Assembly: GCF_000380185.1 (NCBI RefSeq)
Contig: NZ_KB904747.1
Location: forward strand, 124,001 to 188,000
From: Thiofilum flexile DSM 14609
Lineage (GTDB): Bacteria > Pseudomonadota > Gammaproteobacteria > Thiotrichales > Thiotrichaceae
Direction of reading: 5' to 3'
Length of the DNA stretch: 64,000 nucleotides
Positions 1 to 64,000 of this stretch are shown piece by piece (position 1 is the stretch's first letter; every line of letters starts with the position of its first letter). Below the pieces are notes generated by a model that did not search any database, was not told the DNA's origin, and worked only from the letters and a program-made list of their open reading frames with translations. Position numbers and translations under genes: made by a program.

Positions 1-8
1 CTGTCGAG

Positions 9-21
9 GTTGCAGTGCAAC
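9..21. repeat. 13-bp perfect palindrome upstream of the Sel1 gene
   Basis: The sequence gttgca-g-tgcaac is a perfect 6+1+6 inverted repeat. It ends just before a candidate promoter at 23-51, a position suited to a regulator binding site. No regulator is identified, so operator function is inference. Confidence 0.3.
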
Positions 22-22
22 A

Positions 23-51
23 TTGTCGACATAATGGTATGTGGTTATAAC
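23..51 (+). promoter_or_regulatory. candidate sigma-70 promoter for the Sel1-repeat gene
   Basis: A TTGTCG box at 23-28 and a TATAAC box at 46-51 are separated by 17 bases, close to the sigma-70 consensus. The start codon lies at 179, which would leave a leader of about 120 bases. The assignment rests on motif match and spacing only. Confidence 0.4.
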
Positions 52-178
52 GTAATTAAGCATTACTGGGCAAGAGCAAAGTGTCTGCTCCGGTGATCTA
101 TTCAACAAAGGATTGCTATCAAGGCCGCGTGCTTCTACGCTTAGGGTCTAAACCCTATGGATTGATTTGGAAGTCTAT

Positions 179-1141
179 ATGTCCCCAAAATTATTGTTTG
201 TTACCGTATTGACCAGCTTATGCTTATTCAGTGCTGCTTATGCCGAGACCACCCCTCCCTCAACCGATAAAGCCGAGTCTACTAGCGGTAGTGAACCCCC
301 CCCTGCTGCTAAAGATGAAAAAAGCTCAGCCGAACAAGATGATAAAGTTGCCCAATATAATTTAGGTATTCGTTATATTCAGGGCGATAAAGTTAAGAAA
401 AGTAGTAAAAAAGCGGCAGGCTATTTTGCCAAAGCCGCTGAGCAAGGCTATGCCCCCGCCCAATATAATCTAGGTGTGCTCTATGCTCGTGGTCAAGGTG
501 TGGATCAGAGTAGTAAAAAAGCACTGGAGTATTTTGTTAAGGCTGCCGAGCAAGGTTATGCCGCTGCTCAAAGTAGTCTTGGTACTATGTATATCAGTGG
601 TCAAGGTGTGGATCAGGATACTCAAAAAGCGGTGGAGTATTTTACCAAAGCCGCCGAGCAAAAAGATGCGGTAGCACAGTTTAACTTAGGCTCGATGTAT
701 GCCCAAGGGCAGGGTGTTGATAAGGATGATAAAAAAGCCTTTGACTATCTAACCCAAGCTGCCGAACAAGGACTGGCAGTCGCTCAGACCAATTTAGGCT
801 TGATGTATGACAATGGTCAAGGAGTAGCAGAGGATAATCAAAAAGCAGTCGAGTGGTATGCCAAAGCCGCAGAACAAGGCGATGCTGATGCTCAAACCGA
901 TTTAGGGGTGATGTATGATACGGGTGAGGGCGTTACTGAGGATAATGAAAAGGCGGTGAAGTGGTACACCAAAGCCGCAAAACAGGGTAATGCCAATGCT
1001 CAATATAATCTAGGTCTCATGTACCGCGATGGCGAGGGTGTGGATAAAAGCCTAAGCAGCGCAAAAAAATGGCTGAAAAAAGCGGCTAAGAGTGGTCATG
1101 CTGATGCTCAAAAGGCTTTGGATGATTTACCTAAAGAATAG
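179..1141 (+). CDS. secreted Sel1-like repeat protein
   Basis: A 320-residue protein. It opens with a signal peptide (MSPKLLFVTV, hydrophobic core, probable cleavage after AYA) and a short Pro/Ser/Lys-rich linker. Seven complete Sel1-like repeats of 36 residues follow, each with the pattern A-x-A-Q-x-x-L-G-x-x-Y-x-x-G-x-G-V, plus the start of an eighth. Sel1 repeats form alpha-alpha superhelices that bind other proteins, so an exported scaffold or adaptor is the reasonable role; no catalytic motif is visible. The ATG at 179 is preferred over an in-frame TTG at 167 because GGAAG lies 5 bases before it and the signal peptide then starts correctly. It is a single-gene unit closed by the hairpin at 1159-1197. 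The partner is unknown. Confidence 0.85.
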   Translation: MSPKLLFVTVLTSLCLFSAAYAETTPPSTDKAESTSGSEPPPAAKDEKSSAEQDDKVAQYNLGIRYIQGDKVKKSSKKAAGYFAKAAEQGYAPAQYNLGVLYARGQGVDQSSKKALEYFVKAAEQGYAAAQSSLGTMYISGQGVDQDTQKAVEYFTKAAEQKDAVAQFNLGSMYAQGQGVDKDDKKAFDYLTQAAEQGLAVAQTNLGLMYDNGQGVAEDNQKAVEWYAKAAEQGDADAQTDLGVMYDTGEGVTEDNEKAVKWYTKAAKQGNANAQYNLGLMYRDGEGVDKSLSSAKKWLKKAAKSGHADAQKALDDLPKE

Positions 1142-1158
1142 TGCCTAAGACGGTAGTA

Positions 1159-1197
1159 AGAAACTCAAGTACTGAGGGTAAAGGTACTTGAGTTTCT
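1159..1197. terminator. hairpin terminator between convergent Sel1 gene and maeB
   Basis: A perfect 14-bp inverted repeat (agaaactcaagtac at 1159-1172 and its complement at 1184-1197) with an 11-base loop. It lies between two convergent genes and probably serves both. The following T-run is weak. Confidence 0.7.
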
Positions 1198-1216
1198 ATA
1201 ACCTATAGCGTAACTA

Positions 1217-3496
1217 TTAACGCTTACGCATTAAAGAATCTACAGCGGCGACGGCTGCCATATTCACAATCCCGCGTGGGGTAGTACTTTCAGTTAGAAT
1301 ATGAGCAGGGTGATTAGTACCAATCAGAATGGGTCCTACCGGCAACCCATCTCCGAGCATTTTTACCATATTGTAACTAATATTCGCGGCATCTAGATCA
1401 GGGAATACTAATAGGTTTGCAGCCCCTTTAAAGCCAGAGTCTTTGAATAAACGCTCGCGGATTTCCTCTGATAGTGCCGTGTCTGCATGCATTTCACCTT
1501 CTACTACTAAGTCGGGATAACGCTCCCGAATTAGCTCTAAGGCGGTGCGCATTTTGTTACTGCTTTCATCACGACGGCTACCAAAATTAGAATGGGATAG
1601 CAGAGCCACTTGAGGTTTAATCCCAAAGTTTTGTACTAAGCGGGAAGCAATCTCGGTACTCTCAGCGATCTGATCAGCCGTAGGATTTACCACCACATGG
1701 GTATCGGTGAGGAAATAAGTCCCTTTGGTTAGAATGAGCATGGTGACAGCGGATAAATGTTTTACCCTAGGATGCATGCCAATGATCGCCTCGATATAGT
1801 GTAGATGCGAGGCATAATTACCTTCCACCCCACAAATTAACGCATCAGCATCACCTGCTCGTACCATAACGGCAGCTAACTGCGTGGTACGCGAAGTCAT
1901 AACACGCTTCGCATAAGCCGGTGTTACCCCCTCGCGGCACATCGCTTGATAATAGACATCTGCATGGCGCTCATAGTTGGGATTATTACGTGGGTCGACC
2001 ACCTCAATATCTTCACCGATTTTCAGGCGCAAATTATAGTTATTAATATTGTGCTGAATAATCTCTGGATTACCAATGAGGATAGGCTTACAAATACCAT
2101 CATCCACCAGAATCTGCATAGCAGTAATCACACGTTGTGATTCGCCCTCAGCAAATACAATGCGCTGTGGATCTTGACGTGCCCGTTCAAATACAGGTTT
2201 CATCACCATGCCAGAACGGAAGACAAAGGCCTCTAATGATTGTTGATAGGCATCCCAATCTTGAATGGGGCGCGTTGCTACTCCCGTATCCATTGCCGCT
2301 TTAGCCACACGTGGTGGGATAATGGTCATTAAACGGGGGTCAAAAGGCTTAGGAATTAAATACTCACGCCCAAATTTAAAGGAAGCACCGCCATAGGCCG
2401 AAACCACCACATCGGAGGCTTCTTTAGTTGCAAGATCAGCGATGGCCTGTACCGCCGCCACCTTCATGGCCTCATTAATCTCAGTCGCACCTACATCTAA
2501 TGCACCCCGGAATAAGAAGGGGAAGCAGAGCACATTATTCACCTGATTGGGATAATCACTACGACCCGTCGCCATAATCACATCATCACGTACTTCATGG
2601 ACGAGTTCAGGGCGAATTTCAGGCTCAGGATTAGCCAATGCTAAAATCAAAGGATTAGGAGCCATGCGTTTCACATGCTCTTGTTTGAGTACGCGTGGGG
2701 CAGATAAGCCTAAAAAGACATCCGCGCCATCCATAACATCATCTAAGGTACGAGCATCGGTCTCAATCGCATAGGCCGAGTTATAAGGATTCATTTCCTC
2801 TACCCGACCCTTATAAATAATACCAAAACGATCATTGACGGTAACATTTTCTTTCTTTAAGCCCATTTCAACCAATAGGTTTAAGCAAGAAATCGCCGCA
2901 GCACCCGCGCCTGAGCAGACTAACTTGACGTCTGCGATATTTTTGCCCGCAACTCTCAAACCATTACGAATCGCCGCCGCCACACAAATGGCGGTACCGT
3001 GCTGATCGTCGTGGAATACCGGAATATTCATTTTTTCTTTAAGGCGGCGCTCAATCTCAAAGCACTCAGGGGCTTTAATATCTTCGAGGTTAATACCACC
3101 AAAGGTCGGCTCTAATAAACTCACCGCATCCACAAAGCGATCGACATCGGTCGTATCAACTTCAATATCAAAGGCATTCACACCGGCGAATTTTTTAAAG
3201 AGGACGGCTTTACCTTCCATGACGGGTTTAGATGCTAAGGCACCAATAGCACCAAGCCCTAATACTGCTGTTCCATTAGAAATGACCGCTACTAAATTGC
3301 CGCGCGTGGTGTAATCCGCTGCGGTACTAGGATCGGCTGCAATGGCTAAACTAGCTGCTGCCACCCCCGGAGAATAGGCGAGGGCTAAATCCCGTTGATT
3401 GACCATATTTTTGGTCGGGGTAATTTCTAGTTTGCCGGGTTTGGGGTAGCGATGATAATCGAGGGCAGCTTGGTCTAGTTTATCTTTATCACTCAT
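1217..3496 (-). CDS. maeB: NADP-dependent malic enzyme, hybrid type with phosphotransacetylase-like tail
   Basis: Oxidative decarboxylation of malate to pyruvate with production of NADPH, in the cytoplasm. The 759-residue length equals that of E. coli MaeB. The N-terminal malic domain carries YSPGVAA and the lysine region [15 protein letters not shown]. The NAD(P)-binding domain has GAGAAAISC, and the C-terminal third is a phosphate acetyl/butyryltransferase-type domain (FAEGE to the end). In this family the PTA-like domain is thought to be regulatory rather than catalytic. An in-frame start at 3616 would add 40 residues without family counterpart; the ATG at 3496 follows AGGAGG at 10 bases spacing and gives [12 protein letters not shown]. 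Monocistronic. Confidence 0.95.
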
Positions 3497-3708
3497 GGTG
3501 GTGAGTCCTCCTAGTCGTTGTAGGTTGGCGTATGGCATTAAACTTATCCCAAAAGGGTGAGTAACACTATCATGACTTACAGCCGATGTAAGGTATTTTA
3601 TGAAAGACCAATACATAAAAACCCTATTGTTAACCGGCTTGAATAAAGAGATAGCTAGGCGGATGATGAGCAGCTCTTTGTAACGGCGCTTCGCATAGGA
3701 GGCTTAGC

Positions 3709-4599
3709 GTGAATACTCGCCATATTGTGAGTTTAATTGTGTTGGGAGCGATTTGGGGTAGTTCGTTTTTATTTATGCGGGTGGCGGTCAAGGATGTGGG
3801 AGCCATTCCTTTGATTGAGTTACGTATTGCTATTGGTGCTTTAGTACTATGGCCGGTGCTCTTAATGAAATATCCCTTATCCGTTACCCAAGGTTGGTGG
3901 GGTAAAATGACCGTGGTTGGCGTATTTAATTCGGCTCTACCCTTTACTTTATTAGCCTATGGCCTATTGGTATTTACGGCGGGAGTTGGTTCGGTATTAA
4001 ATGCGACTGTACCAATGTTTACTGCATTAATAGCTTTTGTTTGGCTAAAGGAATCTTTGAGTCGCTCCCGTATTTTGGGGCTAGTCGTTGGTTTTATTGG
4101 GGTGATTATCTTGGTTGGCGATAAGCTATCTATGTCCGGTACAGATACAGGGTTAGCATTAGCGGCTATGTTATTGGCGACCTTATCTTATGGTTTTAGC
4201 GCGAATTACACCAAACGTAATGTGATAGGTGTTAATTCCTTAGTCACAACGGTGATGTCATTGACCATGGGGGCGTTAGTGTTGTTGCCTTTAGCCTTAA
4301 TCTATTGGCCTGATCATAATCCTAGTCTCATGTCGTGGATTAGTATTATGATTTTGGGGGTGATTTGTACGGGAGCAGCTTATCTTATTTTCTTTAGATT
4401 GATTGCAGAAATTGGTGCTGCTCGTACAGTGACCGTGACCTTTTTAGTCCCCTTATTTGGTATTGTTTGGGGGATTATTTTCTTAGGTGAGGAGCTGACA
4501 TGGCAATTTGTGCTGGGCGCTTTAGTGATTATTATAGGAACAGCACTCTCCACTGGAGTGTTAAAACTCCAATGGCTAGAGCCAAAAGCGCAGGCTTAA
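3709..4599 (+). CDS. EamA/DMT-family inner-membrane transporter
   Basis: A 296-residue membrane protein with about ten hydrophobic segments arranged as two EamA halves. The halves begin with IWGSSFLFMRVAVKD and LSYGFSANYTKRN. The family exports small metabolites such as amino acids or drugs; the substrate cannot be told. The start is GTG at 3709, with AGGAGG six bases upstream. The last codons overlap the stop of the convergent class V aminotransferase by 4 bases, with no terminator between them. Confidence 0.85.
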   Translation: MNTRHIVSLIVLGAIWGSSFLFMRVAVKDVGAIPLIELRIAIGALVLWPVLLMKYPLSVTQGWWGKMTVVGVFNSALPFTLLAYGLLVFTAGVGSVLNATVPMFTALIAFVWLKESLSRSRILGLVVGFIGVIILVGDKLSMSGTDTGLALAAMLLATLSYGFSANYTKRNVIGVNSLVTTVMSLTMGALVLLPLALIYWPDHNPSLMSWISIMILGVICTGAAYLIFFRLIAEIGAARTVTVTFLVPLFGIVWGIIFLGEELTWQFVLGALVIIIGTALSTGVLKLQWLEPKAQA

Positions 4600-5732
4600 G
4601 CTAGGTACTCACGTACTAATTGTACAGCCTCTTTAACTTGCTCAAGTGGGGTGTAGAAGTGCGGTGAAAAACGTACTCCCCCCCCACGTGGCGCAGTAAA
4701 GACCTTATTAGTTTTTAAATATTCAAATAAGCCTTCCGATGATTGCACTGTAGGGCATACTGTAATAATGCCAGACAAGCGCTCTGCACTAGTATTAGTC
4801 AAAATCTCTAAGTGTTCCGTGGCTTGAAAGCCTTGAATCAGTATCTGCATCCGCTCTTGGATCGCTGCCCAAATAGCCTCTATGCCGACCTCCATGATTA
4901 ACCCCATACTCGCATGCAGGGCATGAATCCCTAGCATATTCGGGCTACCTGCTTCAAAACGCCGTGCGGTTGGCGAGGGGATAAACTCAGGGCTGGTGTA
5001 ATTACCCATGGTTTCCATCATATGCCAGCCAAATTGAGTCAGACGTAATTGCTCCCGTTGTTTAGGGCTTACATAAAATACCGCAATCCCTTCAGGGCCT
5101 AAGAGCCATTTATGGGCATCTGCAATCACAAAATCGGCGTGAATGGCTTGTACATCGAGGGGCATCATACCGACCTGTTGAATACCATCAACACAGAAAA
5201 TAATCTGATGGGTCTTACAATATTCACCAATGCGCTTAAGATTAAGGCGTAAACCTGTACCAAATTGTATGGCACTGATAGCAACAACACGGGTACGTGC
5301 ATCACAAAGTGCCAATAACGCACCTTCGACATCCTCACCACAGGTATTTAAATCTAATTCTTTAACGGTGACACCACGATAGCTTTGCGCTAACCAAGGA
5401 TAACGATTAGACGGGAATTCTTGGGCAATACTGATTACATTATCCCCGGCTTGCCAATCAATACCCTCTGCTACAAAGGAGATACCCACCGAGGTATTGT
5501 GAATCAGACCAATATCATCAATAGAGGGGGCGTTGAGTAGGAGTTGTAGGCGTTGACGTAATTCACGCTCTAATAGGCTCCATTGTGGGTAATTCGTCGA
5601 TCCGTGACGCACATTTTCAGCAACAAATTGTTGCAAGGCTTGTTCTGTAACCAAGGGCCACGGTGCCATGGCAGCGTGATTGAGGTAAATGTGGTTTTGG
5701 GTCACGGGAAATTGTTGAGCTATATCTAGCAT
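4596..5732 (-). CDS. class V aminotransferase (cysteine desulfurase/selenocysteine lyase fold)
   Basis: A PLP enzyme of 378 residues in the aminotransferase class V family. The Schiff-base lysine is in DAHKWLLGPEG (about residue 208), and the family N-terminal motif YLNHAAMAPWP and cofactor region HNTSVGISFVAEG are present. There is no clear cysteine-containing active loop like that of IscS/SufS, so sulfur transfer is unproven; isopenicillin-N epimerase-like or cysteine-lyase-like activity is equally possible. The ATG at 5732, eight bases after TAGGA, is preferred to the TTG at 5753. It converges on the EamA gene with a 4-base stop overlap. Confidence 0.8.
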   Translation of the reverse strand: MLDIAQQFPVTQNHIYLNHAAMAPWPLVTEQALQQFVAENVRHGSTNYPQWSLLERELRQRLQLLLNAPSIDDIGLIHNTSVGISFVAEGIDWQAGDNVISIAQEFPSNRYPWLAQSYRGVTVKELDLNTCGEDVEGALLALCDARTRVVAISAIQFGTGLRLNLKRIGEYCKTHQIIFCVDGIQQVGMMPLDVQAIHADFVIADAHKWLLGPEGIAVFYVSPKQREQLRLTQFGWHMMETMGNYTSPEFIPSPTARRFEAGSPNMLGIHALHASMGLIMEVGIEAIWAAIQERMQILIQGFQATEHLEILTNTSAERLSGIITVCPTVQSSEGLFEYLKTNKVFTAPRGGGVRFSPHFYTPLEQVKEAVQLVREYLA

Positions 5733-5874
5733 CGTTATTGTCCTACGAGGCAAAAGAATAAGTGTGCAGTGATTAGGCTTTGAAAGCTAGATTTAGCCAT
5801 GCAAGGTTTCGGTATTTTGGACTTGTAGGATGCTTATTGATAGCTTGGCTTTTTAAAGAACGGTGTGTTGTTTA

Positions 5875-5972
5875 GATCAATAGGCTGGGGTAAGTCTTTT
5901 TCCAAAGGTTGTAAACTCGCTGCGCTCAGACAGTACAACCTTTTCCAAAACACTTACCCCAACCTATTGATC
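5875..5972. repeat. 98-bp imperfect palindrome upstream of selO
   Basis: Two 39-base arms (5875-5913 and 5934-5972) match in inverted orientation at 34 of 39 positions, around a 20-base loop that contains ctcgctgcgctcag. A 10-base direct repeat, tattgatagc, lies outside the palindrome at 5835-5844 and 5980-5989. The element occupies most of the gap between two genes. It looks like a REP/MITE-type extragenic palindrome; it lacks a T-run and is unlikely to be a simple terminator. Confidence 0.7.
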
Positions 5973-6009
5973 CGGCACCTATTGATAGCAAGCCTTGCAA
6001 GGAATCCAC

Positions 6010-7566
6010 ATGCATCCATTACAGTTTGATAATCGTTTTGTTCAGGAGTTGCCGGGCGATCCTATTACCACGCTCAATAGTCGCCAAGTAGTAGGGGCTT
6101 TATGGTCAAAAGCTCCGCCTACTCCCGTTCAAGCACCCAGACTATTAAGCTACTCGCCTGAAGTGGCTGAGCTATTGGGCTGGACAGCAGAGGATATGCA
6201 CAGCAGTGAAGCCGCTCAAATACTGTCGGGTAATCAGTTACTAGAGGGGATGTTTCCCGTTGCGACCTGTTACGGTGGACATCAGTTTGGTAATTGGGCC
6301 GGACAATTAGGTGATGGTCGCGCCATTAGCTTAGGGGAGAGTATTAATGCTAAGGGGGAACGTTGGGAGCTGCAATTAAAGGGGGCGGGGAAAACACCTT
6401 ATTCGCGTCATGCGGATGGTCGCGCGGTATTGCGCTCTTCGGTGCGGGAATATTTATGTAGTGAGGCTATGTATCACTTAGGTATTCCCACCACGCGGGC
6501 TTTAAGTCTGGTCGCAACGGGTGATGGGGTGCTACGTGATATGTTTTACGATGGGCACCCAAAAACTGAGCCAGGCGCTATTGTGTGTCGAGTTGCCCCT
6601 TCGTTTATTCGCTTCGGGCATTTTGAATTACCTGCGGCACGCGGTGATGTGGCTTTATTAAATCAGCTCATTGATTTCACTATTGAGCGAGACTACCCCC
6701 AATTGATCGGTCATACCGAGACTAAGCGAGCGCAGTGGTTTGAACTGATTTGCCTCCGCACTGCGCGTTTAATGGCGGATTGGATGCGGGTTGGTTTTGT
6801 TCATGGGGTGATGAATACTGACAATATGTCGATTTTAGGGCTAACCATTGATTATGGCCCCTATGGTTGGTTGGAGGATTACAACCCACTCTGGACACCG
6901 AATACTACCGATGCACAAGGCTTACGCTATAGCTATGCTCAACAACCCTATATTGCCCACTGGAATCTGGCTCAATTAGCCAATGCCTTAGCTACCGTGA
7001 TGCCGGATGAGCCATTAGAGGCAGGTTTGCGTACTTATGCGCTGACCTATAATCAGGTATTTAATCAAGCGCTTGCCGCTAAATTAGGTTTAAAACAGCT
7101 AGGTGCTGAAGATGAGTCTTGGGTAGAGCAATTGTTTGAGCTACTGCGTACCTCTGAAGTGGATATGACTTTGTTTTTCCGTGAGTTAGCTCAACTCGAT
7201 TTGCAGCAGCCGAATTTATCCGTGATTAGCTCGGCCTTTTACCGCCCTGAGTATGTAGAGCGTGATCGGGACATATGGGATGCATGGCTAGCTTTATATG
7301 CTCAGCGCTCCTTGCAAGAGCTGGTCAATATGACCGAACGCAAGGAACGGATGAATGCCGTTAATCCACGGTTTGTATTACGCAATTATTTAGCGCAAGA
7401 GGCTATTGATTTAGCAGAACAAGGCGATAATAGCCGCATAGATCAGCTCTTACAGGTATTGCGTAAACCCTATGCCGAGCAACCCGAATTTAATCAGTTT
7501 GCTCAAAAGCGCCCTGAGTGGGCACGAGTACGAGCAGGGTGCTCGATGTTGTCGTGTAGTTCATGA
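6010..7566 (+). CDS. selO: protein adenylyltransferase SelO (YdiU/UPF0061)
   Basis: A pseudokinase-fold enzyme that transfers AMP from ATP to Ser/Thr/Tyr residues of other proteins; in E. coli it is linked to redox homeostasis. Visible motifs are GGHQFGNWAGQLGDGRA, the lysine in LQLKGAGKTPYSRHADGRA, and the catalytic/metal loop VHGVMNTDNMSILGLTIDYG. The C-terminus ends SCSS with two further cysteines close by, matching the conserved C-terminal Cys (Sec in animals). It is 518 residues, slightly longer than E. coli YdiU. The ATG at 6010 follows AAGGA by six bases and is preferred to a TTG at 5995. The palindrome at 5875-5972 is its only upstream sequence. Confidence 0.95.
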   Translation: MHPLQFDNRFVQELPGDPITTLNSRQVVGALWSKAPPTPVQAPRLLSYSPEVAELLGWTAEDMHSSEAAQILSGNQLLEGMFPVATCYGGHQFGNWAGQLGDGRAISLGESINAKGERWELQLKGAGKTPYSRHADGRAVLRSSVREYLCSEAMYHLGIPTTRALSLVATGDGVLRDMFYDGHPKTEPGAIVCRVAPSFIRFGHFELPAARGDVALLNQLIDFTIERDYPQLIGHTETKRAQWFELICLRTARLMADWMRVGFVHGVMNTDNMSILGLTIDYGPYGWLEDYNPLWTPNTTDAQGLRYSYAQQPYIAHWNLAQLANALATVMPDEPLEAGLRTYALTYNQVFNQALAAKLGLKQLGAEDESWVEQLFELLRTSEVDMTLFFRELAQLDLQQPNLSVISSAFYRPEYVERDRDIWDAWLALYAQRSLQELVNMTERKERMNAVNPRFVLRNYLAQEAIDLAEQGDNSRIDQLLQVLRKPYAEQPEFNQFAQKRPEWARVRAGCSMLSCSS

Positions 7567-7916
7567 ATCTTTGCCACTCAGGGATAGCTGCACAGCTTGG
7601 GTTAGGCTATGACTAGAGTTTTCTGGTTCGATGGAGGTTTTTCATAAGAAAAAGACTGATCTAAATCTCAGTATGTAGAGATGGCGAGTATCATTTAATC
7701 TGATTGATAGTTACTTTTCTAAGTTTCTGTAACAAAGCCAAGGTTGTAGTTTTGAAAAGTGATTGTTCTAGCTGTAAAAAGCCTTGTTTTCTTTCTAGAT
7801 TAACGTCTTCCTGTTTATTAAAGCTAAACGAGATAGATTGTTTATATATTAAACAATACACTCTTTTCAGCTTCTGACCACTATGTTTCAAGCTCTTCTA
7901 GTTACAGGACAGCGCC
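7567..7916. other. 350-bp interval at the left edge of the AT-rich islet
   Basis: No convincing gene is seen. A minus-strand reading frame at 7691-7891 (66 codons, TTG start) has no family resemblance and was not accepted. A small AT-only inverted repeat (tttttc-ataa-gaaaaa, 7638-7653) is present. Base composition becomes clearly AT-rich from about 7640 onward. Confidence 0.4.
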
Positions 7917-8288
7917 ATGACTAACATCTGCGAGATACTAAGACATAAATCGATGGTTCCACGACGCCTTATGGAGAAAGCTATTAACCAATATGGTGTA
8001 AATACTTACTTTAAAAGTAGTGATCTACAAGATGTTTCTTTTAGAAGTACATCACGCTTTTATTATTGGTTGACACTACTAGTTGAAGTAGGAGCCTTGG
8101 AACCACATGTTCACCCAAACAATAAAGGAGCTTATCTATTTTCTGTTACTGAAAAAGGTAAACAATGTTACGAGTGCTATTTAAATTCTCACTCTACCTA
8201 TTATGCAAACCATATTCTTGAATCTGATGAAGATGAAGTGGGTAGCTGCATTCTTTTTATTAACCCAATCGGTACAGAAGCGACCTAA
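7917..8288 (+). CDS. small protein of unknown function, possible winged-helix fold
   Basis: A 123-residue soluble protein, not recognised as a member of any family. Its middle (SSDLQDVSFRSTSRFYYWL followed by LVEVGALEPH and NKGAYLFSVTEKGKQCY) has the look of a winged-helix domain: helix, helix, then a beta wing ending in TEKGK. This is how small MarR/PadR-like or archaeal-type transcription factors look, so DNA binding is a guess. The ATG at 7917 follows AGGA by eight bases. The final codons and the stop sit inside the perfect hairpin at 8272-8302. The gene is AT-rich compared with selO and hslU, suggesting acquisition. Confidence 0.6.
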   Translation: MTNICEILRHKSMVPRRLMEKAINQYGVNTYFKSSDLQDVSFRSTSRFYYWLTLLVEVGALEPHVHPNNKGAYLFSVTEKGKQCYECYLNSHSTYYANHILESDEDEVGSCILFINPIGTEAT

Positions 8289-8302
8289 GGTCGCTTCTGT
8301 AC
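8272..8302 (+). terminator. perfect hairpin with the stop codon in its loop
   Basis: gtacagaagcgacc (8272-8285) is followed by taa (8286-8288, the stop codon of the preceding gene) and the exact complement (8289-8302). The 14-bp stem is GC-rich for this region. No T-run follows, so it may act as an mRNA 3' stabiliser or a factor-assisted terminator. Confidence 0.55.
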
Positions 8303-8386
8303 TTAACAGAGGCAGAAAATCAAATGCACATAACACTAAAACCATTGTTCTTTAAATGTCAAAGAATTTCTCCTAAAGAAGGCATC

Positions 8387-8674
8387 ATGAGATATTTTGT
8401 AAGAAATTTGCATATTGGCTTGGTAATATTAATCTTAAAAATAGCCTCTCTTTTAATAAGTAAAAAGATAAAAATACCTTTTCCAATAGATAATCCTAGG
8501 AATTTTTACTATGATTTATGGTTGGAGGATTTAAAGCAAATGAAAAATTTTAAAATTAAGCAATTGGTTTTTTGTTTGCAGCGAATACCTGATGCATTGT
8601 TAATAACTTTTAATTTTTATAAAAAATCAGAGGGGAAAGGTGATTTTTGTTGTAATAAATCAAATAGGTTTTAG
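8387..8674 (+). CDS. small hypothetical protein with one hydrophobic segment
   Basis: A 95-residue, lysine-rich, very AT-rich gene product of no recognised family. Residues of about 8-24 (LHIGLVILILKIASLLI) could form a membrane helix, followed by a basic soluble part. The ATG at 8387 sits behind AAAGAAGG and is preferred. An upstream in-frame ATG at 8324 would give 116 residues but has a poorly spaced GAGG. It stands between two other unknown genes in the islet. It could be a real membrane-associated peptide or a chance frame. Confidence 0.4.
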   Translation: MRYFVRNLHIGLVILILKIASLLISKKIKIPFPIDNPRNFYYDLWLEDLKQMKNFKIKQLVFCLQRIPDALLITFNFYKKSEGKGDFCCNKSNRF

Positions 8675-8799
8675 TTGTAAGTTTTAGAGCGTGGAATGGT
8701 GATCAGAAGCTAATAACCACTATTAAACTCTAAAATCTCAGACTATATTGCTCAATATAAAGTCCAAAGGAGATTTGTTTAGCATAAAAGGTATATTAA

Positions 8800-9528
8800 A
8801 TGAAAAAGTTATTACTGCTAGTATTTGTGTTGTTTAATTTATCATTAACAACAAAGGCTGAAAGTAGCTCTAATAGTAATTTTGAAGTATTAAAAACAAT
8901 TAATACTATTGTATCTGAAATTTGTTTATCACCCTCTACAGAGGGAAAGTACTGGAGACTTGATACTGATGGAAGAGTAGGTGCGAAGATTAGTATCTTT
9001 GGAGAAGTAGAAGGTAATATTAATCTAACTCAAGAAGAGTGGAATGGAATTAGAAATTTAAAATCTGAAGATCAAGTTAACCGTGAAAATAGTTATAGAG
9101 TTTGTGTGCAATATATGACCCCTCTACTATTAGAGCGGCTAGTTAAGTCTAGTAAAGAAGCAACAGGTCCACGTGGTTGTAAACAAGATGATTATGATAA
9201 AGTTCAAAGCCTTGCTTATTTCTTTGCTCAACAGTATATAGATCAAAACTATGATGGTGGACAGGATATTATATCAAATATAAACTCATGTAATTACAAT
9301 AGTTACTCAAGAGAGTATCAAGCAGATTTAAATATAACTTGGAATGGCATGATTTTACGTAGTAATCATTACGAAATAAATGGGAGACTTAATATTAATA
9401 CAAATGGTCGATATGAGTTTTCTAGAAGTTATGCTAACCAAAAATTAAAAAACTATGAAATTATGAAAAACATAGTAATTATGACTATAATAAGTGGTAG
9501 TTTACTTGAGGACTACCAAAAACGCTAA
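8800..9528 (+). CDS. secreted protein of unknown function
   Basis: A 242-residue protein with a clear signal peptide (MKKLLLLVFVLFNLSLTTKA, cleavage before ES). The mature part has four cysteines (EICLS, RVCVQY, RGCKQ, NSCNYN), enough for two disulfides in the periplasm. The first half carries a patterned block: ICLSP, GKYW, a Gly-rich strand region, EEWNGI, then NSYRVCVQYMTPLLLERL. From memory this resembles a domain of unknown function seen in diverse bacterial effector or signalling proteins, but that link is weak. AAAGG precedes the ATG by eight bases. Strongly AT-rich codons suggest horizontal origin. Transcription ends at the hairpin 9566-9593. Confidence 0.65.
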   Translation: MKKLLLLVFVLFNLSLTTKAESSSNSNFEVLKTINTIVSEICLSPSTEGKYWRLDTDGRVGAKISIFGEVEGNINLTQEEWNGIRNLKSEDQVNRENSYRVCVQYMTPLLLERLVKSSKEATGPRGCKQDDYDKVQSLAYFFAQQYIDQNYDGGQDIISNINSCNYNSYSREYQADLNITWNGMILRSNHYEINGRLNINTNGRYEFSRSYANQKLKNYEIMKNIVIMTIISGSLLEDYQKR

Positions 9529-9565
9529 AAGATGCTTTATGTTCGTATTTAGTGCCCAAAAAGCA

Positions 9566-9593
9566 AAAAGGGTAGACCTCAATCTACCCTTTT
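9566..9593. terminator. bidirectional terminator between the islet and hslU
   Basis: The arms aaaagggtaga (9566-9576) and its complement (9583-9593) enclose a 6-base loop. The A-run on the left and T-run on the right make it usable from both strands, ending the secreted-protein gene and the hslVU operon. Confidence 0.85.
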
Positions 9594-9620
9594 CTATCAA
9601 CGTTGTGCGCTACCGTTCTT

Positions 9621-10985
9621 TTAGAGAATATAGCGACTCAAATCTTCGTCCTGAACCAACTCATCTAATGCTTTACCCACATCTTGCGCGGTCACTTCAA
9701 AGGTACTCGCACAATCCGGCGCATCAAAGAGCAGATTTTCTAATAAACGCTCCATCACTGTATGCAAGCGGCGTGCGCCAATATTCTCAGTACGCTCATT
9801 GACCTCAAAGGCAATTTCAGCAATACGACGAATCGCATCCGGTGTGAAACTTAAATCAACACCTTCTGTTTTAAGCAGACCGATATATTGCTCAGTTAAT
9901 GAGGCGGCTGGCTCGGTTAAAATCTTTTCAAAATCATCCGCAGTCAAGGCATCCATCTCGACCCGAATCGGTAGGCGACCTTGTAATTCTGGAATTAAAT
10001 CAGAGGGTTTTGCGACATGGAATGCACCAGAGGTAATAAATAAAATATGATCCGTTTTGATCATGCCGTATTTAGTATTAACCGTGCAGCCTTCAATTAA
10101 AGGCAATAAATCGCGTTGTACCCCTTCGCGTGAGACATCCGCACCCGTCGTTTTACCTTCGCCACGAGCAATCTTGTCAATCTCATCGAGGAAGACAATA
10201 CCCGTCTGCTCGACTGCTTGTACGGCTCGTTGTTTGAGTTCTTCCTCATTGACTAGCTTATGTGCTTCTTCATCCGCTAAGACTTTCAGCGCGTCCTTAA
10301 TACGCATTTTGCGCTTACGTTTACGCTGCGAGCCTAGATTCTGGAATAAGCCGCTGAGTTGGCTAGCCATATCTTCCATACCAGGAGGCGTCATAATCTC
10401 CACCGAGGCTCCTGCTACGGATACCTCTAGCTCAATTTCCTTATCGTTTAATTCGCCTTCGCGTAATTTTTTGCGGAATTTTTGCCGGGTAGCACTTTCT
10501 TCGGGGGCGGCGGCTTTGGGCGCGTCATCACCGAGGGAAAGCCACTCATTTGCCTGACTATCCTTGCGGGGTGGGGGCAATAAAATGTCTAAGATACGCT
10601 CTTCTGCAGCTTCTTCTGCACGATAACGTACCTTGGCGACTTCTTGTTCGCGTAGCATTTTGACTGCCACATCAGCAAGGTCACGAATAATGCTATCGAC
10701 TTCCTTACCCACATAGCCAACTTCGGTAAACTTGGTGGCCTCGACTTTGATAAAAGGGGCATTCGCCAACCGTGCCAAGCGCCGTGCAATTTCCGTTTTA
10801 CCTACACCTGTAGGGCCAATCATGAGGATATTTTTAGGAGTCACTTCATGGCGTAGGGTATTGTCGAGCTGTTGACGCCGCCAGCGATTCCGTAAGGCAA
10901 TGGCAACGGAGCGCTTAGCTTTTTGTTGACCAATAACGTGTTTATCTAATTCCTGCACAATCTCGCGCGGAGTCATAGTGCTCAT
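9621..10985 (-). CDS. hslU: HslU, ATPase subunit of the HslVU protease
   Basis: The AAA+ unfoldase that feeds substrates to HslV in the cytoplasmic heat-shock protease ClpYQ. At 454 residues it is near the E. coli length (443). The N-terminal motif [16 protein letters not shown], Walker A GPTGVGKT (57-64), Walker B FLDEIDK, the charged I-domain insert ([12 protein letters not shown]), the sensor motif [16 protein letters not shown], and the C-terminal DLSRYIL that docks into HslV are all visible. Its ATG overlaps the hslV stop by 4 bases (ATGA), so the two are translationally coupled. Confidence 0.98.
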
Positions 10986-11521
10986 GGGCGGATTTCCTCA
11001 ATGGTAATGTGATGATTGCTATAAATGCAGATATCCGCTGCAATGGTTAATCCCTTTTCGACAATTTCACGGGCGGATAAATCGGTGTTTTCTAATAAAG
11101 CACGCGCGGCGGATTGGGCAAACGGGCCACCAGAACCTATCGCAATTAAGCTATTTTCAGGCTCTATTACGTCCCCATTACCCGTGATAATCAGCGAAGT
11201 ATCCTTATCCGCGACGGCTAATAGCGCTTCTAAACGGCGTAACATACGATCCGTGCGCCAATCTTTCGCTAAGGCCACCGCTGCACGAGTCAGATTACCA
11301 TTGACACTTTGTAGTTTGGCTTCAAAGCGCTCGAATAGGGTAAACGCATCCGCAGTACCGCCTGCAAATCCGGCAATGACATTATTATTGTATAAACGGC
11401 GTACTTTACGCGCATTACCTTTCATGACGGTATTGCCCATGGTAACTTGCCCATCACCGCCAATGGCTACCAGACCATTGCGTCGTACACTTAGGATGGT
11501 TGTCCCTCTAAACTGTTCCAA
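10982..11521 (-). CDS. hslV: HslV, peptidase subunit of the HslVU protease
   Basis: A proteasome-like threonine protease of 179 residues. The start is judged to be TTG at 11521, giving MEQFRG before the catalytic threonine of [14 protein letters not shown] lies six bases upstream. A longer reading from TTG at 11533 duplicates the leader ([10 protein letters not shown]) and has an in-frame stop immediately before it. Motifs [22 protein letters not shown] and [10 protein letters not shown] match the family. A sigma-32-like promoter precedes it at 11553-11583. First gene of hslVU. Confidence 0.95.
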
Positions 11522-11552
11522 GTCCTGCTCCAATCATTTGCATGGAAAACTG

Positions 11553-11583
11553 ATTTATGGTGATAAAAGCTGTAAAAATCAAG
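11553..11583 (-). promoter_or_regulatory. candidate heat-shock (sigma-32) promoter of hslVU
   Basis: Read on the minus strand, CTTGATT (11583-11577) is followed after 14 bases by CACCATAAAT (11562-11553). The sigma-32 consensus is CTTGAAA, 13-17 bases, CCCCATnT. hslVU is a classic heat-shock operon, which supports the reading; it is still a motif match only. Confidence 0.5.
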
Positions 11584-11659
11584 TCCCCCCACGCAATTTG
11601 AGCGCTAAATCGGCATATTCCTAGTAATCAGGTCTTTACTTTTGCGCTCAATTCGGGTT

Positions 11660-11665
11660 TACAAT
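11660..11665 (+). promoter_or_regulatory. candidate -10 box of topA
   Basis: TACAAT lies 48 bases before the preferred topA start. No convincing -35 box with ideal spacing is seen. The position favours the ATG at 11714 over the one at 11681. Confidence 0.25.
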
Positions 11666-11713
11666 GCGACTCCTTGAGTTATGAGACCGGCGTTAGCGCT
11701 GCAAATAGAGCAA

Positions 11714-14302
11714 ATGAGCGAAAATTTAGTGATCGTTGAGTCACCTGCTAAGGGTAAGACTATCGAGAAATATCTTGGAAAAGGCTTCACGGTCTTAGCT
11801 TCCTACGGTCACGTCCGTGATTTAATCCCCAAAGAGGGGGCGGTTGATCCTGATCAACACTATGCCATGCGTTACGAGATTATTGATCGTAATCAAAAGC
11901 ATGTGGATGCGATTATTAAGGCGCTCAAAAAGGCTCATACACTTTATCTAGCGACCGACCCTGATCGTGAGGGGGAGGCGATTTCATGGCATTTATACGA
12001 GATTCTCAAAGAGCGTGGGGTACTGGAAGGTAAGAACGTTCAGCGTGTTGTGTTTCATGAGATTACTAAAAAGGCGATTCAAGACGCGATTCAAAACCCG
12101 CGTGATTTAGCTATTCCTTTAGTGGATGCACAACAAGCCCGCCGTGCGTTAGATTATTTGGTGGGTTTTAACTTATCCCCTCTCTTATGGCGCAAAATAA
12201 AACCTAGCCTCTCGGCAGGACGGGTACAAAGCCCTGCTTTGCGTTTGATTGTTGAGCGTGAGGAAGAGATTGAACGCTTTGTAACCCAAGAATATTGGAC
12301 TATCACCGCACAGTGCTCTCAAGATAAAACCGCATTCAGTGCTCGGCTCCATACTTTAAAAGATAAGCGTGTCGAGCAATTTGATATTACCACCGAGCAG
12401 CAAGCGGCTACGGTCAAAGCACACCTAGTAGCGGTAGCGAAGGGTGAGCTGCTGGTATCTCAGATTGAAAGAAAAGAACGTAAGCGTTATCCCGCTGCAC
12501 CCTTTACCACTTCAACACTACAACAAGAAGCGGTGCGTAAACTGTATTTCTCTTCTCAACGTGCGATGCGTACCGCGCAACAACTGTATGAAGGGATTGA
12601 TTTAGGTAAAGATGGCACAGTGGGTTTAATTACCTATATGCGGACGGACTCGGTTAATTTAGCCAATGAAGCGATTGCTGAATTACGTAGCCTCATTCAA
12701 ACTCGTTACGGTAAGGATTATTTACCGGAAGCGCCTCGGCAGTACAAAACTAAATCCAAAAATGCTCAAGAGGCACATGAGGCTATACGCCCTACTTCAG
12801 CCTTACGTACACCAGAGCAAGTGAAGGCCTTTTTGACCGAGGACCAGTTTAAGCTATATGAGCTAATTTGGAAGCGAGCGGTGGCCTGTCAAATGATTCA
12901 TGCCACGATTGATACCATGTCAGTCAATTTGAATGCTGAGCCGACCAGTTTCTTCCGTGCGACAGGCTCAGTCGTGCGTCATGCCGGTTTTTTGACAGTA
13001 TATGAAGAAGGTTTGGATGATCAGGCTCAGGAAAAAGATAATCCACTGCCACCCTTAGTCGAAGGGCAGAAAGTGCCTCTGCATGACATTATTAATCAGC
13101 AACACTTTACTGAGCCTCCCCCACGCTATTCAGAGGCGTCTCTCGTGAAAGCGTTGGAAGAATATGGCATTGGGCGTCCCTCCACGTATGCCAGCATTAT
13201 TTCGACCTTACAAGGCCGTGAGTATGTGGAATTATCCCAGCGCCGTTTTATCCCAACTGATATTGGGCGGGTGGTGAATCGCTTCCTCACTGAGCATTTT
13301 ACGCAATATGTGGATTACAGTTTCACCGCTAACCTTGAAGATCAATTAGATGCCATTTCACGCGGTGAAGCAGCGTGGATTCCGGTCATGGATGAGTTTT
13401 GGAAGCCTTTCCATACGCTCGTCGATGAAAAAATGGAAACGGTTAACCGTAGCGATGTACTGAAACCACGTGAATTAGGGGTCGATCCACGCACAGGTAA
13501 GCCCGTAACGGCGCGGATTGGGCGTTTTGGCCCTATGGTACAAATTGGTAGCGCGGAGGATGAGGAAAAGCCGACGTTTGCTAGCCTACGTCCGGGGATG
13601 AAAATTGATACTTTAACGCTAGAAGAGGCGTTGGAGTTATTCCGTTTACCGCGTGAGCTAGGGGAAACCGCCGAGGGCGATAAGATCACAGTAGCTATTG
13701 GACGCTTTGGCCCCTATGTGAAATTTGCTAAAGACCAATTTGCTTCACTGAAAAAGGATGATGATCCCTACACTATTACATTAGAGCGGGCTTTAGTACT
13801 GATTGCGGAGAAAAAAGAATCCGATGCAGCCAAGCTAGTTAAAGACTTTGGTAAAGGCTTACAAATCGTCAAAGGTCGCTGGGGGCCTTTTGTAGTCAAG
13901 GGCAAAATCAAAGCACGGATTCCTAAGGATAAATTAGAAACGGTTGCGGAGATGACCGAGGAAGAGGCGCAAGCCCTAATTACAGCCGCCACACCGGAAA
14001 AGAAATCGCGCAAAAAAGCGGCTAGTACTGAAGAGAGCGCTTCAGCAGTTGCAGCTACAGAGGAACAACCGAAAACCACTCGTGCTAAAAAAGCAGAGTC
14101 GACTGAAGCAGAAGCAAAACCTAAAAAGGCTACTGCTAAGAAAGTAGCAAGTACTAAAAAAGCAGCCGATGCGGAAGCGAAACCTAAAAGTACTAGTACT
14201 AAAAAGGAAGCTACAACAGCAACCAAAGAGCCTTCTGCCAAAAAGACTAGTGCGACTAAAACAAGCCCTCTACCCGTCGACAATGATGAGGTTCCGTTTT
14301 AA
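11714..14302 (+). CDS. topA: DNA topoisomerase I (type IA)
   Basis: Relaxes negatively supercoiled DNA. It is 862 residues from the ATG at 11714 (MSENLVIVESPAKGKTIEKYLGKG); an ATG at 11681 would add 11 unconserved residues. The Toprim domain carries VESPAKGKT and ATDPDREGEAISWHL, and the active-site tyrosine is in GLITYMRTDSVNL (about residue 308). The C-terminal region has no CxxC zinc fingers. Instead it shows several Toprim-C-type repeats (ARIGRFGPMVQIG, VAIGRFGPYVKFA, IVKGRWGPFVVKG) and a tail of roughly 110 residues rich in Lys, Ala, Thr and Ser that is probably disordered and DNA-binding. tsaC follows after 2 bases. Confidence 0.97.
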   Translation: MSENLVIVESPAKGKTIEKYLGKGFTVLASYGHVRDLIPKEGAVDPDQHYAMRYEIIDRNQKHVDAIIKALKKAHTLYLATDPDREGEAISWHLYEILKERGVLEGKNVQRVVFHEITKKAIQDAIQNPRDLAIPLVDAQQARRALDYLVGFNLSPLLWRKIKPSLSAGRVQSPALRLIVEREEEIERFVTQEYWTITAQCSQDKTAFSARLHTLKDKRVEQFDITTEQQAATVKAHLVAVAKGELLVSQIERKERKRYPAAPFTTSTLQQEAVRKLYFSSQRAMRTAQQLYEGIDLGKDGTVGLITYMRTDSVNLANEAIAELRSLIQTRYGKDYLPEAPRQYKTKSKNAQEAHEAIRPTSALRTPEQVKAFLTEDQFKLYELIWKRAVACQMIHATIDTMSVNLNAEPTSFFRATGSVVRHAGFLTVYEEGLDDQAQEKDNPLPPLVEGQKVPLHDIINQQHFTEPPPRYSEASLVKALEEYGIGRPSTYASIISTLQGREYVELSQRRFIPTDIGRVVNRFLTEHFTQYVDYSFTANLEDQLDAISRGEAAWIPVMDEFWKPFHTLVDEKMETVNRSDVLKPRELGVDPRTGKPVTARIGRFGPMVQIGSAEDEEKPTFASLRPGMKIDTLTLEEALELFRLPRELGETAEGDKITVAIGRFGPYVKFAKDQFASLKKDDDPYTITLERALVLIAEKKESDAAKLVKDFGKGLQIVKGRWGPFVVKGKIKARIPKDKLETVAEMTEEEAQALITAATPEKKSRKKAASTEESASAVAATEEQPKTTRAKKAESTEAEAKPKKATAKKVASTKKAADAEAKPKSTSTKKEATTATKEPSAKKTSATKTSPLPVDNDEVPF

Positions 14303-14304
14303 TA

Positions 14305-14868
14305 ATGGCCGTATTGACTCCTTCCATTACTCAAGCGGTTCACGTCATTCAATCGGGTGGTGTACTCGCGTATCCAACTGAGGCAGTATTTGGCTTAGGC
14401 TGTGATCCCTCACGCCTAGATGCAGTCGAGCGTATTTTAAGTATTAAGCAGCGTCCCGTGCATAAAGGCTTGATTCTCATTGCCTCGGCTTTTGAGCAGC
14501 TCAATGATTATCTTGCTCCCTTGGATCAGGCTATGTTAGATCGAGTGCTACCCACTTGGCCTGATGCAATTACTTGGGTATTGCCGGCTAGACCGGAAGT
14601 ATCCTATTTATTACGGGGTGAGCATGACACGATTGCGGTGCGAGTGAGTAAGCATCCTACTGTGAAAGCATTATGTGATACCTTAAATCATCCACTCGTC
14701 TCTACTAGTGCCAATATTGCAGGCGAAGAGCCGTTTCGTTCGGCTCAAGCCCTAAATGATCAATTAGGTGCATATTTAGATTTAGTACTAGATCAACCCC
14801 TCGGTGGGCGCACTCAACCCTCGGAAATTCGAGATGGTTTAAGTGGTGCGATTTTACGCCCTAGTTGA
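14305..14868 (+). CDS. tsaC: threonylcarbamoyl-AMP synthase (Sua5/YciO/YrdC family)
   Basis: Makes threonylcarbamoyl-AMP from threonine, bicarbonate and ATP for the t6A modification of ANN-decoding tRNAs. At 187 residues it is the short TsaC type without a Sua5 domain. Motifs VLAYPTEAVFGLGCDP, KQRPVHKGLILIA, the S-T-S-A-N motif in LVSTSANIAGEEP, and SEIRDG are visible. It begins 2 bases after the topA stop, as in many proteobacteria where the pair is adjacent. Its last 55 bases overlap the convergent tgpA gene. Confidence 0.93.
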   Translation: MAVLTPSITQAVHVIQSGGVLAYPTEAVFGLGCDPSRLDAVERILSIKQRPVHKGLILIASAFEQLNDYLAPLDQAMLDRVLPTWPDAITWVLPARPEVSYLLRGEHDTIAVRVSKHPTVKALCDTLNHPLVSTSANIAGEEPFRSAQALNDQLGAYLDLVLDQPLGGRTQPSEIRDGLSGAILRPS

Positions 14869-16904
14869 GTGATGGGAGCTTTTTTTAATTGCTTTAGTAG
14901 CCGTTTGAGCTGTTGAGTGGTGTCCGCTTTATTCGCCATAGGGTTATAGCATAAGGATTCAAAATGCTGGGCGAATTGCTGTAGTAGTTTGCCTAAATCA
15001 GCTTGTTTACTACTCACCTGTTGAGCAAAATCACCTACCGTTTGAGCAGGTTCGCGTTTAAAGCCTTTTTTAGCCAGTATTTGATCTAATTCATGCATCA
15101 ACGATTGCTCTAAGGTGAGCCTAGGTTTACGCCACAAGCCCAACCAGATACCCCATAGCACTCCCAGCGCAACAAAGACACTCAGTATGACTAGGGTCAG
15201 TGTGGTGATGGAAAAATCCCCCAACCATTTACGTAATACATTGGCCTGAGTATCATGGTCATAGCCTACTACCCAGCGCTGCCATTGATATTGTAGCGCG
15301 TCTAATTGCTGAGACAGGCTACTTAGCCAAGGTAGATTATTCTGCACAGCTCGAAAAGATTGACGTAATAAACCCTCTTCTTGGGCTAAAAAAGCATCCG
15401 AACCCTCAGTCACTCGTGAAGGGGCTACGGCGGTAGTGGGGTCATACTCGACCCAGCCAGTTTCAGGTTGCCAAACTTCAACCCATGCATGAGCATCATA
15501 TTGATATACCGCTAAATAATTACCTTGCTCATTCCACTTACCCCCCTGATAGCCCACCACAACGCGAGCCGGAATCCCCACCGCCCGCATTAAAAAGACA
15601 AAGCTACCGGCATAGTGGGAGCAAAAGCCTTTACGCGAATCGAATAGAAAGGCATCAATAGTATTTTGATCCCCTAGTAAAGGAGGCGATAAGGTATAGT
15701 AAAATTCTTGAGTTCTAAAATGATGTAAAATTAACTTAATATAACGTTCCACATTTTGCCCACTTTCACGCCACCAGCGCTGGGCTAGCTCATGGGTACG
15801 TGGATCAGAACCTTGAGGTAATTGAGAGGCTAGGTGGCGCATGGTGTGAGTCAGTTTGGTATCGCGGATAGTTTGTGGATAACTACTGGCTTTAATCAGT
15901 GCAGGGGATTGCGTAATGGTGTTCGCCATCACACGATAATCCGCCGCTCGTATCACATCCCCCTCTACATTGAGCGTAGGGGTTAAGGTAAATAACCACG
16001 GTTGTCCACTAGGTACATACAGTGCCTCATACTCAATCGGATCACCGCGTAACTCAAAATTTTTATTAAACAGCGCATACTCACCTTTGACCTGATTCTT
16101 GAAGTTAATAAAATCATAGTCTTCTGGTAATTGCTGCCAGGTTTTACCATCAAAATAATTGAGCGTTAAGCCGCGCCAATAGAGTTGTGCTTGCGGGGGG
16201 CGGGTATTTTTAAAGGTGGCGCGAAAGGCCAGTTCCGTTGAGCGAGTTAAATCGGCAATATCCCCCGGCGTCATGCGCTCTGAAATACCCGTTTTGGTTT
16301 GTCCGGGCATCATGGGCAATGACCACAAGGGCGGCAGACGGGGGGCGAGGAAGAATATAATCAGCATTAAAGGTATCGCTTGCAACACCATTAAGGTGGC
16401 TAGTTTTAAATGGGAGCGTACGGTCTCAAAGGGATTTAAGACCGTGACAGCAGGCTGAATACCAATTAGTGCGCCAGTGAGTATGGTCATGCCTAATAGA
16501 CCATAGGCTCCGGCTAGTATTTCTTGGGTATAGAGGAAATGTAGGGCAACTAATAGGTAGCCTAGAAAAATGACAATCACCCCATCCCGTAGTTGCACGA
16601 CCTCCAGTGATTTAAAGGCAAAACCTAAAAGTAATACCGCTAACATCAGGTCTAGTGAGGGGAAGGGTAAGCCACTCAAGACCAGTCCCCCAACCCCCAT
16701 CGCCACTAATAGGGTCTTCACCAGTGCATTCGGCTGAGCTGAATAGCCCTTAAGTACCCGTAAACGCCAAATCACAGAGGCCACCATAATGGGGATTAAC
16801 CACCACGGTAAATAGAGTGTAAAGGGCAGCATCACCACAAATTGAGCCGCCAAAAGCCAAAGCATACCGCTATAAGTAATGGTTTTATTCATAGGGCAAC
16901 CCAT
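14814..16904 (-). CDS. tgpA: TgpA-type transglutaminase-like membrane protein
   Basis: An inner-membrane protein of 696 residues. The first 190 residues hold about six membrane helices, a transglutaminase-core domain follows in the periplasm, and a further helix lies near residue 580 before a cytoplasmic DUF4129-like tail. The catalytic triad is complete: Cys428 in KGFCSHYAGS, His472 in YDAHAWVEV and Asp488 in EYDPT. The P. aeruginosa homologue TgpA is essential, with the substrate unknown. It is the third gene of moxR-DUF58-tgpA and overlaps the DUF58 gene by 20 bases (8 if the ATG at 16892 is used). Its 3' end overlaps tsaC by 55 bases in the opposite direction. Confidence 0.9.
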   Translation of the reverse strand: MGCPMNKTITYSGMLWLLAAQFVVMLPFTLYLPWWLIPIMVASVIWRLRVLKGYSAQPNALVKTLLVAMGVGGLVLSGLPFPSLDLMLAVLLLGFAFKSLEVVQLRDGVIVIFLGYLLVALHFLYTQEILAGAYGLLGMTILTGALIGIQPAVTVLNPFETVRSHLKLATLMVLQAIPLMLIIFFLAPRLPPLWSLPMMPGQTKTGISERMTPGDIADLTRSTELAFRATFKNTRPPQAQLYWRGLTLNYFDGKTWQQLPEDYDFINFKNQVKGEYALFNKNFELRGDPIEYEALYVPSGQPWLFTLTPTLNVEGDVIRAADYRVMANTITQSPALIKASSYPQTIRDTKLTHTMRHLASQLPQGSDPRTHELAQRWWRESGQNVERYIKLILHHFRTQEFYYTLSPPLLGDQNTIDAFLFDSRKGFCSHYAGSFVFLMRAVGIPARVVVGYQGGKWNEQGNYLAVYQYDAHAWVEVWQPETGWVEYDPTTAVAPSRVTEGSDAFLAQEEGLLRQSFRAVQNNLPWLSSLSQQLDALQYQWQRWVVGYDHDTQANVLRKWLGDFSITTLTLVILSVFVALGVLWGIWLGLWRKPRLTLEQSLMHELDQILAKKGFKREPAQTVGDFAQQVSSKQADLGKLLQQFAQHFESLCYNPMANKADTTQQLKRLLKQLKKAPITQLGRKIAPLKPSRISEG

Positions 16905-17844
16905 ACAGAGCCAAAGCCTTTAAGCATTGCTCATAATGAACCTCTCCGCTTGCTGGCTCGATAGTTTTACCCGGAATTTTTAAACCAAAGACAGCCTGCG
17001 TAGCATTCAACTCTAAAACCTGAGCACAGAGCACACTTAAACGTTGTTCAGTACGTGGAGTAGGCACTTGATTCCAATCTAACCACAGCGCTTCGCTGGC
17101 ATAATCCACAAATGATTTGGTATAGAGCTGTCCGGTTTGTGCATACTTTGCCCAATGGATACGTTGTATAGGGTCGCCGGTTTTATAAGCGCGTAGCTCA
17201 TTAAAATCACTCCCTCCAGCAGTCAATATTTTACCGCTATTATCAGTATTACCTTGATGAGCCAGTGCCGAGTCTTGTTGCAGTGGTTCTGGGTAGACCA
17301 ACCCTTTTAAATCGGGTGTAAAATAAGACCAAGCTAAGGCTAATCCGGTAGGATAGGTGGTGCTGATTTTAATACGGGGTGGCTCAAAATAGCCGCGTTT
17401 AGTAGCCAGATGCGACAATTGAATCCGTACACTCTGGCAACTAGCCAATTCAACTAAGACGTGATCTTGCTTAGACCAATCCAGTACGATATTCCAATGC
17501 GCTCTAGTAGGCATACGGCTAAGCTCTAGTTCTAAGACCGCATGACTGCCTGCAAAACAAGGCTCTATCCGCAGCGCTTTAATAGTGACTCCCGCTAAAT
17601 TACGGTAAGTATATAAAATATTTAAAATAAATAAGGCCAATAGCCAAAAACACACTACATACACTAATGAGTTTTGGAAATTTATGCCTAAAATCATTAA
17701 TAAACCTAATACTACCAAGAGCGCCAAACCAGACCCACTCGGAATAATAAAAATGCTACGTTGTGCCAATGTTCGTTGATTTTTAGCGGGTAGGCGCTGA
17801 TCTAGCCAGTGTTGCCAGCGCTGCTCCCAAGGATTAAGCCGCAC
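16885..17844 (-). CDS. DUF58 membrane protein of the MoxR operon
   Basis: A 319-residue protein with two adjacent membrane helices (about residues 36-78) and a cytoplasmic DUF58 domain containing the family signature FNELRAYKTGDPIQRIHW. DUF58 domains are distantly vWA-like and are thought to be partners of MoxR ATPases; the biochemical role is unknown. The start is GTG at 17844 with GGAG six bases upstream, overlapping the moxR stop by 11 bases. The tight overlap with both neighbours supports one operon and probably one complex. Confidence 0.9.
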   Translation of the reverse strand: MRLNPWEQRWQHWLDQRLPAKNQRTLAQRSIFIIPSGSGLALLVVLGLLMILGINFQNSLVYVVCFWLLALFILNILYTYRNLAGVTIKALRIEPCFAGSHAVLELELSRMPTRAHWNIVLDWSKQDHVLVELASCQSVRIQLSHLATKRGYFEPPRIKISTTYPTGLALAWSYFTPDLKGLVYPEPLQQDSALAHQGNTDNSGKILTAGGSDFNELRAYKTGDPIQRIHWAKYAQTGQLYTKSFVDYASEALWLDWNQVPTPRTEQRLSVLCAQVLELNATQAVFGLKIPGKTIEPASGEVHYEQCLKALALYGLPYE

Positions 17845-18769
17845 GATTAACTCCCACTACATCGACTTGGGAGAGTAATAAACGCGCTAAAGCCTCGCCT
17901 TGCTCATGACGCCCGACTAAACGATGGCCTGCTACAGCGACAAATACCGCTTGTACATCTTCTGGTAAGACAAAGCCCCGCCCTTGTAAGAGTGCCCAAC
18001 TTTGCGCAGCACGTACTAAAGCCAAGGCTCCACGCGGTGATAGTCCTACTTGGCAACGTTCATGCTCACGGGTACAAGCAATTAAGCGCTGAATATAATC
18101 CAGCAAGGCATCGGTCATTTTGATTTGAGGGACTAGATGCTGTAAGGCTTTCAACTCAGCAGGGCTGAGTACAGGTTTTAGCTGCAAGAGAAGTTGTCGA
18201 CCATTTCGTCCTTGAAGCATGGCACGCTCCACTGCAGGATCGGGATAACCTAGTGAAATACGCAATAAAAAGCGATCGAGCTGTGATTCTGGCAAATGAA
18301 AGGTTCCCGATTGTGATTGGGGATTTTGGGTGGCAATCACAAAAAATGGCTTGGGTAAGGGATAGCTCTTACCATCCATACTAATTTGCTTTTCCTCCAT
18401 GGCTTCTAAGAGCGCACTCTGGGCTTTGGGCGTGGTGCGGTTGAGTTCGTCAGCTAGGAGGACTTGGGTAAATAATGGCCCCCGATGGAATTGAAAAGTA
18501 GTGGTTTTGGGATCAAAGATGGAGGCACCAATGAGGTCAGCGGGTAATAGATCACTAGTGAATTGTACCCGCTTATATTCCAAACCACAGACCTGAGCCA
18601 AGGCATGAGCCAAGGTGGTCTTACCCATTCCCGGTAAATCCTCTAATAGTAAATGCCCCTCGGCTAATAAACATGTTAGTGCCAAGCGTACCGTATGTGC
18701 TTTGCCCAGAATCACTTGATTTAAGGCATTCAGTGCAGCATTTAATAAGGGGGATGTAGTGGCTGTCAT
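17834..18769 (-). CDS. MoxR-family AAA+ ATPase
   Basis: A 311-residue AAA+ chaperone of the MoxR group. Walker A is EDLPGMGKTTLA, Walker B VLLADELNR, sensor 1 FVIATQNP and the arginine-finger region ESQLDRFLLR, with a C-terminal lid domain. MoxR proteins act with vWA-type or DUF58 partners to mature or activate other complexes; here the partners are the next two genes. The ATG at 18769 is preceded by AGG at seven bases. It is the first gene of the operon; the upstream 168 bases separate it from the ankyrin gene. Confidence 0.93.
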   Translation of the reverse strand: MTATTSPLLNAALNALNQVILGKAHTVRLALTCLLAEGHLLLEDLPGMGKTTLAHALAQVCGLEYKRVQFTSDLLPADLIGASIFDPKTTTFQFHRGPLFTQVLLADELNRTTPKAQSALLEAMEEKQISMDGKSYPLPKPFFVIATQNPQSQSGTFHLPESQLDRFLLRISLGYPDPAVERAMLQGRNGRQLLLQLKPVLSPAELKALQHLVPQIKMTDALLDYIQRLIACTREHERCQVGLSPRGALALVRAAQSWALLQGRGFVLPEDVQAVFVAVAGHRLVGRHEQGEALARLLLSQVDVVGVNRAA

Positions 18770-18937
18770 ACACGACCTATTTGCAATAGATAATCGCAGC
18801 TAGGTTAGCGAATTAGCAGGTCGCTTGGCTAAAAATCGCGATGGTTGGACTATACACACATCAAAAAGTAGGAATAAACACGCTGCTACCAACCCCATCG
18901 CAAATAATTTATTGAAACTAGGTGGTGTAAAACTAGG

Positions 18938-19534
18938 CTAACGTCCTCCAGAACGAGCTAAAACGTGTGATACATTGGGCTTATTAGCAATCTCGGCTAA
19001 GGCCATTGGTGTTTTACCATCAGAGTTCCAAGAGTTAACTTGTGCCCCATTACGAATTAAGAGTGACACAATTTGTGGATGACCAAAGCGTGCCGCATTA
19101 TGCAGAGGTGTCCAGTTTTTTACCGTGCGAGCATTAGTATTAGCCCCTTCACGCAATAAAATTTGTATCGCTCCCACCTGTCCATGAGCCGCAGCTGCAT
19201 GTAATGGAGTTTCACCATAATTATTACGAAAGTTAGGATTCGCGCCTTGCTCAAGCACATTCTCCATTAAATTCAAATTCCCTAACTCAGAGGCTCGAAA
19301 CAAAATAGCATTGAGTTCGTTGACTGGGCGTTGAGCAGCGGGACGTTGTGGAGCTGGAGGTCTAGGTGCTGGGCGATGTGCTTGCGGACGTGCCTGCGGA
19401 CGTGCTTGTGGGTAACGGTTGGGTGCAGTATTAGCACTGACGCTATCCACCAGTAAGGTGAGTGCGAAAATGGTAACTAATGCAGTGCCTGCAAACCTTA
19501 TCCACTGGAATGGATGAGTACTTTTACTATTCAT
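18938..19534 (-). CDS. secreted ankyrin-repeat protein
   Basis: A 198-residue protein. A signal peptide with a long basic n-region and core ALVTIFALTLLV (cleavage near SVSA-NT) is followed by a Pro/Arg/Gln-rich linker built from repeated RPQA units. Three ankyrin repeats follow, with NYGETPLHAAAAHGQ, NWTPLHNAARFGHP and SDGKTPMALAE as consensus cores. Ankyrin stacks bind proteins; in free-living bacteria periplasmic ones often protect or scaffold enzymes. The ATG at 19534 is chosen because GGAGG lies 11 bases upstream; an earlier in-frame ATG at 19558 lacks a ribosome site. It stands alone with no catalase or other classic partner adjacent. Confidence 0.85.
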   Translation of the reverse strand: MNSKSTHPFQWIRFAGTALVTIFALTLLVDSVSANTAPNRYPQARPQARPQAHRPAPRPPAPQRPAAQRPVNELNAILFRASELGNLNLMENVLEQGANPNFRNNYGETPLHAAAAHGQVGAIQILLREGANTNARTVKNWTPLHNAARFGHPQIVSLLIRNGAQVNSWNSDGKTPMALAEIANKPNVSHVLARSGGR

Positions 19535-19882
19535 GCTATGTATGTCCTCCGTGAGCATTCATTTGTTAGTGTTAGGTATAGAAAATGCTTCTATAACCCT
19601 CTACTTTAAGAATAGTGCAGATCTCACTAAGCGTCTGAAAAACAGCATGTATTGAATAATATTAATGCAGCGTTCAGCTTAAAATAGGCCTACTAAGCCC
19701 ATTCGGGGTGGGTATTAGTTAATCAAGACAGAGGTTGAGCTGCTTAAAATAAACCCTAAAATGACTAAGTCTACCGTGATAAAGACAGACTGTTTAGCTA
19801 AAGAACTCAGCTCTTGTTATGCTATATAATGCAATAATCGACTCACTATCCATGCTAATAATTAATGAACTAGGGCTACGTT
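19535..19882. other. 348-bp divergent intergenic region
   Basis: The region separates the ankyrin gene (minus) from the FUN14-like gene (plus), so it must hold both promoters. A TATAAT hexamer lies in gctatataatgc near 19826, but no good -35 box is at 17 bases from it. No gene, RNA or repeat is recognised. Confidence 0.4.
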
Positions 19883-20239
19883 ATGACGCCAACGAATACC
19901 ACTCCATCAAATCCAGCCACACTAGAAGACTATTTAACGACTGACTTTTTGTTAGGTAATGTCGGGGCACCCTTTCTGATCGGACTAGCGGTGGGCTATT
20001 TTGCTAAAAAAATGTTTAAAACAGCACTCTTTATTGGGGGCGGGATTATTGTTGGATTATTCGTCACCGAATACTACGGATTCACTAAAATCAGTGATGC
20101 GAGCTTACAAGATGCGGCGAGTACAGCGGGACAAATGGCAAAAACCTTTGGCGACTTTTTAATGGAGCGCCTATCGCATATTAGTAGTAAAGGGGTGAGT
20201 GCTGGTGTTGGTTTTCTAGCAGGTTTACGCTGGGGCTAA
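19883..20239 (+). CDS. FUN14-like small membrane protein
   Basis: A 118-residue protein with two or three hydrophobic segments: PFLIGLAVGYFAKKMFKTALFIGGGIIVGLF and, at the C-terminus, GVSAGVGFLAGLRWG. The arrangement Gly-x-Ala-x-Gly-Tyr-x-x-Lys-Lys at the start and Gly-Phe-x-x-Gly-x-Arg-x-Gly at the end is typical of the FUN14 family (named for a mitochondrial mitophagy receptor, widespread in bacteria with unknown role). The family call is by eye. The ATG is preceded by AGGG at seven bases. It ends at a hairpin shared with the convergent nadA. Confidence 0.65.
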   Translation: MTPTNTTPSNPATLEDYLTTDFLLGNVGAPFLIGLAVGYFAKKMFKTALFIGGGIIVGLFVTEYYGFTKISDASLQDAASTAGQMAKTFGDFLMERLSHISSKGVSAGVGFLAGLRWG

Positions 20240-20248
20240 GCACTACTC

Positions 20249-20278
20249 AAGCACACTGCTGCTAAAGGCAGTGTGCTT
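20249..20278. terminator. bidirectional terminator between the FUN14-like gene and nadA
   Basis: The 11-bp arms aagcacactgc (20249-20259) and gcagtgtgctt (20268-20278) enclose an 8-base loop between two convergent genes. Poly-T is short on both sides. Confidence 0.65.
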
Positions 20279-20296
20279 ACCTATCATGATGACAGC

Positions 20297-21349
20297 TTAG
20301 CGTCCGTTTTTCCGTTCCCGTGCAAAATCGAGCATACGTTGAGTCGAACGTAGGGCTTTCACACGAATGTCTTCCTCGATATGAATTTCATTATTACCTT
20401 TTTCTAATACCTGTAGCAGATTGTGCAGGCCATTCATCGCCATCCATGGGCAATGCGCACAGCTTTTACAGGTTGCCCCTTCGCCTGCTGTCGGCGCGGC
20501 AATAAACTCTTTATCAGGGGCGGCTTTTTGCATTTTATAGAAAATGCCTTGATCGGTGGCCACAATAAAACGCTTATTGGGTAGGGTTTGAGCGGCTTTA
20601 ATAATTTGGGTGGTAGAGCCTACTACATCGGCGAGTTTGACCACCTCTTCGGGGGATTCGGGATGGACTAGAATGGCTGCATCGGGATATTTTTCAATTA
20701 ACTCACCCAAGGCACGAAATTTAAACTCATCATGCACAATACAAGAGCCTTGCCAACGGACCATCTCTACACCTGTAACACGCGCAATGTAGTTACCCAA
20801 ATGACGATCTGGTGCCCATAGTACCTTTTTGCCCTCATCGCCTAACCAACTCACTAACTCCACCGCAATACTAGAAGTCACCACATAATCCGCGCGGGCT
20901 TTCACGGCTGCACTGGTATTGGAATAGACCACTACGGTATGGTCGGGATATTGATCACAAAACTGATAAAAATCCTCAGCAGGACAACCTAAGTCTAAAG
21001 AGCACTCGGCCTCTAGTGTAGGCATTAATACGCGCTTTTCTGGATTAAGAATTTTAGCGGTCTCACCCATAAAGCGTACCCCTGCAACAATCAGCGTTTT
21101 AGCGGGGTGTTCATTACCAAAGCGTGCCATATCTAGCGAGTCTGATACATAACCGCCGGTTTCTTCGGCTAATTGCTGAATATCGGCATCGACATAGTAA
21201 TGCGCCACAATCACCGCATCTTGTTCTTTAAGTTTTTGGGCAATTTTAGCTTTAACCGCTTGTTTTTGCTCAGGAGTATAATGGGGCTGTAGTGCCTCAA
21301 TCTGCGCTGTAACGGGAGTATAAAATTGAGGAATAGTGGGCTTGGACAT
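20297..21349 (-). CDS. nadA: quinolinate synthase A
   Basis: A [4Fe-4S] enzyme condensing iminoaspartate and dihydroxyacetone phosphate to quinolinate in NAD biosynthesis. It is 350 residues, close to the E. coli enzyme (347). The cluster ligands are Cys116 ([11 protein letters not shown]), Cys203 (GSCIVHDEF) and Cys300 in [23 protein letters not shown] and PDRHLGNYI are further family motifs. AGGAGG lies eight bases before the ATG. nadB and nadC are not in the window. It is a single-gene unit. Confidence 0.97.
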
Positions 21350-21529
21350 CGCGGAGCCTCCTTGTTTTGGGTGAGTTTAATCAAGCTATGGGATGAGTAG
21401 GTACTTTAGCGTATGCACAAGTTCTGCATGTAAAACACCAAGAATCTACATATTTTTCAACCGAGTTTTGCATAAGTGTACGTCAAACTACAGTACATCC
21501 GTTAAAGCGTCATTATCAGGACTCTAACT

Positions 21530-22930
21530 ATGAAAAACTACCGCTTTGCTATCAAGTTACTACTCATCGGTTTTATTATGTTTTTGCTGTTTATTCCCCA
21601 AGCCATGCTCATGGGGTTAATCAGTGAGCGAGCCGGTTGGCGTCAGTCAGCCTATGACAGTATCCAACAAAGTTGGCCTGGCTCACAAACCTTTGCAGGG
21701 CCTATTCTGTCGATTCCCTATCAAATCACGCATGTCGTGACCGAAACCATTAAGGATAAAGAGGGGGTTGAGCGCGAGGTCAGTAAGCGTGTCACCGAAA
21801 CCGATGTGTTGCGTATCATTCCCAAAACGTTACAAGTGAATAGTAATTTGACTAGTGAATTACGCTATCGGGGTATTTATGAGGTGCCGGTGTATAGCAA
21901 TCAAGTACAAATCACAGGAGCGTTTAGCTTTGAGGCGGTACAAGAGTTAGCTCAAACCTATAAAGATTATGACTTACAGCTTGGTGCGGGTGAGGTAGCG
22001 GTACTGGTTTCGGATCAACGCGGGATTAATTCGCCCTCTGATTTTATGTGGGATAAGACCGCTTATGCTTTTAAACCTGGCAATAATTTGCCCGGTACCT
22101 CGGCCGGTATGCATACTAAATTACCTGTTTTAAACCTAGCAGCGCTACCTGGCTCTACCACCTTTAGCTTTAAACTAGAGCTACGTGGCATGGCTAGTAT
22201 GAATTATGCCCTATTAGCGGAGGCGAGTGAGGTCAAGCTTAGTTCTAATTGGCCGCATCCTAAATTTACCGGAGAGCTATTGCCAGAAACACGCACGATT
22301 ACCGAGCAAGGCTTTCAAGCGCAATGGAAAGCTACTTCGTTTTCTTACAATGTGACACAAAGTCTCGGCGAGTGTGCCCAAGGGCAATGTGGTGGTTTAT
22401 TAAGTCGGGCGGTGGGGTTTGATCTACTGCAACCCGTGGACGTGTATCAACAAGCCGAGCGTAGTGTAAAGTATGCCGTGCTTTTCATTGTACTGACCTT
22501 TGTGGCCTTGGTCTTGTTTGAGCTATTAAAGCACTTACGTATCCATCCTATTCAATACATTTTAGTGGGTTTAGCCCTCATTATGTTCTACTTACTGCTG
22601 ATTTCGCTCTCAGAGCACTTTGAATTTTTAAAGGCTTATGTCGTGGCGGCGGTAGCGAGTGTGGGTTTGCTGACGCTGTATTTCGGAGCGATTTTAAAGA
22701 GTACACGCCTCGGTTTAATTCTAGGAGCGAGTCTGGCTGTTTTGTATGGTGTGCTATATGGCATTTTGCAGGCCGAAGACAATGCCTTATTACTAGGTAG
22801 TTTACTGTTATTCGTTATGTTAGCGGCTCTTATGCTCAGTACCCGCCACTTTGACTGGTATGCACTGGCAGCTAGTATGTCAGAGCCTAAAACAAGTATG
22901 CCTGCTACCTCTCATACCAAAGCGGAATAA
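21530..22930 (+). CDS. creD: CreD family inner-membrane protein
   Basis: A 466-residue membrane protein. One N-terminal helix (KLLLIGFIMFLLFIPQAMLMGLI) is followed by a large periplasmic domain of about 270 residues with FAGPILSIPY, then five or six C-terminal helices. The length and layout match CreD, a protein of the CreBC regulon of enterics that affects colicin tolerance and envelope integrity. creB and creC are not adjacent; no TTCAC-N6-TTCAC cre box was seen upstream. AGGA lies nine bases before the ATG. The M23 peptidase gene follows after 4 bases, so the two probably share a transcript. Confidence 0.85.
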   Translation: MKNYRFAIKLLLIGFIMFLLFIPQAMLMGLISERAGWRQSAYDSIQQSWPGSQTFAGPILSIPYQITHVVTETIKDKEGVEREVSKRVTETDVLRIIPKTLQVNSNLTSELRYRGIYEVPVYSNQVQITGAFSFEAVQELAQTYKDYDLQLGAGEVAVLVSDQRGINSPSDFMWDKTAYAFKPGNNLPGTSAGMHTKLPVLNLAALPGSTTFSFKLELRGMASMNYALLAEASEVKLSSNWPHPKFTGELLPETRTITEQGFQAQWKATSFSYNVTQSLGECAQGQCGGLLSRAVGFDLLQPVDVYQQAERSVKYAVLFIVLTFVALVLFELLKHLRIHPIQYILVGLALIMFYLLLISLSEHFEFLKAYVVAAVASVGLLTLYFGAILKSTRLGLILGASLAVLYGVLYGILQAEDNALLLGSLLLFVMLAALMLSTRHFDWYALAASMSEPKTSMPATSHTKAE

Positions 22931-22934
22931 GACT

Positions 22935-23462
22935 ATGTTCAAATGGCTGTTGGGATTTGTGTTAGCTTTTTTAGTGGGCACCTACTATCTGCCAGAAACC
23001 TCGCCACGGGTCATCCCTGTGGCGGGGGCCAAAGCGAAGGATTGGAACCCCCAATCCTTTTGGTATTACCCATGGGGGCGTTCGCGCACGCATAAAGGGA
23101 TTGATATTTTTGCCACGAAAGGCACACCCGTATTAGCGAGTACTTCAGGCTGGGTATGGAAAACCGGATATGACTCCATGGGTGGGAATTATGTTTTAGT
23201 CATAGGAGCAAAATGGCGGTTTCACTATTTTGCTCACCTAGATACCGTTCAAATAACGGGAGGGCGCTGGGTCAGTGCTGGGACGCGACTGGGGACGGTG
23301 GGTGATTCGGGTAATGCACAGGGTAAAGCCCCGCATCTACATTATCAAATCCATAACCTCATCCCAGACCTAGCCTTGGCTGATGATGCACCGGATGGGC
23401 ATTTAAAGCCTTACTACACTAATCCGGGAGCTTTTTTGCAATCTGCTTTGACGAAGTATTAG
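22935..23462 (+). CDS. M23-family metallopeptidase (LytM domain)
   Basis: A small 175-residue membrane-anchored peptidoglycan endopeptidase. Residues 4-18 (WLLGFVLAFLVGTYY) form a signal anchor, and the rest is a minimal LytM fold with the full zinc and catalytic set: His53 and Asp57 in HKGID, His101 in YFAHLD, and His134/His136 in PHLHYQ. It lacks coiled coil or LysM modules, so any activator or targeting must come from elsewhere. The ATG at 22935 lies 4 bases after creD, and the last 44 bases overlap the convergent gene at 23419-23739. Confidence 0.9.
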   Translation: MFKWLLGFVLAFLVGTYYLPETSPRVIPVAGAKAKDWNPQSFWYYPWGRSRTHKGIDIFATKGTPVLASTSGWVWKTGYDSMGGNYVLVIGAKWRFHYFAHLDTVQITGGRWVSAGTRLGTVGDSGNAQGKAPHLHYQIHNLIPDLALADDAPDGHLKPYYTNPGAFLQSALTKY

Positions 23463-23739
23463 GAGCGAATAATCCATTTAATACCCATATAATAGACCAA
23501 ATTAAAATATTAGGTATTAATGCTCCTACTGTCCAAGCAATCCATTCTTGCTCATTAATATCACCTAGCCTAAAACCTTTGGTGGCTGCTATAAATAAGA
23601 AGGGAATAGCAAGCCATAACGCAGAAATGGTATAAGCTAGCCGACGAATTGTTTTATTATCATGCTTTAATAATAAGCGTAGCCCGAAATACAGCAATAT
23701 CAGTGCTAAGATCACTATAAACACCAGCATAAACTTCAT
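23419..23739 (-). CDS. small three-helix membrane protein, unknown function
   Basis: A 106-residue integral membrane protein with helices near residues 3-24, 34-52 and 66-88 (FMLVFIVILALILLYFGLRL, LAYTISALWLAIPFLFIAA, WIAWTVGALIPNILIWSIIWVL). No family is recognised. GGAGAG lies 5 bases before the ATG, which supports it as real. Its 3' end overlaps the M23 peptidase gene by 44 bases in the opposite direction, so antisense interference between the two transcripts is possible. Confidence 0.6.
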   Translation of the reverse strand: MKFMLVFIVILALILLYFGLRLLLKHDNKTIRRLAYTISALWLAIPFLFIAATKGFRLGDINEQEWIAWTVGALIPNILIWSIIWVLNGLFAPNTSSKQIAKKLPD

Positions 23740-24039
23740 TTTAACTCTCCATTGCTATGTATGATTTATATAAAAGTATTTGATTTGTATAAAATATAGT
23801 GCGCTATCCATTTCTTATAAAACCCTCAGCTACTCATAAGTGTCTTTAGATTATTAGATTACGATTAACCATTTATCAAACAAACGGTTTCGTTTGTATT
23901 TTCTGCCCTACATCTAAACGCCATCCTCACCCTACAATACACTCAGTCAATCAAGAAACGAAAGTGCTCAGGTTTGCCTTAGCTTTTCATGGATTGATCT
24001 AATGTAAAGCAAACGAAAAAAACGGAGAGTATCTTAATC
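23740..24039. other. 300-bp divergent region upstream of the Ig-like gene
   Basis: It holds the promoters of the small membrane protein (minus) and the Ig-like gene (plus). A palindrome acaaacg-gttt-cgtttgt is at 23880-23897. GGAG at 24024-24027 is the likely ribosome site of the gene at 24040, with unusually long spacing of 12 bases. No gene is seen. Confidence 0.4.
23880..23897. promoter_or_regulatory. palindromic operator-like site
   Basis: The sequence acaaacg-gttt-cgtttgt is a perfect 7+4+7 inverted repeat in the AT-rich region 143 bases before the Ig-like gene. It could bind a dimeric regulator or form a small hairpin. The regulator is unknown. Confidence 0.35.
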
Positions 24040-25284
24040 ATGACCAATAATGTAACTAACACTTCAGCTGCAAGAACAACTAACTGGAATGCCCAACATA
24101 CATCACAACCTAATGCTGGTGCAGGTTCTCGCTGGGGCCAAAGCAATCGCTTCCAAGCTAATGGTAATTCATTACAAAGTTTAATTGCTCTACTGCAAAC
24201 TTTATTATCGCAATTAATGGCTAATCGTCCTGTTGGTGGTAATAAACCTAATGACAGTGTAAAGCCTAACGATACAGTAAAACCAAACCCTAACGACAAC
24301 ATCAAACCACAACCTAAAAACAACGCTCCTGCTGCTGTTAATGATGCACGTACAACACCATTAAACACACCAGTTAGCATTAACGTATTAGGTAATGATA
24401 GTGATCCAGATGGTGATGCATTAACAATCACTAACTTCTCTACTACCAGTGCTAATGGTGGTTCAGTAAGTAAAGATGCTGCAGGTAACCTAGTTTATAC
24501 ACCAAAAAATGGTTTCACAGGTGTTGATACCTTCACTTACACTGTAAGCGATGGCAAAGGTGGTACTGCAACTGCAACTGCGACTGTTACTGTTGAAGCT
24601 CCAAAGAATCCAAAACCTAACGATACAGTAAAACCTACACCTAACGAGCCAGTAAAGCCTAAAAACAATGCGCCTGCTGCTGCTAATGATATGCGTTCAA
24701 CACCATTAAACACAGCGATTAGTGTAGATGTATTAGCGAATGATAAAGATCCAGATGGCGATGCTTTAACAATCACTGACTTCTCTACTACTAGTACTCA
24801 AGGTGGTTCAGTAAGTAAAGATGCCGCAGGTAACTTAGTTTATACACCAAAAACTGGTTTCACAGGTGTTGATACTTTCACTTACACTGTAAGCGATGGT
24901 AAAGGTGGTTCTGCAACTGCGACTGCAACTATTACAGTAGAAGCACCTAAAAATGCTCCTCCTAAAGCAGTAGCGGATGCTTCTACTACAGCCTTCAACT
25001 CACCTACTACTATTAATGTGTTAGGTAATGACACTGACCCAGAGAATGATCCTTTAAGCATCAGCAACTTTGATACTACTAGTGCTAATGGTGGTACTAT
25101 CAGCAAAACTGCAGATGGTAAGCTAACTTACACACCAAAAACTGGTTTCTCTGGTACTGATACCTTCTCTTACACTATCAGTGATGGTAAAGGTGGTTCT
25201 TCTACTACTACTGTAACTGTTACTGTTGCAGGTCCACACAAACCTAACCAAACCATCAATCCTAATGATGGTGTGAATCAGTAA
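24040..25284 (+). CDS. Ig-like (cadherin-like, Big_9-type) triple-repeat protein
   Basis: A 414-residue protein. Residues 1-94 are low complexity, with a short hydrophobic helix (SLQSLIALLQTLLSQLM, 44-60) and repeated KPND units. Three Ig-like domains follow at about 95-187, 209-302 and 306-396. Each contains VLxNDxDPDGDxLTI and YTPKxGFTGxDTFTYTVSDGKGG, the signature of VCBS/Big_9-type adhesin modules; the acidic DPDGD loops suggest calcium binding. There is no N-terminal signal peptide and no RTX nonapeptide, so the export route is unclear. Codon use is very uniform (ACT, GCT, GGT, CGT), as in highly expressed genes. It is a single-gene unit with a strong terminator. A surface, matrix or sheath role is inference. 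Confidence 0.85.
   Translation: MTNNVTNTSAARTTNWNAQHTSQPNAGAGSRWGQSNRFQANGNSLQSLIALLQTLLSQLMANRPVGGNKPNDSVKPNDTVKPNPNDNIKPQPKNNAPAAVNDARTTPLNTPVSINVLGNDSDPDGDALTITNFSTTSANGGSVSKDAAGNLVYTPKNGFTGVDTFTYTVSDGKGGTATATATVTVEAPKNPKPNDTVKPTPNEPVKPKNNAPAAANDMRSTPLNTAISVDVLANDKDPDGDALTITDFSTTSTQGGSVSKDAAGNLVYTPKTGFTGVDTFTYTVSDGKGGSATATATITVEAPKNAPPKAVADASTTAFNSPTTINVLGNDTDPENDPLSISNFDTTSANGGTISKTADGKLTYTPKTGFSGTDTFSYTISDGKGGSSTTTVTVTVAGPHKPNQTINPNDGVNQ
24322..25227 (+). repeat. three tandem ~280-bp coding repeats
   Basis: Units at 24322-24600, 24664-24945 and 24955-25227 encode the three Ig-like domains. Units 1 and 2 are nearly identical over long stretches at the DNA level (for example 24480-24560 against 24816-24910), pointing to recent duplication or gene conversion; unit 3 is more diverged. 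Confidence 0.8.
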
Positions 25285-25330
25285 GCAGTTCGCTTATATA
25301 ACTTAGTAATCTCTAATTATTAAGTGCAGA

Positions 25331-25361
25331 AAGCGGGTAAGTCTCTTACCCGCTTTTTTTT
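25331..25361 (+). terminator. strong intrinsic terminator of the Ig-like gene
   Basis: The 11-bp perfect arms aagcgggtaag (25331-25341) and cttacccgctt (25345-25355) have a 3-base loop and run into eight T residues (25354-25361). It is the most canonical terminator in the window. Confidence 0.95.
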
Positions 25362-25414
25362 ATGCTCTAAATCCCGCATGATGTAGGGCTTTGATTCACA
25401 ATCCGATGCTTCCT

Positions 25415-26194
25415 ATGTCTCAAGACCGTGTATTTGATGGTTTAAGCCAACGTTTTCAGCGCACTATTTATGCCAATCACGATCCACGTGGAATGATTCG
25501 CTTACATATCACCCAAGACGATCTGAGTAAGCTTTTTAAAAACTTACCACCGACTCACCAAGCCTTAGATATCGGAGCAGGTCTAGGACAAATGTCCTTG
25601 TGGTTAGCAGAGCAGGGATGGACGGTAACTCTCTCTGAGCCTTCAGCAGAAATGCTGACCCAAGCCCAAGCACTTGTCCAAAATAGTGCTTATACCCAAC
25701 AGATTGAACTACTGAATCACAGTATTCAAACGTTACCCTCACATTACTCTCAGCATTTTGATCTCATTATTTGTCACGCGGTTTTAGAGTGGCTGGCAGA
25801 GCCGCAAACTACCTTACAAACCCTAACCCATTATTTAAAACCGGATGGCTATCTATCCTTAATGTTTTTTAATCGGACTTCGACGGAGTTTCGCCATTTA
25901 ATTGCGGGTAACTTAGATGCCGTACTTGAACAACGGATAGCTAGCGATGGTCAGAAGGGTTTAGCTCCCATATCTCCTTTATTGCCTGATGAGGTATTGA
26001 GTTGGCTGCCAGAGTTGGGTTTAGAGTTAGTGCAATGGTCGGGTATACGCTGTTTTTATGACTACACTTACCATAAAATACGTAAAACCCTACCTTTAGA
26101 TAAAGTCATTCAATTAGAAAGGCATTACTCACAAATAGAGCCTTGGCGTTCTTTAGCACGTTATCAACATTTCATTCTAAAAAAACTAAAATAG
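25415..26194 (+). CDS. cmoM: tRNA 5-carboxymethoxyuridine methyltransferase
   Basis: A SAM-dependent methyltransferase of 259 residues (E. coli CmoM/SmtA has 261) that methylates cmo5U to mcmo5U at the wobble position of certain tRNAs. Motif I is LDIGAGLGQMS. The stretches FDLIICHAVLEWLAEP, YLSLMFFN, AGNLDAVL and FYDYTY line up with the E. coli protein from memory. The ATG at 25415 (MSQDRVFDGL) matches the E. coli N-terminus; in-frame TTG 25391 and ATG 25406 are possible, and none has a clear ribosome site. cmoA and cmoB are not nearby. Confidence 0.85.
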   Translation: MSQDRVFDGLSQRFQRTIYANHDPRGMIRLHITQDDLSKLFKNLPPTHQALDIGAGLGQMSLWLAEQGWTVTLSEPSAEMLTQAQALVQNSAYTQQIELLNHSIQTLPSHYSQHFDLIICHAVLEWLAEPQTTLQTLTHYLKPDGYLSLMFFNRTSTEFRHLIAGNLDAVLEQRIASDGQKGLAPISPLLPDEVLSWLPELGLELVQWSGIRCFYDYTYHKIRKTLPLDKVIQLERHYSQIEPWRSLARYQHFILKKLK

Positions 26195-26213
26195 GCAGTT
26201 TTAGTTTTATCTG

Positions 26214-26230
26214 ATAAAACCTATCGGTTA
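26214..26230. repeat. 17-bp palindrome after cmoM
   Basis: gttttatc-t-gataaaac is a perfect 8+1+8 inverted repeat, AT-rich with no T-run after it. It could be a weak transcription end for cmoM or an operator for the gene at 26337. Confidence 0.35.
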
Positions 26231-26336
26231 TTTACATACGATTATCTGCTACTGCATAGGTTATTTAATCAGAGTCGCTCATGATATGAAGTTGAAAAAT
26301 GAGTAGTATTTACTAGGGCTTTCAAGGATAAGTCAG

Positions 26337-26876
26337 ATGACAACACCAATTCATGTCAATAGGTGTCCCCCCGTACCGAGCTCAACGCATTTGCCCCCTG
26401 AGCCGTTAGTAACACCTACGCCAGTAAATGATAAATCCTTTGCTAAATCGAATTTAATGGGGGCAATAGGGTCTAAAAACTGGTCACGTAGGTTTTATTA
26501 TCATTTAGCTCAGCTCATTGAAAATAGAATAGCGCAATTATTACCTCGCCATACTTATGATCCTAAACCATTTAAAACTCAGCAGGGCTTATCTGGTTTG
26601 AAAGTGTGTGGTTTAGCTGATCGCGTGGAGCATACCTTTGATCCTTGGAATCCTTTACCTAATCAAGATTTAATTTTTTTAGGTCTAGACCAAGATTATC
26701 AGCAAGCGGTAGTGAGTATTACTATTGGCGGGGATACTACCCCCGTTAATCACGAAAACGGACAACTGGTTGCCCGCTATCTCAATTTTGGCTCATTGCG
26801 TTATATTGAAGGGGAGCTAAATTTAGCCGATGGTTCTAAAATACCCTTGCAAGTACATATTGTTAAAGCCTTGTAA
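26337..26876 (+). CDS. hypothetical protein with proline-rich N-terminus
   Basis: A 179-residue protein not recognised as a known family. Residues 1-32 are Pro/Val/Thr-rich, and residues 48-66 (NWSRRFYYHLAQLIENRIAQ) suggest an amphipathic helix. The last 90 residues look beta-rich with several turns (PWNPLPNQDLIFLGLDQD, TIGGDTTPVN, YLNFGSLRYIEGEL). There is no signal peptide or membrane segment, so a cytoplasmic location is expected. AAGGA lies eight bases before the ATG, supporting expression. It ends one base before the convergent AEC transporter stop, leaving no room for a terminator. Confidence 0.6.
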   Translation: MTTPIHVNRCPPVPSSTHLPPEPLVTPTPVNDKSFAKSNLMGAIGSKNWSRRFYYHLAQLIENRIAQLLPRHTYDPKPFKTQQGLSGLKVCGLADRVEHTFDPWNPLPNQDLIFLGLDQDYQQAVVSITIGGDTTPVNHENGQLVARYLNFGSLRYIEGELNLADGSKIPLQVHIVKAL

Positions 26877-26877
26877 A

Positions 26878-27765
26878 CTAGTGCGGTAGAGCAAAATATA
26901 AAGTAAGGGGTATGGCTATTAAACTGCCTAAATTAGCGATTAATACAATAGAAGCCACTTTTTCTGGTTCTTGTTTATAACGCTCAGACACCAATACATT
27001 CAAAACAGCAGGTGGTAAGGCAGCAAACAACAAGAGCCAAGCAAATTGCTCTTGATTTAAAGGCATAACCATCTGAAACGCTAAAGCACAAATGATCCCT
27101 GAAAGTGGAGCAGCAAAAGCTCCTAATACGCCTAATTTCCAATCGCGAAAATTAATATCTAAGAGCCGCACACCGAGAGCAAATAACATTAGAGGAATAG
27201 CCACTTGCCCCATGAGCTTAAGGGTATTAGCAATCGGGGCGGGTAGCGTTATATGCAAGGTACTGAAAATTAAGCCTAAAATTGTGGCCTGAATCATCGG
27301 CATTTTCAATAACGTCCACGGGCGGGTGCGATGATCTAAAATAAACATGCCTACCGTGAAATGCAGAATCATTTCGACCAAAAATAATACCACCCCCGCT
27401 TGTAAGGCTGTCTCACCAAAGGCAAATAGCATTAAGGGTAAGCCCATATTCCCGGAGTTATTAAACATCATCGGCGGGAGAAAGGTTTTAGCATTAATTT
27501 TAAATAGCCAGACCAAAGGCAGTAATACTAGACCCGATCCTAACACCACCACCGTACCGGCTAGCGCGAGTGTGACATAAGCCCCCCAAGCAAAGGGCTT
27601 ATCAATCAATACCCAAAAGATTAAGAGTGGGGTAAATACATCCATATTGATCTGATTAATCACGCCTAGATTAATCCGAAAGCGATACCCATACGCTGCA
27701 CCAATGCCCGCACAAGCAAATACTGGAAAAATAATGCCCAAAATACGTAACATTAGTTCTAACAT
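26878..27765 (-). CDS. AEC-family (auxin efflux carrier type) transporter
   Basis: A 295-residue permease with about ten membrane helices. The N-terminal part has GIIFPVFACAGIGAAYG, helix four carries the family motif MMFNNSGNMGLPL, and the second half repeats the pattern (MLFALGVRLLDI). Bacterial AEC members move malate, malonate or other organic acids; the substrate here is unknown. The start ATG at 27765 has only a weak GAG upstream. The globin gene lies 26 bases upstream on the same strand and may share a transcript. Confidence 0.85.
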   Translation of the reverse strand: MLELMLRILGIIFPVFACAGIGAAYGYRFRINLGVINQINMDVFTPLLIFWVLIDKPFAWGAYVTLALAGTVVVLGSGLVLLPLVWLFKINAKTFLPPMMFNNSGNMGLPLMLFAFGETALQAGVVLFLVEMILHFTVGMFILDHRTRPWTLLKMPMIQATILGLIFSTLHITLPAPIANTLKLMGQVAIPLMLFALGVRLLDINFRDWKLGVLGAFAAPLSGIICALAFQMVMPLNQEQFAWLLLFAALPPAVLNVLVSERYKQEPEKVASIVLIANLGSLIAIPLTLYFALPH

Positions 27766-27791
27766 AGGAAGTACTCAATGATTAAAATGCT

Positions 27792-28181
27792 TTATCCCGC
27801 CTGATTGCGCATATGATCTGCGGTTTGACGGAAAGCAAATTGTAGCGCTTGTTTGAGTGCAGTATCACTGACTTGTTCATTTAAAGCTTGATCCATACAT
27901 AGCAGCCATTGATCGCGCATGGCTAGATTAATAGGGAAAGGTAAGTGGCGTGCTCTGAGCATAGGATGTCCATATTCTTGAATATAGAGCGAGGGGCCGC
28001 CCAGCCAGCCGGATAAAAATTTAAATAATTTATCGCGCGAGGTGGTTAAATCTTGTGGATGGAGTTGGCGTAACTCCCAAGCTTCTGGAATTGTGTCCAT
28101 AATCTCGTAAAAGCGGGTCGCTAACTGATATACTCCCTGCTCACCCCCTAATTGTGCATAATGCGTTTGGGTTAAATCCAT
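27792..28181 (-). CDS. group II truncated haemoglobin
   Basis: A 129-residue 2-on-2 globin. Group II features are visible: the proximal histidine in MLRARHLPFPI (about His79), Trp92 in RDQWLLCMDQAL, Tyr25 in RFYEIMD and the F-loop GHPMLR. Members bind O2, NO or peroxide and protect against oxidative and nitrosative stress; some assist respiration at low oxygen. AGGAG precedes the ATG by seven bases. It is transcribed toward the AEC transporter. Confidence 0.9.
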   Translation of the reverse strand: MDLTQTHYAQLGGEQGVYQLATRFYEIMDTIPEAWELRQLHPQDLTTSRDKLFKFLSGWLGGPSLYIQEYGHPMLRARHLPFPINLAMRDQWLLCMDQALNEQVSDTALKQALQFAFRQTADHMRNQAG

Positions 28182-28271
28182 ATACGGCTCCTAAAAATGA
28201 AAGATAAATAGTGTAGCGAGATTTAGTGGGGGGCTAAATTGAGAATTGCTAAATTTGATCCTGCTTGTCTC

Positions 28272-28300
28272 TTATATAGTGAGCGCCATATGGCTATAAT
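28272..28300 (+). promoter_or_regulatory. candidate promoter of typA
   Basis: TTATAT (28272-28277) and a perfect TATAAT (28295-28300) are 17 bases apart, 35 bases before the GTG start of typA. The -35 box is weak but the -10 box is ideal. Confidence 0.45.
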
Positions 28301-28335
28301 CGCGCCTTAATTTTCTCTCTTTGAGTACTCTGACT

Positions 28336-30177
28336 GTGATCCAGAATTTACGAAATATTGCCATTATTGCTCACGTTGACCATGGCAAGACCACTTTAGT
28401 TGATAAATTACTACAACAATCCGGCACTTTAGATGCCCGCGCTCAAGTGGATGAGCGCATGATGGACTCTAATGCATTAGAAAAAGAACGCGGCATTACC
28501 ATTTTGGCAAAAAATACGGCGATCCGCTGGAAGAATCCAGCCGATGGCATTGAATACCGTATTAATATTGTTGATACCCCCGGACATGCTGACTTTGGTG
28601 GCGAGGTTGAGCGGGTATTATCGATGGTAGATTCGGTATTATTACTCGTGGATGCAGTAGACGGCCCTATGCCACAAACTCGCTTTGTGACGCAAAAGGC
28701 ATTCTCACATGGTTTAAAACCGATTGTCGTTATTAATAAAATCGACCGTCCCGGTGCCGATCCTGCGAAAGTGATGGATCAGGTATTTAGCCTATTCGAT
28801 AATCTTGGCGCGACCGATGAGCAACTCGACTTCCCCGTCGTTTATGCTTCGGCTTTAAATGGCTTTGCCGGTTTAGAAGAAACCGTGAATAGTGGTGATA
28901 TGACGCCGCTGTTCCAAACCATTATTGAGCATGTAGCAGCCCCTGATGTTGAGGTTGATGCACCGTTTCAAATGCAAATCAGCTCGCTAGACTATAACCC
29001 ATACCTTGGGATTATCGGGATTGGGCGGATTAAGCAGGGTAAGATTCGTTCTAATACTCAAATCAAAGCCATTGATGTAAATGGTGAAGTACGTGGTGGA
29101 CGGGTATTAAAAATTCTCGGTTTCCACGGTTTAGAGCGTATTGAAGTTCCTGAAGCGCAAGCAGGCGATATTATTGCGTTCTCCGGTATGGATGAGTTGT
29201 ATATCTCGGACACTATTTGTGATCCCGATAATATTGTGGCACTGCCACCGCTCACCATTGATGAGCCGACCGTGACTATGACGTTCCAAGTCAATACCTC
29301 ACCTTTTTCGGGTAAGGAAGTAAAAACCGGAACCTCATCACGCCGTCTCCAAGAGCGTTTAGCTCAAGAGCTATTACATAACGTCGCGCTACGGGTAGAA
29401 CCTACTGATGACCCTGAAAAGTTCCGTGTATCAGGTCGGGGCGAGCTGCATCTGGGTATTTTGATTGAAAATATGCGCCGCGAGGGCTATGAGCTAGCGG
29501 TATCGCGTCCTGAGGTTATTATTAAAGAAGTAAACGGCGAGAAACAAGAGCCTTATGAGGATGTTTCGGTCGATATTGAAGAGCAGCATCAAGGTTCTAT
29601 TATGGAAGCGCTCGGCCTGCGTCGTGGGGAACTCAAAGATATGGTTCCTGATGGTAAAGGGCGGGTACGTTTACAATATATGATCCCTTCCCGTGGATTG
29701 ATTGGTTTCCAAACCGAATTCATGACCTCCACATCGGGTACAGGTTTGCTATATCACACCTTCTCGCATTACGGCCCTTATAAAGCCGGTAGTATCGGGC
29801 AACGTATTAATGGTGTAATGATTGCCAATGCGACGGGTAAAGCCTTAGCGTATGCTTTATTCAATCTACAAGATCGCGGACGCCTCTTTATCGGTCACGG
29901 TGAAGAAGTGTATGAGGGTATGGTGATTGGTATTCATAGCCGTGATAATGACCTAGTGGTGAATCCACTCAAAGCTAAACAGCTCACTAATATTCGTGCG
30001 GCTGGAACGGATGAAAACTTAATTCTCACCCCACCGATTCGTTACACCCTAGAGCAAGCTTTAGAGTTTATTGATGATGATGAATTAGTAGAGGTGACTC
30101 CACAAAGCATTCGGATTCGTAAACGTTTCTTATTAGAGCATGAGCGCAAAAAAGCGTTTAAGGCTAATCAAGAGTAA
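28336..30177 (+). CDS. typA: ribosome-associated GTPase TypA/BipA
   Basis: A translational GTPase that aids 50S ribosome assembly and stress or cold adaptation. It has 613 residues (E. coli 607). The G motifs are [29 protein letters not shown] and [10 protein letters not shown], followed by the beta-barrel domain and the EF-G-like domains III and V with the BipA-specific C-terminus ([24 protein letters not shown]). The start is most likely GTG at 28336 ([15 protein letters not shown]), which matches the family; a TTG at 28321 would add five residues. It ends at the hairpin 30192-30220. Confidence 0.97.
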
Positions 30178-30191
30178 TCTAGAACTCATTA

Positions 30192-30220
30192 AAAAAGGAC
30201 ACTCTAGTGGTGTCCTTTTT
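30192..30220. terminator. bidirectional terminator after typA
   Basis: aaaaaggacac (30192-30202) and gtgtccttttt (30210-30220) form a perfect 11-bp stem with a 7-base loop. The A-run and T-run serve typA on one strand and the acidic secreted-protein gene on the other. Confidence 0.9.
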
Positions 30221-30242
30221 GTTTATTGCCAGCTCTATGGGT

Positions 30243-30812
30243 TTATTGAGCGGTTTCTGTACCAGTCATCACATAGGTACCGGAATCATCAGTTCCCTCA
30301 TCGCCAGCGGCTGTCTGTACACCTTCGTCTGTGGTCTCATCCATAGTGGATTCACTGAGATCATCTACTGCAGATCCATCAGCGGCAGCAGACTCATTAC
30401 CAGTAGTAGTACTGGCAGCAGAACCCTCTACAGTAGGCTCATCGGCTAGCGTGCCACTATTTTCGGTAACACACTCTTGCATGAACTCATCCATAGCCTC
30501 TTCGGTTACACCTTCGTCTTGAGCCGCTTTTTCACAGACCTGCATTACCTCATCAGAAGCCACTTCTTCATCTTCGGCAGGTACAGCTTCAATAGTGGTT
30601 TCATCGGTGGATTCTTCGACTGTATCCACCTCATTCGCCGCTAGTTCAATGGCAGCCGTAGCACCACTAGCAGAGGCATCATTGACACTCGCTAAGATCT
30701 GAATTTCACTCTCGGCGGGAGCCGCTGCTAAGTTTTCACTCGCCCAGAGTGCAGCACTGAGTGAAAAAGATAAAAGAGCAGCCACGTGTATTGTTATTGT
30801 TTTTAGTTTCAT
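30243..30812 (-). CDS. secreted, highly acidic protein of unknown function
   Basis: A 189-residue protein with a signal peptide (MKLKTITIHVAALLSFSLSAALWA, cleavage before SE). The mature part is very rich in Glu, Asp, Ala, Ser and Thr, with almost no basic residues and little hydrophobic core, so it is probably disordered. Two cysteines (VCEKAAQDEGVTEEAM and MQECV) bracket the only helix-like segment and could form a disulfide. No family is recognised. An ion-binding or periplasmic osmotic role is conceivable but unsupported. AAGGGG lies seven bases before the ATG. Confidence 0.7.
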   Translation of the reverse strand: MKLKTITIHVAALLSFSLSAALWASENLAAAPAESEIQILASVNDASASGATAAIELAANEVDTVEESTDETTIEAVPAEDEEVASDEVMQVCEKAAQDEGVTEEAMDEFMQECVTENSGTLADEPTVEGSAASTTTGNESAAADGSAVDDLSESTMDETTDEGVQTAAGDEGTDDSGTYVMTGTETAQ

Positions 30813-31005
30813 TTAGTTACCCCTTACATAAGTTAAGATTTAGTCAGTTCTTAGACTGACTATATAGCCCACTAAGTTCCCGCCGTCTATCCAGATTTGC
30901 ATTAAAATAGTATAGATAACCCCTACTTACCCCCTGCACTGTTTAGCCGCCTGAAAAACCCAAGGCATTGTAAGGCGCAGCACCTGACTGCCACTTGATT
31001 ATTGC

Positions 31006-32298
31006 CTAAGAGCGCTCACTTTCACGCGCAATCGCACGATGTCCAATATCGGTACGGAAATACACTTGATCCCAATGAATAACCTTGACCAAATCGTAAG
31101 CTTGCTGCTGAGCTTCGGTGACAGTATCCCCTAATCCCACCGCACATAATACGCGCCCACCATGGGTAAGGACTTGTCCATGCTCCATTTTTGCTCCTGC
31201 ATGAAATACTTTACCGGGTAAGGTTGCCGCTTGCTCTAAGCCACTAATCACCGCACCTTTAGATGAACCTTCTGGATAATTACCGGCTGCTAATACCACA
31301 CCGAGCGCCGCGCGTGAATCCCACTGTGCAGAGACTTGATCTAAGCGCTCATCGAGGGCGGCTTCTACTAACTCCACTAAATCGGATTGCAGGCGCATCA
31401 TAATGGGCTGCGTTTCGGGATCACCAAAGCGGCAATTAAATTCGAGCACCTTAGGCACACCATTTTTATCAATCATAACCCCAGCATATAAAAAGCCGGT
31501 ATAGGGAATCCCATCGGCTGCCATGCCTTCTACTGTCGGAATAATGACTTCCTGCATAATATGGTTATGCATAGCTGGAGTGACCACAGGAGCTGGAGAG
31601 TAGGCACCCATTCCCCCCGTATTAGGCCCTGTATCGCCATTATTGCGAGCTTTATGATCTTGAGAGCTAGCCATGGGTAGAATATGTTGACCGTCTACCA
31701 TGACGATAAAGCTAGCCTCTTCACCGTGTAGAAATTCCTCAATGACGACGCGATGCCCGGCTGTACCAAAGGCATTGCCCGCCAGCATATCGCGGACGGC
31801 ATGAATAGCCTCTTCCTCGGTTTGAGCCAGAATTACCCCTTTGCCGGCAGCTAAGCCATCCGCTTTAATCACTATAGGAGCACCTTGCTCTCGAATATAG
31901 GCAATCGCTGGGTCTATATCGGTGAAATTGCCATAACTGGCAGTAGGAATCTGGTGGCGAGCTAGAAAATCTTTAGTAAAAGCTTTAGAACCTTCAAGTT
32001 GAGCGGCGGCTTGGCTAGGCCCAAAACAACGCAAACCCGCGTTACGAAACGCATCCACGACACCTAGGACTAAAGGAGCCTCTGGGCCAATAATGGTTAA
32101 ATCGACCTTTTCTTGTTGTGCCATTGCGACCAACTCGGCGATTTGATCCACTGCAATAGCGATATTACGCACTTTCGGTTCTAGAGCCGTACCCGAATTG
32201 CCGGGGGCAACCAGCACCTCAGTCACCTTGGGCGATTGAGCGAGCTTCCATGCTAAAGCATGCTCACGCCCACCATTACCTATAACTAGAACCTTCAT
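31006..32298 (-). CDS. purD: phosphoribosylamine-glycine ligase
   Basis: An ATP-grasp enzyme that joins glycine to 5-phosphoribosylamine in purine synthesis (GAR synthetase). It has 430 residues, equal to the family norm. The motifs are MKVLVIGNGGREHALAWKL, GPEAPLVLGVVDAFR, the ATP-grasp loop ADGLAAGKGVILA and EFNCRFGDPETQ. The ATG at 32298 is five bases after AGGAG; an earlier in-frame start at 32331 adds 11 unconserved residues. purH, its usual neighbour, is absent. No PurR-type operator was noticed. Confidence 0.96.
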   Translation of the reverse strand: MKVLVIGNGGREHALAWKLAQSPKVTEVLVAPGNSGTALEPKVRNIAIAVDQIAELVAMAQQEKVDLTIIGPEAPLVLGVVDAFRNAGLRCFGPSQAAAQLEGSKAFTKDFLARHQIPTASYGNFTDIDPAIAYIREQGAPIVIKADGLAAGKGVILAQTEEEAIHAVRDMLAGNAFGTAGHRVVIEEFLHGEEASFIVMVDGQHILPMASSQDHKARNNGDTGPNTGGMGAYSPAPVVTPAMHNHIMQEVIIPTVEGMAADGIPYTGFLYAGVMIDKNGVPKVLEFNCRFGDPETQPIMMRLQSDLVELVEAALDERLDQVSAQWDSRAALGVVLAAGNYPEGSSKGAVISGLEQAATLPGKVFHAGAKMEHGQVLTHGGRVLCAVGLGDTVTEAQQQAYDLVKVIHWDQVYFRTDIGHRAIARESERS

Positions 32299-32563
32299 GA
32301 CGACTCCTAAATAATTCAACTTTGCACACAAGGGCGCTCATTAAAGCCCTAATAAGGTCTATATTCAAGCATTGAACCCCCAGGATACCCTACCAGTTGC
32401 ACTCGAAACGCCTACGCTTGGCGGGAAGTCTTTGCCGATTAGCGTTTTTCGTACCAGATATAGGTGAAGGTGTCCTGTAATTAGTTTATTACTATTTAAA
32501 TGAGTACACAGGTTGCCTCCTAACGATTTATCTCGCACACCAACCCGATGCAAAGGAACTGCT

Positions 32564-32899
32564 ATGCAACACTGTGGACTGGTGATGACCATTCTGACCC
32601 TCGGTCAGTGTTTGGATCAAGACGCCAACTCTAACCCTCTGCCTAGTGGACGAGAGGTTGCCTTGTATTATCAAACCCAAAGCGTTAATGCGACAGCACC
32701 CTGTTATCGACGCCCTAGCGCGGAAAGCAGCCGGGTCACGAATGTGAAAAAAGGAGCTGTGGTGACTATAGCGTCTAGCAGCACTAAATTGATTCGTGAG
32801 GGGCGTGAATATTGGCTGGAAGTTTACCCACCTCTGAGCCATCGTCCGACTTGCTATATGAATACACGCAATTTAATCCCACTACCTAATCCGCGCTAA
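32564..32899 (+). CDS. small SH3-like domain protein
   Basis: A 111-residue protein. After a short N-terminal hydrophobic stretch (MQHCGLVMTILTLGQC) comes a bacterial SH3-like region: ALYYQTQSVNATAPCYRRPSAES, then VTNVKKGAVVTIASSS, then YWLEVYPP and CYMNTRNLIPLP. These strands resemble SH3_3 domains that bind cell-wall peptides. Whether the N-terminus is a signal or lipoprotein signal (LGQC is a poor lipobox) is unclear. AAAGGA lies six bases before the ATG at 32564, which is preferred over an earlier ATG at 32513. It lies just upstream of ispH. Confidence 0.6.
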   Translation: MQHCGLVMTILTLGQCLDQDANSNPLPSGREVALYYQTQSVNATAPCYRRPSAESSRVTNVKKGAVVTIASSSTKLIREGREYWLEVYPPLSHRPTCYMNTRNLIPLPNPR

Positions 32900-32974
32900 A
32901 ACCAACCTTACTCGAAAACTGCACATTAATTCTTTAAGCTTGCGTTATTCCTTTTAATCAGTAGCGAAACCATT

Positions 32975-33916
32975 ATGCGACAAGTCACCTTAGCCACACC
33001 GCGTGGATTTTGTGCGGGTGTTGACCGTGCCATTGAAATCGTTAATCGAGCCTTAGAAGTGCTCGGCGCACCTATCTATGTACGGCATGAGGTGGTACAT
33101 AATCGCTTTGTGGTGAATGATTTACGGGATAAAGGTGCTGTTTTTGTCCAAGAATTAGATGAAGTACCTGATAATGCAACCGTGATTTTTAGCGCACACG
33201 GCGTATCACGGGCGGTACAAGACGAAGCCAAGCAGCGGGGGTTAAAGGTATTTGATGCCACCTGCCCCTTGGTCACTAAAGTGCATTTGGAAGTATTACG
33301 TTATAGTAAAGAAGGGCGCGAAACGATTTTAATCGGACACAAAAATCACCCTGAAGTGGAAGGCACCATGGGGCAATATGATACTAGCTTTGGTGGCAAT
33401 ATTTATCGTGTTGACTCATCCGCTGAGGTGGAGGCACTTCAGGTATGTGATCCTAGCCAACTCGCCTATGTGACCCAAACCACGCTCTCCGTTGATGATA
33501 CTGAAATTGTTATTAATGCCCTACGGACTAAGTTTCCTGCCATTATTGGTCCTAAAAAAGATGATATTTGTTACGCCACTCAAAATCGCCAAGATGCATT
33601 GAAAAAATTAGCGGCTGACTCTGATTTGGTCTTAGTCGTGGGTTCTCCTAATAGCTCTAACTCTAATCGTCTACGTGAAATTGCCGAAAAGCGGGGGATT
33701 CCAGCCTATTTAATTGATGATGCAGACGATATTCAAGAGCAATGGCTGGTGGGTAAAAACCGGATTGGTCTAACTGCAGGCGCTTCAGCGCCCGAAGTAT
33801 TAGTGCAAGGGGTGATTGATCATTTACGCCAGCGCGGTGCAAATGTGCAATTTCAAAATTCGGGCATTACCGAGAGTATTTCATTCGTGCTACCCAAAGA
33901 GTTACGCCTAGATTGA
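32975..33916 (+). CDS. ispH: 4-hydroxy-3-methylbut-2-enyl diphosphate reductase
   Basis: The last enzyme of the MEP isoprenoid pathway, reducing HMBPP to IPP and DMAPP with an Fe-S cluster. Of 313 residues, the cluster ligands are Cys13 ([13 protein letters not shown]), Cys97 ([11 protein letters not shown]) and Cys199 ([10 protein letters not shown]), matching the E. coli positions 12, 96 and 197. [15 protein letters not shown] and the catalytic TQTTLS region are also intact. The ribosome site is weak. It is followed by the palindromic element at 33938-34043. Confidence 0.97.
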
Positions 33917-33937
33917 GACTCTAATAAGTACTTGAGC

Positions 33938-34043
33938 CAAAGTAAGCGGGTATTTCCTCCGCAGCCGCTGTGAATACGTCCCTGTACGCTACAAGGCGGC
34001 ATCCCTGCCGCCAAGACTGCTCCAGAAATACCCGTTTACTTTG
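33938..34043. repeat. 106-bp palindromic extragenic element between ispH and polA
   Basis: The outer arms of 19 bases (33938-33956 and 34025-34043) match in inverted orientation at 18 of 19 positions. Inside lies a second perfect hairpin, ggcggca-tccc-tgccgcc (33995-34012), preceded by gtgaatacgtccctgtacgct. The sequence is far more GC-rich than its surroundings. From memory, similar tacgtccctgtacgct / ggcggcat cores recur as dispersed repeats in other gammaproteobacteria. It could also act as a bidirectional terminator for the convergent ispH and polA. Confidence 0.75.
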
Positions 34044-34077
34044 CTATACCTACTTAACTTACCCCGTATAAGTGTGC

Positions 34078-36885
34078 TTAATGTGCCTCATCCCAATTCA
34101 TACCCTCACCGATGTCGACCACGAGCGGTATTTTGAGCGTAACGACATCGGTCATTAAGGGGGCAAGCACGGCTTTGAATGTGTGAACTAATTCATCAGG
34201 CACTTCAAACACTAATTCATCATGCACCTGCATAATCATCCGAATCGGTGATTGAGTGGTTTGTAAATAGTTATCTACCGCAATCATAGCCTTTTTCATA
34301 ATATCGGCAGCGGTTCCCTGCATGGGCGCATTGATGGCGGTGCGTTCGGCATATTGGCGTTGAGTCGCTTTCCGTGAATTGATATCAGATAGGGGTAAAC
34401 GCCGCCCAAATAAGGTTTCTACATAGCCTAAGGTTCTAGCACGTTCACGGGTGTTATCCATATACTGCTTAACTCCCGGATACCGCGCAAAATATAAGTC
34501 TACATACTGTTGTGCTTCACTGCGTCCAATATCCAATTGCCGCGCTAGTCCAAACGCTGACATGCCATAAATCAGGCCAAAATTAATGGCTTTGGCGGCA
34601 CGCCGTTGTTCTGAGGTGACTTCTTCTAGTGGAGTGTGAAAGACCTCGGCAGCCGTGGCTTTATGAATATCAGCTCCCGCTTGAAACGCTTGCAGTAAAC
34701 CTTCATCACCCGACAAATGCGCCATAATCCGCAGCTCGATTTGCGAGTAATCCGCCGCCACCAGTTTGCAGCCCTTATCGGCAATAAAGGCTTGACGAAT
34801 ACGGCGACCCTCGGCACTACGAATAGGGATATTTTGTAAGTTGGGATCTGACGAAGATAAGCGCCCTGTCACCGTGCCGGTTTGGTGATAGGACGTATGT
34901 ACCCGTCCGGTGCGAGGGTTGATTTGGGCGGGGAGCTTATCGGTATAGGTCGATTTGAGTTTGCTCAGCGTGCGGTGTTCTAAAATGACGCGCGGTAATT
35001 CATAGCCTTGCTCGGCAAGTTCTTCTAATACATCCTCTGCAGTAGACGGCTGTCCGGTCGGGGTTTTACGTACTCCGGTGAGCGGAATTTGGAGCTTATC
35101 AAAGAGGATTTCTTGTAATTGTTTAGGGGAGGATAGGTTAAATTCCTGCCCTGCCATCTGAAAAGCTTGTTCGGTAATTTCTTCAATACGCTTAGTCAGC
35201 TCTTGACTCTGATCGCTTAATAATAAGGTATCAATTTTGACACCATGCCGCTCCATACGAGCGAGCACTGGAATTAAGGGCATTTCAAGGCTTTGATAAA
35301 CCTGTCTGAAGGTGGGTTCATTAGCGATTTTAGGCCAGAGCTGTTGGTGTAAGCGTAAGGTAATATCCGCATCTTCAGCCGCATAGGGAGCCGCTTGAGC
35401 GAGATCTATTTGATTAAAGGTAAGCTGCTTTTTGCCCTTGCCCGCAATATCTTCAAAGCGGATGGTTTTATAATCCAGTACCTTTTCGGCTAGGGTATCC
35501 ATGTCATGCCGTGCTGTTGCATCCAAGACATAGGATTCGAGCATCGTGTCGTGAGCGATACCTTGTAGGGTAATACCGTAATTTTGTAGTACGGTAAAAT
35601 CGTATTTGAGATTCTGCCCTACTTTTAAATACTGAGGATCTTCTAATAGGGGCTTGAGTTTAGCGAGCACTGCCTCACGCTTTAATTGTTCGGGGGCACC
35701 TAAATAGTCATGTGTTAGCGGAATATAGGCGGCAATACCGGCCTGAGTTGCCATAGATATTCCGACGAGTTCAGCGTCTAAGGCATTTAGGCTGGTTGTT
35801 TCAGTATCAAAGGCTAATAAAGGGGCGGATTGGATTTGCTCTAATAATGTATCGAAATCGGCTGAGGTTAACACAGTAGAGTAGTGTGCTGAGCCGATAT
35901 CAATGGTAGGCGTAGGATGTAGTTCAGGCGTATTTTGATCAACTAGCTCTAGAATCAGCGGGAAGGGTGCGAGGGTATGTTGCGCCTCTGCTGGATTGTT
36001 CGTTGGAGTAGTCGCTGGTTTAGCTGCTTTGGCTTCCGCTTTATTGAGAGTACTTAAACGGGTGCGAAATTCGTAGCGGGTATAGAGTTCGCGTAAAGCT
36101 TGGGGATCTTCTGCTTGAATACTCAGAGCTGCTGGAGAGTCGTCCACTTCAACATCACACTTAATGGTCACGAGCTGATAAGTTAGCGGTAGATGCGCCA
36201 AAGCCAGTCGTAGATTTTCACCCACCTTACCCTTTATTTTATCCGCATTATCCATGACACCTTGTAGGGAGCCGTATTCTGCTAACCATTTTACTGCTGT
36301 TTTCGGTCCGACCTTATCCACGCCGGGTACATTATCTACACTATCCCCTACTAGACTTAAGTAGTCGCGGATTTGTTCTGGTAGTATGCCAAATTTTTCC
36401 TGCACCCCTTCAATATCGAGATAGGTTTCACTCATGGTATTAATCAAATGCACCCGCTCGGTAACTAATTGCGCCATATCCTTATCACTGGTCGAGATGA
36501 GCACATCGCCCTGAAAACGAGTCGCTAGCGTACCAATCACATCATCAGCTTCTACATCAGGAATTTGCAGGAGGGGATAGCCTTGTGCGCGAATAATATC
36601 TAGTAAGGGCTGGATTTGTGCGCGTAAGTCGTCTGGCATGGGGGGGCGATTCGCTTTGTAGTCGGGGAAAATATCATCCCGAAAGGTTTTACCAGACGCA
36701 TCAAAAACTACGACCATATAGTCAGGTTGATAATCTTTTCGCAACCTATCCAACATATTTAACACCCCATGCATAGCACCCGTGGCCTCACCCTTGCTAT
36801 TCGTCAGGGGTGGCAGGGCATGGTAGGCACGGAATAGATAGGATGATCCATCAACTAAAATCAAAGGGTTAGTTAAGCTAGTCAT
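34078..36885 (-). CDS. polA: DNA polymerase I
   Basis: Repair and Okazaki-fragment polymerase of 935 residues (E. coli 928). The 5'-3' exonuclease domain spans about residues 8-290 (ILVDGSSYLFRAYHALPP, DVEADDVIGTLA). The 3'-5' exonuclease domain keeps its catalytic Asp360 and Glu362 (LLAFDTETTSL), so proofreading should be active. The polymerase domain has DYSQIELRIMAHLS, RRAAKAINFGLIYGMS and QVHDELVFEV. The ATG at 36885 (MTSLTNPLILVDG) fits the family; a TTG at 36906 behind GAGG is an alternative start adding seven residues. Convergent with ispH. Confidence 0.97.
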   Translation of the reverse strand: MTSLTNPLILVDGSSYLFRAYHALPPLTNSKGEATGAMHGVLNMLDRLRKDYQPDYMVVVFDASGKTFRDDIFPDYKANRPPMPDDLRAQIQPLLDIIRAQGYPLLQIPDVEADDVIGTLATRFQGDVLISTSDKDMAQLVTERVHLINTMSETYLDIEGVQEKFGILPEQIRDYLSLVGDSVDNVPGVDKVGPKTAVKWLAEYGSLQGVMDNADKIKGKVGENLRLALAHLPLTYQLVTIKCDVEVDDSPAALSIQAEDPQALRELYTRYEFRTRLSTLNKAEAKAAKPATTPTNNPAEAQHTLAPFPLILELVDQNTPELHPTPTIDIGSAHYSTVLTSADFDTLLEQIQSAPLLAFDTETTSLNALDAELVGISMATQAGIAAYIPLTHDYLGAPEQLKREAVLAKLKPLLEDPQYLKVGQNLKYDFTVLQNYGITLQGIAHDTMLESYVLDATARHDMDTLAEKVLDYKTIRFEDIAGKGKKQLTFNQIDLAQAAPYAAEDADITLRLHQQLWPKIANEPTFRQVYQSLEMPLIPVLARMERHGVKIDTLLLSDQSQELTKRIEEITEQAFQMAGQEFNLSSPKQLQEILFDKLQIPLTGVRKTPTGQPSTAEDVLEELAEQGYELPRVILEHRTLSKLKSTYTDKLPAQINPRTGRVHTSYHQTGTVTGRLSSSDPNLQNIPIRSAEGRRIRQAFIADKGCKLVAADYSQIELRIMAHLSGDEGLLQAFQAGADIHKATAAEVFHTPLEEVTSEQRRAAKAINFGLIYGMSAFGLARQLDIGRSEAQQYVDLYFARYPGVKQYMDNTRERARTLGYVETLFGRRLPLSDINSRKATQRQYAERTAINAPMQGTAADIMKKAMIAVDNYLQTTQSPIRMIMQVHDELVFEVPDELVHTFKAVLAPLMTDVVTLKIPLVVDIGEGMNWDEAH

Positions 36886-37042
36886 AGAGGCGTTACAGCG
36901 AGTCAAACAGCCTCTTAGTATAACGTGTTTTAGAGGTGAGAGGCCGCTTCGGATACCATTTTATCGATTTTGATGGCGGTATTCATCGGCTTATAGAGGA
37001 AGAGATAGATTATTCGGTAGAGTTTTTATCATTTCGAGAAAC

Positions 37043-37951
37043 CTATTTAATATTCTGCTTTAGATAGTCTATAAATAATCTTATTTTATACGGGATTGAT
37101 GAGTTAAACTCATACATAAGCCATGCTATCCCTTGATAGGGGGAAATAACCTTCCAATCCTGTAATAAAGTAAGGACTTGGTTTGTTTCGACAGCTTCTT
37201 GTGCGACAAAGTGAGGTATATGACCAATACCTAAATCTTGTAAAATACCCTCTAACCGAGATTCGCTATGATTAATAGTATACCTAGCATTAATCTCCAC
37301 ACGAATAGATTCTTTGGTTTTCTTATGTATAAAAGTCCAATAGTCTTGAGTAGATTCTCCTAAAGATAAGCATTCATGGTTCTTTAAGTCAATAGGGTGC
37401 TGCGGATGACCGTATGCTTCCAAGTACTTATGACTAGCACAAACAGTATGCTCTACCTTCATCAGTGGAATAGAAACTAATTTAGTATTAGGGTTTTCAG
37501 AGATTTGAATAATTAAATCTAAATCATTTTTAATATCTAATAATTCATCACTAATAATTAAATTAATTTGAATATTTGGATATTGCTTTAAGAAGCTAGG
37601 AATTAAAGGAGCCAATATCCATTTGGAAAAAGCTTTTGGAGCTGAAATAGTAATTTTTCCTTGTGGGGTATTAGAAAGCTGCTCACTGATAGAAAAACAC
37701 TCTTGAGCCAAGTTAAGAATATCACCTCCTTTTTGATAAATTAAATCCCCCGCTTCTGTGGTATTAAAATTTCTAGTGTCTCGATTGATTAGTCTTTGAC
37801 CTAAATTTTGCTCCAATCTTCTTACACAACGGCTCATCGCTGCTGTGGTCATTCCTAATTTCTCAGCCGCTTTGGTAAAGCTTTTATGCTCTACAACCAT
37901 AGTAAATATGGTTATATCTTTAAGAAAATCAATTATTTGTTTATTGCGCAT
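37043..37951 (-). CDS. LysR-family transcriptional regulator
   Basis: A 302-residue LTTR. The N-terminal winged helix-turn-helix (KSFTKAAEKLGMTTAAMSRCVRRLEQNLGQRL) is followed by a substrate-binding domain from about residue 92 (GKITISAPKAFSKWILAPLI). The gene is divergent from the EamA transporter at 38084 with 132 bases between them, the usual layout when an LTTR controls its neighbour. Its AT-rich codons differ from polA next door and resemble those of its partner, which suggests they moved together. The inducer is unknown. Confidence 0.92.
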   Translation of the reverse strand: MRNKQIIDFLKDITIFTMVVEHKSFTKAAEKLGMTTAAMSRCVRRLEQNLGQRLINRDTRNFNTTEAGDLIYQKGGDILNLAQECFSISEQLSNTPQGKITISAPKAFSKWILAPLIPSFLKQYPNIQINLIISDELLDIKNDLDLIIQISENPNTKLVSIPLMKVEHTVCASHKYLEAYGHPQHPIDLKNHECLSLGESTQDYWTFIHKKTKESIRVEINARYTINHSESRLEGILQDLGIGHIPHFVAQEAVETNQVLTLLQDWKVISPYQGIAWLMYEFNSSIPYKIRLFIDYLKQNIK

Positions 37952-38011
37952 TTGACAATTCAGTTTTGTGTGAAATGGGATTTACATCAACAGTTCAGAT
38001 AACAATAATAG

Positions 38012-38025
38012 TTTCTTCTTAGAAA
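38012..38025. promoter_or_regulatory. candidate LysR operator in the divergent promoter
   Basis: tttct-tctt-agaaa is a perfect 5+4+5 inverted repeat in the 132-bp gap between the LysR gene and the EamA gene. LTTR sites are short dyads with T and A at the ends, so this is the best candidate seen. It is a motif-level guess. Confidence 0.35.
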
Positions 38026-38083
38026 TTAAATGTCTATCAATTAGCATTTTGAGCTTAAAAATCAATTCAATACTGAGATAAAG

Positions 38084-38977
38084 ATGAGTCATATACAGAA
38101 AAATTGGATAGCTAATATTGTTTTGCTATTAGTGGCTATTTTTTGGGGCACTAGTTATGGTATAGCTAAAGAAAGTATTGCCTATTATTCAGTTATGGGG
38201 TTTTTAGCTATACGGTTTATATTGACTTTCTTTATTTTACTACCTTTTATCCTCAAATCAAAGAAGCAAGAGCGTTATCTTGCTATTAATATTGGCAGTA
38301 AACTAGGCTTAATATTACTGCTAATTTTTATCTGTGAAACCTATGGAGTGTTTTATACGACTGCATCAAATGCTGCTTTTTTAATTAGCTTATTTATTAT
38401 TTTTACTCCTGTTATGGAGTGGTTTTTAATGAGGAAAAAACCTAATAAAAAGCTTTTTTTAGCATCAGGCTTTAGTGTTGTTGGTGTGTTTTTATTAACT
38501 TATAAAGGAACTTGGAGCTTTAATGTGGGGGATATATTAATAATAGTAGCCGCAATACTTAGAGCACTCATGGTCTGTGCTACTAAAATCTTAACTAAAA
38601 ATCAGTATGTATCCGCATTGAATTTAACGGCTATTCAATCAGGGGTAGTAGGCTTAGGCAGCTTATTCATAGCGATTATTTTTAATCCCTATTTATTTAA
38701 TCATCTCCCTAATGCCAGTGTGTTTTGGTTGAATACCTTGTACTTGGTATTATTTTGCACAATATTCGCCTTTTTTGCTCAGAACTGGGCAGTCCAATAC
38801 ACATCACCCACTCATACCGCTTTACTAATGGGAACTGAACCTTTATTCGGAGCGTTATTTGCCGCTTTATGGCTACATGAGCAGTTAGGTTTGCTCGCAT
38901 GGGTAGGGGGATTAATCATAGTGTTGACTTGTATTTGGTTAGTAGGGTCGTCTAAGACCATAACAACTCATACCTAA
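38084..38977 (+). CDS. EamA/DMT-family transporter next to a LysR regulator
   Basis: A 297-residue permease with about ten membrane helices in two EamA halves (LLLVAIFWGTSYGIAKESI and ILIIVAAILRALMVCATKIL; the second half ends with SPTHTALLMGTEPLFGALFA). Metabolite or drug export is the usual role. It is not closely similar to the EamA protein at 3709, so it is not a recent duplicate. GAG precedes the ATG at six bases. The paired LysR gene is probably its regulator. Confidence 0.88.
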   Translation: MSHIQKNWIANIVLLLVAIFWGTSYGIAKESIAYYSVMGFLAIRFILTFFILLPFILKSKKQERYLAINIGSKLGLILLLIFICETYGVFYTTASNAAFLISLFIIFTPVMEWFLMRKKPNKKLFLASGFSVVGVFLLTYKGTWSFNVGDILIIVAAILRALMVCATKILTKNQYVSALNLTAIQSGVVGLGSLFIAIIFNPYLFNHLPNASVFWLNTLYLVLFCTIFAFFAQNWAVQYTSPTHTALLMGTEPLFGALFAALWLHEQLGLLAWVGGLIIVLTCIWLVGSSKTITTHT

Positions 38978-39004
38978 GTGTGCGGCTCAAACTGGTAAAA
39001 ATTC

Positions 39005-39071
39005 CCAAGCCCACGTCCTTGTGGTCTTGGTGTCCTCAATATTGAGGGAGTGGAGAGTAATAGGTACTCTC
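39005..39071. terminator. two hairpins between the EamA gene and the histidine kinase gene
   Basis: ccaagcccac-gtcctt-gtggtcttgg (39005-39030, one mismatch) and gagagta-atagg-tactctc (39053-39071) lie in tandem, with ctcaatattgag between them. They sit between convergent genes and probably end both transcripts, although no good T-run follows. Confidence 0.45.
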
Positions 39072-39223
39072 TTAAAAAGTGATGGCCGACTGGAGCTAAA
39101 CTAATAGGTTTTATAGGGGTAAAGCTATCCTTTAGTTTATTAATGGTGGCATTTTTAAGATAAATTATACTAGTAAATCTTTGACTTTATTAAAAGTTTA
39201 AGGATTTTTGATAAAAATCAATC

Positions 39224-40870
39224 CTAGACGATATGTAAGGGTAGGGTCAAGCGAAAGGTAGCCCCGCTTTCGGTAGGTAAGAGTATTAAATCCCCTCGAT
39301 AGGCTCGCAATAGGGATTGAATAATTTCTAAGCCTAAGCCCGTCCCGCCCTGTGAGCGGCGTGTGGTGAAGAATGGGGTGAAAATTTTGTCTCGATTCGC
39401 CGGAGAAATACCCTCACCATTATCCATCACCTCAATGTGCCAAGTACTTCCCTCTGTCTTCATGGTGATCGCCACCTCAGTGGCTTTATGGTGCAGGCTG
39501 TTTTCTAATAAATTATTCAACACACTATCCAGTACTTCGGGGGCAATGGGTAGCGCCTGAAGAGGCAGATTTGTATATTTTAAGCGTAATCCGCGCTCTT
39601 GATAGCGATTAGTAAGGGTATCTAATAATTCAGGTAATACACTGGTTTGGCGTGAAGGCTCTAGTGCATCGGCACGTGCGAGTTCTAATAAGCGGGTGAC
39701 TAAATTTTTTAGGCGGTGGGTATCTTCCATTAGATTAGCCAGAAAGCGTTGGCGGCGTTCCGCAGACATAGTTTCGAGATGCTCTTGTAGCAATTCTAAC
39801 GCTCCCTGCATGGAGGTGAGTGGGGTTTTAAACTCATGCGATACATGAGCTGCAAAGCGTCGGATATAATCGGTGCGTTCGGCAAGTGTTTTAGACATAC
39901 TGGCAAAGCTATCCGAAAGTTGTGCGACCTCATAAGTCACAGGGTGCTTTATGGGTTCGACAATGCGTTGTTCGCCCTGCGTTACCCGCTCGGTTTGGCG
40001 AATCAGCTCCCGAATCGGGCGTGAGATACTGGATGAGACAAATAAGATTAATAAGACCGCAACGACTAATAGGCTTAGGGTGGCTGTGAGCATGACCTTA
40101 CGCACGGCATAGAGATGTTTAACAATATTATTAGGGGTGCGCGATAGGTAAATCACGCCAATGACCTGACGCTGTTCAATCACTGGGAAAGCGGTGAAAA
40201 CGCGAATATTAGTACCACGACTAATCGAGTAAAGCGGCGGCGGTGGCTCATCAGAAATCCGTTGGCGCAGCACACTTTGAAAATGCCCCTTTAAGGCCTG
40301 ACGTACTTCAGGCACATGGGCGAGCGACATGCCTAGTTCTTCCTTACCCGCAATCACCAACCCTTGAGTATCTAAAATGCGGATACCCGATAGGGTTACT
40401 TGTTGCGTATCAAGTAAAATATGAGCCATAGCTTGCCCAGCCGCTTTGGCATCAGGAGCGGGTGAAAAGGGGCTAGAACGTGCAGCAGGGCGTGGAGGAG
40501 AGATATTTTCTGTGAGATCCAGCGTGGGGGCAACTGGCGTAAAATAGTTGCTCGGATTAAGTTCCATCTGCGCTTTATAGGCCGCGACTAAAGCAGCATT
40601 ATCGGACTCGCGCTCTTGAGAATTAATAGGGTGTGCGCGTAGAGCTATAGTGCCGTCTAAACGCATTAATTGTCGATAAGTTGCCGCTAATACGGCGGAT
40701 TGCGCAATAAGCTCTACCTCGGTCTGGCGTACTAGCTCATTTTCATAAATCCGAAAAAAATAAAGCCCCCCTAAGGGTAAAGCTAATACCGTTAACATAA
40801 CAATAAGCAAAATATTACGTAAGCGAAATAAGCTATTACGTAAAAAAGGCAGACGTGCATTTATTTGCAT
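39224..40870 (-). CDS. sensor histidine kinase
   Basis: A 548-residue membrane kinase. One helix (about 17-40) and a second (about 261-282) bracket a periplasmic sensor of about 220 residues. That sensor includes a proline-rich stretch and a cache-like end (VFTAFPVIEQRQVIGVIYLSR). HAMP, a HisKA box with phospho-acceptor His345 (AHVSHEFKTPLTS), an N box (NNLLENSLHH) and G boxes (DNGEGIS, GGTGLGLEI) follow. The layout resembles CreC- or ChvG-type kinases; the signal is unknown. It starts 10 bases inside the end of the response regulator gene, so the two are co-translated. Confidence 0.92.
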   Translation of the reverse strand: MQINARLPFLRNSLFRLRNILLIVMLTVLALPLGGLYFFRIYENELVRQTEVELIAQSAVLAATYRQLMRLDGTIALRAHPINSQERESDNAALVAAYKAQMELNPSNYFTPVAPTLDLTENISPPRPAARSSPFSPAPDAKAAGQAMAHILLDTQQVTLSGIRILDTQGLVIAGKEELGMSLAHVPEVRQALKGHFQSVLRQRISDEPPPPLYSISRGTNIRVFTAFPVIEQRQVIGVIYLSRTPNNIVKHLYAVRKVMLTATLSLLVVAVLLILFVSSSISRPIRELIRQTERVTQGEQRIVEPIKHPVTYEVAQLSDSFASMSKTLAERTDYIRRFAAHVSHEFKTPLTSMQGALELLQEHLETMSAERRQRFLANLMEDTHRLKNLVTRLLELARADALEPSRQTSVLPELLDTLTNRYQERGLRLKYTNLPLQALPIAPEVLDSVLNNLLENSLHHKATEVAITMKTEGSTWHIEVMDNGEGISPANRDKIFTPFFTTRRSQGGTGLGLEIIQSLLRAYRGDLILLPTESGATFRLTLPLHIV

Positions 40871-41556
40871 GAAGCTAACTTATATCCCACTCCATGCACG
40901 GTTTCGATAATGCTTTCACAGCCGATATCGGTAAATTTTTGGCGAATATGGCGAATATGACTATCAATAGTGCGATCACTGACATAGACATTACTATCAT
41001 AGGCCTTTTGCATAATATGATCGCGACTGAATACCTGTACCGGACGCTGAGCAAGTAGCAATAAAATCGCAAATTCGGTCGCGGTTAGGGTAATGTCATT
41101 GTTACCCCAATTAGCACGATGTTGGCTGGGGAAAATATTGAGTTTTCCAATGCTTAACGCATCGCTAGGCGTCATACTATCAAGGTTTTTGAGTTGGGTG
41201 CGCTTTAAAATAGCATTGATGCGGGCGACCAGTTCGCGCGGACTAAAGGGTTTAGTGACATAGTCATCCCCGCCTAACTCTAGCCCTAAGATACGATCAA
41301 TCTCATCATCTCGTGAGGATAGAAAGACTATGGGTAGATTGGAGGTTTTACGAATTTCGCGGCATACTTCCAAACCATCCATTTCGGGCATATTGATATC
41401 GAGTACAATCAGGTCGGGGCTGGTGTGTTGGAATTTTTGTAGTGCTTGTTGTCCATCGTGAGCGTAGTGTACTTGCATGCCGGCCTTTTCAAGGGCAAAG
41501 CCTATCACGTCACCAATATGAGGGTCGTCGTCAACCACTAAAATAGTTTTGCTCAT
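40861..41556 (-). CDS. OmpR/PhoB-family response regulator
   Basis: A 231-residue regulator. The receiver domain has the acidic pair Asp10/Asp11, phospho-acceptor Asp53 (LDINMPEMDG), and the lysine in YVTKPFSPREL. The C-terminal winged helix carries LTATEFAILLLLAQRPVQVFSR and DRTIDSHIRHIRQK. It forms an operon with the downstream kinase (10-base overlap). CreB is one possible identity given creD at 21.5 kb, but sequence reading cannot separate it from other PhoB-like regulators. A weak GAG lies before the ATG. Confidence 0.93.
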   Translation of the reverse strand: MSKTILVVDDDPHIGDVIGFALEKAGMQVHYAHDGQQALQKFQHTSPDLIVLDINMPEMDGLEVCREIRKTSNLPIVFLSSRDDEIDRILGLELGGDDYVTKPFSPRELVARINAILKRTQLKNLDSMTPSDALSIGKLNIFPSQHRANWGNNDITLTATEFAILLLLAQRPVQVFSRDHIMQKAYDSNVYVSDRTIDSHIRHIRQKFTDIGCESIIETVHGVGYKLASCK

Positions 41557-41831
41557 TTTATACTCGTATCATGTTTTATGCTGTAATAGAGAGCTATCAC
41601 TATTACTCTAGACCACCCTTAGGTCAATGTATTGTCCCTTAGATGAGGTGTTTAGCACCTCAAAGCTGCTTAATCTTGGCATTGTTGGGGTGGATTTGGG
41701 TAAGATTAGCGATGAGTTATGCAAAGAGTGTCGTTAGGGGATGGATAAATTGCGTAAATTTATAATCCAGACCCGCTATTTTTCCAAATGGATTTGTTAC
41801 ACTTAGAAGATCAAGAGAGCGGGGTATACCA

Positions 41832-42605
41832 ATGTATGTAGTGCGTAGAGTAGCGCTAGTATTGTTAAGCTGCTTATTAATAGCCTGTAATGACCCACAA
41901 GAATCAGTCACAGAAGTTAAAACAACAGATAGTAATCGTACTGCTAGTATTAATACCAGTGCAGGAACGCTCAAGATTGCTGTAGGGGAAAATACTGTAC
42001 CCGATAGTTTATTTTTGAACGGCGATTTAATTTTTCAACGTGAGCGCGAGCAATTACGCTTTTATGGACAACAAAAACGTGCTCAAGACGAGGTTGTCCT
42101 AATGGGGTCGAGCTGTGGGGTCAGTTGTGCTACCGATCAATTGTTTTGGGTGGTGCTTAAAGAGGGTACTCAGCCAGAAATTATTGAAGATCGCCAATTT
42201 TATGCCAATCCCCTAGACATCAGCATATTGCCAGCAGAGCCAGATAAACTGACGGTTAACTTAGGTTTCAGTCAAAAGCAGCGGCGTTATGCAGATCTAG
42301 AGGGGAATGTTTTAAGCTTTAGATTAGAGCCGGTCACCGAAAGCGATAAGATTTTGGCGGGGGATTTATGTACTTGGCTACATACGGAAGCCTTACCGGC
42401 CTGTATTAGTGCTCGCGCGACCGAACCTGATTGTGTGAATCCCCAAACGGAGTTTCCCGATTATATGGATCAACGTTTGGGTATGTTGAATGAGTATCCG
42501 GGTTTCAATGGCGATGCGTTCGGTGCCTTGTGTGCCAATGCCTGTGAAAAAGAAGATATCCCCGATTATAAGACGTTTGCCAGCACCGTTTGTGGTATTC
42601 GTTGA
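41832..42605 (+). CDS. putative lipoprotein, cysteine-rich
   Basis: A 257-residue protein with a lipoprotein signal (VALVLLSCLLIAC, lipidated Cys at residue 19). The mature part has about ten further cysteines, several paired (SSCGVSCATD, LCTWLH with PACISA, LCANACEKED), so a disulfide-bonded periplasmic fold is likely. The conserved-looking C-terminal region is rich in Cys, Asp and Pro. No family is recognised. A GGGG-containing ribosome site lies eight bases before the ATG. bioA follows after 20 bases and may be co-transcribed, though the functions do not obviously connect. Confidence 0.75.
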   Translation: MYVVRRVALVLLSCLLIACNDPQESVTEVKTTDSNRTASINTSAGTLKIAVGENTVPDSLFLNGDLIFQREREQLRFYGQQKRAQDEVVLMGSSCGVSCATDQLFWVVLKEGTQPEIIEDRQFYANPLDISILPAEPDKLTVNLGFSQKQRRYADLEGNVLSFRLEPVTESDKILAGDLCTWLHTEALPACISARATEPDCVNPQTEFPDYMDQRLGMLNEYPGFNGDAFGALCANACEKEDIPDYKTFASTVCGIR

Positions 42606-42625
42606 TAGGATTAGAGCAGATAGGC

Positions 42626-43927
42626 ATGGATTGGGTTCAAATTGATCGGCAGCATGTGTGGCATCCTTTTACACAAGAGCAAACAGCCCCCCTACCCGTA
42701 GAAATTAGTTCTGCTCAGGGGGCTTGGTTATATGCTAAAGAGGGACAACGCTTTTTAGATTTAATCTCTTCATGGTGGGTCAATTTACATGGTCATGCTC
42801 ATCCTACGATTGCTGCTGCGATTGCTCAACAGGCTCAAACCCTTGAGCAGGTAATGTTCGCTGGGTTTACCCATCAACCCGCCGCAGAGTTAGCCTATGA
42901 GTTAGTGCAAAGATTGCCTACGGGTTTGACGCGAGTTTTTTACTCGGATAATGGCTCAACTGCGATTGAGGTAGCGCTCAAAATTGCTTTGCAATATTGG
43001 CGTAATCAGGGGCAGCAACGTAAGCGTTTTGCAGTATTTGATGGCTCTTATCACGGCGATACCGTAGGAGCCATGTCGGTAGGGCAAGGCTCGCAATTTT
43101 TTACCCATTATCAAGCCCTATTATTCCAAGTCGATGTTTTGCCCTATCCCTTAACGTGGGAGCGTGATCCCCATGTTGAGCAAAAAGAAGCGGTTGCCTT
43201 ACAAGCCTTTGATGCCTATTTACAGCGTCATGCTCATGAAGTCGCCGGTATATTGATTGAGCCTCTAGTACAGGGGGCGTCGGGCATGCGGATGTGTCGC
43301 CCGCAATTTTTACAGGGTTTGAGTCAGCGAGCTAAGGCTGCGGGCGTATTACTATTATTCGATGAGGTCATGACGGGATTTGGGCGTACCGGGCAATGGT
43401 TTGCCTCACAGACCGCACAGGTGACCCCGGATATTATTTGTCTATCGAAAGGTATTACAGCGGGATTCTTGCCGCTGTCGGTAACAGTGTGTAGTGAAAC
43501 AGTCTATCAAGCCTTTCTAGGGGAAACGTTTGATCGAGCCTTTGTACATGGTCATTCCTTTACCGCTAATCCCTTAGGCTGTGCAGCGGCTCTAGCTTCT
43601 TTACAAGTCTTTAAAACCGAAAATACGCTGGCTAAATTACCTCAAATCGAGCATTGGCATCGGCAACAATTAGAGTGGTTATTGCAGCACCCTAAAGTAG
43701 AGCAGGTACGGATTTGTGGCACCATTGCGGCATTTAATGTGAAAGCCACAGAAACAGGTTATGCCTCTTCAGTGAGTGAGCACCTCAGAACCTTTTTTAT
43801 GGAGCGTGGTATATTGCTGCGTCCTTTAGGAAATACGGTTTATTTATTACCTCCTTATTGTATTACTGAAGACGAATTAATATCTGGCTATCAAGTAATA
43901 GAGCGAGCATTAGATGCTCTAATCTAA
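42626..43927 (+). CDS. bioA: adenosylmethionine-8-amino-7-oxononanoate aminotransferase
   Basis: A PLP-dependent transaminase of biotin synthesis that uses S-adenosylmethionine as amino donor. It has 433 residues. BioA hallmarks are the N-terminal HVWHPFTQ, LDLISSWWVNLHGHAHP, YSDNGSTAIEVALKIALQYW, SYHGDTVGAMSVG, FDEVMTGFGRTG and the PLP lysine in CLSKGITAGFLPL. The ATG at 42626 (MDWVQIDRQHVWHPF) is chosen; an earlier in-frame start at 42590 would overlap the lipoprotein gene. bioBFCD are not adjacent. It converges on the radical SAM gene with only 5 bases between the stops. Confidence 0.92.
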   Translation: MDWVQIDRQHVWHPFTQEQTAPLPVEISSAQGAWLYAKEGQRFLDLISSWWVNLHGHAHPTIAAAIAQQAQTLEQVMFAGFTHQPAAELAYELVQRLPTGLTRVFYSDNGSTAIEVALKIALQYWRNQGQQRKRFAVFDGSYHGDTVGAMSVGQGSQFFTHYQALLFQVDVLPYPLTWERDPHVEQKEAVALQAFDAYLQRHAHEVAGILIEPLVQGASGMRMCRPQFLQGLSQRAKAAGVLLLFDEVMTGFGRTGQWFASQTAQVTPDIICLSKGITAGFLPLSVTVCSETVYQAFLGETFDRAFVHGHSFTANPLGCAAALASLQVFKTENTLAKLPQIEHWHRQQLEWLLQHPKVEQVRICGTIAAFNVKATETGYASSVSEHLRTFFMERGILLRPLGNTVYLLPPYCITEDELISGYQVIERALDALI

Positions 43928-43932
43928 TCTTA

Positions 43933-45459
43933 CTATTCCGTCATTTGATGTCGTTGTTGCCGAGTATTATATGAGGTTTTAGCTATACTCTGTTGAGCAG
44001 TGTTTTGTCGCTGAGTGAGTTCAGGTTTAAAAGGAATCTGTCCTTTTTGCCCCGTTTTAGCATAGTCTTGTAATAAAGCCATTTCTAATAGCTCTACATT
44101 AATACCTAATACCTCTTGTCCCGCTTGATGAATTAAACTAAATAGGCGGGGTAAAGCAATCTGATGCGTTTGATTTGAAGCTTGATAGAGCCAATCCGTC
44201 AATTGCCAAAAGCGCTCGAAAGGTTGATTACCTAATAGCAGCGGCAAAGTCGCTTCAAAACGCCCTGAATTACCAATCATGTCCCAATAGCGTGCAAAGC
44301 GATTCACCTGTTGCATCGTTTGAAAGTCAATACAATCGGTTTGCAAAATATTATAGGGTGGTTGCGGGTTGTAAATCATCTTAAACGAATCGGTATGCCG
44401 AATAATCGGTGTACCTCTTAAGCGCTTTAAAATACCTACTTGAATCTCGTGTGGATTCAATGCAATAAGCTGATTGAAACCTAAGCCAAAGCTAGCTAAA
44501 TCCTCACTAGGCAAGCCAAAAATTAAATCAGTATGCAAGTGTGCGCTAGTATTTTCTCTTAGCCATTGAATATTAGCTTTAGATTTTTCATTATCTTGTT
44601 TGCGGCTAATCAGTGCTTGCACTGCTGGATTAAAGGTTTGAATACCGATTTCAAATTGTAAAGTGCCATCTGGGAATTGTTGAATTTTTTCTTTTAATAT
44701 TTCAGGTAAATGATCGGGTATTAGCTCGAAATGTAAAAAGGTCTTAGAGTCAATACGACTGAGAAAGAAATCTAAAATAGCAATAGTTGTCGGTATTTTT
44801 AGATTAAAGGTACGGTCGACAAATTTAAAATGGCGTAAGCCACGTTGCCATAATATCTCCATGGCCTGTAAAAAGCGCTCTAGCTCAAAAGGGTAAGCGG
44901 TTTTATCCAAAGCAGAGAGGCAAAATTCACATTTAAACGGGCAGCCACGCGAAGCTTCTACATAGACAAAGCGCTGTTGAATGTCTTCATCGGTGTAATA
45001 GTCATAGGGCAATGATAATTGATTGAGAGGGGCTTGAGTGCCCGAAATAATTTTAGTGAGTGGGCGTTGCCGTTGCAATAGTTGGGTACATAATTGATAA
45101 AAGCTGATTTCTCCCGCACCCGTAATCACATAATCCGCTAGTTGAGTAATCGCTTGTTGCTCGGTCTCATAACTAACCTCAGGCCCACCTAATACAATGA
45201 TTAAGTTTGGATCGAGCACTTTAAGCAATGTGACCAATTCAGTGGTTTCGACCACATTCCAAATATAAACACTCAAACCTAGAATCCGAGGCTGTAAGGC
45301 TAGGATTTGCTCTGCTAGGTCGATAGGACGCTGATTAATCGTAAACTCTACTATTTGTGTACAGGCCTGATGTTCTTTGAGGTTGGCATACAGATAGCGC
45401 AATCCCATGGCAGTGTGATGATAACGAGCATTAAGGGTACTGAGGATAATAGTCGGCAT
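43933..45459 (-). CDS. B12-binding domain radical SAM protein (DUF4080 type)
   Basis: A 508-residue enzyme. The N-terminal cobalamin-binding-like domain (ILGLSVYIWNVVETTEL, VLGGPEVSYE) leads into a radical SAM core with the cluster motif CPFKCEFC and the following LSALDKTAYPF. The C-terminal 200 residues fit the DUF4080 region seen in this subgroup. Members are predicted oxidoreductases or methyltransferases with unknown substrates. The last 40 residues are Gln-rich and probably disordered. The upstream side is the long non-coding interval at 45460-45906, which must hold its promoter. Confidence 0.85.
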   Translation of the reverse strand: MPTIILSTLNARYHHTAMGLRYLYANLKEHQACTQIVEFTINQRPIDLAEQILALQPRILGLSVYIWNVVETTELVTLLKVLDPNLIIVLGGPEVSYETEQQAITQLADYVITGAGEISFYQLCTQLLQRQRPLTKIISGTQAPLNQLSLPYDYYTDEDIQQRFVYVEASRGCPFKCEFCLSALDKTAYPFELERFLQAMEILWQRGLRHFKFVDRTFNLKIPTTIAILDFFLSRIDSKTFLHFELIPDHLPEILKEKIQQFPDGTLQFEIGIQTFNPAVQALISRKQDNEKSKANIQWLRENTSAHLHTDLIFGLPSEDLASFGLGFNQLIALNPHEIQVGILKRLRGTPIIRHTDSFKMIYNPQPPYNILQTDCIDFQTMQQVNRFARYWDMIGNSGRFEATLPLLLGNQPFERFWQLTDWLYQASNQTHQIALPRLFSLIHQAGQEVLGINVELLEMALLQDYAKTGQKGQIPFKPELTQRQNTAQQSIAKTSYNTRQQRHQMTE

Positions 45460-45906
45460 GAATAATTAGCTATGTTAATGGAGAGAGTCCTGAGGAGGAG
45501 AGTGTAACATGTATGTGAGGACACATGAGCACTGGCTGAATAATCAGGGCTAGTCGATATTTGAGCATATTGCAGATATTTTTTTAAAAAAAATGACCGT
45601 TTATACTACTTAATCAAGTAGATAAGCGGTAATTGCGTGGATTTAGTTATAATTTTCACGTTAAAAACCATTATTTTTATAAGTATATAGGCTAAAATTT
45701 AGCCGCCAAAATACTAAAATTTATTTGCAGGGATTAGCTCTGAAACCTTGACATATCAAGCTTAGCTGGTTTGTGTGTTGGTTTTTTGCATATATGAATA
45801 TTATTTTGATGATAAAAAAAATTTATAAACGAGTAGGTTTGTGTGACATCCCCGAACTTTTTGCTTACAATCCCTCCCCGTGGACTTATCCACGTTGTTA
45901 ATTACT
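45460..45906. other. AT-rich non-coding interval with several small palindromes
   Basis: About 450 bases without a gene. It contains palindromes ctactt-aatc-aagtag (45606-45621), ggctaaa-a-tttagcc (45690-45704) and cgtgga-ctta-tccacg (45879-45894), and long A and T runs. A TTGACA box starts near 45749, but its 17-base-distant partner is poor. No known RNA family is recognised. It may hold promoters for the genes on both sides, an unannotated RNA, or decayed sequence. Confidence 0.5.
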
Positions 45907-46050
45907 ATGAACAATACAACCAATGGTGACTGTCGAAAGGCATTAGTAATCAATACCTTTCATGATGACGGAGCCAACTACAAATTAATCAAAACCAAGC
46001 GTGCTGGGGAGCTATCTACTCTGGAGGGTTCTGCAACACGTAGTCAATAG
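45907..46050 (+). CDS. possible small protein of 47 residues
   Basis: An ATG-initiated frame encoding MNNTTNGDCRKALVINTFHD followed by 27 further residues, ending GSATRSQ. It is soluble, mixed in charge, and the base composition inside is less AT-rich than around it. There is no strong ribosome site (only TTGTTAATTACT before the ATG), but a perfect hairpin (45879-45894) lies just upstream. No family is recognised. It could be a leader peptide, part of an RNA, or chance. Confidence 0.25.
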   Translation: MNNTTNGDCRKALVINTFHDDGANYKLIKTKRAGELSTLEGSATRSQ

Positions 46051-46173
46051 TTTCTACTCCCCCCACTTTTCAAAGACTTACTTGAGAAATCAGTTATTTA
46101 ACCATAACTGTTGGGGATTATCGTCGCTATTTTTTTGGTTTTTGAATTGCAATGAATTAGATAGGTTATTGTT

Positions 46174-46566
46174 ATGTCTATGTTTACTCGTTTAACCCTG
46201 ATGACCCTGTTGTCACTACTCATGGCAGAACTCAGTTTTGCTGCTAAAAAGCAGACTCAAGCTTTGCGTGTGACAGCTACCGCGTATAACTCAGTCCCTG
46301 GCCAAACCGATGCAACACCTGATATTGCTGCTTGGGGCGACCGCTTAACACCTAATATGAAGGCTATAGCGGTATCAAGAGATTTATTACATGAGTATGG
46401 TCTGAAACGTAATTCAGTGGTTAGAATCAGTGGTTTACCCGGAGAATACCGAGTTTTAGATAAAATGAACTCGCGTTGGAGCCGGAAAATCGACATCTTT
46501 ATGGGCAAAGACCAGCGTCGTGCTAGAAGCTGGGGTCGCCGTAATGTCACTATCCAATGGAAATAA
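46174..46566 (+). CDS. secreted 3D-domain protein (double-psi beta-barrel)
   Basis: A 130-residue protein with a signal peptide (MSMFTRLTLMTLLSLLMAELSFAA) and a compact 3D domain: VTATAYNSVPGQTDATP, GDRLTPNMKAIAVSRDLL, VVRISGLPGEYRVLDKM and KIDIFMGKDQRRARSWG. The conserved aspartates of 3D domains (here D in GQTDATP, VLDKM and KIDIF) suggest murein-lytic or RlpA/MltA-like activity in the periplasm. The start at 46174 has AGG nine bases before it. It converges on hisH; a hairpin at 46592-46620 lies between. Confidence 0.8.
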   Translation: MSMFTRLTLMTLLSLLMAELSFAAKKQTQALRVTATAYNSVPGQTDATPDIAAWGDRLTPNMKAIAVSRDLLHEYGLKRNSVVRISGLPGEYRVLDKMNSRWSRKIDIFMGKDQRRARSWGRRNVTIQWK

Positions 46567-46591
46567 ACAACACTTAACGTAAAAACCAAGT

Positions 46592-46620
46592 AAGCCCATG
46601 AAGTAGTCAATCTTGGGCTT
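46592..46620. terminator. hairpin between the 3D-domain gene and hisH
   Basis: The arms aagccca (46592-46598) and tgggctt (46614-46620) enclose a 15-base loop that can pair further (tga with tca). It lies between convergent genes and is followed by T-rich sequence. Confidence 0.6.
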
Positions 46621-46638
46621 TGCTTTCACTAACTTTAA

Positions 46639-47280
46639 TTAAATTGACCAGTTAGCAAAGTTTTCTAATAGTCTCAAGCCATCACGAGACGATTTTTCCG
46701 GATGACATTGGATCGCAAAGACATTGTCTGCTGCAAGAGCAGAGGTATAGTGAACACCATAGTCCGTTACTCCCGCTTGTAAGCCTGCATTCTCTGGTGC
46801 TACATAATAACTATGTACAAAATAAAACCGTGCTCCATCCTCAATGCCTTTCCAAAGTGGATGTGCTTGTACTTGCCAAACCTGATTCCAGCCCATTTGT
46901 GGTATTTTTAAGCGTTCGCCAGCAGGTAAGTTGGCATGAGCACCACTAAAGTGTTTCACCTGACCGGGGTATAGACCTAAGCAATGAATACCTTGATTTT
47001 CATCCGAGTGTTGCATTAATACCTGCATGCCCATACAGATACCTAAAAAAGGCTTGGTTTTAGCGGCCTCTAATACCACTTCTGCCAAACCGAGGCGGTA
47101 TAGTTCGCCCATGCAATCCCGTGCCGCTCCTTGTCCGGGAAAAACAACACGGTCAGCGTTTAAAATAACTTTAGGGTCTGAGGTAATATCGACTTGAGCC
47201 ATAGGCGCTACGTGTTGCACGGCACGCCCTACTGAATGGAGATTACCCATATTGTAATTAATAATCGCAATACGCTCCAT
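46639..47280 (-). CDS. hisH: imidazole glycerol phosphate synthase subunit HisH
   Basis: The glutaminase subunit that supplies ammonia to HisF in histidine synthesis. At 213 residues it is a class I amidotransferase, with the nucleophile Cys in FLGICMGMQ and the His-x-Glu pair in QCHPEKS. NYNMGNLHSV and VFPGQGAARDCM are further family marks. Its ATG shares one base with the hisB stop (TAATG), so translation is coupled. hisA and hisF, which normally follow, are not here; the next gene downstream is on the opposite strand. Confidence 0.97.
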   Translation of the reverse strand: MERIAIINYNMGNLHSVGRAVQHVAPMAQVDITSDPKVILNADRVVFPGQGAARDCMGELYRLGLAEVVLEAAKTKPFLGICMGMQVLMQHSDENQGIHCLGLYPGQVKHFSGAHANLPAGERLKIPQMGWNQVWQVQAHPLWKGIEDGARFYFVHSYYVAPENAGLQAGVTDYGVHYTSALAADNVFAIQCHPEKSSRDGLRLLENFANWSI

Positions 47281-47873
47281 TACAAGGCTCCTTTCGTCGA
47301 GGGGAGTATGTCCCCCATACGCGGATCACGCTCCATCGCCATCCGTAGCGCACGCCCAAAGGCTTTAAAGACAGTCTCTACAATATGATGGGCATTCCGT
47401 CCGCGCAGATTATCAATGTGTAAAGTGACTAAAGCGTGATTCACAAAGCCCTGAAAGAACTCATAGAACAGATCGGTATCAAATTGACCAATATGAGAAC
47501 GTTTATAATCCACATGATGTTCAAGACCCGGACGTCCCGAAAAATCAATGACCACACGCGATAGGGCTTCATCTAGTGGTACATAAGCATGTCCATAGCG
47601 CCGAATACCCTTTTTATCACCGATGGCTTGTTTAAAAGCTTGCCCTAGGCTAATACCAATATCTTCTACACTATGATGATCATCAATCTGGCGATCCCCG
47701 TGACATTCCACCTCAATATCAATCATACCGTGGCGTGCAATTTGATCGAGCATATGCTCTAAAAACGGAATGCCGGTATTAAAGCGTGACACACCAGTGC
47801 CATCTAAATTCACTCGAACCTTAATTTGAGTTTCTAAGGTGTTACGTTCGATTTGAGCAATACGATCAGTCAT
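47280..47873 (-). CDS. hisB: imidazoleglycerol-phosphate dehydratase
   Basis: Removes water from imidazoleglycerol phosphate in histidine synthesis. It is 197 residues, the monofunctional form, without the N-terminal phosphatase found in enteric HisB. The metal-binding motifs are [26 protein letters not shown] and NAHHIVE, with DFSGRPG in between. The start at 47873 has a weak ribosome site. It lies 48 bases after rnd and one base before hisH, giving the probable operon rnd-hisB-hisH. Confidence 0.97.
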
Positions 47874-47921
47874 AGTAATCAGATTTATAGAGAAAATGCA
47901 GGAAGGTGCTAGTGTAGCATA

Positions 47922-49061
47922 TTAGTCTTGTAAGAAGACTTTTTGTTGTTTCACTGCTATGGTTTTTTTACCCGCTAATAGGTCGGCAAATACATCATTC
48001 AAAATACTGCCCCGCCAATCCTCGGAGAGCGAGGTACGCTGTTCAATCAGCATTTTTTCAATTTGGGGGCGGGTGGCTAACATTTGGGGTGAAATATTAT
48101 ATTGCAGCGCTTGTTGGCCTACGACTAGCATTAATAAATCAGTGAGTAAGGCCAGCTCAGCATCTAAAGTGCGTCGTCGAGTGGGTTGAGGCCATTCTTC
48201 AGCCGGTAGCTTCATTCCCATTTGAATGAGTTTAAGCCACTGTGAACCTTGTTGTTGGATTGTTTCTTCTTTTAGTCCACGAATATTTCTAAAATCTTCG
48301 ATTTTCTGAATACGCATCCGTGCCATATCCACCAGAATTTCATCCGAGATTAGCCAGCGCTTGGGTAAATTTTTGTGTAAGGCTTCACTCTCGCGCCAAG
48401 CCGCCAATTCACGTAATACCGATAACTGTTGAGGTTTGAGGAGTTGACTATTCTTAACACGTTTCCAAGTCCCTCTGATATCCACTTCATACGTGTTGGG
48501 ATCGGTGAGTTTAGCGAAGGATTTGAATACCCATTGATCCCGTTGCAGAGTTTTGAGTTGTTGTTGGAGGAGGGGGTAAATTTGTTTGAGATAACGGACA
48601 TCATCAATGGCATATTCCAATTGCTCATGCCGTAAAGGGCGTGCCGACCAGTCGGTGCGAGATTGGGATTTATCTAAATTAACCCCTAGTAATGTTTCGA
48701 CTAAGCGCCCATAGCCTAATTGATCCCCTAAGCCTAGCACGGCGGCTGCTATTTGAGTGTCAAATACCGGAGCTGGAACTTGCTTGCTTAGGTGATAGAA
48801 AATCTCTAAATCCTGTGAGGCGGCATGAAATATTTTGAGTAAGGTAGGTTGATGTAACCAAGTAAACAAAGGGGTTAAGTCAGCAATGGCTAAGGGATCA
48901 ATACAAGCTAAACGTTTTTCAGTGGCTAATTGGATTAAACAGAGCTGCGGATAGTAGGTTTTTTCGCGGATAAATTCAGTATCCAATACTACCCACTGAG
49001 CATCACTGAGATCTATAAGCAAAGTCTGTAATTCAGCAGGAGTAGCGATATAGTCAAACAT
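47922..49061 (-). CDS. rnd: ribonuclease D
   Basis: A 3'-5' exoribonuclease that trims tRNA and other small RNA 3' ends. It has 379 residues. The DEDD exonuclease domain has Asp27 and Glu29 (VLDTEFIRE), FHAASQDLEI and YAIDDVRYL, and an HRDC domain follows (LRELAAWRESEALHKNLPKRWLISDEILVDMAR). AAGG lies six bases before the ATG at 49061. It is followed by hisB on the same strand. Confidence 0.95.
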   Translation of the reverse strand: MFDYIATPAELQTLLIDLSDAQWVVLDTEFIREKTYYPQLCLIQLATEKRLACIDPLAIADLTPLFTWLHQPTLLKIFHAASQDLEIFYHLSKQVPAPVFDTQIAAAVLGLGDQLGYGRLVETLLGVNLDKSQSRTDWSARPLRHEQLEYAIDDVRYLKQIYPLLQQQLKTLQRDQWVFKSFAKLTDPNTYEVDIRGTWKRVKNSQLLKPQQLSVLRELAAWRESEALHKNLPKRWLISDEILVDMARMRIQKIEDFRNIRGLKEETIQQQGSQWLKLIQMGMKLPAEEWPQPTRRRTLDAELALLTDLLMLVVGQQALQYNISPQMLATRPQIEKMLIEQRTSLSEDWRGSILNDVFADLLAGKKTIAVKQQKVFLQD

Positions 49062-49428
49062 AGTCAGCCTTAGTAAAATAAGGATTCAAATCAATCATTA
49101 GCTAATAGCGTAAGCACGGTGAGTTAGCTCAAAAAGGGATCAGCTAAAGTCTGGAAATAAGCGCTAAGTACTATGACTAGCTTAATAAAAATTCTCAATA
49201 GAGAATTTAATAAATAGCTAGAAATTCAATCTAAATAGTTGAATAGGTTGAGTTATTTATTTTATTTAATTGACAGTTTGATAAATTTAATAGAAACTGA
49301 ACGGGTGTGGCGCTTAATAATACTTGGGTGCTGCCCCAACCGCTAGTTGGATGATACCCCCTCTGTGATAACTAAAAACCCAGCCTAATAGCTGGGTTTT
49401 TAGTTATGAGAGGTAACATTAATTTTAG
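49062..49428. other. 367-bp interval between smg and rnd
   Basis: The left 250 bases are AT-rich and presumably hold the rnd promoter (minus strand). A small hairpin ccaac-cgcta-gttgg (49336-49350) and the strong terminator at 49368-49407 occupy the right end. No gene or RNA is recognised. Confidence 0.5.
49368..49407. terminator. strong terminator after smg
   Basis: A perfect 17-bp stem (ataactaaaaacccagc at 49368-49384, complement at 49391-49407) with a 6-base loop. The A/T-rich outer part and GC core are typical of intrinsic terminators. It closes the transcript of the LysM-dprA-smg run. Confidence 0.92.
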
Positions 49429-49902
49429 TTAGTGTAGGAGGGTATTATTCTGTTCGGCAGTTTCTATGGGTTGTAAAAGGCCAGTGTAGGAAGTATCTGC
49501 ACGGTTCATGACCACCATTTGTACCACCCACTGCAATCTCGCTAAATCAAATTCCCGATCTTGTAAAACTAGTACTCGATCAATCACTTGTTCGCGTTCA
49601 GCAGCAGAAAGTAAGCCTTGGCGTTCTAATTGCAGCAAATAATCTTGGCATTCAATATCCAACCACTGCTGTTCAAAGGGAGTAAATACTCGCAATGAAT
49701 GAGGATGATAAGTAGGGGTAACCTTAGAAGCGGTATCGCCTAGGCTTTCTAGCCAGTCAAATGCGCGAATGATTTCACCACGATGAAACCCCGCACTTTG
49801 TAGGTAGTCTTGTAAAACCTCTCGATCCTCTTCCAGTTGATCTTCCATACCCGGATACGTATCAAACAGGTAGAACAATACATCCAGTGTGTTTTCTTTC
49901 AT
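49429..49902 (-). CDS. smg: Smg family protein (DUF494)
   Basis: A 157-residue protein matching the Smg family, of unknown biochemical role, that almost always follows dprA. N-terminal MKENTLDVLFYLFDTYP, FHRGEIIRAFDWLESL, and the central VFTPFEQQWLDIECQDYLLQLE are characteristic. In E. coli smg lies between dprA and topA-related genes. It starts 6 bases after the dprA stop, so it is in the same operon. GAGAG lies about 10 bases before the ATG. Confidence 0.93.
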   Translation of the reverse strand: MKENTLDVLFYLFDTYPGMEDQLEEDREVLQDYLQSAGFHRGEIIRAFDWLESLGDTASKVTPTYHPHSLRVFTPFEQQWLDIECQDYLLQLERQGLLSAAEREQVIDRVLVLQDREFDLARLQWVVQMVVMNRADTSYTGLLQPIETAEQNNTLLH

Positions 49903-49908
49903 GAAATA

Positions 49909-51096
49909 TTACTCTCTTGGAGTTTGACGCATATAGTGCCCGCCACCACATGCCACAACAAAGCCCTGTAACTCAAGCATAAGCAGAATGGAGGAAACCA
50001 CATCGGCGGTCAAGCCAGTATTAAGAATTATCTGGTCAATTGGTAGGGGTTCTGAGCCTAAAGCCGACAGAATGCGTTTATGTTCCTCATCCATGTCCCA
50101 ATTAACCTCAAAGATAGCCTGCTTATTGGGCTTAGGAGCGTGAGGGCGGGAGCTGGAGGTCTGAGCTTGAGGCGTGTTGCCATCCTGCAAATAGGGCGCT
50201 AATTGAGGGGCAATTTCCTCTAAAATATCTTGGGCGGTTTCCACCAATTTAGCCCCTTGGCGAATTAATTGATGGCAACCCCGTGCCATAGGATTATGAA
50301 TGGAGCCGGGAATAGCAAAGACTTCACGTCCTTGTTCCATCGCATGCTTGGCGGTGACTAGTGAGCCACTTTTAAGTGCGGCTTCCACTACTAAAGTCCC
50401 TACACTCAGGCCACTAATAATCCGATTACGGCGGGGGAAATGTTGTGGTAGAGGTTTGGTTCCAATCGGATACTCAGAAATAATGAGACCTGCTTGGCTA
50501 ATTTGTTCGGCGAGCTTCCGGTTTTGACTGGGGTAGACCATATCTAAACCCGTTGCTACTACCGCAATAGTAGTACCACCACTGTCTAAAGCTGCTTGAT
50601 GGCTAATCGCATCAATACCTTCAGCGAGGCCGCTAGTGATAGTTAAACCATGCTCTGCTAAATAAGCCGCAAACGCGCGGGCATTATCACGTCCCTCACG
50701 GCTAGGGTTACGGCTACCAATTAAGGCTAATTGTGGGTCATTTAATAAGGCTGTTGTTCCTACCGCAAACAGTAGCGGAGGAGAGGCATCAATATCGGCG
50801 AGTAGGGCGGGGTAATGTTCATGTTCTGGGGTCAGAATATGGCGTTGAGCTGAGGTGGTAGACCACTTTAAATCCAGCTCAGCACCGGCTAAGGTTTCGG
50901 CTGAAGGTGATTGAAGCGCTTCAATCACCACAGGCTTAAGGCCAGTTGTTTGTAATAACTGACCACTAACATTAAAGACCGCATCGGCTGAACCTAATTG
51001 CTGTAGCAGACGGCGCAGACTCATTGGGCCTATTCCGGGCGTTCGCCACAGTTTCAGGCGCTGGAATAACTCCTGTTCACTAATCGATGCGGTCAT
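49909..51096 (-). CDS. dprA: DNA-processing protein DprA
   Basis: Loads RecA onto incoming single-stranded DNA during natural transformation. It has 395 residues. An N-terminal SAM-like/helix-hairpin region (RTPGIGPMSLRRLLQQL) precedes the Rossmann core with GSRNPSREGRDNARAFA, ITSGLAEGIDAISHQAAL and YPIGTKPLPQHFPRRNRIISGLS, and a C-terminal winged-helix domain (ILSALGSEPLPIDQIILNTGL). The ATG at 51096 with TGAG seven bases upstream is preferred to a TTG at 51108. It lies directly after the LysM lipoprotein gene. Confidence 0.95.
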   Translation of the reverse strand: MTASISEQELFQRLKLWRTPGIGPMSLRRLLQQLGSADAVFNVSGQLLQTTGLKPVVIEALQSPSAETLAGAELDLKWSTTSAQRHILTPEHEHYPALLADIDASPPLLFAVGTTALLNDPQLALIGSRNPSREGRDNARAFAAYLAEHGLTITSGLAEGIDAISHQAALDSGGTTIAVVATGLDMVYPSQNRKLAEQISQAGLIISEYPIGTKPLPQHFPRRNRIISGLSVGTLVVEAALKSGSLVTAKHAMEQGREVFAIPGSIHNPMARGCHQLIRQGAKLVETAQDILEEIAPQLAPYLQDGNTPQAQTSSSRPHAPKPNKQAIFEVNWDMDEEHKRILSALGSEPLPIDQIILNTGLTADVVSSILLMLELQGFVVACGGGHYMRQTPRE

Positions 51097-51114
51097 GTCA
51101 GTACTCAATAGGGG

Positions 51115-52347
51115 TTAAGGATTGCCAATTTTATACCCATTTTTAACCTCACGGGAGGCGTCCATAATGAGTCCATAACTCACTTGGCGGTCAGTTTTAA
51201 AGATAACAAGATTAGCAACTTTTTCAGGTGGTAAGCGCACCGCTTGTTTTTGTTCAGTACCATATTGACCTTTTCTAGATTGATAAGGATCTAGTACCAC
51301 AGAGCCTGGGGCATAAACACCTAATACATAACCCTCATGTATCCCTTGGCCCGCGCCTTTATTAATGACGGCTACCATACGATTGCCACCTAAATAGTTA
51401 GCATCTAGCATAGAAATAATATCGGCACGTACTTTGTGCGTAGGCTCTGTCATGGCGGTATGGAGTTGAATGGTGTGATCTTCTAGTGGAAATACTCGAT
51501 CCCCATTTTGTATTTCACGTTGGCTCTCTATAACTGTAGCAGTAGTCAGTTCACCTGGGGTATTAATTTCAATAATACCGGCGAGGTTGGCCTCAACGCC
51601 TAAAATGCGCTTACTACTAGGGTCATTAAGCTTTTTACTAGGGTGATAGACTCCCCACTGTTGGCCTACTTGAGCGCCACGTAAATTGCGCACATAAATT
51701 TTTTGCTGAGGAGCAATTAAGAGCGTGTTGTCTTGTGAGGCTACGATATAGGGCGCTTTATTAATTTGGTCAGCACTGAGCAATTTAGGCCAGAAGGTAA
51801 AGGCTGCAAGGGTATTAATAGGCTCGCCAATTAAGGACTGCTGGGTTCGCTCAATACGAATGCGCGGTTTGAGCTTAAGGGTACTCGCATCGGCTGCCAT
51901 GGTGTTGCCACTATTTAGCGTTCGACCATTATAGCTTAACATACCGTTTTCTAAGCGAATGACATCGCCCGGATAGATTAAATGTGGGTTTTTAATCTCG
52001 CGATTATTACCCCAAATTTCAGGCCAACGCCAAGGATGTTTGAGGAATTTTCCGGCAATATCCCATAAGGTATCGCCTTTTTTAACGGTATAACTATCGG
52101 GGGCATTGGGATTTAACTCCAAAGAGGAGGAGCGTTGTGGCGTATCCCAGTCATCATTAGCAATAGAACTGACGAACGTATCGCTATTTGAGCCATGATT
52201 AGAGGGATTACTTTGGGGTTGGCCATAATATCGGTCATAATTAGGGTTAACTACAGGTGTTTCGTTATAGTTTTTAGCCGTGCTACAACCTACTACTACG
52301 AAACCCATGACACACGTTAACCATAAGGTATTCAGATCACGTAACAT
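51115..52347 (-). CDS. LysM-domain lipoprotein
   Basis: A 410-residue envelope protein. The N-terminus (TCVMGFVVVGCSTAK) is a lipoprotein signal with lipidated Cys near residue 21. A LysM domain at about 85-133 (YTVKKGDTLWDIAGKFLKHPWRWPEIW) binds peptidoglycan. A beta-rich region of about 250 residues follows, with repeats of Val-Gly-x-G-type turns (GAGQGIHEGYVLGVY). This type of LysM protein commonly precedes dprA in gammaproteobacteria. It is divergent from def across 102 bases. Confidence 0.9.
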   Translation of the reverse strand: MLRDLNTLWLTCVMGFVVVGCSTAKNYNETPVVNPNYDRYYGQPQSNPSNHGSNSDTFVSSIANDDWDTPQRSSSLELNPNAPDSYTVKKGDTLWDIAGKFLKHPWRWPEIWGNNREIKNPHLIYPGDVIRLENGMLSYNGRTLNSGNTMAADASTLKLKPRIRIERTQQSLIGEPINTLAAFTFWPKLLSADQINKAPYIVASQDNTLLIAPQQKIYVRNLRGAQVGQQWGVYHPSKKLNDPSSKRILGVEANLAGIIEINTPGELTTATVIESQREIQNGDRVFPLEDHTIQLHTAMTEPTHKVRADIISMLDANYLGGNRMVAVINKGAGQGIHEGYVLGVYAPGSVVLDPYQSRKGQYGTEQKQAVRLPPEKVANLVIFKTDRQVSYGLIMDASREVKNGYKIGNP

Positions 52348-52449
52348 GATTTAGATCCTTGTCGTTATTATTGGAGTGGATTTAATCTCGCATGATACTT
52401 GACCCAATAAGTGACAACATCTCTTCCAGACTTTCGGTAATTGAACACT

Positions 52450-52995
52450 ATGACACTATTAACCATTTTACATCATCCCGATCCACGTTTGCGTAAAAAG
52501 GCAGCGGCAGTCAATGCGATCACGCCCGCTTTACAACAGACTTTAGATGATATGTTAGAGACTATGTATGCCGCTCCCGGCATTGGTTTGGCAGCCACAC
52601 AAGTCAATGTGCATCAGCGCATGATTGTGATGGATATCTCCGAAAATAAAGATCAGCCCCTGTTTATCATTAACCCAGAAATCCTCCACAAAGAAGGCAC
52701 GATTGAATACGAAGAGGGCTGCTTATCGGTGCCTGAGTATTACGATAAAGTGACACGTGCTGAAAAAATCAGAGTGCGCTTTTTAAATCGTGAGGGACAA
52801 ACGGTAGAGCTAGAGGCAGAGGGCTTATTGGCTATTTGTATCCAACATGAAATGGATCATTTAGAGGGTAAGTTATTCGTTGATTACTTATCAACCTTAA
52901 AGCAGCAGCGGGTACGTAAGAAACTAGAAAAACTCGCCAAGAATCCTGCTCCGGCAAAAACGCCTGACCCTGAGGCGCAGGCGGTTAATCAATGA
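52450..52995 (+). CDS. def: peptide deformylase
   Basis: Removes the formyl group from nascent protein N-termini. It has 181 residues. The three motifs are GIGLAATQV (44-52), EGCLSVP with metal ligand Cys91, and HEMDHLEG with His133 and His137 and the catalytic Glu134. The ATG at 52450 gives [15 protein letters not shown], matching the family; the TTG at 52441 is an alternative. Its stop overlaps the fmt ATG by 4 bases. First gene of a seven-gene run to trkA. Confidence 0.97.
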
Positions 52996-53927
52996 GCTTG
53001 GCGTTACGAGTGATTTTTGCCGGTACGCCTGATTTTGCCGTGCCAGCGTTACAAACCTTGGTGCAATCGCGCCATACCGTGGTGGCGGTCTATACTCAAC
53101 CAGATCGACCCGCCGGGCGTGGACGTAAACTGATGCCCAGTCCAGTCAAGCAATTTGCTGTAGCTCATAATATTAGCGTTGAACAACCAGAGTCCTTAAA
53201 GAGCCTAGAGGTGCAACATATTCTAGAGCAGTATAAAGCAGATGTGATGGTCGTGGCGGCTTATGGCTTGATTTTACCGCAGCGGGTATTGGATATTCCG
53301 CGTTATGGTTGCTTGAATATTCATGGCTCTTTATTGCCCCATTGGCGCGGTGCTGCACCGATTCAGCGGGCGATTGAAGCAGGTGATAAGGAAACAGGCA
53401 TTACCATTATGCAAATGGCGGCAGGTTTAGACACGGGTGATATGTTGTTAAAAACCCATTGCCCTATTACTAGTACCTCGACGGGACGAAGTATTCATGA
53501 TCAGCTTGCCCAAGACGGTGCTGCGGCCTTATTGAAGGTGCTTGATCAGGTTTGTACCGATACTTTACGCCCTGAAAAGCAAGATAATGCATTGGCGACC
53601 TACGCACATAAATTGACTAAGGCTGAAGCGCTGATTGACTGGTCAAAGCCTGCACTAGAGATTGATCGGAAAATTCGTGCCTTTGATGCTTACCCAACAG
53701 CCTATACCCTATACAAGGGGGAGCCGCTGCGTTTTTTTAATTCGCAAGTACTCGATAGTCATACCCAAGCGCCCGCAGGCTCGGTGATTGCTGAAAGTAA
53801 GGCAGGCATTGATATTGCCACGGGTGAGGGGGTAGTGAGAATTTTGCGTCTACAGCTAGCAGGAAGCAAACCCTTAGCGGTGGCTGAGTTTACTAAGGCA
53901 CGCTCTCTATTAGGAGAACGCTTTTGA
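52992..53927 (+). CDS. fmt: methionyl-tRNA formyltransferase
   Basis: Formylates initiator Met-tRNA using 10-formyl-THF. It has 311 residues. [17 protein letters not shown] opens the Rossmann-like domain, and the active-site region is [18 protein letters not shown] with [10 protein letters not shown]. The C-terminal OB-like domain follows [13 protein letters not shown]. It overlaps def by 4 bases (ATGA) and rsmB by 4 bases, so translation of the three is coupled. Confidence 0.98.
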
Positions 53928-55219
53928 ATACGCGAGGCCTAGCGGCTCAATTACTACAAAATGTATTAGCCAATCATCAGTCTTTGACTGAGGTTTTGCG
54001 CTCTCCTAAGTTACAAACATTGGCAGCACGGGATCAAGGTCTAGTTCGTGATTTATGTTTTGGCTGTATGCGTTGGCATGAGCGCTTAAGTGCGATTTTA
54101 GCGGTACTGATGACTAAGCCACTTAAAGCAGCGGATAATGATATTGAGTGCGTCTTAAGAATTGGCTTATACCAAATTCTTTATCAACAAATCCCAGAAC
54201 ATGCAGCGGTGAGTGAAGCGGTAAATGCTACACGAGATCTTAAAAAGCAATGGGCGGGTAAATTAGTTAACGGGGTATTGCGTACTTTTCTAAGGGAACG
54301 TGAGCGTATTTTAGCTCAAGTCGATACGAAGCCTAATGTCCGCTATGCCTTTCCGAATTGGCTATTAACTCGTCTTCAAAATGCGTATGCACAAGATTGG
54401 GAAAGGTTAGTTCAAGCGATTAATGAGCATCCACCCTTCACCATACGCGTTAATCAACTACAGTTTACTACTGAGCACTATCAGCAATTATTAACAGAGG
54501 CAGGGATTCCAGCGGTTAGGGTTGAAGGAGTTCCTAGCGCTTTAGTGATTACCCAACCTGTACCGGTTACCAATTTGCCCTATTTTGCAGAAGGCGCGGT
54601 TTCGGTACAAGATGCAGCGGCACAGTTAGCCGCACTGTTACTCGCCCCTCAAGCGGGTGAAACGATATTAGATGCCTGTGCCGCACCGGGAGGGAAGACA
54701 GGGCATTTATTAGAATCCGCACCTAATTTAACCGTGCTAGCACTAGATTCGAGTGCGAAACGTTTAGAGCAGGTCAGTGCTAATCTAGCGCGGCTGAAGC
54801 TCACAGCACAAATTAAAGCGGCTGATGCGGGCGATGTGGAGAGTTGGTGGGAGGGACAGTTATTTGATCGAATTTTATTAGATGCACCGTGCTCTGCTAC
54901 AGGTGTGATTCGCCGCCACCCCGATATTAAATATTTGCGGAAAAATAGTGATATTGCGTCCTTACAATTAGAACAAGCACGTTTATTAAAGGCTTTATGG
55001 CAGACTTTGAAAAAGGGAGGGGTATTACTTTATGCAACTTGCTCTTTATTACCACAAGAAAATCAGGAGCAGATTCAAACATTTTTAGCGGCAACGCCAG
55101 AGGCTCAATTAGAGCCACTCCCCCTAAACAATTTAGGAGAGGGGAAAATAGGTCGGCAATTATTACCGAGCTATCAGGGCATGGATGGTTTTTATTATGC
55201 TTTATTGCGCAAAGCCTAA
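53924..55219 (+). CDS. rsmB: 16S rRNA m5C967 methyltransferase
   Basis: Methylates C967 of 16S rRNA. It has 431 residues. An N-terminal NusB-like RNA-binding domain (about 1-130) precedes the SAM domain with DACAAPGGKTGHLLE, LDAPCSATGVIRRHPDIKYLR and YATCSLLPQENQ; the two catalytic cysteines are in APCSATG and TCSLLP. The start is TTG at 53924, seven bases after AGGAG and overlapping the fmt stop. Confidence 0.97.
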   Translation: MNTRGLAAQLLQNVLANHQSLTEVLRSPKLQTLAARDQGLVRDLCFGCMRWHERLSAILAVLMTKPLKAADNDIECVLRIGLYQILYQQIPEHAAVSEAVNATRDLKKQWAGKLVNGVLRTFLRERERILAQVDTKPNVRYAFPNWLLTRLQNAYAQDWERLVQAINEHPPFTIRVNQLQFTTEHYQQLLTEAGIPAVRVEGVPSALVITQPVPVTNLPYFAEGAVSVQDAAAQLAALLLAPQAGETILDACAAPGGKTGHLLESAPNLTVLALDSSAKRLEQVSANLARLKLTAQIKAADAGDVESWWEGQLFDRILLDAPCSATGVIRRHPDIKYLRKNSDIASLQLEQARLLKALWQTLKKGGVLLYATCSLLPQENQEQIQTFLAATPEAQLEPLPLNNLGEGKIGRQLLPSYQGMDGFYYALLRKA

Positions 55220-55231
55220 GGCACATGAGTG

Positions 55232-55810
55232 ATGAGTACTCGGTTATTATATTTTGGCAAGTTATTTTTATGGTTACCGTTATGGCTAATGATTTTAATA
55301 ACACCTGCTAAAGCAGAAGATGAAATTTTATTAAAAGACTTTGTAATTACGACAGCAGGAAGTCCACGTCAGTTAGTGGCGAATGTTAGTTTTGATTATC
55401 AACTCAATAGCTATTTACGTGAGGGCTTGTTAAATGGGGTTACTTTAAGACAGGCGATTACTTTTGATCTGATGTGGGAAAATAATTGGTTTTGGAATAC
55501 GACGCGCCCCTTAGATCGAGTAGAGACAGAATTACAGTATCATGCTCTGAGCCAGCATTATCAATTAATTCGTTTAGATACTCAGGAGCATTGGAATTTC
55601 ACCTCTCTAGCCTCGGCATTAGATTATATGGGAACTTTAGAAAATTATAAGCTACCCTTATTACCTGCTAATGCGTTAGGATCAAATGCCTCTATTGTAA
55701 TGCAGGTGACACTAACACCTAAATCACCGGCTTTACCTCTAAAGCTACGCTTATTATTTACGGAAGACTATGCAATTGAAAGTCAGGGGGTCAAGTGGCC
55801 TCTTCCCTAA
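55232..55810 (+). CDS. DUF4390 protein of the rsmB-ntrY interval
   Basis: A 192-residue exported protein with a signal peptide (LLYFGKLFLWLPLWLMILITPAKA). The rest is mostly beta and contains QLVANVSFDYQLNSYLREGLLNGVTL and FTSLASALDYMGTLENYKLPLL, typical of DUF4390. This family is regularly found between rsmB and ntrY, so a periplasmic accessory to the NtrY sensor is plausible but unproven. The ATG at 55232 follows an adjacent GTG. Its end overlaps ntrY by 16 bases. Confidence 0.85.
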   Translation: MSTRLLYFGKLFLWLPLWLMILITPAKAEDEILLKDFVITTAGSPRQLVANVSFDYQLNSYLREGLLNGVTLRQAITFDLMWENNWFWNTTRPLDRVETELQYHALSQHYQLIRLDTQEHWNFTSLASALDYMGTLENYKLPLLPANALGSNASIVMQVTLTPKSPALPLKLRLLFTEDYAIESQGVKWPLP

Positions 55811-57984
55811 CTAAATGGCTTAAGCAGTGGCTACCTGTTATTATTATTCTAATTTCCCTGCTGGTTTCGCTATATTTAGTTAATCTTACTACGGTTAATC
55901 CGACAAGTAGTGAGCAATATGGCGATTTTCTTATTTATCTTAATGGCTTTATTCTCGTTATTTTAGTCATAGCCGTATTTTCTAATTTATTTCGTGCTAT
56001 CTATCAATGGTATACTCGCCAAGCAGGTTCACGTTTTACTATTCGCTTAATGTCAGGCTTTGTCTTACTGACTTTAATACCGCTAATTGTCGTGTCATTT
56101 TTCTCCATGAATTTTATTGGGCAACGTATTGATCGTTGGTTTGATGTCAGAATTGAGCGAGCCTTAGAGGATAGTGTGGATTTAAGCCGTATCTCTTTAG
56201 AAACTCGTAATCAGCAGCACTTATACGAATTGAAGCGTTTGGCAAATGCTATTAAAGATAAGTCACGTGCGACTATTTTAGAGTTAGTTGATGATTGGCG
56301 TTATGAGACCCAAGCACAGGAAGTCGTATTATTTGGTCAAGATGGGCAGTTTGAAGTAACCAGTGTCGGTGATAATACGACCTTAATTCCTCAATTTCCC
56401 GCTCAAGATTTGTATTATGAATTAGAGCAAATAAATAGCTATTATCATTTAGAGCCGGTGGGTGAAGATGATTTATTTTCACGGGTGGCTGTTAAGGTTA
56501 GTTATAGTTTTGCGGATGGCATGGCACGTCAGGGTATATTAACCGCTTTATTTCCTATTTCCGAATATGAAAAGTCCTTAGCCCGTAGCGTAGACATTGC
56601 CCAAAAAGAATATAAAGAGCTACGTTTTCAACGCAATTTAATTAAAGATTCGTTTCGCCTGACTTTATTTGTCATTATGGTTTTAACCGTTTTATTTTCT
56701 CTGTGGGCAGCATTTGTCTTTTCACGGCGTTTAACAAGTCCGGTGCGGGTATTAGTTGAGGGAACTTTAGCAGTCGCGGCGGGAGATTTAGATAAAAAAT
56801 TACCTGTTTTAGAGCGAGATGATTTTAGTTCTTTAGCGCGTTCTTTTAATACTATGACTAGACGTTTATCTGCCGCACAACAAGAGCGTGAACAAGCGCA
56901 GCGGCAATTACAGCAAGAGCATGATTATTTATTTGTAGTTTTAGAGCATCTTACTTCAGGCGTTATTACCTTAGATGAGCATTTGGTTATTCAACGTATT
57001 AATAGCGCAGCGAGTAGTATGTTAGAGCTGCCATTACAACCCTTAGTAGGTAATACTTTACCAGCAGCGGGTGAGCTTTGTGGCGAGTTTATGCCCTTTG
57101 TAGAAGCGGTTTCACCTTATTTACAGGCGGATAATGCTGAGTGGCAGACAGAAATTCATTTAGAGTTTAAAGGTAAACGCCGTACTTTAGCTTGTCGAGG
57201 CGCTGGTTTACCGAGTGATATTGATCAATTAGGCTATGTTTTAGTATTTGATGATATTAGTGAGCTGATTCAGGCTGAGCATGATGCTGCTTGGAGTGAG
57301 GTGGCACGCCGCTTAGCACACGAGATTAAAAACCCTCTGACCCCGATTCAATTATCAGCAGAACGTTTAGCACGTAAACTAAAAGGCGAGCTGAGCGAGG
57401 AGTCAGCGCAGTTTTTAGGGCGTATGACCAATACTATTGTGCAACAAGTGGATGCCTTAAAAGGCATGGTCAATGCGTTTAGTGAATATGCAAAAGCCCC
57501 CGCCTTGGTGCTACAAACTACGGATCTCAATCAATTAGTGCTTAATGTGGTTGATTTGTATCGTACGAATGAGCAGCAAGTTACACTCCATACAACATTA
57601 AATCTACAAGCGCCGGTACGTTTAGACCTAAATCGAATGCGGCAGTTATTGGTGAATTTAATTAAAAATGCGCTCGAAGCTATCGGAGAGCAGGGTCAAG
57701 AAGGTACGATCACCCTGAGTACCCAAGGGGTTGTGATTAAAGGGCAAGCTTTTGCTGAGTTAAGGGTACTCGATAGTGGGCCTGGTATTAATCCTGAATT
57801 ACTACCTAAACTATTCGAGCCTTATGTGACTACTAAACATAAAGGAACGGGATTAGGGCTAGCAATTGTCAAGAAAATCGTAGAAGAACATGGCGGACAA
57901 ATTAGCGCCCACAATCACGAGGTAAAAGGCGCTATGATTACCTTATTAATACCGATTCAAGTACCAGCAGTGCGAGGAGCATAA
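55795..57984 (+). CDS. ntrY: NtrY-type sensor histidine kinase
   Basis: A 729-residue membrane kinase. Three helices lie in the first 110 residues, a periplasmic sensor reaches to about residue 290, a helix follows (LTLFVIMVLTVLFSLWAAFVF), then HAMP, a coiled coil, a PAS domain (VLEHLTSGVITLDEHLVIQR), HisKA with His509 (RRLAHEIKNPLTPIQLSAERL), and HATPase with NLIKNALEAIGEQG and GTGLGLAIVKKIVEEHGG. The start is GTG at 55795 behind AGGGGG. NtrY responds to nitrogen or redox state in other proteobacteria. It ends one base into ntrX (TAATG). Confidence 0.93.
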   Translation: MASSLTKWLKQWLPVIIILISLLVSLYLVNLTTVNPTSSEQYGDFLIYLNGFILVILVIAVFSNLFRAIYQWYTRQAGSRFTIRLMSGFVLLTLIPLIVVSFFSMNFIGQRIDRWFDVRIERALEDSVDLSRISLETRNQQHLYELKRLANAIKDKSRATILELVDDWRYETQAQEVVLFGQDGQFEVTSVGDNTTLIPQFPAQDLYYELEQINSYYHLEPVGEDDLFSRVAVKVSYSFADGMARQGILTALFPISEYEKSLARSVDIAQKEYKELRFQRNLIKDSFRLTLFVIMVLTVLFSLWAAFVFSRRLTSPVRVLVEGTLAVAAGDLDKKLPVLERDDFSSLARSFNTMTRRLSAAQQEREQAQRQLQQEHDYLFVVLEHLTSGVITLDEHLVIQRINSAASSMLELPLQPLVGNTLPAAGELCGEFMPFVEAVSPYLQADNAEWQTEIHLEFKGKRRTLACRGAGLPSDIDQLGYVLVFDDISELIQAEHDAAWSEVARRLAHEIKNPLTPIQLSAERLARKLKGELSEESAQFLGRMTNTIVQQVDALKGMVNAFSEYAKAPALVLQTTDLNQLVLNVVDLYRTNEQQVTLHTTLNLQAPVRLDLNRMRQLLVNLIKNALEAIGEQGQEGTITLSTQGVVIKGQAFAELRVLDSGPGINPELLPKLFEPYVTTKHKGTGLGLAIVKKIVEEHGGQISAHNHEVKGAMITLLIPIQVPAVRGA

Positions 57985-59363
57985 TGACCACACCATTTAT
58001 TTTAGTCGTCGATGATGAGCCGGATATTCGTCAGTTAGTGAGCGAAATTCTAGAAGATGAGGGTTATCGTGTCGAGACCGCCGATAGTGCTGAATCGGCT
58101 CGCGAGATTCATCGTAAACGTCGCCCAGACTTAGTGCTGCTGGATATTTGGATGCCGGGCATGGATGGTATCTCCTTATTAAAAGAGTGGCGTGATAGCA
58201 ATGCTTTATTAGGCCCCGTCATTATGATGTCAGGGCATGGCACCATTGAGACGGCAGTAGAGGCAACAAAGTTAGGCGCTTATGATTTTATTGAAAAGCC
58301 GCTGTCACTGGCTAAGATGCTGCTTACTATTGGCAATGCTCTACGTTCCAGCCAATTAGAACAAGAAAATAAAGGCTTAAAACGCCAAGTACTCGCCACT
58401 AATGATTGGGTCGGTTCCAGTCAAGTGATGCAAACCTTACGCGAGCAAGCAAAACGTATTGCGCAACACTATAATCGCGTCTTGCTGTATGGTGAGCCGG
58501 GGGTGGGTAAACAATCGTTTGCGCGTTATATCCATGAGCAGAGCGCACGGCGTGATCGTCCATTTATTAAAGCTAATCTCGCCTCTATTGGGCAACAAGA
58601 TAGTTGTAAATTATTATTTGGCAGTCAAGAAGCTGGTAAAAGTCAGTATGGTCTATTAGACGAGGCGAATGGTGGGACTTTATTTTTAGCCGAAATTACC
58701 GAGCTATCGTTAACGTGCCAACAGCGTTTACTAGGAGCCTTACAAGAAAATCGCTTTCTACGCGTCGGTAGTACTAATGATTGGGTGGAGCTAAATCTTA
58801 ATTTAATTGTGTCATCCTCCTATGATCTAGCCGATGATGTACAAGCGGGGATGCTGAATAACGAGTTATATTATTTACTCAATACCCTCCCGTTAGTGAT
58901 TCCGCCCTTGCGAGAACATGCCGAAGATGTGCCTGAACTACTCAACTATTATGTGAATTTACTAACCGCCCAAGACGGCCTGCCCTATCGGCATTTTACC
59001 TTGTCCGCTCAAAATTTCCTGCGTAACCATCGCTGGCCCGGCAATATTCGTGAATTGCGTAATTTAGTGCAGCGTTTATTGATTTTAGGCACAGAGGTAG
59101 AAATTACTCAGGATGAAGTGGAGGAGGCTTTAGGTGCTCCAGTTCCGGTTTATTCGCAAGAACTCAGTGGCACACCAGAAACCTTATTTGACTTACCGCT
59201 TAGACAAGCGCGTGAGCAATTTGAACATGATTATCTAGTCTATCAGCTCAAACAAGCCGATGGTAATGTGAGCAAATTAGCCGAGCAAGTGCGTATGGAG
59301 CGTACCCATCTCTATCGTAAAATGCGTGCCTTGGGTGTTGATCCCAAGAAATATAGCCGTTAA
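57984..59363 (+). CDS. ntrX: NtrX-like response regulator with degenerate AAA+ domain
   Basis: A 459-residue regulator partnered with NtrY. The receiver is intact (Asp10-Asp11, Asp54 in LLDIWMPGMDG, Lys105) and so is the Fis-type HTH (SKLAEQVRMERTHLYRKMRAL). The central domain keeps Walker A (GEPGVGKQ, 170-177). After LFG (211-213) the GAFTGA sigma-54 contact loop is replaced by a shorter SQEAGKSQYG. Walker B reads FLAEI (234-238) where FLDEI is expected, and the usual FRxDLYYRL is NNELYYLLN. Sigma-54 activation and ATP hydrolysis are therefore unlikely, and it probably acts as a phosphorylation-controlled DNA-binding protein. GAFTGA loss is known in other NtrX proteins. Confidence 0.92.
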   Translation: MTTPFILVVDDEPDIRQLVSEILEDEGYRVETADSAESAREIHRKRRPDLVLLDIWMPGMDGISLLKEWRDSNALLGPVIMMSGHGTIETAVEATKLGAYDFIEKPLSLAKMLLTIGNALRSSQLEQENKGLKRQVLATNDWVGSSQVMQTLREQAKRIAQHYNRVLLYGEPGVGKQSFARYIHEQSARRDRPFIKANLASIGQQDSCKLLFGSQEAGKSQYGLLDEANGGTLFLAEITELSLTCQQRLLGALQENRFLRVGSTNDWVELNLNLIVSSSYDLADDVQAGMLNNELYYLLNTLPLVIPPLREHAEDVPELLNYYVNLLTAQDGLPYRHFTLSAQNFLRNHRWPGNIRELRNLVQRLLILGTEVEITQDEVEEALGAPVPVYSQELSGTPETLFDLPLRQAREQFEHDYLVYQLKQADGNVSKLAEQVRMERTHLYRKMRALGVDPKKYSR

Positions 59364-59380
59364 GTGAGTTAGTTGGCTCG

Positions 59381-60751
59381 ATGAAAATTCTAATTTTAGG
59401 TGCAGGGCAGGTCGGTCGGTCAGTTGCTGCCGTACTCACCCATGAAGACAATGATATTACTATCGTTGATACGAATGCAGTGGTGATGCGTGAGTTACGT
59501 GAAAAGCTAGATGTGCGTACTGAGGTGGGGCAAGCCTCTTATCCGCGCGTGCTAGAGCGAGCGGGGATTCAAGAGGCCGATATGATTATTGCCGTCACGA
59601 ATAGTGATGAGATTAATATGATTGCCTGTCAGGTGGCGCAAACGCTGTATCGTACACCCACCAAAATTGCCCGTATTCGCTCCTCACATTATCTAGAGCA
59701 ACCGCGCTTATTTGGTAGTAACGCCGTTCCTGTAGATGTACTGATTAGCCCGGAGCAATTAGTGACCGAGCATATCTTTCGGCTCATTTCTCATCCGGGG
59801 GCGTTACAGGTATTAAGCTTTGCTGAGGATAAAGTACAGTTAGTGGCAGTGCGAGCCTTATCAGGTGGCTCTTTAATCGGACATCGCTTATCAGAAATTC
59901 ATGAGCATATGCCGGGGATTAAGGGGCGGGTTGCAGCCTTATTTCGTAAAAGTAAGGTCATTCATGATTTTGAAAATGCCATATTAGAAGAAAACGATGA
60001 GGTTTTCTTTATTGCCAGCCCTAAACATATTCGCTCGATTATTAGTGAGTTACGTAAATTAGATAAACCCTATAAGCGTATTGTACTCGCCGGGGGCGGT
60101 AATATTGGTAATCGTTTAGCTCGCCTACTCGAAGAGGCGAAATATCAAGTTAAGATTATTGAAAAAGACTCCGAACGGGCGGCTAAATTAGCCGAACGCC
60201 TCGATAAAACCATTGTATTAGAAGGGGATGTGGCGGATGAAGATCTGCTGATTGAGGAGGGTATTGATAGTACCGATGTCTTTGTCGCGATTACCAATGA
60301 TGATGAGGCCAATATTTTATCCTCCATGTTAGCCAAGCGCTTAGGGGCACGGCGGGTAATGTGTTTGATTAATCGGCTAAGCTATGCGGACTTGGTTGAG
60401 AGTAATATCGATGTGGCGGTGTCGCCACAACAGATTACTATCGGAGCCTTATTAGCGCATATTCGGCGGGGAGATATTGTCGCCGTTCACTCATTAAGAC
60501 GCGGTGTGTCAGAGGCGATTGAGGTGGTAGCCCATGGTGATAGGCAAACCTCACGTGTGGTTGGTAGGCGACTTGATGACCTAAAATTACCACCCGGAAC
60601 AGCGGTGGGTGTATTGATTCGGGGCGATGAGTTGTTATTTGATAATGCAACTATTGTGGAAGATGGTGATCATGTGATCATGTTTGTTGCAGATAAACGG
60701 TATATTGCTACGGTAGAAAAGCTGTTTCAGGTAGGGATTCATTTCTTCTAA
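59381..60751 (+). CDS. trkA: Trk potassium uptake regulator TrkA
   Basis: The peripheral NAD(H)-binding subunit gating TrkH/TrkG potassium channels. It has 456 residues (E. coli 458). There are two RCK_N Rossmann units (ILILGAGQVGRSVAAVL and IVLAGGGNIGNRLARLL, each followed by an acidic IVDTN/IIEKD) and two RCK_C domains. trkH is not in the window. The ribosome site is weak. It lies 17 bases after ntrX in the same direction, an arrangement common in gammaproteobacteria. Confidence 0.96.
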   Translation: MKILILGAGQVGRSVAAVLTHEDNDITIVDTNAVVMRELREKLDVRTEVGQASYPRVLERAGIQEADMIIAVTNSDEINMIACQVAQTLYRTPTKIARIRSSHYLEQPRLFGSNAVPVDVLISPEQLVTEHIFRLISHPGALQVLSFAEDKVQLVAVRALSGGSLIGHRLSEIHEHMPGIKGRVAALFRKSKVIHDFENAILEENDEVFFIASPKHIRSIISELRKLDKPYKRIVLAGGGNIGNRLARLLEEAKYQVKIIEKDSERAAKLAERLDKTIVLEGDVADEDLLIEEGIDSTDVFVAITNDDEANILSSMLAKRLGARRVMCLINRLSYADLVESNIDVAVSPQQITIGALLAHIRRGDIVAVHSLRRGVSEAIEVVAHGDRQTSRVVGRRLDDLKLPPGTAVGVLIRGDELLFDNATIVEDGDHVIMFVADKRYIATVEKLFQVGIHFF

Positions 60752-60798
60752 CCGTGTATACTAGGCATTAATTATGAATAACAATAATCGAGTGCTTT

Positions 60799-61395
60799 AT
60801 GCCAAAACATATGCAAGGGGTCACTCTCGTTGAGTTAATGATTGCGCTGGTGCTACTCAGTGTTTTAGTCGCCGTAGCTACACCTAGTTTGAAAGAATTT
60901 ACGGAGCGCAATCGCGCAACAGCCATTACCAACCAAATGCTGTCTTATTTTAGTTTAGCGCGTAGTGAAGCTGCTAAACGTAGTTATAACGTAGTAGCTT
61001 GTATTCGTAATACCGCAGGTACGGGGTGCGATAGTAACGCAACTGATTTTTCGCAAGGAATCTTTATCTTTGTTGACTATTCAGACGGTACTAAACCTGC
61101 TAATAACACCTATGACGATACGAATATCAGATATGACTTAAACTTTGATAATATACCGGACTCTTATGAGGAAATTATTTTTCAATCTGAACCTAGCACC
61201 TCATCTTATGAAATCATCACCTCTCGTGCTAGTACCATTATCCCCTTTGCACCTAACGGGGCAATAGTAGGCGCAAGACTTTTTAACTTGAAAGTGCAGC
61301 GTAAAGAAGATAGTAAACTACTAAGCAAGGTTGTGTTTTCTATGTCAGGGCGGATGCGTTCTTGTTTTGTGCCGAAGAATAAAGATGATTGTTAG
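60799..61395 (+). CDS. FimT/GspH-family type IV pilin-like protein
   Basis: A 198-residue prepilin. The leader MPKHMQG is followed by the pilin N-terminal helix VTLVELMIALVLLSVLVAVA with Glu5 conserved. The first mature residue is Val instead of the usual Phe. A GspH/FimT-like C-terminal domain follows, with cysteines VVACIRNTAGTGCD and a C-terminal pair (SCFVPKNKDDC). Minor pilins of this class prime assembly of type IV pili or DNA-uptake pseudopili. No other pil genes are adjacent. GAG lies six bases before the ATG. Confidence 0.88.
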   Translation: MPKHMQGVTLVELMIALVLLSVLVAVATPSLKEFTERNRATAITNQMLSYFSLARSEAAKRSYNVVACIRNTAGTGCDSNATDFSQGIFIFVDYSDGTKPANNTYDDTNIRYDLNFDNIPDSYEEIIFQSEPSTSSYEIITSRASTIIPFAPNGAIVGARLFNLKVQRKEDSKLLSKVVFSMSGRMRSCFVPKNKDDC

Positions 61396-61601
61396 GTCAT
61401 CCGAGGGGGATACGTGGGTGTTGCTAAGGCAATGGATCACCTACCGCTGCATATCCTAGGCTGGTTAGGTAATAAATGCTGTCGATTTTAGATTTTTATA
61501 TTGTATGGACTAAGGAAACACGGTAATTTTGAGGCTAGCAGGAATAGCGTAATAACTAAGTGAGAAAAGGATTTTTTCCCGTGTTCTGAGGAATTCAGTG
61601 A

Positions 61602-62393
61602 ATGAGTAGTGTTGGTTTTCGTATAAGCAGGCTCCTATCAGTGGGGTTTATTATAGTAGGAGGCTTTGGGGCAGTGAGCCATGCGGCTAACGGGCAATTT
61701 GCCGTAAAGACTCAAGCTAGTTATCAACAAGCGTTACGCTTAGGTACTCTAAGCATTAATGATTTCGCTTCACCTCGGTATGATGCAAGATTTGTGACTG
61801 TACCTAGTCAATCTATTCAACCGTCTTATTATGCGCCCGTCGTGAATCGTGTCGATAGTGAAACACGTCGTTTTACTCAAGCAAATCGTTATCATCCTAG
61901 AACTCCAACGATTCGCAATAATACTAGGACTAAAGCACCTCCAGCTCCAGCTCCTGTACCCGCCGCCGCCGCAGTACCTGCGAAAGCTGATCCGGCTGAG
62001 CGGGTTATTCGGGTGGGGAGTCAGCAAGAAGGTAAACGTTATCGTTGGGGGGGAGAAAGTCCGCTCAACGGGTTTGATTGCAGTGGTCTGGTGCAGTTTT
62101 CGATGAAAAAGGGCGCTGGGGTTGCACTGCCACGTACCGCAGCAGACCAGTATGCAATATCGACCAAAGTGCCTATAAGTAAGGCAATGCGGGGGGATTT
62201 GGTCTTTTTTAATACCTCCAAGCGTAAGCGGATCAGCCATGTAGGGATTTATCTAGGTAATAATACCTTTTTACATGCACCACGAGCCGGCAAGCGTATT
62301 CAACGTGCTGAGATTAACGGCTACTGGCGTAATCGTTTAATTGGTTTTGGACGTATCCCCGGTGCTTGTAAGATTCCTGCCTTCTACGGTTAG
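61602..62393 (+). CDS. secreted NlpC/P60 cysteine peptidase
   Basis: A 263-residue murein hydrolase candidate. A signal peptide (LLSVGFIIVGGFGAVSHA) and a Pro/Ala-rich linker (PPAPAPVPAAAAVPAKAD) precede the NlpC/P60 domain, with catalytic Cys160 (FDCSGLVQFS), His213 (ISHVGIY) and His225 (FLHAPR). The domain starts at YRWGGESP. The linker suggests the catalytic domain works at a distance from the anchor. GAGGA lies nine bases before the ATG. A terminator follows at 62428-62456. Confidence 0.92.
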   Translation: MSSVGFRISRLLSVGFIIVGGFGAVSHAANGQFAVKTQASYQQALRLGTLSINDFASPRYDARFVTVPSQSIQPSYYAPVVNRVDSETRRFTQANRYHPRTPTIRNNTRTKAPPAPAPVPAAAAVPAKADPAERVIRVGSQQEGKRYRWGGESPLNGFDCSGLVQFSMKKGAGVALPRTAADQYAISTKVPISKAMRGDLVFFNTSKRKRISHVGIYLGNNTFLHAPRAGKRIQRAEINGYWRNRLIGFGRIPGACKIPAFYG

Positions 62394-62427
62394 GTATTAT
62401 TTTACAAGCGTATTTTATTTAATAGTT

Positions 62428-62456
62428 AAGCCTAAGTCAGGTCAATACTTAGGCTT
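62428..62456 (+). terminator. intrinsic terminator after the NlpC/P60 gene
   Basis: The perfect 10-bp stem aagcctaagt (62428-62437) with acttaggctt (62447-62456) has a 9-base loop and is followed by a T-rich tail. Confidence 0.85.
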
Positions 62457-62595
62457 TATTTGCACATCTCATTGGCAAGTGGAGAAAATAATCACTCCAT
62501 TCATCCTATCTTTTTTGCTTCAAATTTAACCTTTACGTCAGAATAGTTAGTGATTTTACTCAAAAATTATAATAGTAAAAAAGAGTACTACACCT

Positions 62596-64000
62596 ATGAG
62601 TCTTGCTATTACCTACAGTCGAACCAATGACGGCCTAAATGCACCTTTAGTCAGCGTTGAAGTCCATTTGGCGAATGGTTTACCCGGATTTTCGATCGTA
62701 GGTTTACCCGAAACAGCGGTGAAAGAAAGTCGTGATCGAGTACGAGCGGCGATTACTAATTCGGGCTATGAGTTTCCTTTACGACGTATTACCGTGAATT
62801 TAGCACCCGCCGATATTCCCAAAGATGGAGGGCGCTTTGATTTACCCATTGCTTTAGGGATTTTAGCGGCGAGTCATCAATTACCGAGTGAAGGGTTAGA
62901 GCAGTACGAATTTTTAGGTGAACTATCTCTAGGGGGACAATTGCGTGGAGTGCGAGGCGTGCTACCCACCTCATTCGCATCGCGTGAATCAGGACGGCAG
63001 TTAATCGTTCCCACTCAAAATGCAGATGAGGCAGCTTTAATTCGCACCTTAGCAGTATATCCAGCCAGCGATTTAAAGGCGGTAGTCGACCATTTGCAAA
63101 ATACTCACACCATTGCCCGCTATCAACTAGAAATAGCCTTTAAAGAAACAACCTATCCCTTTGATATGGCGGATGTGAAGGGGCAGTTTGTCGCACGTCG
63201 AGCGTTAGAGGTTGCCGCAGCCGGTGGGCATAATCTCATGATGATAGGCCCCCCCGGAACGGGTAAAACCATGTTAGCGAATCGCTTAGTAACGATTCTG
63301 CCAGCTTTAACAGAAACCGAAGCACTAGAATCAGCTACCGTTGCTTCGATTAGCCAGCAAGGCTTTAGTGCCGAACGTTGGGGCTTACGTCCGGTACGCG
63401 AACCTCATCATACTTCGTCAGGAATTGCTCTAGTGGGTGGTGGCTCGAATGTGCAGCCCGGAGAGATTTCGTTAGCGCATCATGGGGTATTATTTTTAGA
63501 CGAATTGACCGAGTTTGATCGTAAAGTATTGGATGTTCTGCGTGAACCACTAGAGACGGGGCAAATAACTTTATCACGTGCAGCCAGACAAGCGACCTAT
63601 CCCGCTAATTTTCAACTGATTACCGCCATGAACCCTTGCCCGCGTGGGCGAGCGTGTGATTTACGCGAGAATTGCGAGTGTTCACATGAACAACAAAAAC
63701 GCCATCGTAGCCGTATCTCAGCCCCCTTTTTGGATCGGATTGATATTCAAATTGAAGTCCCCCGTGTGAAACAAGAGGATTTGCAAACCGTACAAACGGG
63801 CGAATCTAGTACAGTGATTCGGCAGCGAGTAGAGGCTGCAAGACAGCGTCAATATGCGCGTCAAGGAGTATTAAATCATCAATTAGCAGGTAAAGCTTTG
63901 GATACGTATTGTGCTTTAGGCGATAAGGATAAGCAGCTTTTGAGTGGGGCGATGGAGCGCTTTAAATTATCTGCTCGTGCTTATCATCGGATTTTAAAGG
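62596..64000 (+). CDS. comM: ComM/YifB Mg-chelatase-like AAA+ ATPase (partial, 3' end outside)
   Basis: The reading frame is open from ATG 62596 to the window end (468 codons), so only the last few dozen residues are missing. The N-terminal ChlI-type domain reads SVEVHLANGLPGFSIVGLPE and APADIPKDGGRFDLPIALG. The AAA+ core has Walker A GPPGTGKTMLAN, Walker B VLFLDELTEF and sensor FQLITAMNPCPRG, with a four-cysteine cluster (NPCPRGRACDLRENCEC) typical of YifB. ComM is a hexameric helicase that promotes branch migration during natural transformation. AGAG lies about ten bases before the ATG. Confidence 0.95.
   Translation, partial: MSLAITYSRTNDGLNAPLVSVEVHLANGLPGFSIVGLPETAVKESRDRVRAAITNSGYEFPLRRITVNLAPADIPKDGGRFDLPIALGILAASHQLPSEGLEQYEFLGELSLGGQLRGVRGVLPTSFASRESGRQLIVPTQNADEAALIRTLAVYPASDLKAVVDHLQNTHTIARYQLEIAFKETTYPFDMADVKGQFVARRALEVAAAGGHNLMMIGPPGTGKTMLANRLVTILPALTETEALESATVASISQQGFSAERWGLRPVREPHHTSSGIALVGGGSNVQPGEISLAHHGVLFLDELTEFDRKVLDVLREPLETGQITLSRAARQATYPANFQLITAMNPCPRGRACDLRENCECSHEQQKRHRSRISAPFLDRIDIQIEVPRVKQEDLQTVQTGESSTVIRQRVEAARQRQYARQGVLNHQLAGKALDTYCALGDKDKQLLSGAMERFKLSARAYHRILK

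Follow-up and report, generated by a model that had tools for sequence, protein, structure and literature searches.

In Bordetella, an NtrYX-family system, PlrP-PlrS-PlrR, has been described from an rsmB-plrP-plrS-plrR cluster, where the genes run rsmB-DUF4390-kinase-regulator-trkA and the regulator carries a receiver (REC) domain with a phosphoacceptor Asp and a Fis-type helix-turn-helix (HTH); in the sections of that work that bear on the matter, the published contexts of alphaproteobacterial NtrX are ntrBC-linked, and betaproteobacterial NtrX is said to lack the AAA+ domain (PMC13001219). Two NtrC-type regulators without GAFTGA act at sigma-70 promoters: that of R. capsulatus requires ATP binding and not hydrolysis, while Caulobacter NtrC requires its Walker A Lys and Walker B Asp, so that loss of the L1 loop alone does not imply ATP independence (PMC10274813). 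FleQ is likewise reported to need no ATP hydrolysis for its activity at sigma-70 promoters (PMC10723142). Related regulators that act with sigma-70 and do not hydrolyse ATP are already on record, as is PlrR without an AAA+ domain, and the interesting part of what we describe here is the graded, recurrent dismantling of the domain.

The 64,000-nucleotide stretch of Thiofilum flexile DSM 14609 that was analysed (the window) encodes a 459-residue response regulator with REC, AAA+ and HTH domains (57984-59363, forward strand, as are all features below; PF00072, PF00158, PF25601, PF02954). It is preceded by def-fmt-rsmB-plrP-plrS, including the 16S rRNA methyltransferase gene rsmB (53924-55219; PF01189, E 1e-66), plrP for a DUF4390 protein of 193 aa (55229-55810; PF14334, E 5.2e-21), and a gene for the cognate PlrS/NtrY-like histidine kinase of 729 aa with HAMP, PAS, HisKA and HATPase domains (55795-57984), whose stop codon overlaps the ATG of the regulator (TAATG). 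The potassium uptake regulator gene trkA (59381-60751; PF02254, E 8.2e-50) lies directly 3', with no trkH after it in the window, unlike in Bordetella. The regulator thus comes immediately after rsmB, the DUF4390 gene plrP and the NtrY-like kinase gene, the ntrBC-ntrYX context of alphaproteobacterial NtrX is not found at the locus, and both the REC phosphoacceptor Asp and the Fis-type HTH are present; by its rsmB-to-trkA gene order it corresponds to Bordetella PlrR and not to alphaproteobacterial NtrX. The NtrX equivalog NF051870 of NCBIfam is still the best of 117 families, although at 441.9 bits it falls below its cut-off of 600. A departure from PlrR as published is the AAA+ domain, which the window protein retains, predicted to be folded and with its P-loop intact. 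Absence of AAA+ is not defining for PlrR, however, because a relic of the domain is present in 27 of 50 proteins from the order of genome G141.

The AAA+ domain has the fold of the canonical sigma-54 activators NtrC1 and PspF, but has lost L1/GAFTGA, the Asp of Walker B and the two arginine fingers. An earlier note on this DNA had described the GAFTGA loop as gone and the segment as about five residues shorter than usual, and this is what we find: the L1 segment (residues 213-223, 58620-58652, LLFGSQEAGKSQYGLLDEANGG) spans 11 residues from FG to the next conserved Gly, compared with 16 in 18/18 GAFTGA-bearing proteins, and is predicted to form a short hairpin (213-222). The substitution it had noticed in Walker B is equally clear, in that LFLAEI (58680-58697) has Ala236 (GCC, 58689-58691) in place of Asp and keeps Glu237. 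The missing arginines of FRxDLYYRL correspond to Asn292 and Leu298 in the SRH motif LNNELYYLL(N) (58854-58880), the positions equivalent to PspF R162 and R168. By contrast the P-loop GEPGVGKQ (residues 170-177, 58491-58514, with Lys176) and the sensor II motif WPGNIREL (residues 351-358, 59034-59057, with Arg356) are kept. As had been claimed, the flanking domains are intact: REC (residues 6-120, 57999-58343) has its phosphoacceptor Asp54 (codon 58143-58145), and the Fis-type HTH spans residues 406-450 (59199-59333). Four paralogues of the same genome serve as an internal control, and in all of them G[AS]FTGA, LFLDE and FRxDL[YF][YH]RL are present. The intact P-loop had gone unmentioned in that earlier, sequence-only reading.

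An alignment with relatives, which the same note had proposed, extends these losses to the whole host family (family f1): neither the Walker B Asp nor the first arginine occurs in any of 37 distinct proteins, while Lys176 and REC Asp54 are kept in all 37. The switch Asn is absent from 35/37, the Walker B Glu is replaced by Asp or Asn in 23/37, and the sensor II Arg is found in 29/37. Among controls (51 alphaproteobacterial NtrX and 18 GAFTGA-bearing proteins), by comparison, the Walker B Asp is present in 69/69 and the first arginine in 68/69. Duplicates (L006, L136-L138), truncated loci (L239, L245, L263, L272, L278) and 8 identical proteins were left out before residues were counted; five loci (L166, L281, L282, L283, L286) gave no match, and a half gene of G018 was not used. 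A sequencing error or pseudogene is ruled out by the intact reading frame (57984-59363, without internal stop), by changes common to the family, and by dN/dS well below 1. The residue loss is real, then, and it is no peculiarity of this gene, being shared by the whole family and having recurred.

The best PDB sequence match of the window protein is Brucella NtrX (5m7n/5m7o/5m7p, E 1.3e-93; structures with ATP and ADP exist, 5m7n and 5m7p), which has the same three domains and also no GAFTGA. Alphaproteobacterial NtrX nonetheless keeps the Walker B Asp-Glu and both arginines (51/51), as do nearly all of 50 further proteins (Asp 49/50, Glu 49/50, arginines 50/50), so that the loss seen here does go beyond the known loss of GAFTGA, and the latter is insufficient to explain it. 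Absence of sigma-54 from the host is excluded as a cause, since rpoN is encoded in the genome.

Across 196 gammaproteobacterial proteins we detected no GAFTGA-like string. Eleven of them are without Lys or Arg at the P-loop position, and all 11 also lack the Walker B Asp; 128 of the 196 lack the Asp and keep the P-loop Lys/Arg, as expected if catalysis is lost first and binding later. The tree calls for 21 losses of the Walker B Asp if regain costs the same as loss and 36 if there is no regain, for 17 losses of the first arginine, for 4 of the P-loop Lys/Arg and for none of the REC Asp, counts that are approximate because the rooting GAFTGA-bearing proteins were not monophyletic. Catalytic residues have been lost many times in gammaproteobacterial PlrR, and the comparison suggests that the AAA+ motor was taken apart stepwise and repeatedly across a whole bacterial branch. 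In the order of genome G141 the 27 relics (207-215 residues) retain the P-loop Lys in only 2 cases and the domain is gone from the other 23 of the 50 proteins. In two genomes read directly, AAA+-less regulators come after plrP-plrS, which argues that the minimal output needs no ATPase. A REC+HTH tree asks 4 changes for the AAA+-less form, and the AU test does not reject a single clade (p 0.138).

Such relics invite the reading that the AAA+ domain of the window family is itself neutral, a tolerated spacer heading to deletion that neither binds nucleotide nor has an allosteric role, and it is indeed the fastest-evolving domain in family f1 (identity 0.51, compared with 0.81 for REC and HTH). 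We consider this unlikely, because the P-loop Gly/Gly/Gly/Lys is invariant in 37/37 and the AAA+ dN/dS, at 0.066-0.135, is far below 1 (REC 0-0.041 over the same 10 of 15 genus pairs, the remaining 5 being saturated in AAA+ dS and hence without a value). The domain evolves fast yet under constraint. Nor is it simply dead: the predicted model (pLDDT 86.7) superimposes its AAA+ on NtrC1 (1ny6) with an rmsd of 1.6 A across 243 residues (Z 29.8), so that of the 'disabled AAA+ domain' of the earlier note the loss of catalytic residues stands, while P-loop and predicted fold are intact. Lost catalytic residues in a kept fold, in sequence and predicted model, make it a putative pseudo-ATPase.

We therefore favour, as the probable reading, that the window PlrR is a phosphorylation-controlled sigma-70 regulator, with a folded pseudo-ATPase AAA+ domain that makes no contact with sigma-54 and probably serves as a nucleotide-binding scaffold. 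PlrS would phosphorylate Asp54, the phosphorylated REC would alter how the protein dimerises or oligomerises, and the HTH, of the Fis type, would then activate or repress sigma-70-type promoters in the ordinary way. It is well supported by the residues involved that the protein would neither engage sigma-54, because L1 is deleted, nor hydrolyse ATP in a ring, because it has neither the Walker B Asp nor either arginine finger; here it would differ from Caulobacter NtrC, for which that Asp is required. From the kept P-loop we infer that nucleotide is probably still bound, stabilising the domain as a spacer between REC and HTH or as a scaffold for oligomerisation. P-loop retention can also serve structure, and with the sensor II Arg absent from 8/37 and the switch Asn from 35/37, nucleotide binding itself may be fading in family f1. 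More tentatively, and somewhat short of an even chance, the AAA+ domain may have been dismantled repeatedly in the order L1, catalytic residues, P-loop, whole domain, with the window family held at the stage where ATP binding, uncoupled from hydrolysis, is an allosteric signal, making it a sigma-70 regulator gated by phosphorylation plus ATP.

FleQ and VpsR (the latter known here from structure titles alone) are AAA+ regulators that respond to c-di-GMP, and both are among the fold matches of the model; with FleQ working at sigma-70 promoters, the window domain could be imagined as a second-messenger sensor for such another ligand. This is quite improbable, as common ancestry would give such fold matches anyway, and we identified no ligand-binding feature in the window protein. 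Hardly better, and if anything slightly less probable, is residual ATP hydrolysis through Glu237 with an unconventional metal ligand and finger: the kept Glu makes weak hydrolysis possible, and P-loop and sensor II Arg accompany it, but the window protein has lost the Walker B Asp along with both arginine fingers, most relatives have lost the switch Asn as well, and the Glu itself is replaced in those 23/37. That the protein enters mixed rings alongside a canonical enhancer-binding paralogue, to poison or tune sigma-54 activation, is scarcely credible despite the four such paralogues and rpoN in the genome, given the lost L1 and fingers and the AAA+-less relatives that occupy the same gene context.

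These proteins form a series of natural intermediates that leads from a sigma-54-type activator driven by ATP to a plain REC-HTH regulator, and make it testable which AAA+ parts a response regulator needs after abandoning sigma-54. A PF00158 ('sigma-54 interaction domain') annotation in the PlrR/NtrX-like family is no proof of sigma-54 regulation, although Acidithiobacillia NtrX was taken as sigma-54-regulating from such annotation in the relevant part of a comparative study (PMC12194929), and the description of betaproteobacterial NtrX as devoid of AAA+, as worded in the sections cited above (PMC13001219), requires qualification. An Rfam search of the window gave no match, and the stretches scanned near the cluster held no convincing NtrX palindrome (GCAN9TGC, CAAN2-5TTG), the only matches there being two of CAAN2-5TTG inside the 3' end of plrS (0.52 expected). 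DUF4390 was found in 245 of 369 genomes of the host's class.

The regulator ORF at 57984-59363 (+) encodes 459 residues, with its start codon inside the stop codon of the gene for a 729-residue histidine kinase, and its product carries Pfam receiver, Sigma54_activat/AAA+ (with lid) and Fis-type HTH domains. An earlier note, made from the sequence alone, had described the GAFTGA loop as gone from a segment about five residues short, the Walker B Asp as replaced by Ala, and the FRxDLYYRL arginines as absent; all three readings hold, with an L1 stretch of 11 residues rather than 16, a Walker B of LFLAEI and an arginine-finger motif of LNNELYYLLN. Beyond what the note mentions, the P-loop (GEPGVGKQ), switch Asn, Walker B Glu and sensor II Arg are retained. 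Four paralogues in the host genome (L001-L004) are canonical at the same motif places, and rpoN is present.

The regulator gene is preceded by def, fmt, rsmB, a DUF4390 gene (plrP) and the kinase gene and followed by trkA, an order matching rsmB-plrP-plrS-plrR-trkA of Bordetella and unlike the ntrBC-linked order of alphaproteobacterial ntrYX, both as given in PMC13001219; the gene is therefore best called plrR. Within the host's class, DUF4390 was found in 245 of 369 sampled genomes and a full-length relative of the regulator in 228 (E <= 1e-85). Directly upstream of plrP the surroundings are ordinary housekeeping, dprA and a LysM protein gene (49909-52347, -) facing def-fmt-rsmB (52441-55219, +). 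An open frame that runs off the window end (62596-63999, +) matches PF00158 weakly (30.8 bits, at about 63202-63633) and is probably another AAA+ protein.

A regulator match occurs in 52 of 57 genomes (E <= 1e-30). The host's family is represented by 36 genomes, host included, of which 35 carry a near full-length close relative and the remaining one (G018) half a gene. We compared 37 distinct family proteins, including added Cocleimonas MAG (L039) and Thiotrichaceae MAG (L041) relatives; one of the 37 has the same sequence as L040, from a Leucothrix MAG. The losses are family-wide: the Walker B Asp and first arginine are kept in none of the 37, the second arginine in 5, the switch Asn in 2 and the Walker B Glu in 14, while sensor II Arg is kept in 29 and the P-loop Lys and receiver Asp in all. 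P-loop Lys, Walker B Asp and Glu, and both arginines are all kept in 51 alphaproteobacteria-type NtrX lacking GAFTGA (every such locus among L054-L118), and in 17 of 18 GAFTGA-bearing proteins, the exception, L089, lacking both arginines. When 249 genomes of the phylum were searched separately, 65 gave a match; the proteins from 50 of these were examined, are alphaproteobacteria-type, and retain Walker B Asp (49/50), Glu (49/50), both arginines and P-loop Lys (50/50 each). Two of these, L383 and L369, have Walker B Lys-Glu and Asp-Asp with the other tallied catalytic residues unchanged, which may show the same loss beginning elsewhere.

Sigma-54 activators use L1 to contact sigma-54 and rely on Walker B and the arginine fingers for hydrolysis (PMC7175178 and PMC4132715); the Walker B Asp is vital for hydrolysis and not for binding, according to PMC10274813, which also describes a published parallel, R. 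capsulatus NtrC. Loss of L1, Walker B Asp and arginine fingers, with P-loop, receiver and HTH kept, is consistent with a regulator that is controlled by phosphorylation and acts at sigma-70 promoters, in which the AAA+ domain would be a non-hydrolysing scaffold, perhaps nucleotide-binding. The AlphaFold model (mean pLDDT 86.7) folds L1 into a short hairpin, and its AAA+ part aligns with that of NtrC1 (1ny6) to within 1.6 A over 243 residues. In the PDB the protein matches Brucella NtrX over its full length, and the titles of those entries name ATP and ADP complexes. It is already known that GAFTGA can be lost, that such regulators can act at sigma-70 promoters and that PlrR can be without AAA+. 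No description of losses at Walker B or the arginine fingers of NtrX or PlrR was found in a literature search that took in few subscription papers and neither the Neisseria NtrX paper nor any on the Brucella NtrX structure, so such losses may already be in print.

The main rival is that the AAA+ domain is merely a tolerated relic. Mean pairwise identity in the host's family is 0.81 for REC, 0.51 for AAA+, 0.75 for the lid and 0.81 for HTH; AAA+ and REC stand at 0.63 and 0.68 in alphaproteobacterial NtrX, and at 0.62 and 0.50 in GAFTGA-bearing proteins. Within one genus (10 of 15 pairs estimable) AAA+ dN/dS is 0.066-0.135, against 0-0.041 for REC in the same pairs. The AAA+ domain is therefore relaxed but not free.

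The end stage of the loss is seen in the order of G141, where a match to the regulator was obtained in 97 of 100 genomes (E <= 1e-40) and which, judging by its AAA+-less PlrR, we take to be Burkholderiales. Among 50 proteins examined (the first 30 loci plus 20 hand-picked for family spread), 23 have 208-271 residues, essentially without an AAA+ part, and 27 have 410-431 residues with an AAA+ relic of 207-215 residues; among these 27, two keep P-loop Lys, one keeps Walker B Asp and none keeps the first arginine. If the order is Burkholderiales, the statement that betaproteobacterial NtrX is without AAA+ (PMC13001219) is thus only partly true. A REC+HTH tree gives four changes to the AAA+-less form, with a single loss not rejected (p 0.138).

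Among 159 further gammaproteobacterial proteins, mostly one or few per family and not a census, Walker B Asp is kept in 57, the first arginine in 123, the second in 40, and P-loop Lys in 120 (plus Arg in 28). With the host's family included, 18 of 196 keep all five residues. In a tree of 221 proteins from which the trait columns were left out, those of gammaproteobacterial type cluster together as a single group. Losses on this tree, rough counts because the outgroup is not monophyletic and the tree quick, number 21 with equal-cost regain and 36 with regain barred for Walker B Asp, 17 and 17 for the first arginine, 8 and 42 for the second, 4 and 4 for P-loop Lys-or-Arg, and none for the receiver Asp. 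Eleven of the 196 proteins lack both Lys and Arg at the P-loop, and every one of them lacks Walker B Asp as well, so that loss of catalysis before the P-loop is consistent across the set. L241 and L242, scored as losses among the 159, have no AAA+ domain and, read in place, each directly follow plrP and plrS. Downstream of plrP in G259 and G357 lie very diverged regulators (L284, L285), still 430-439 residues long, whose recognisable P-loop is gone; in G142 (L283), plrP and plrS homologues adjoin a transporter-like gene, with no plrR beside plrS.
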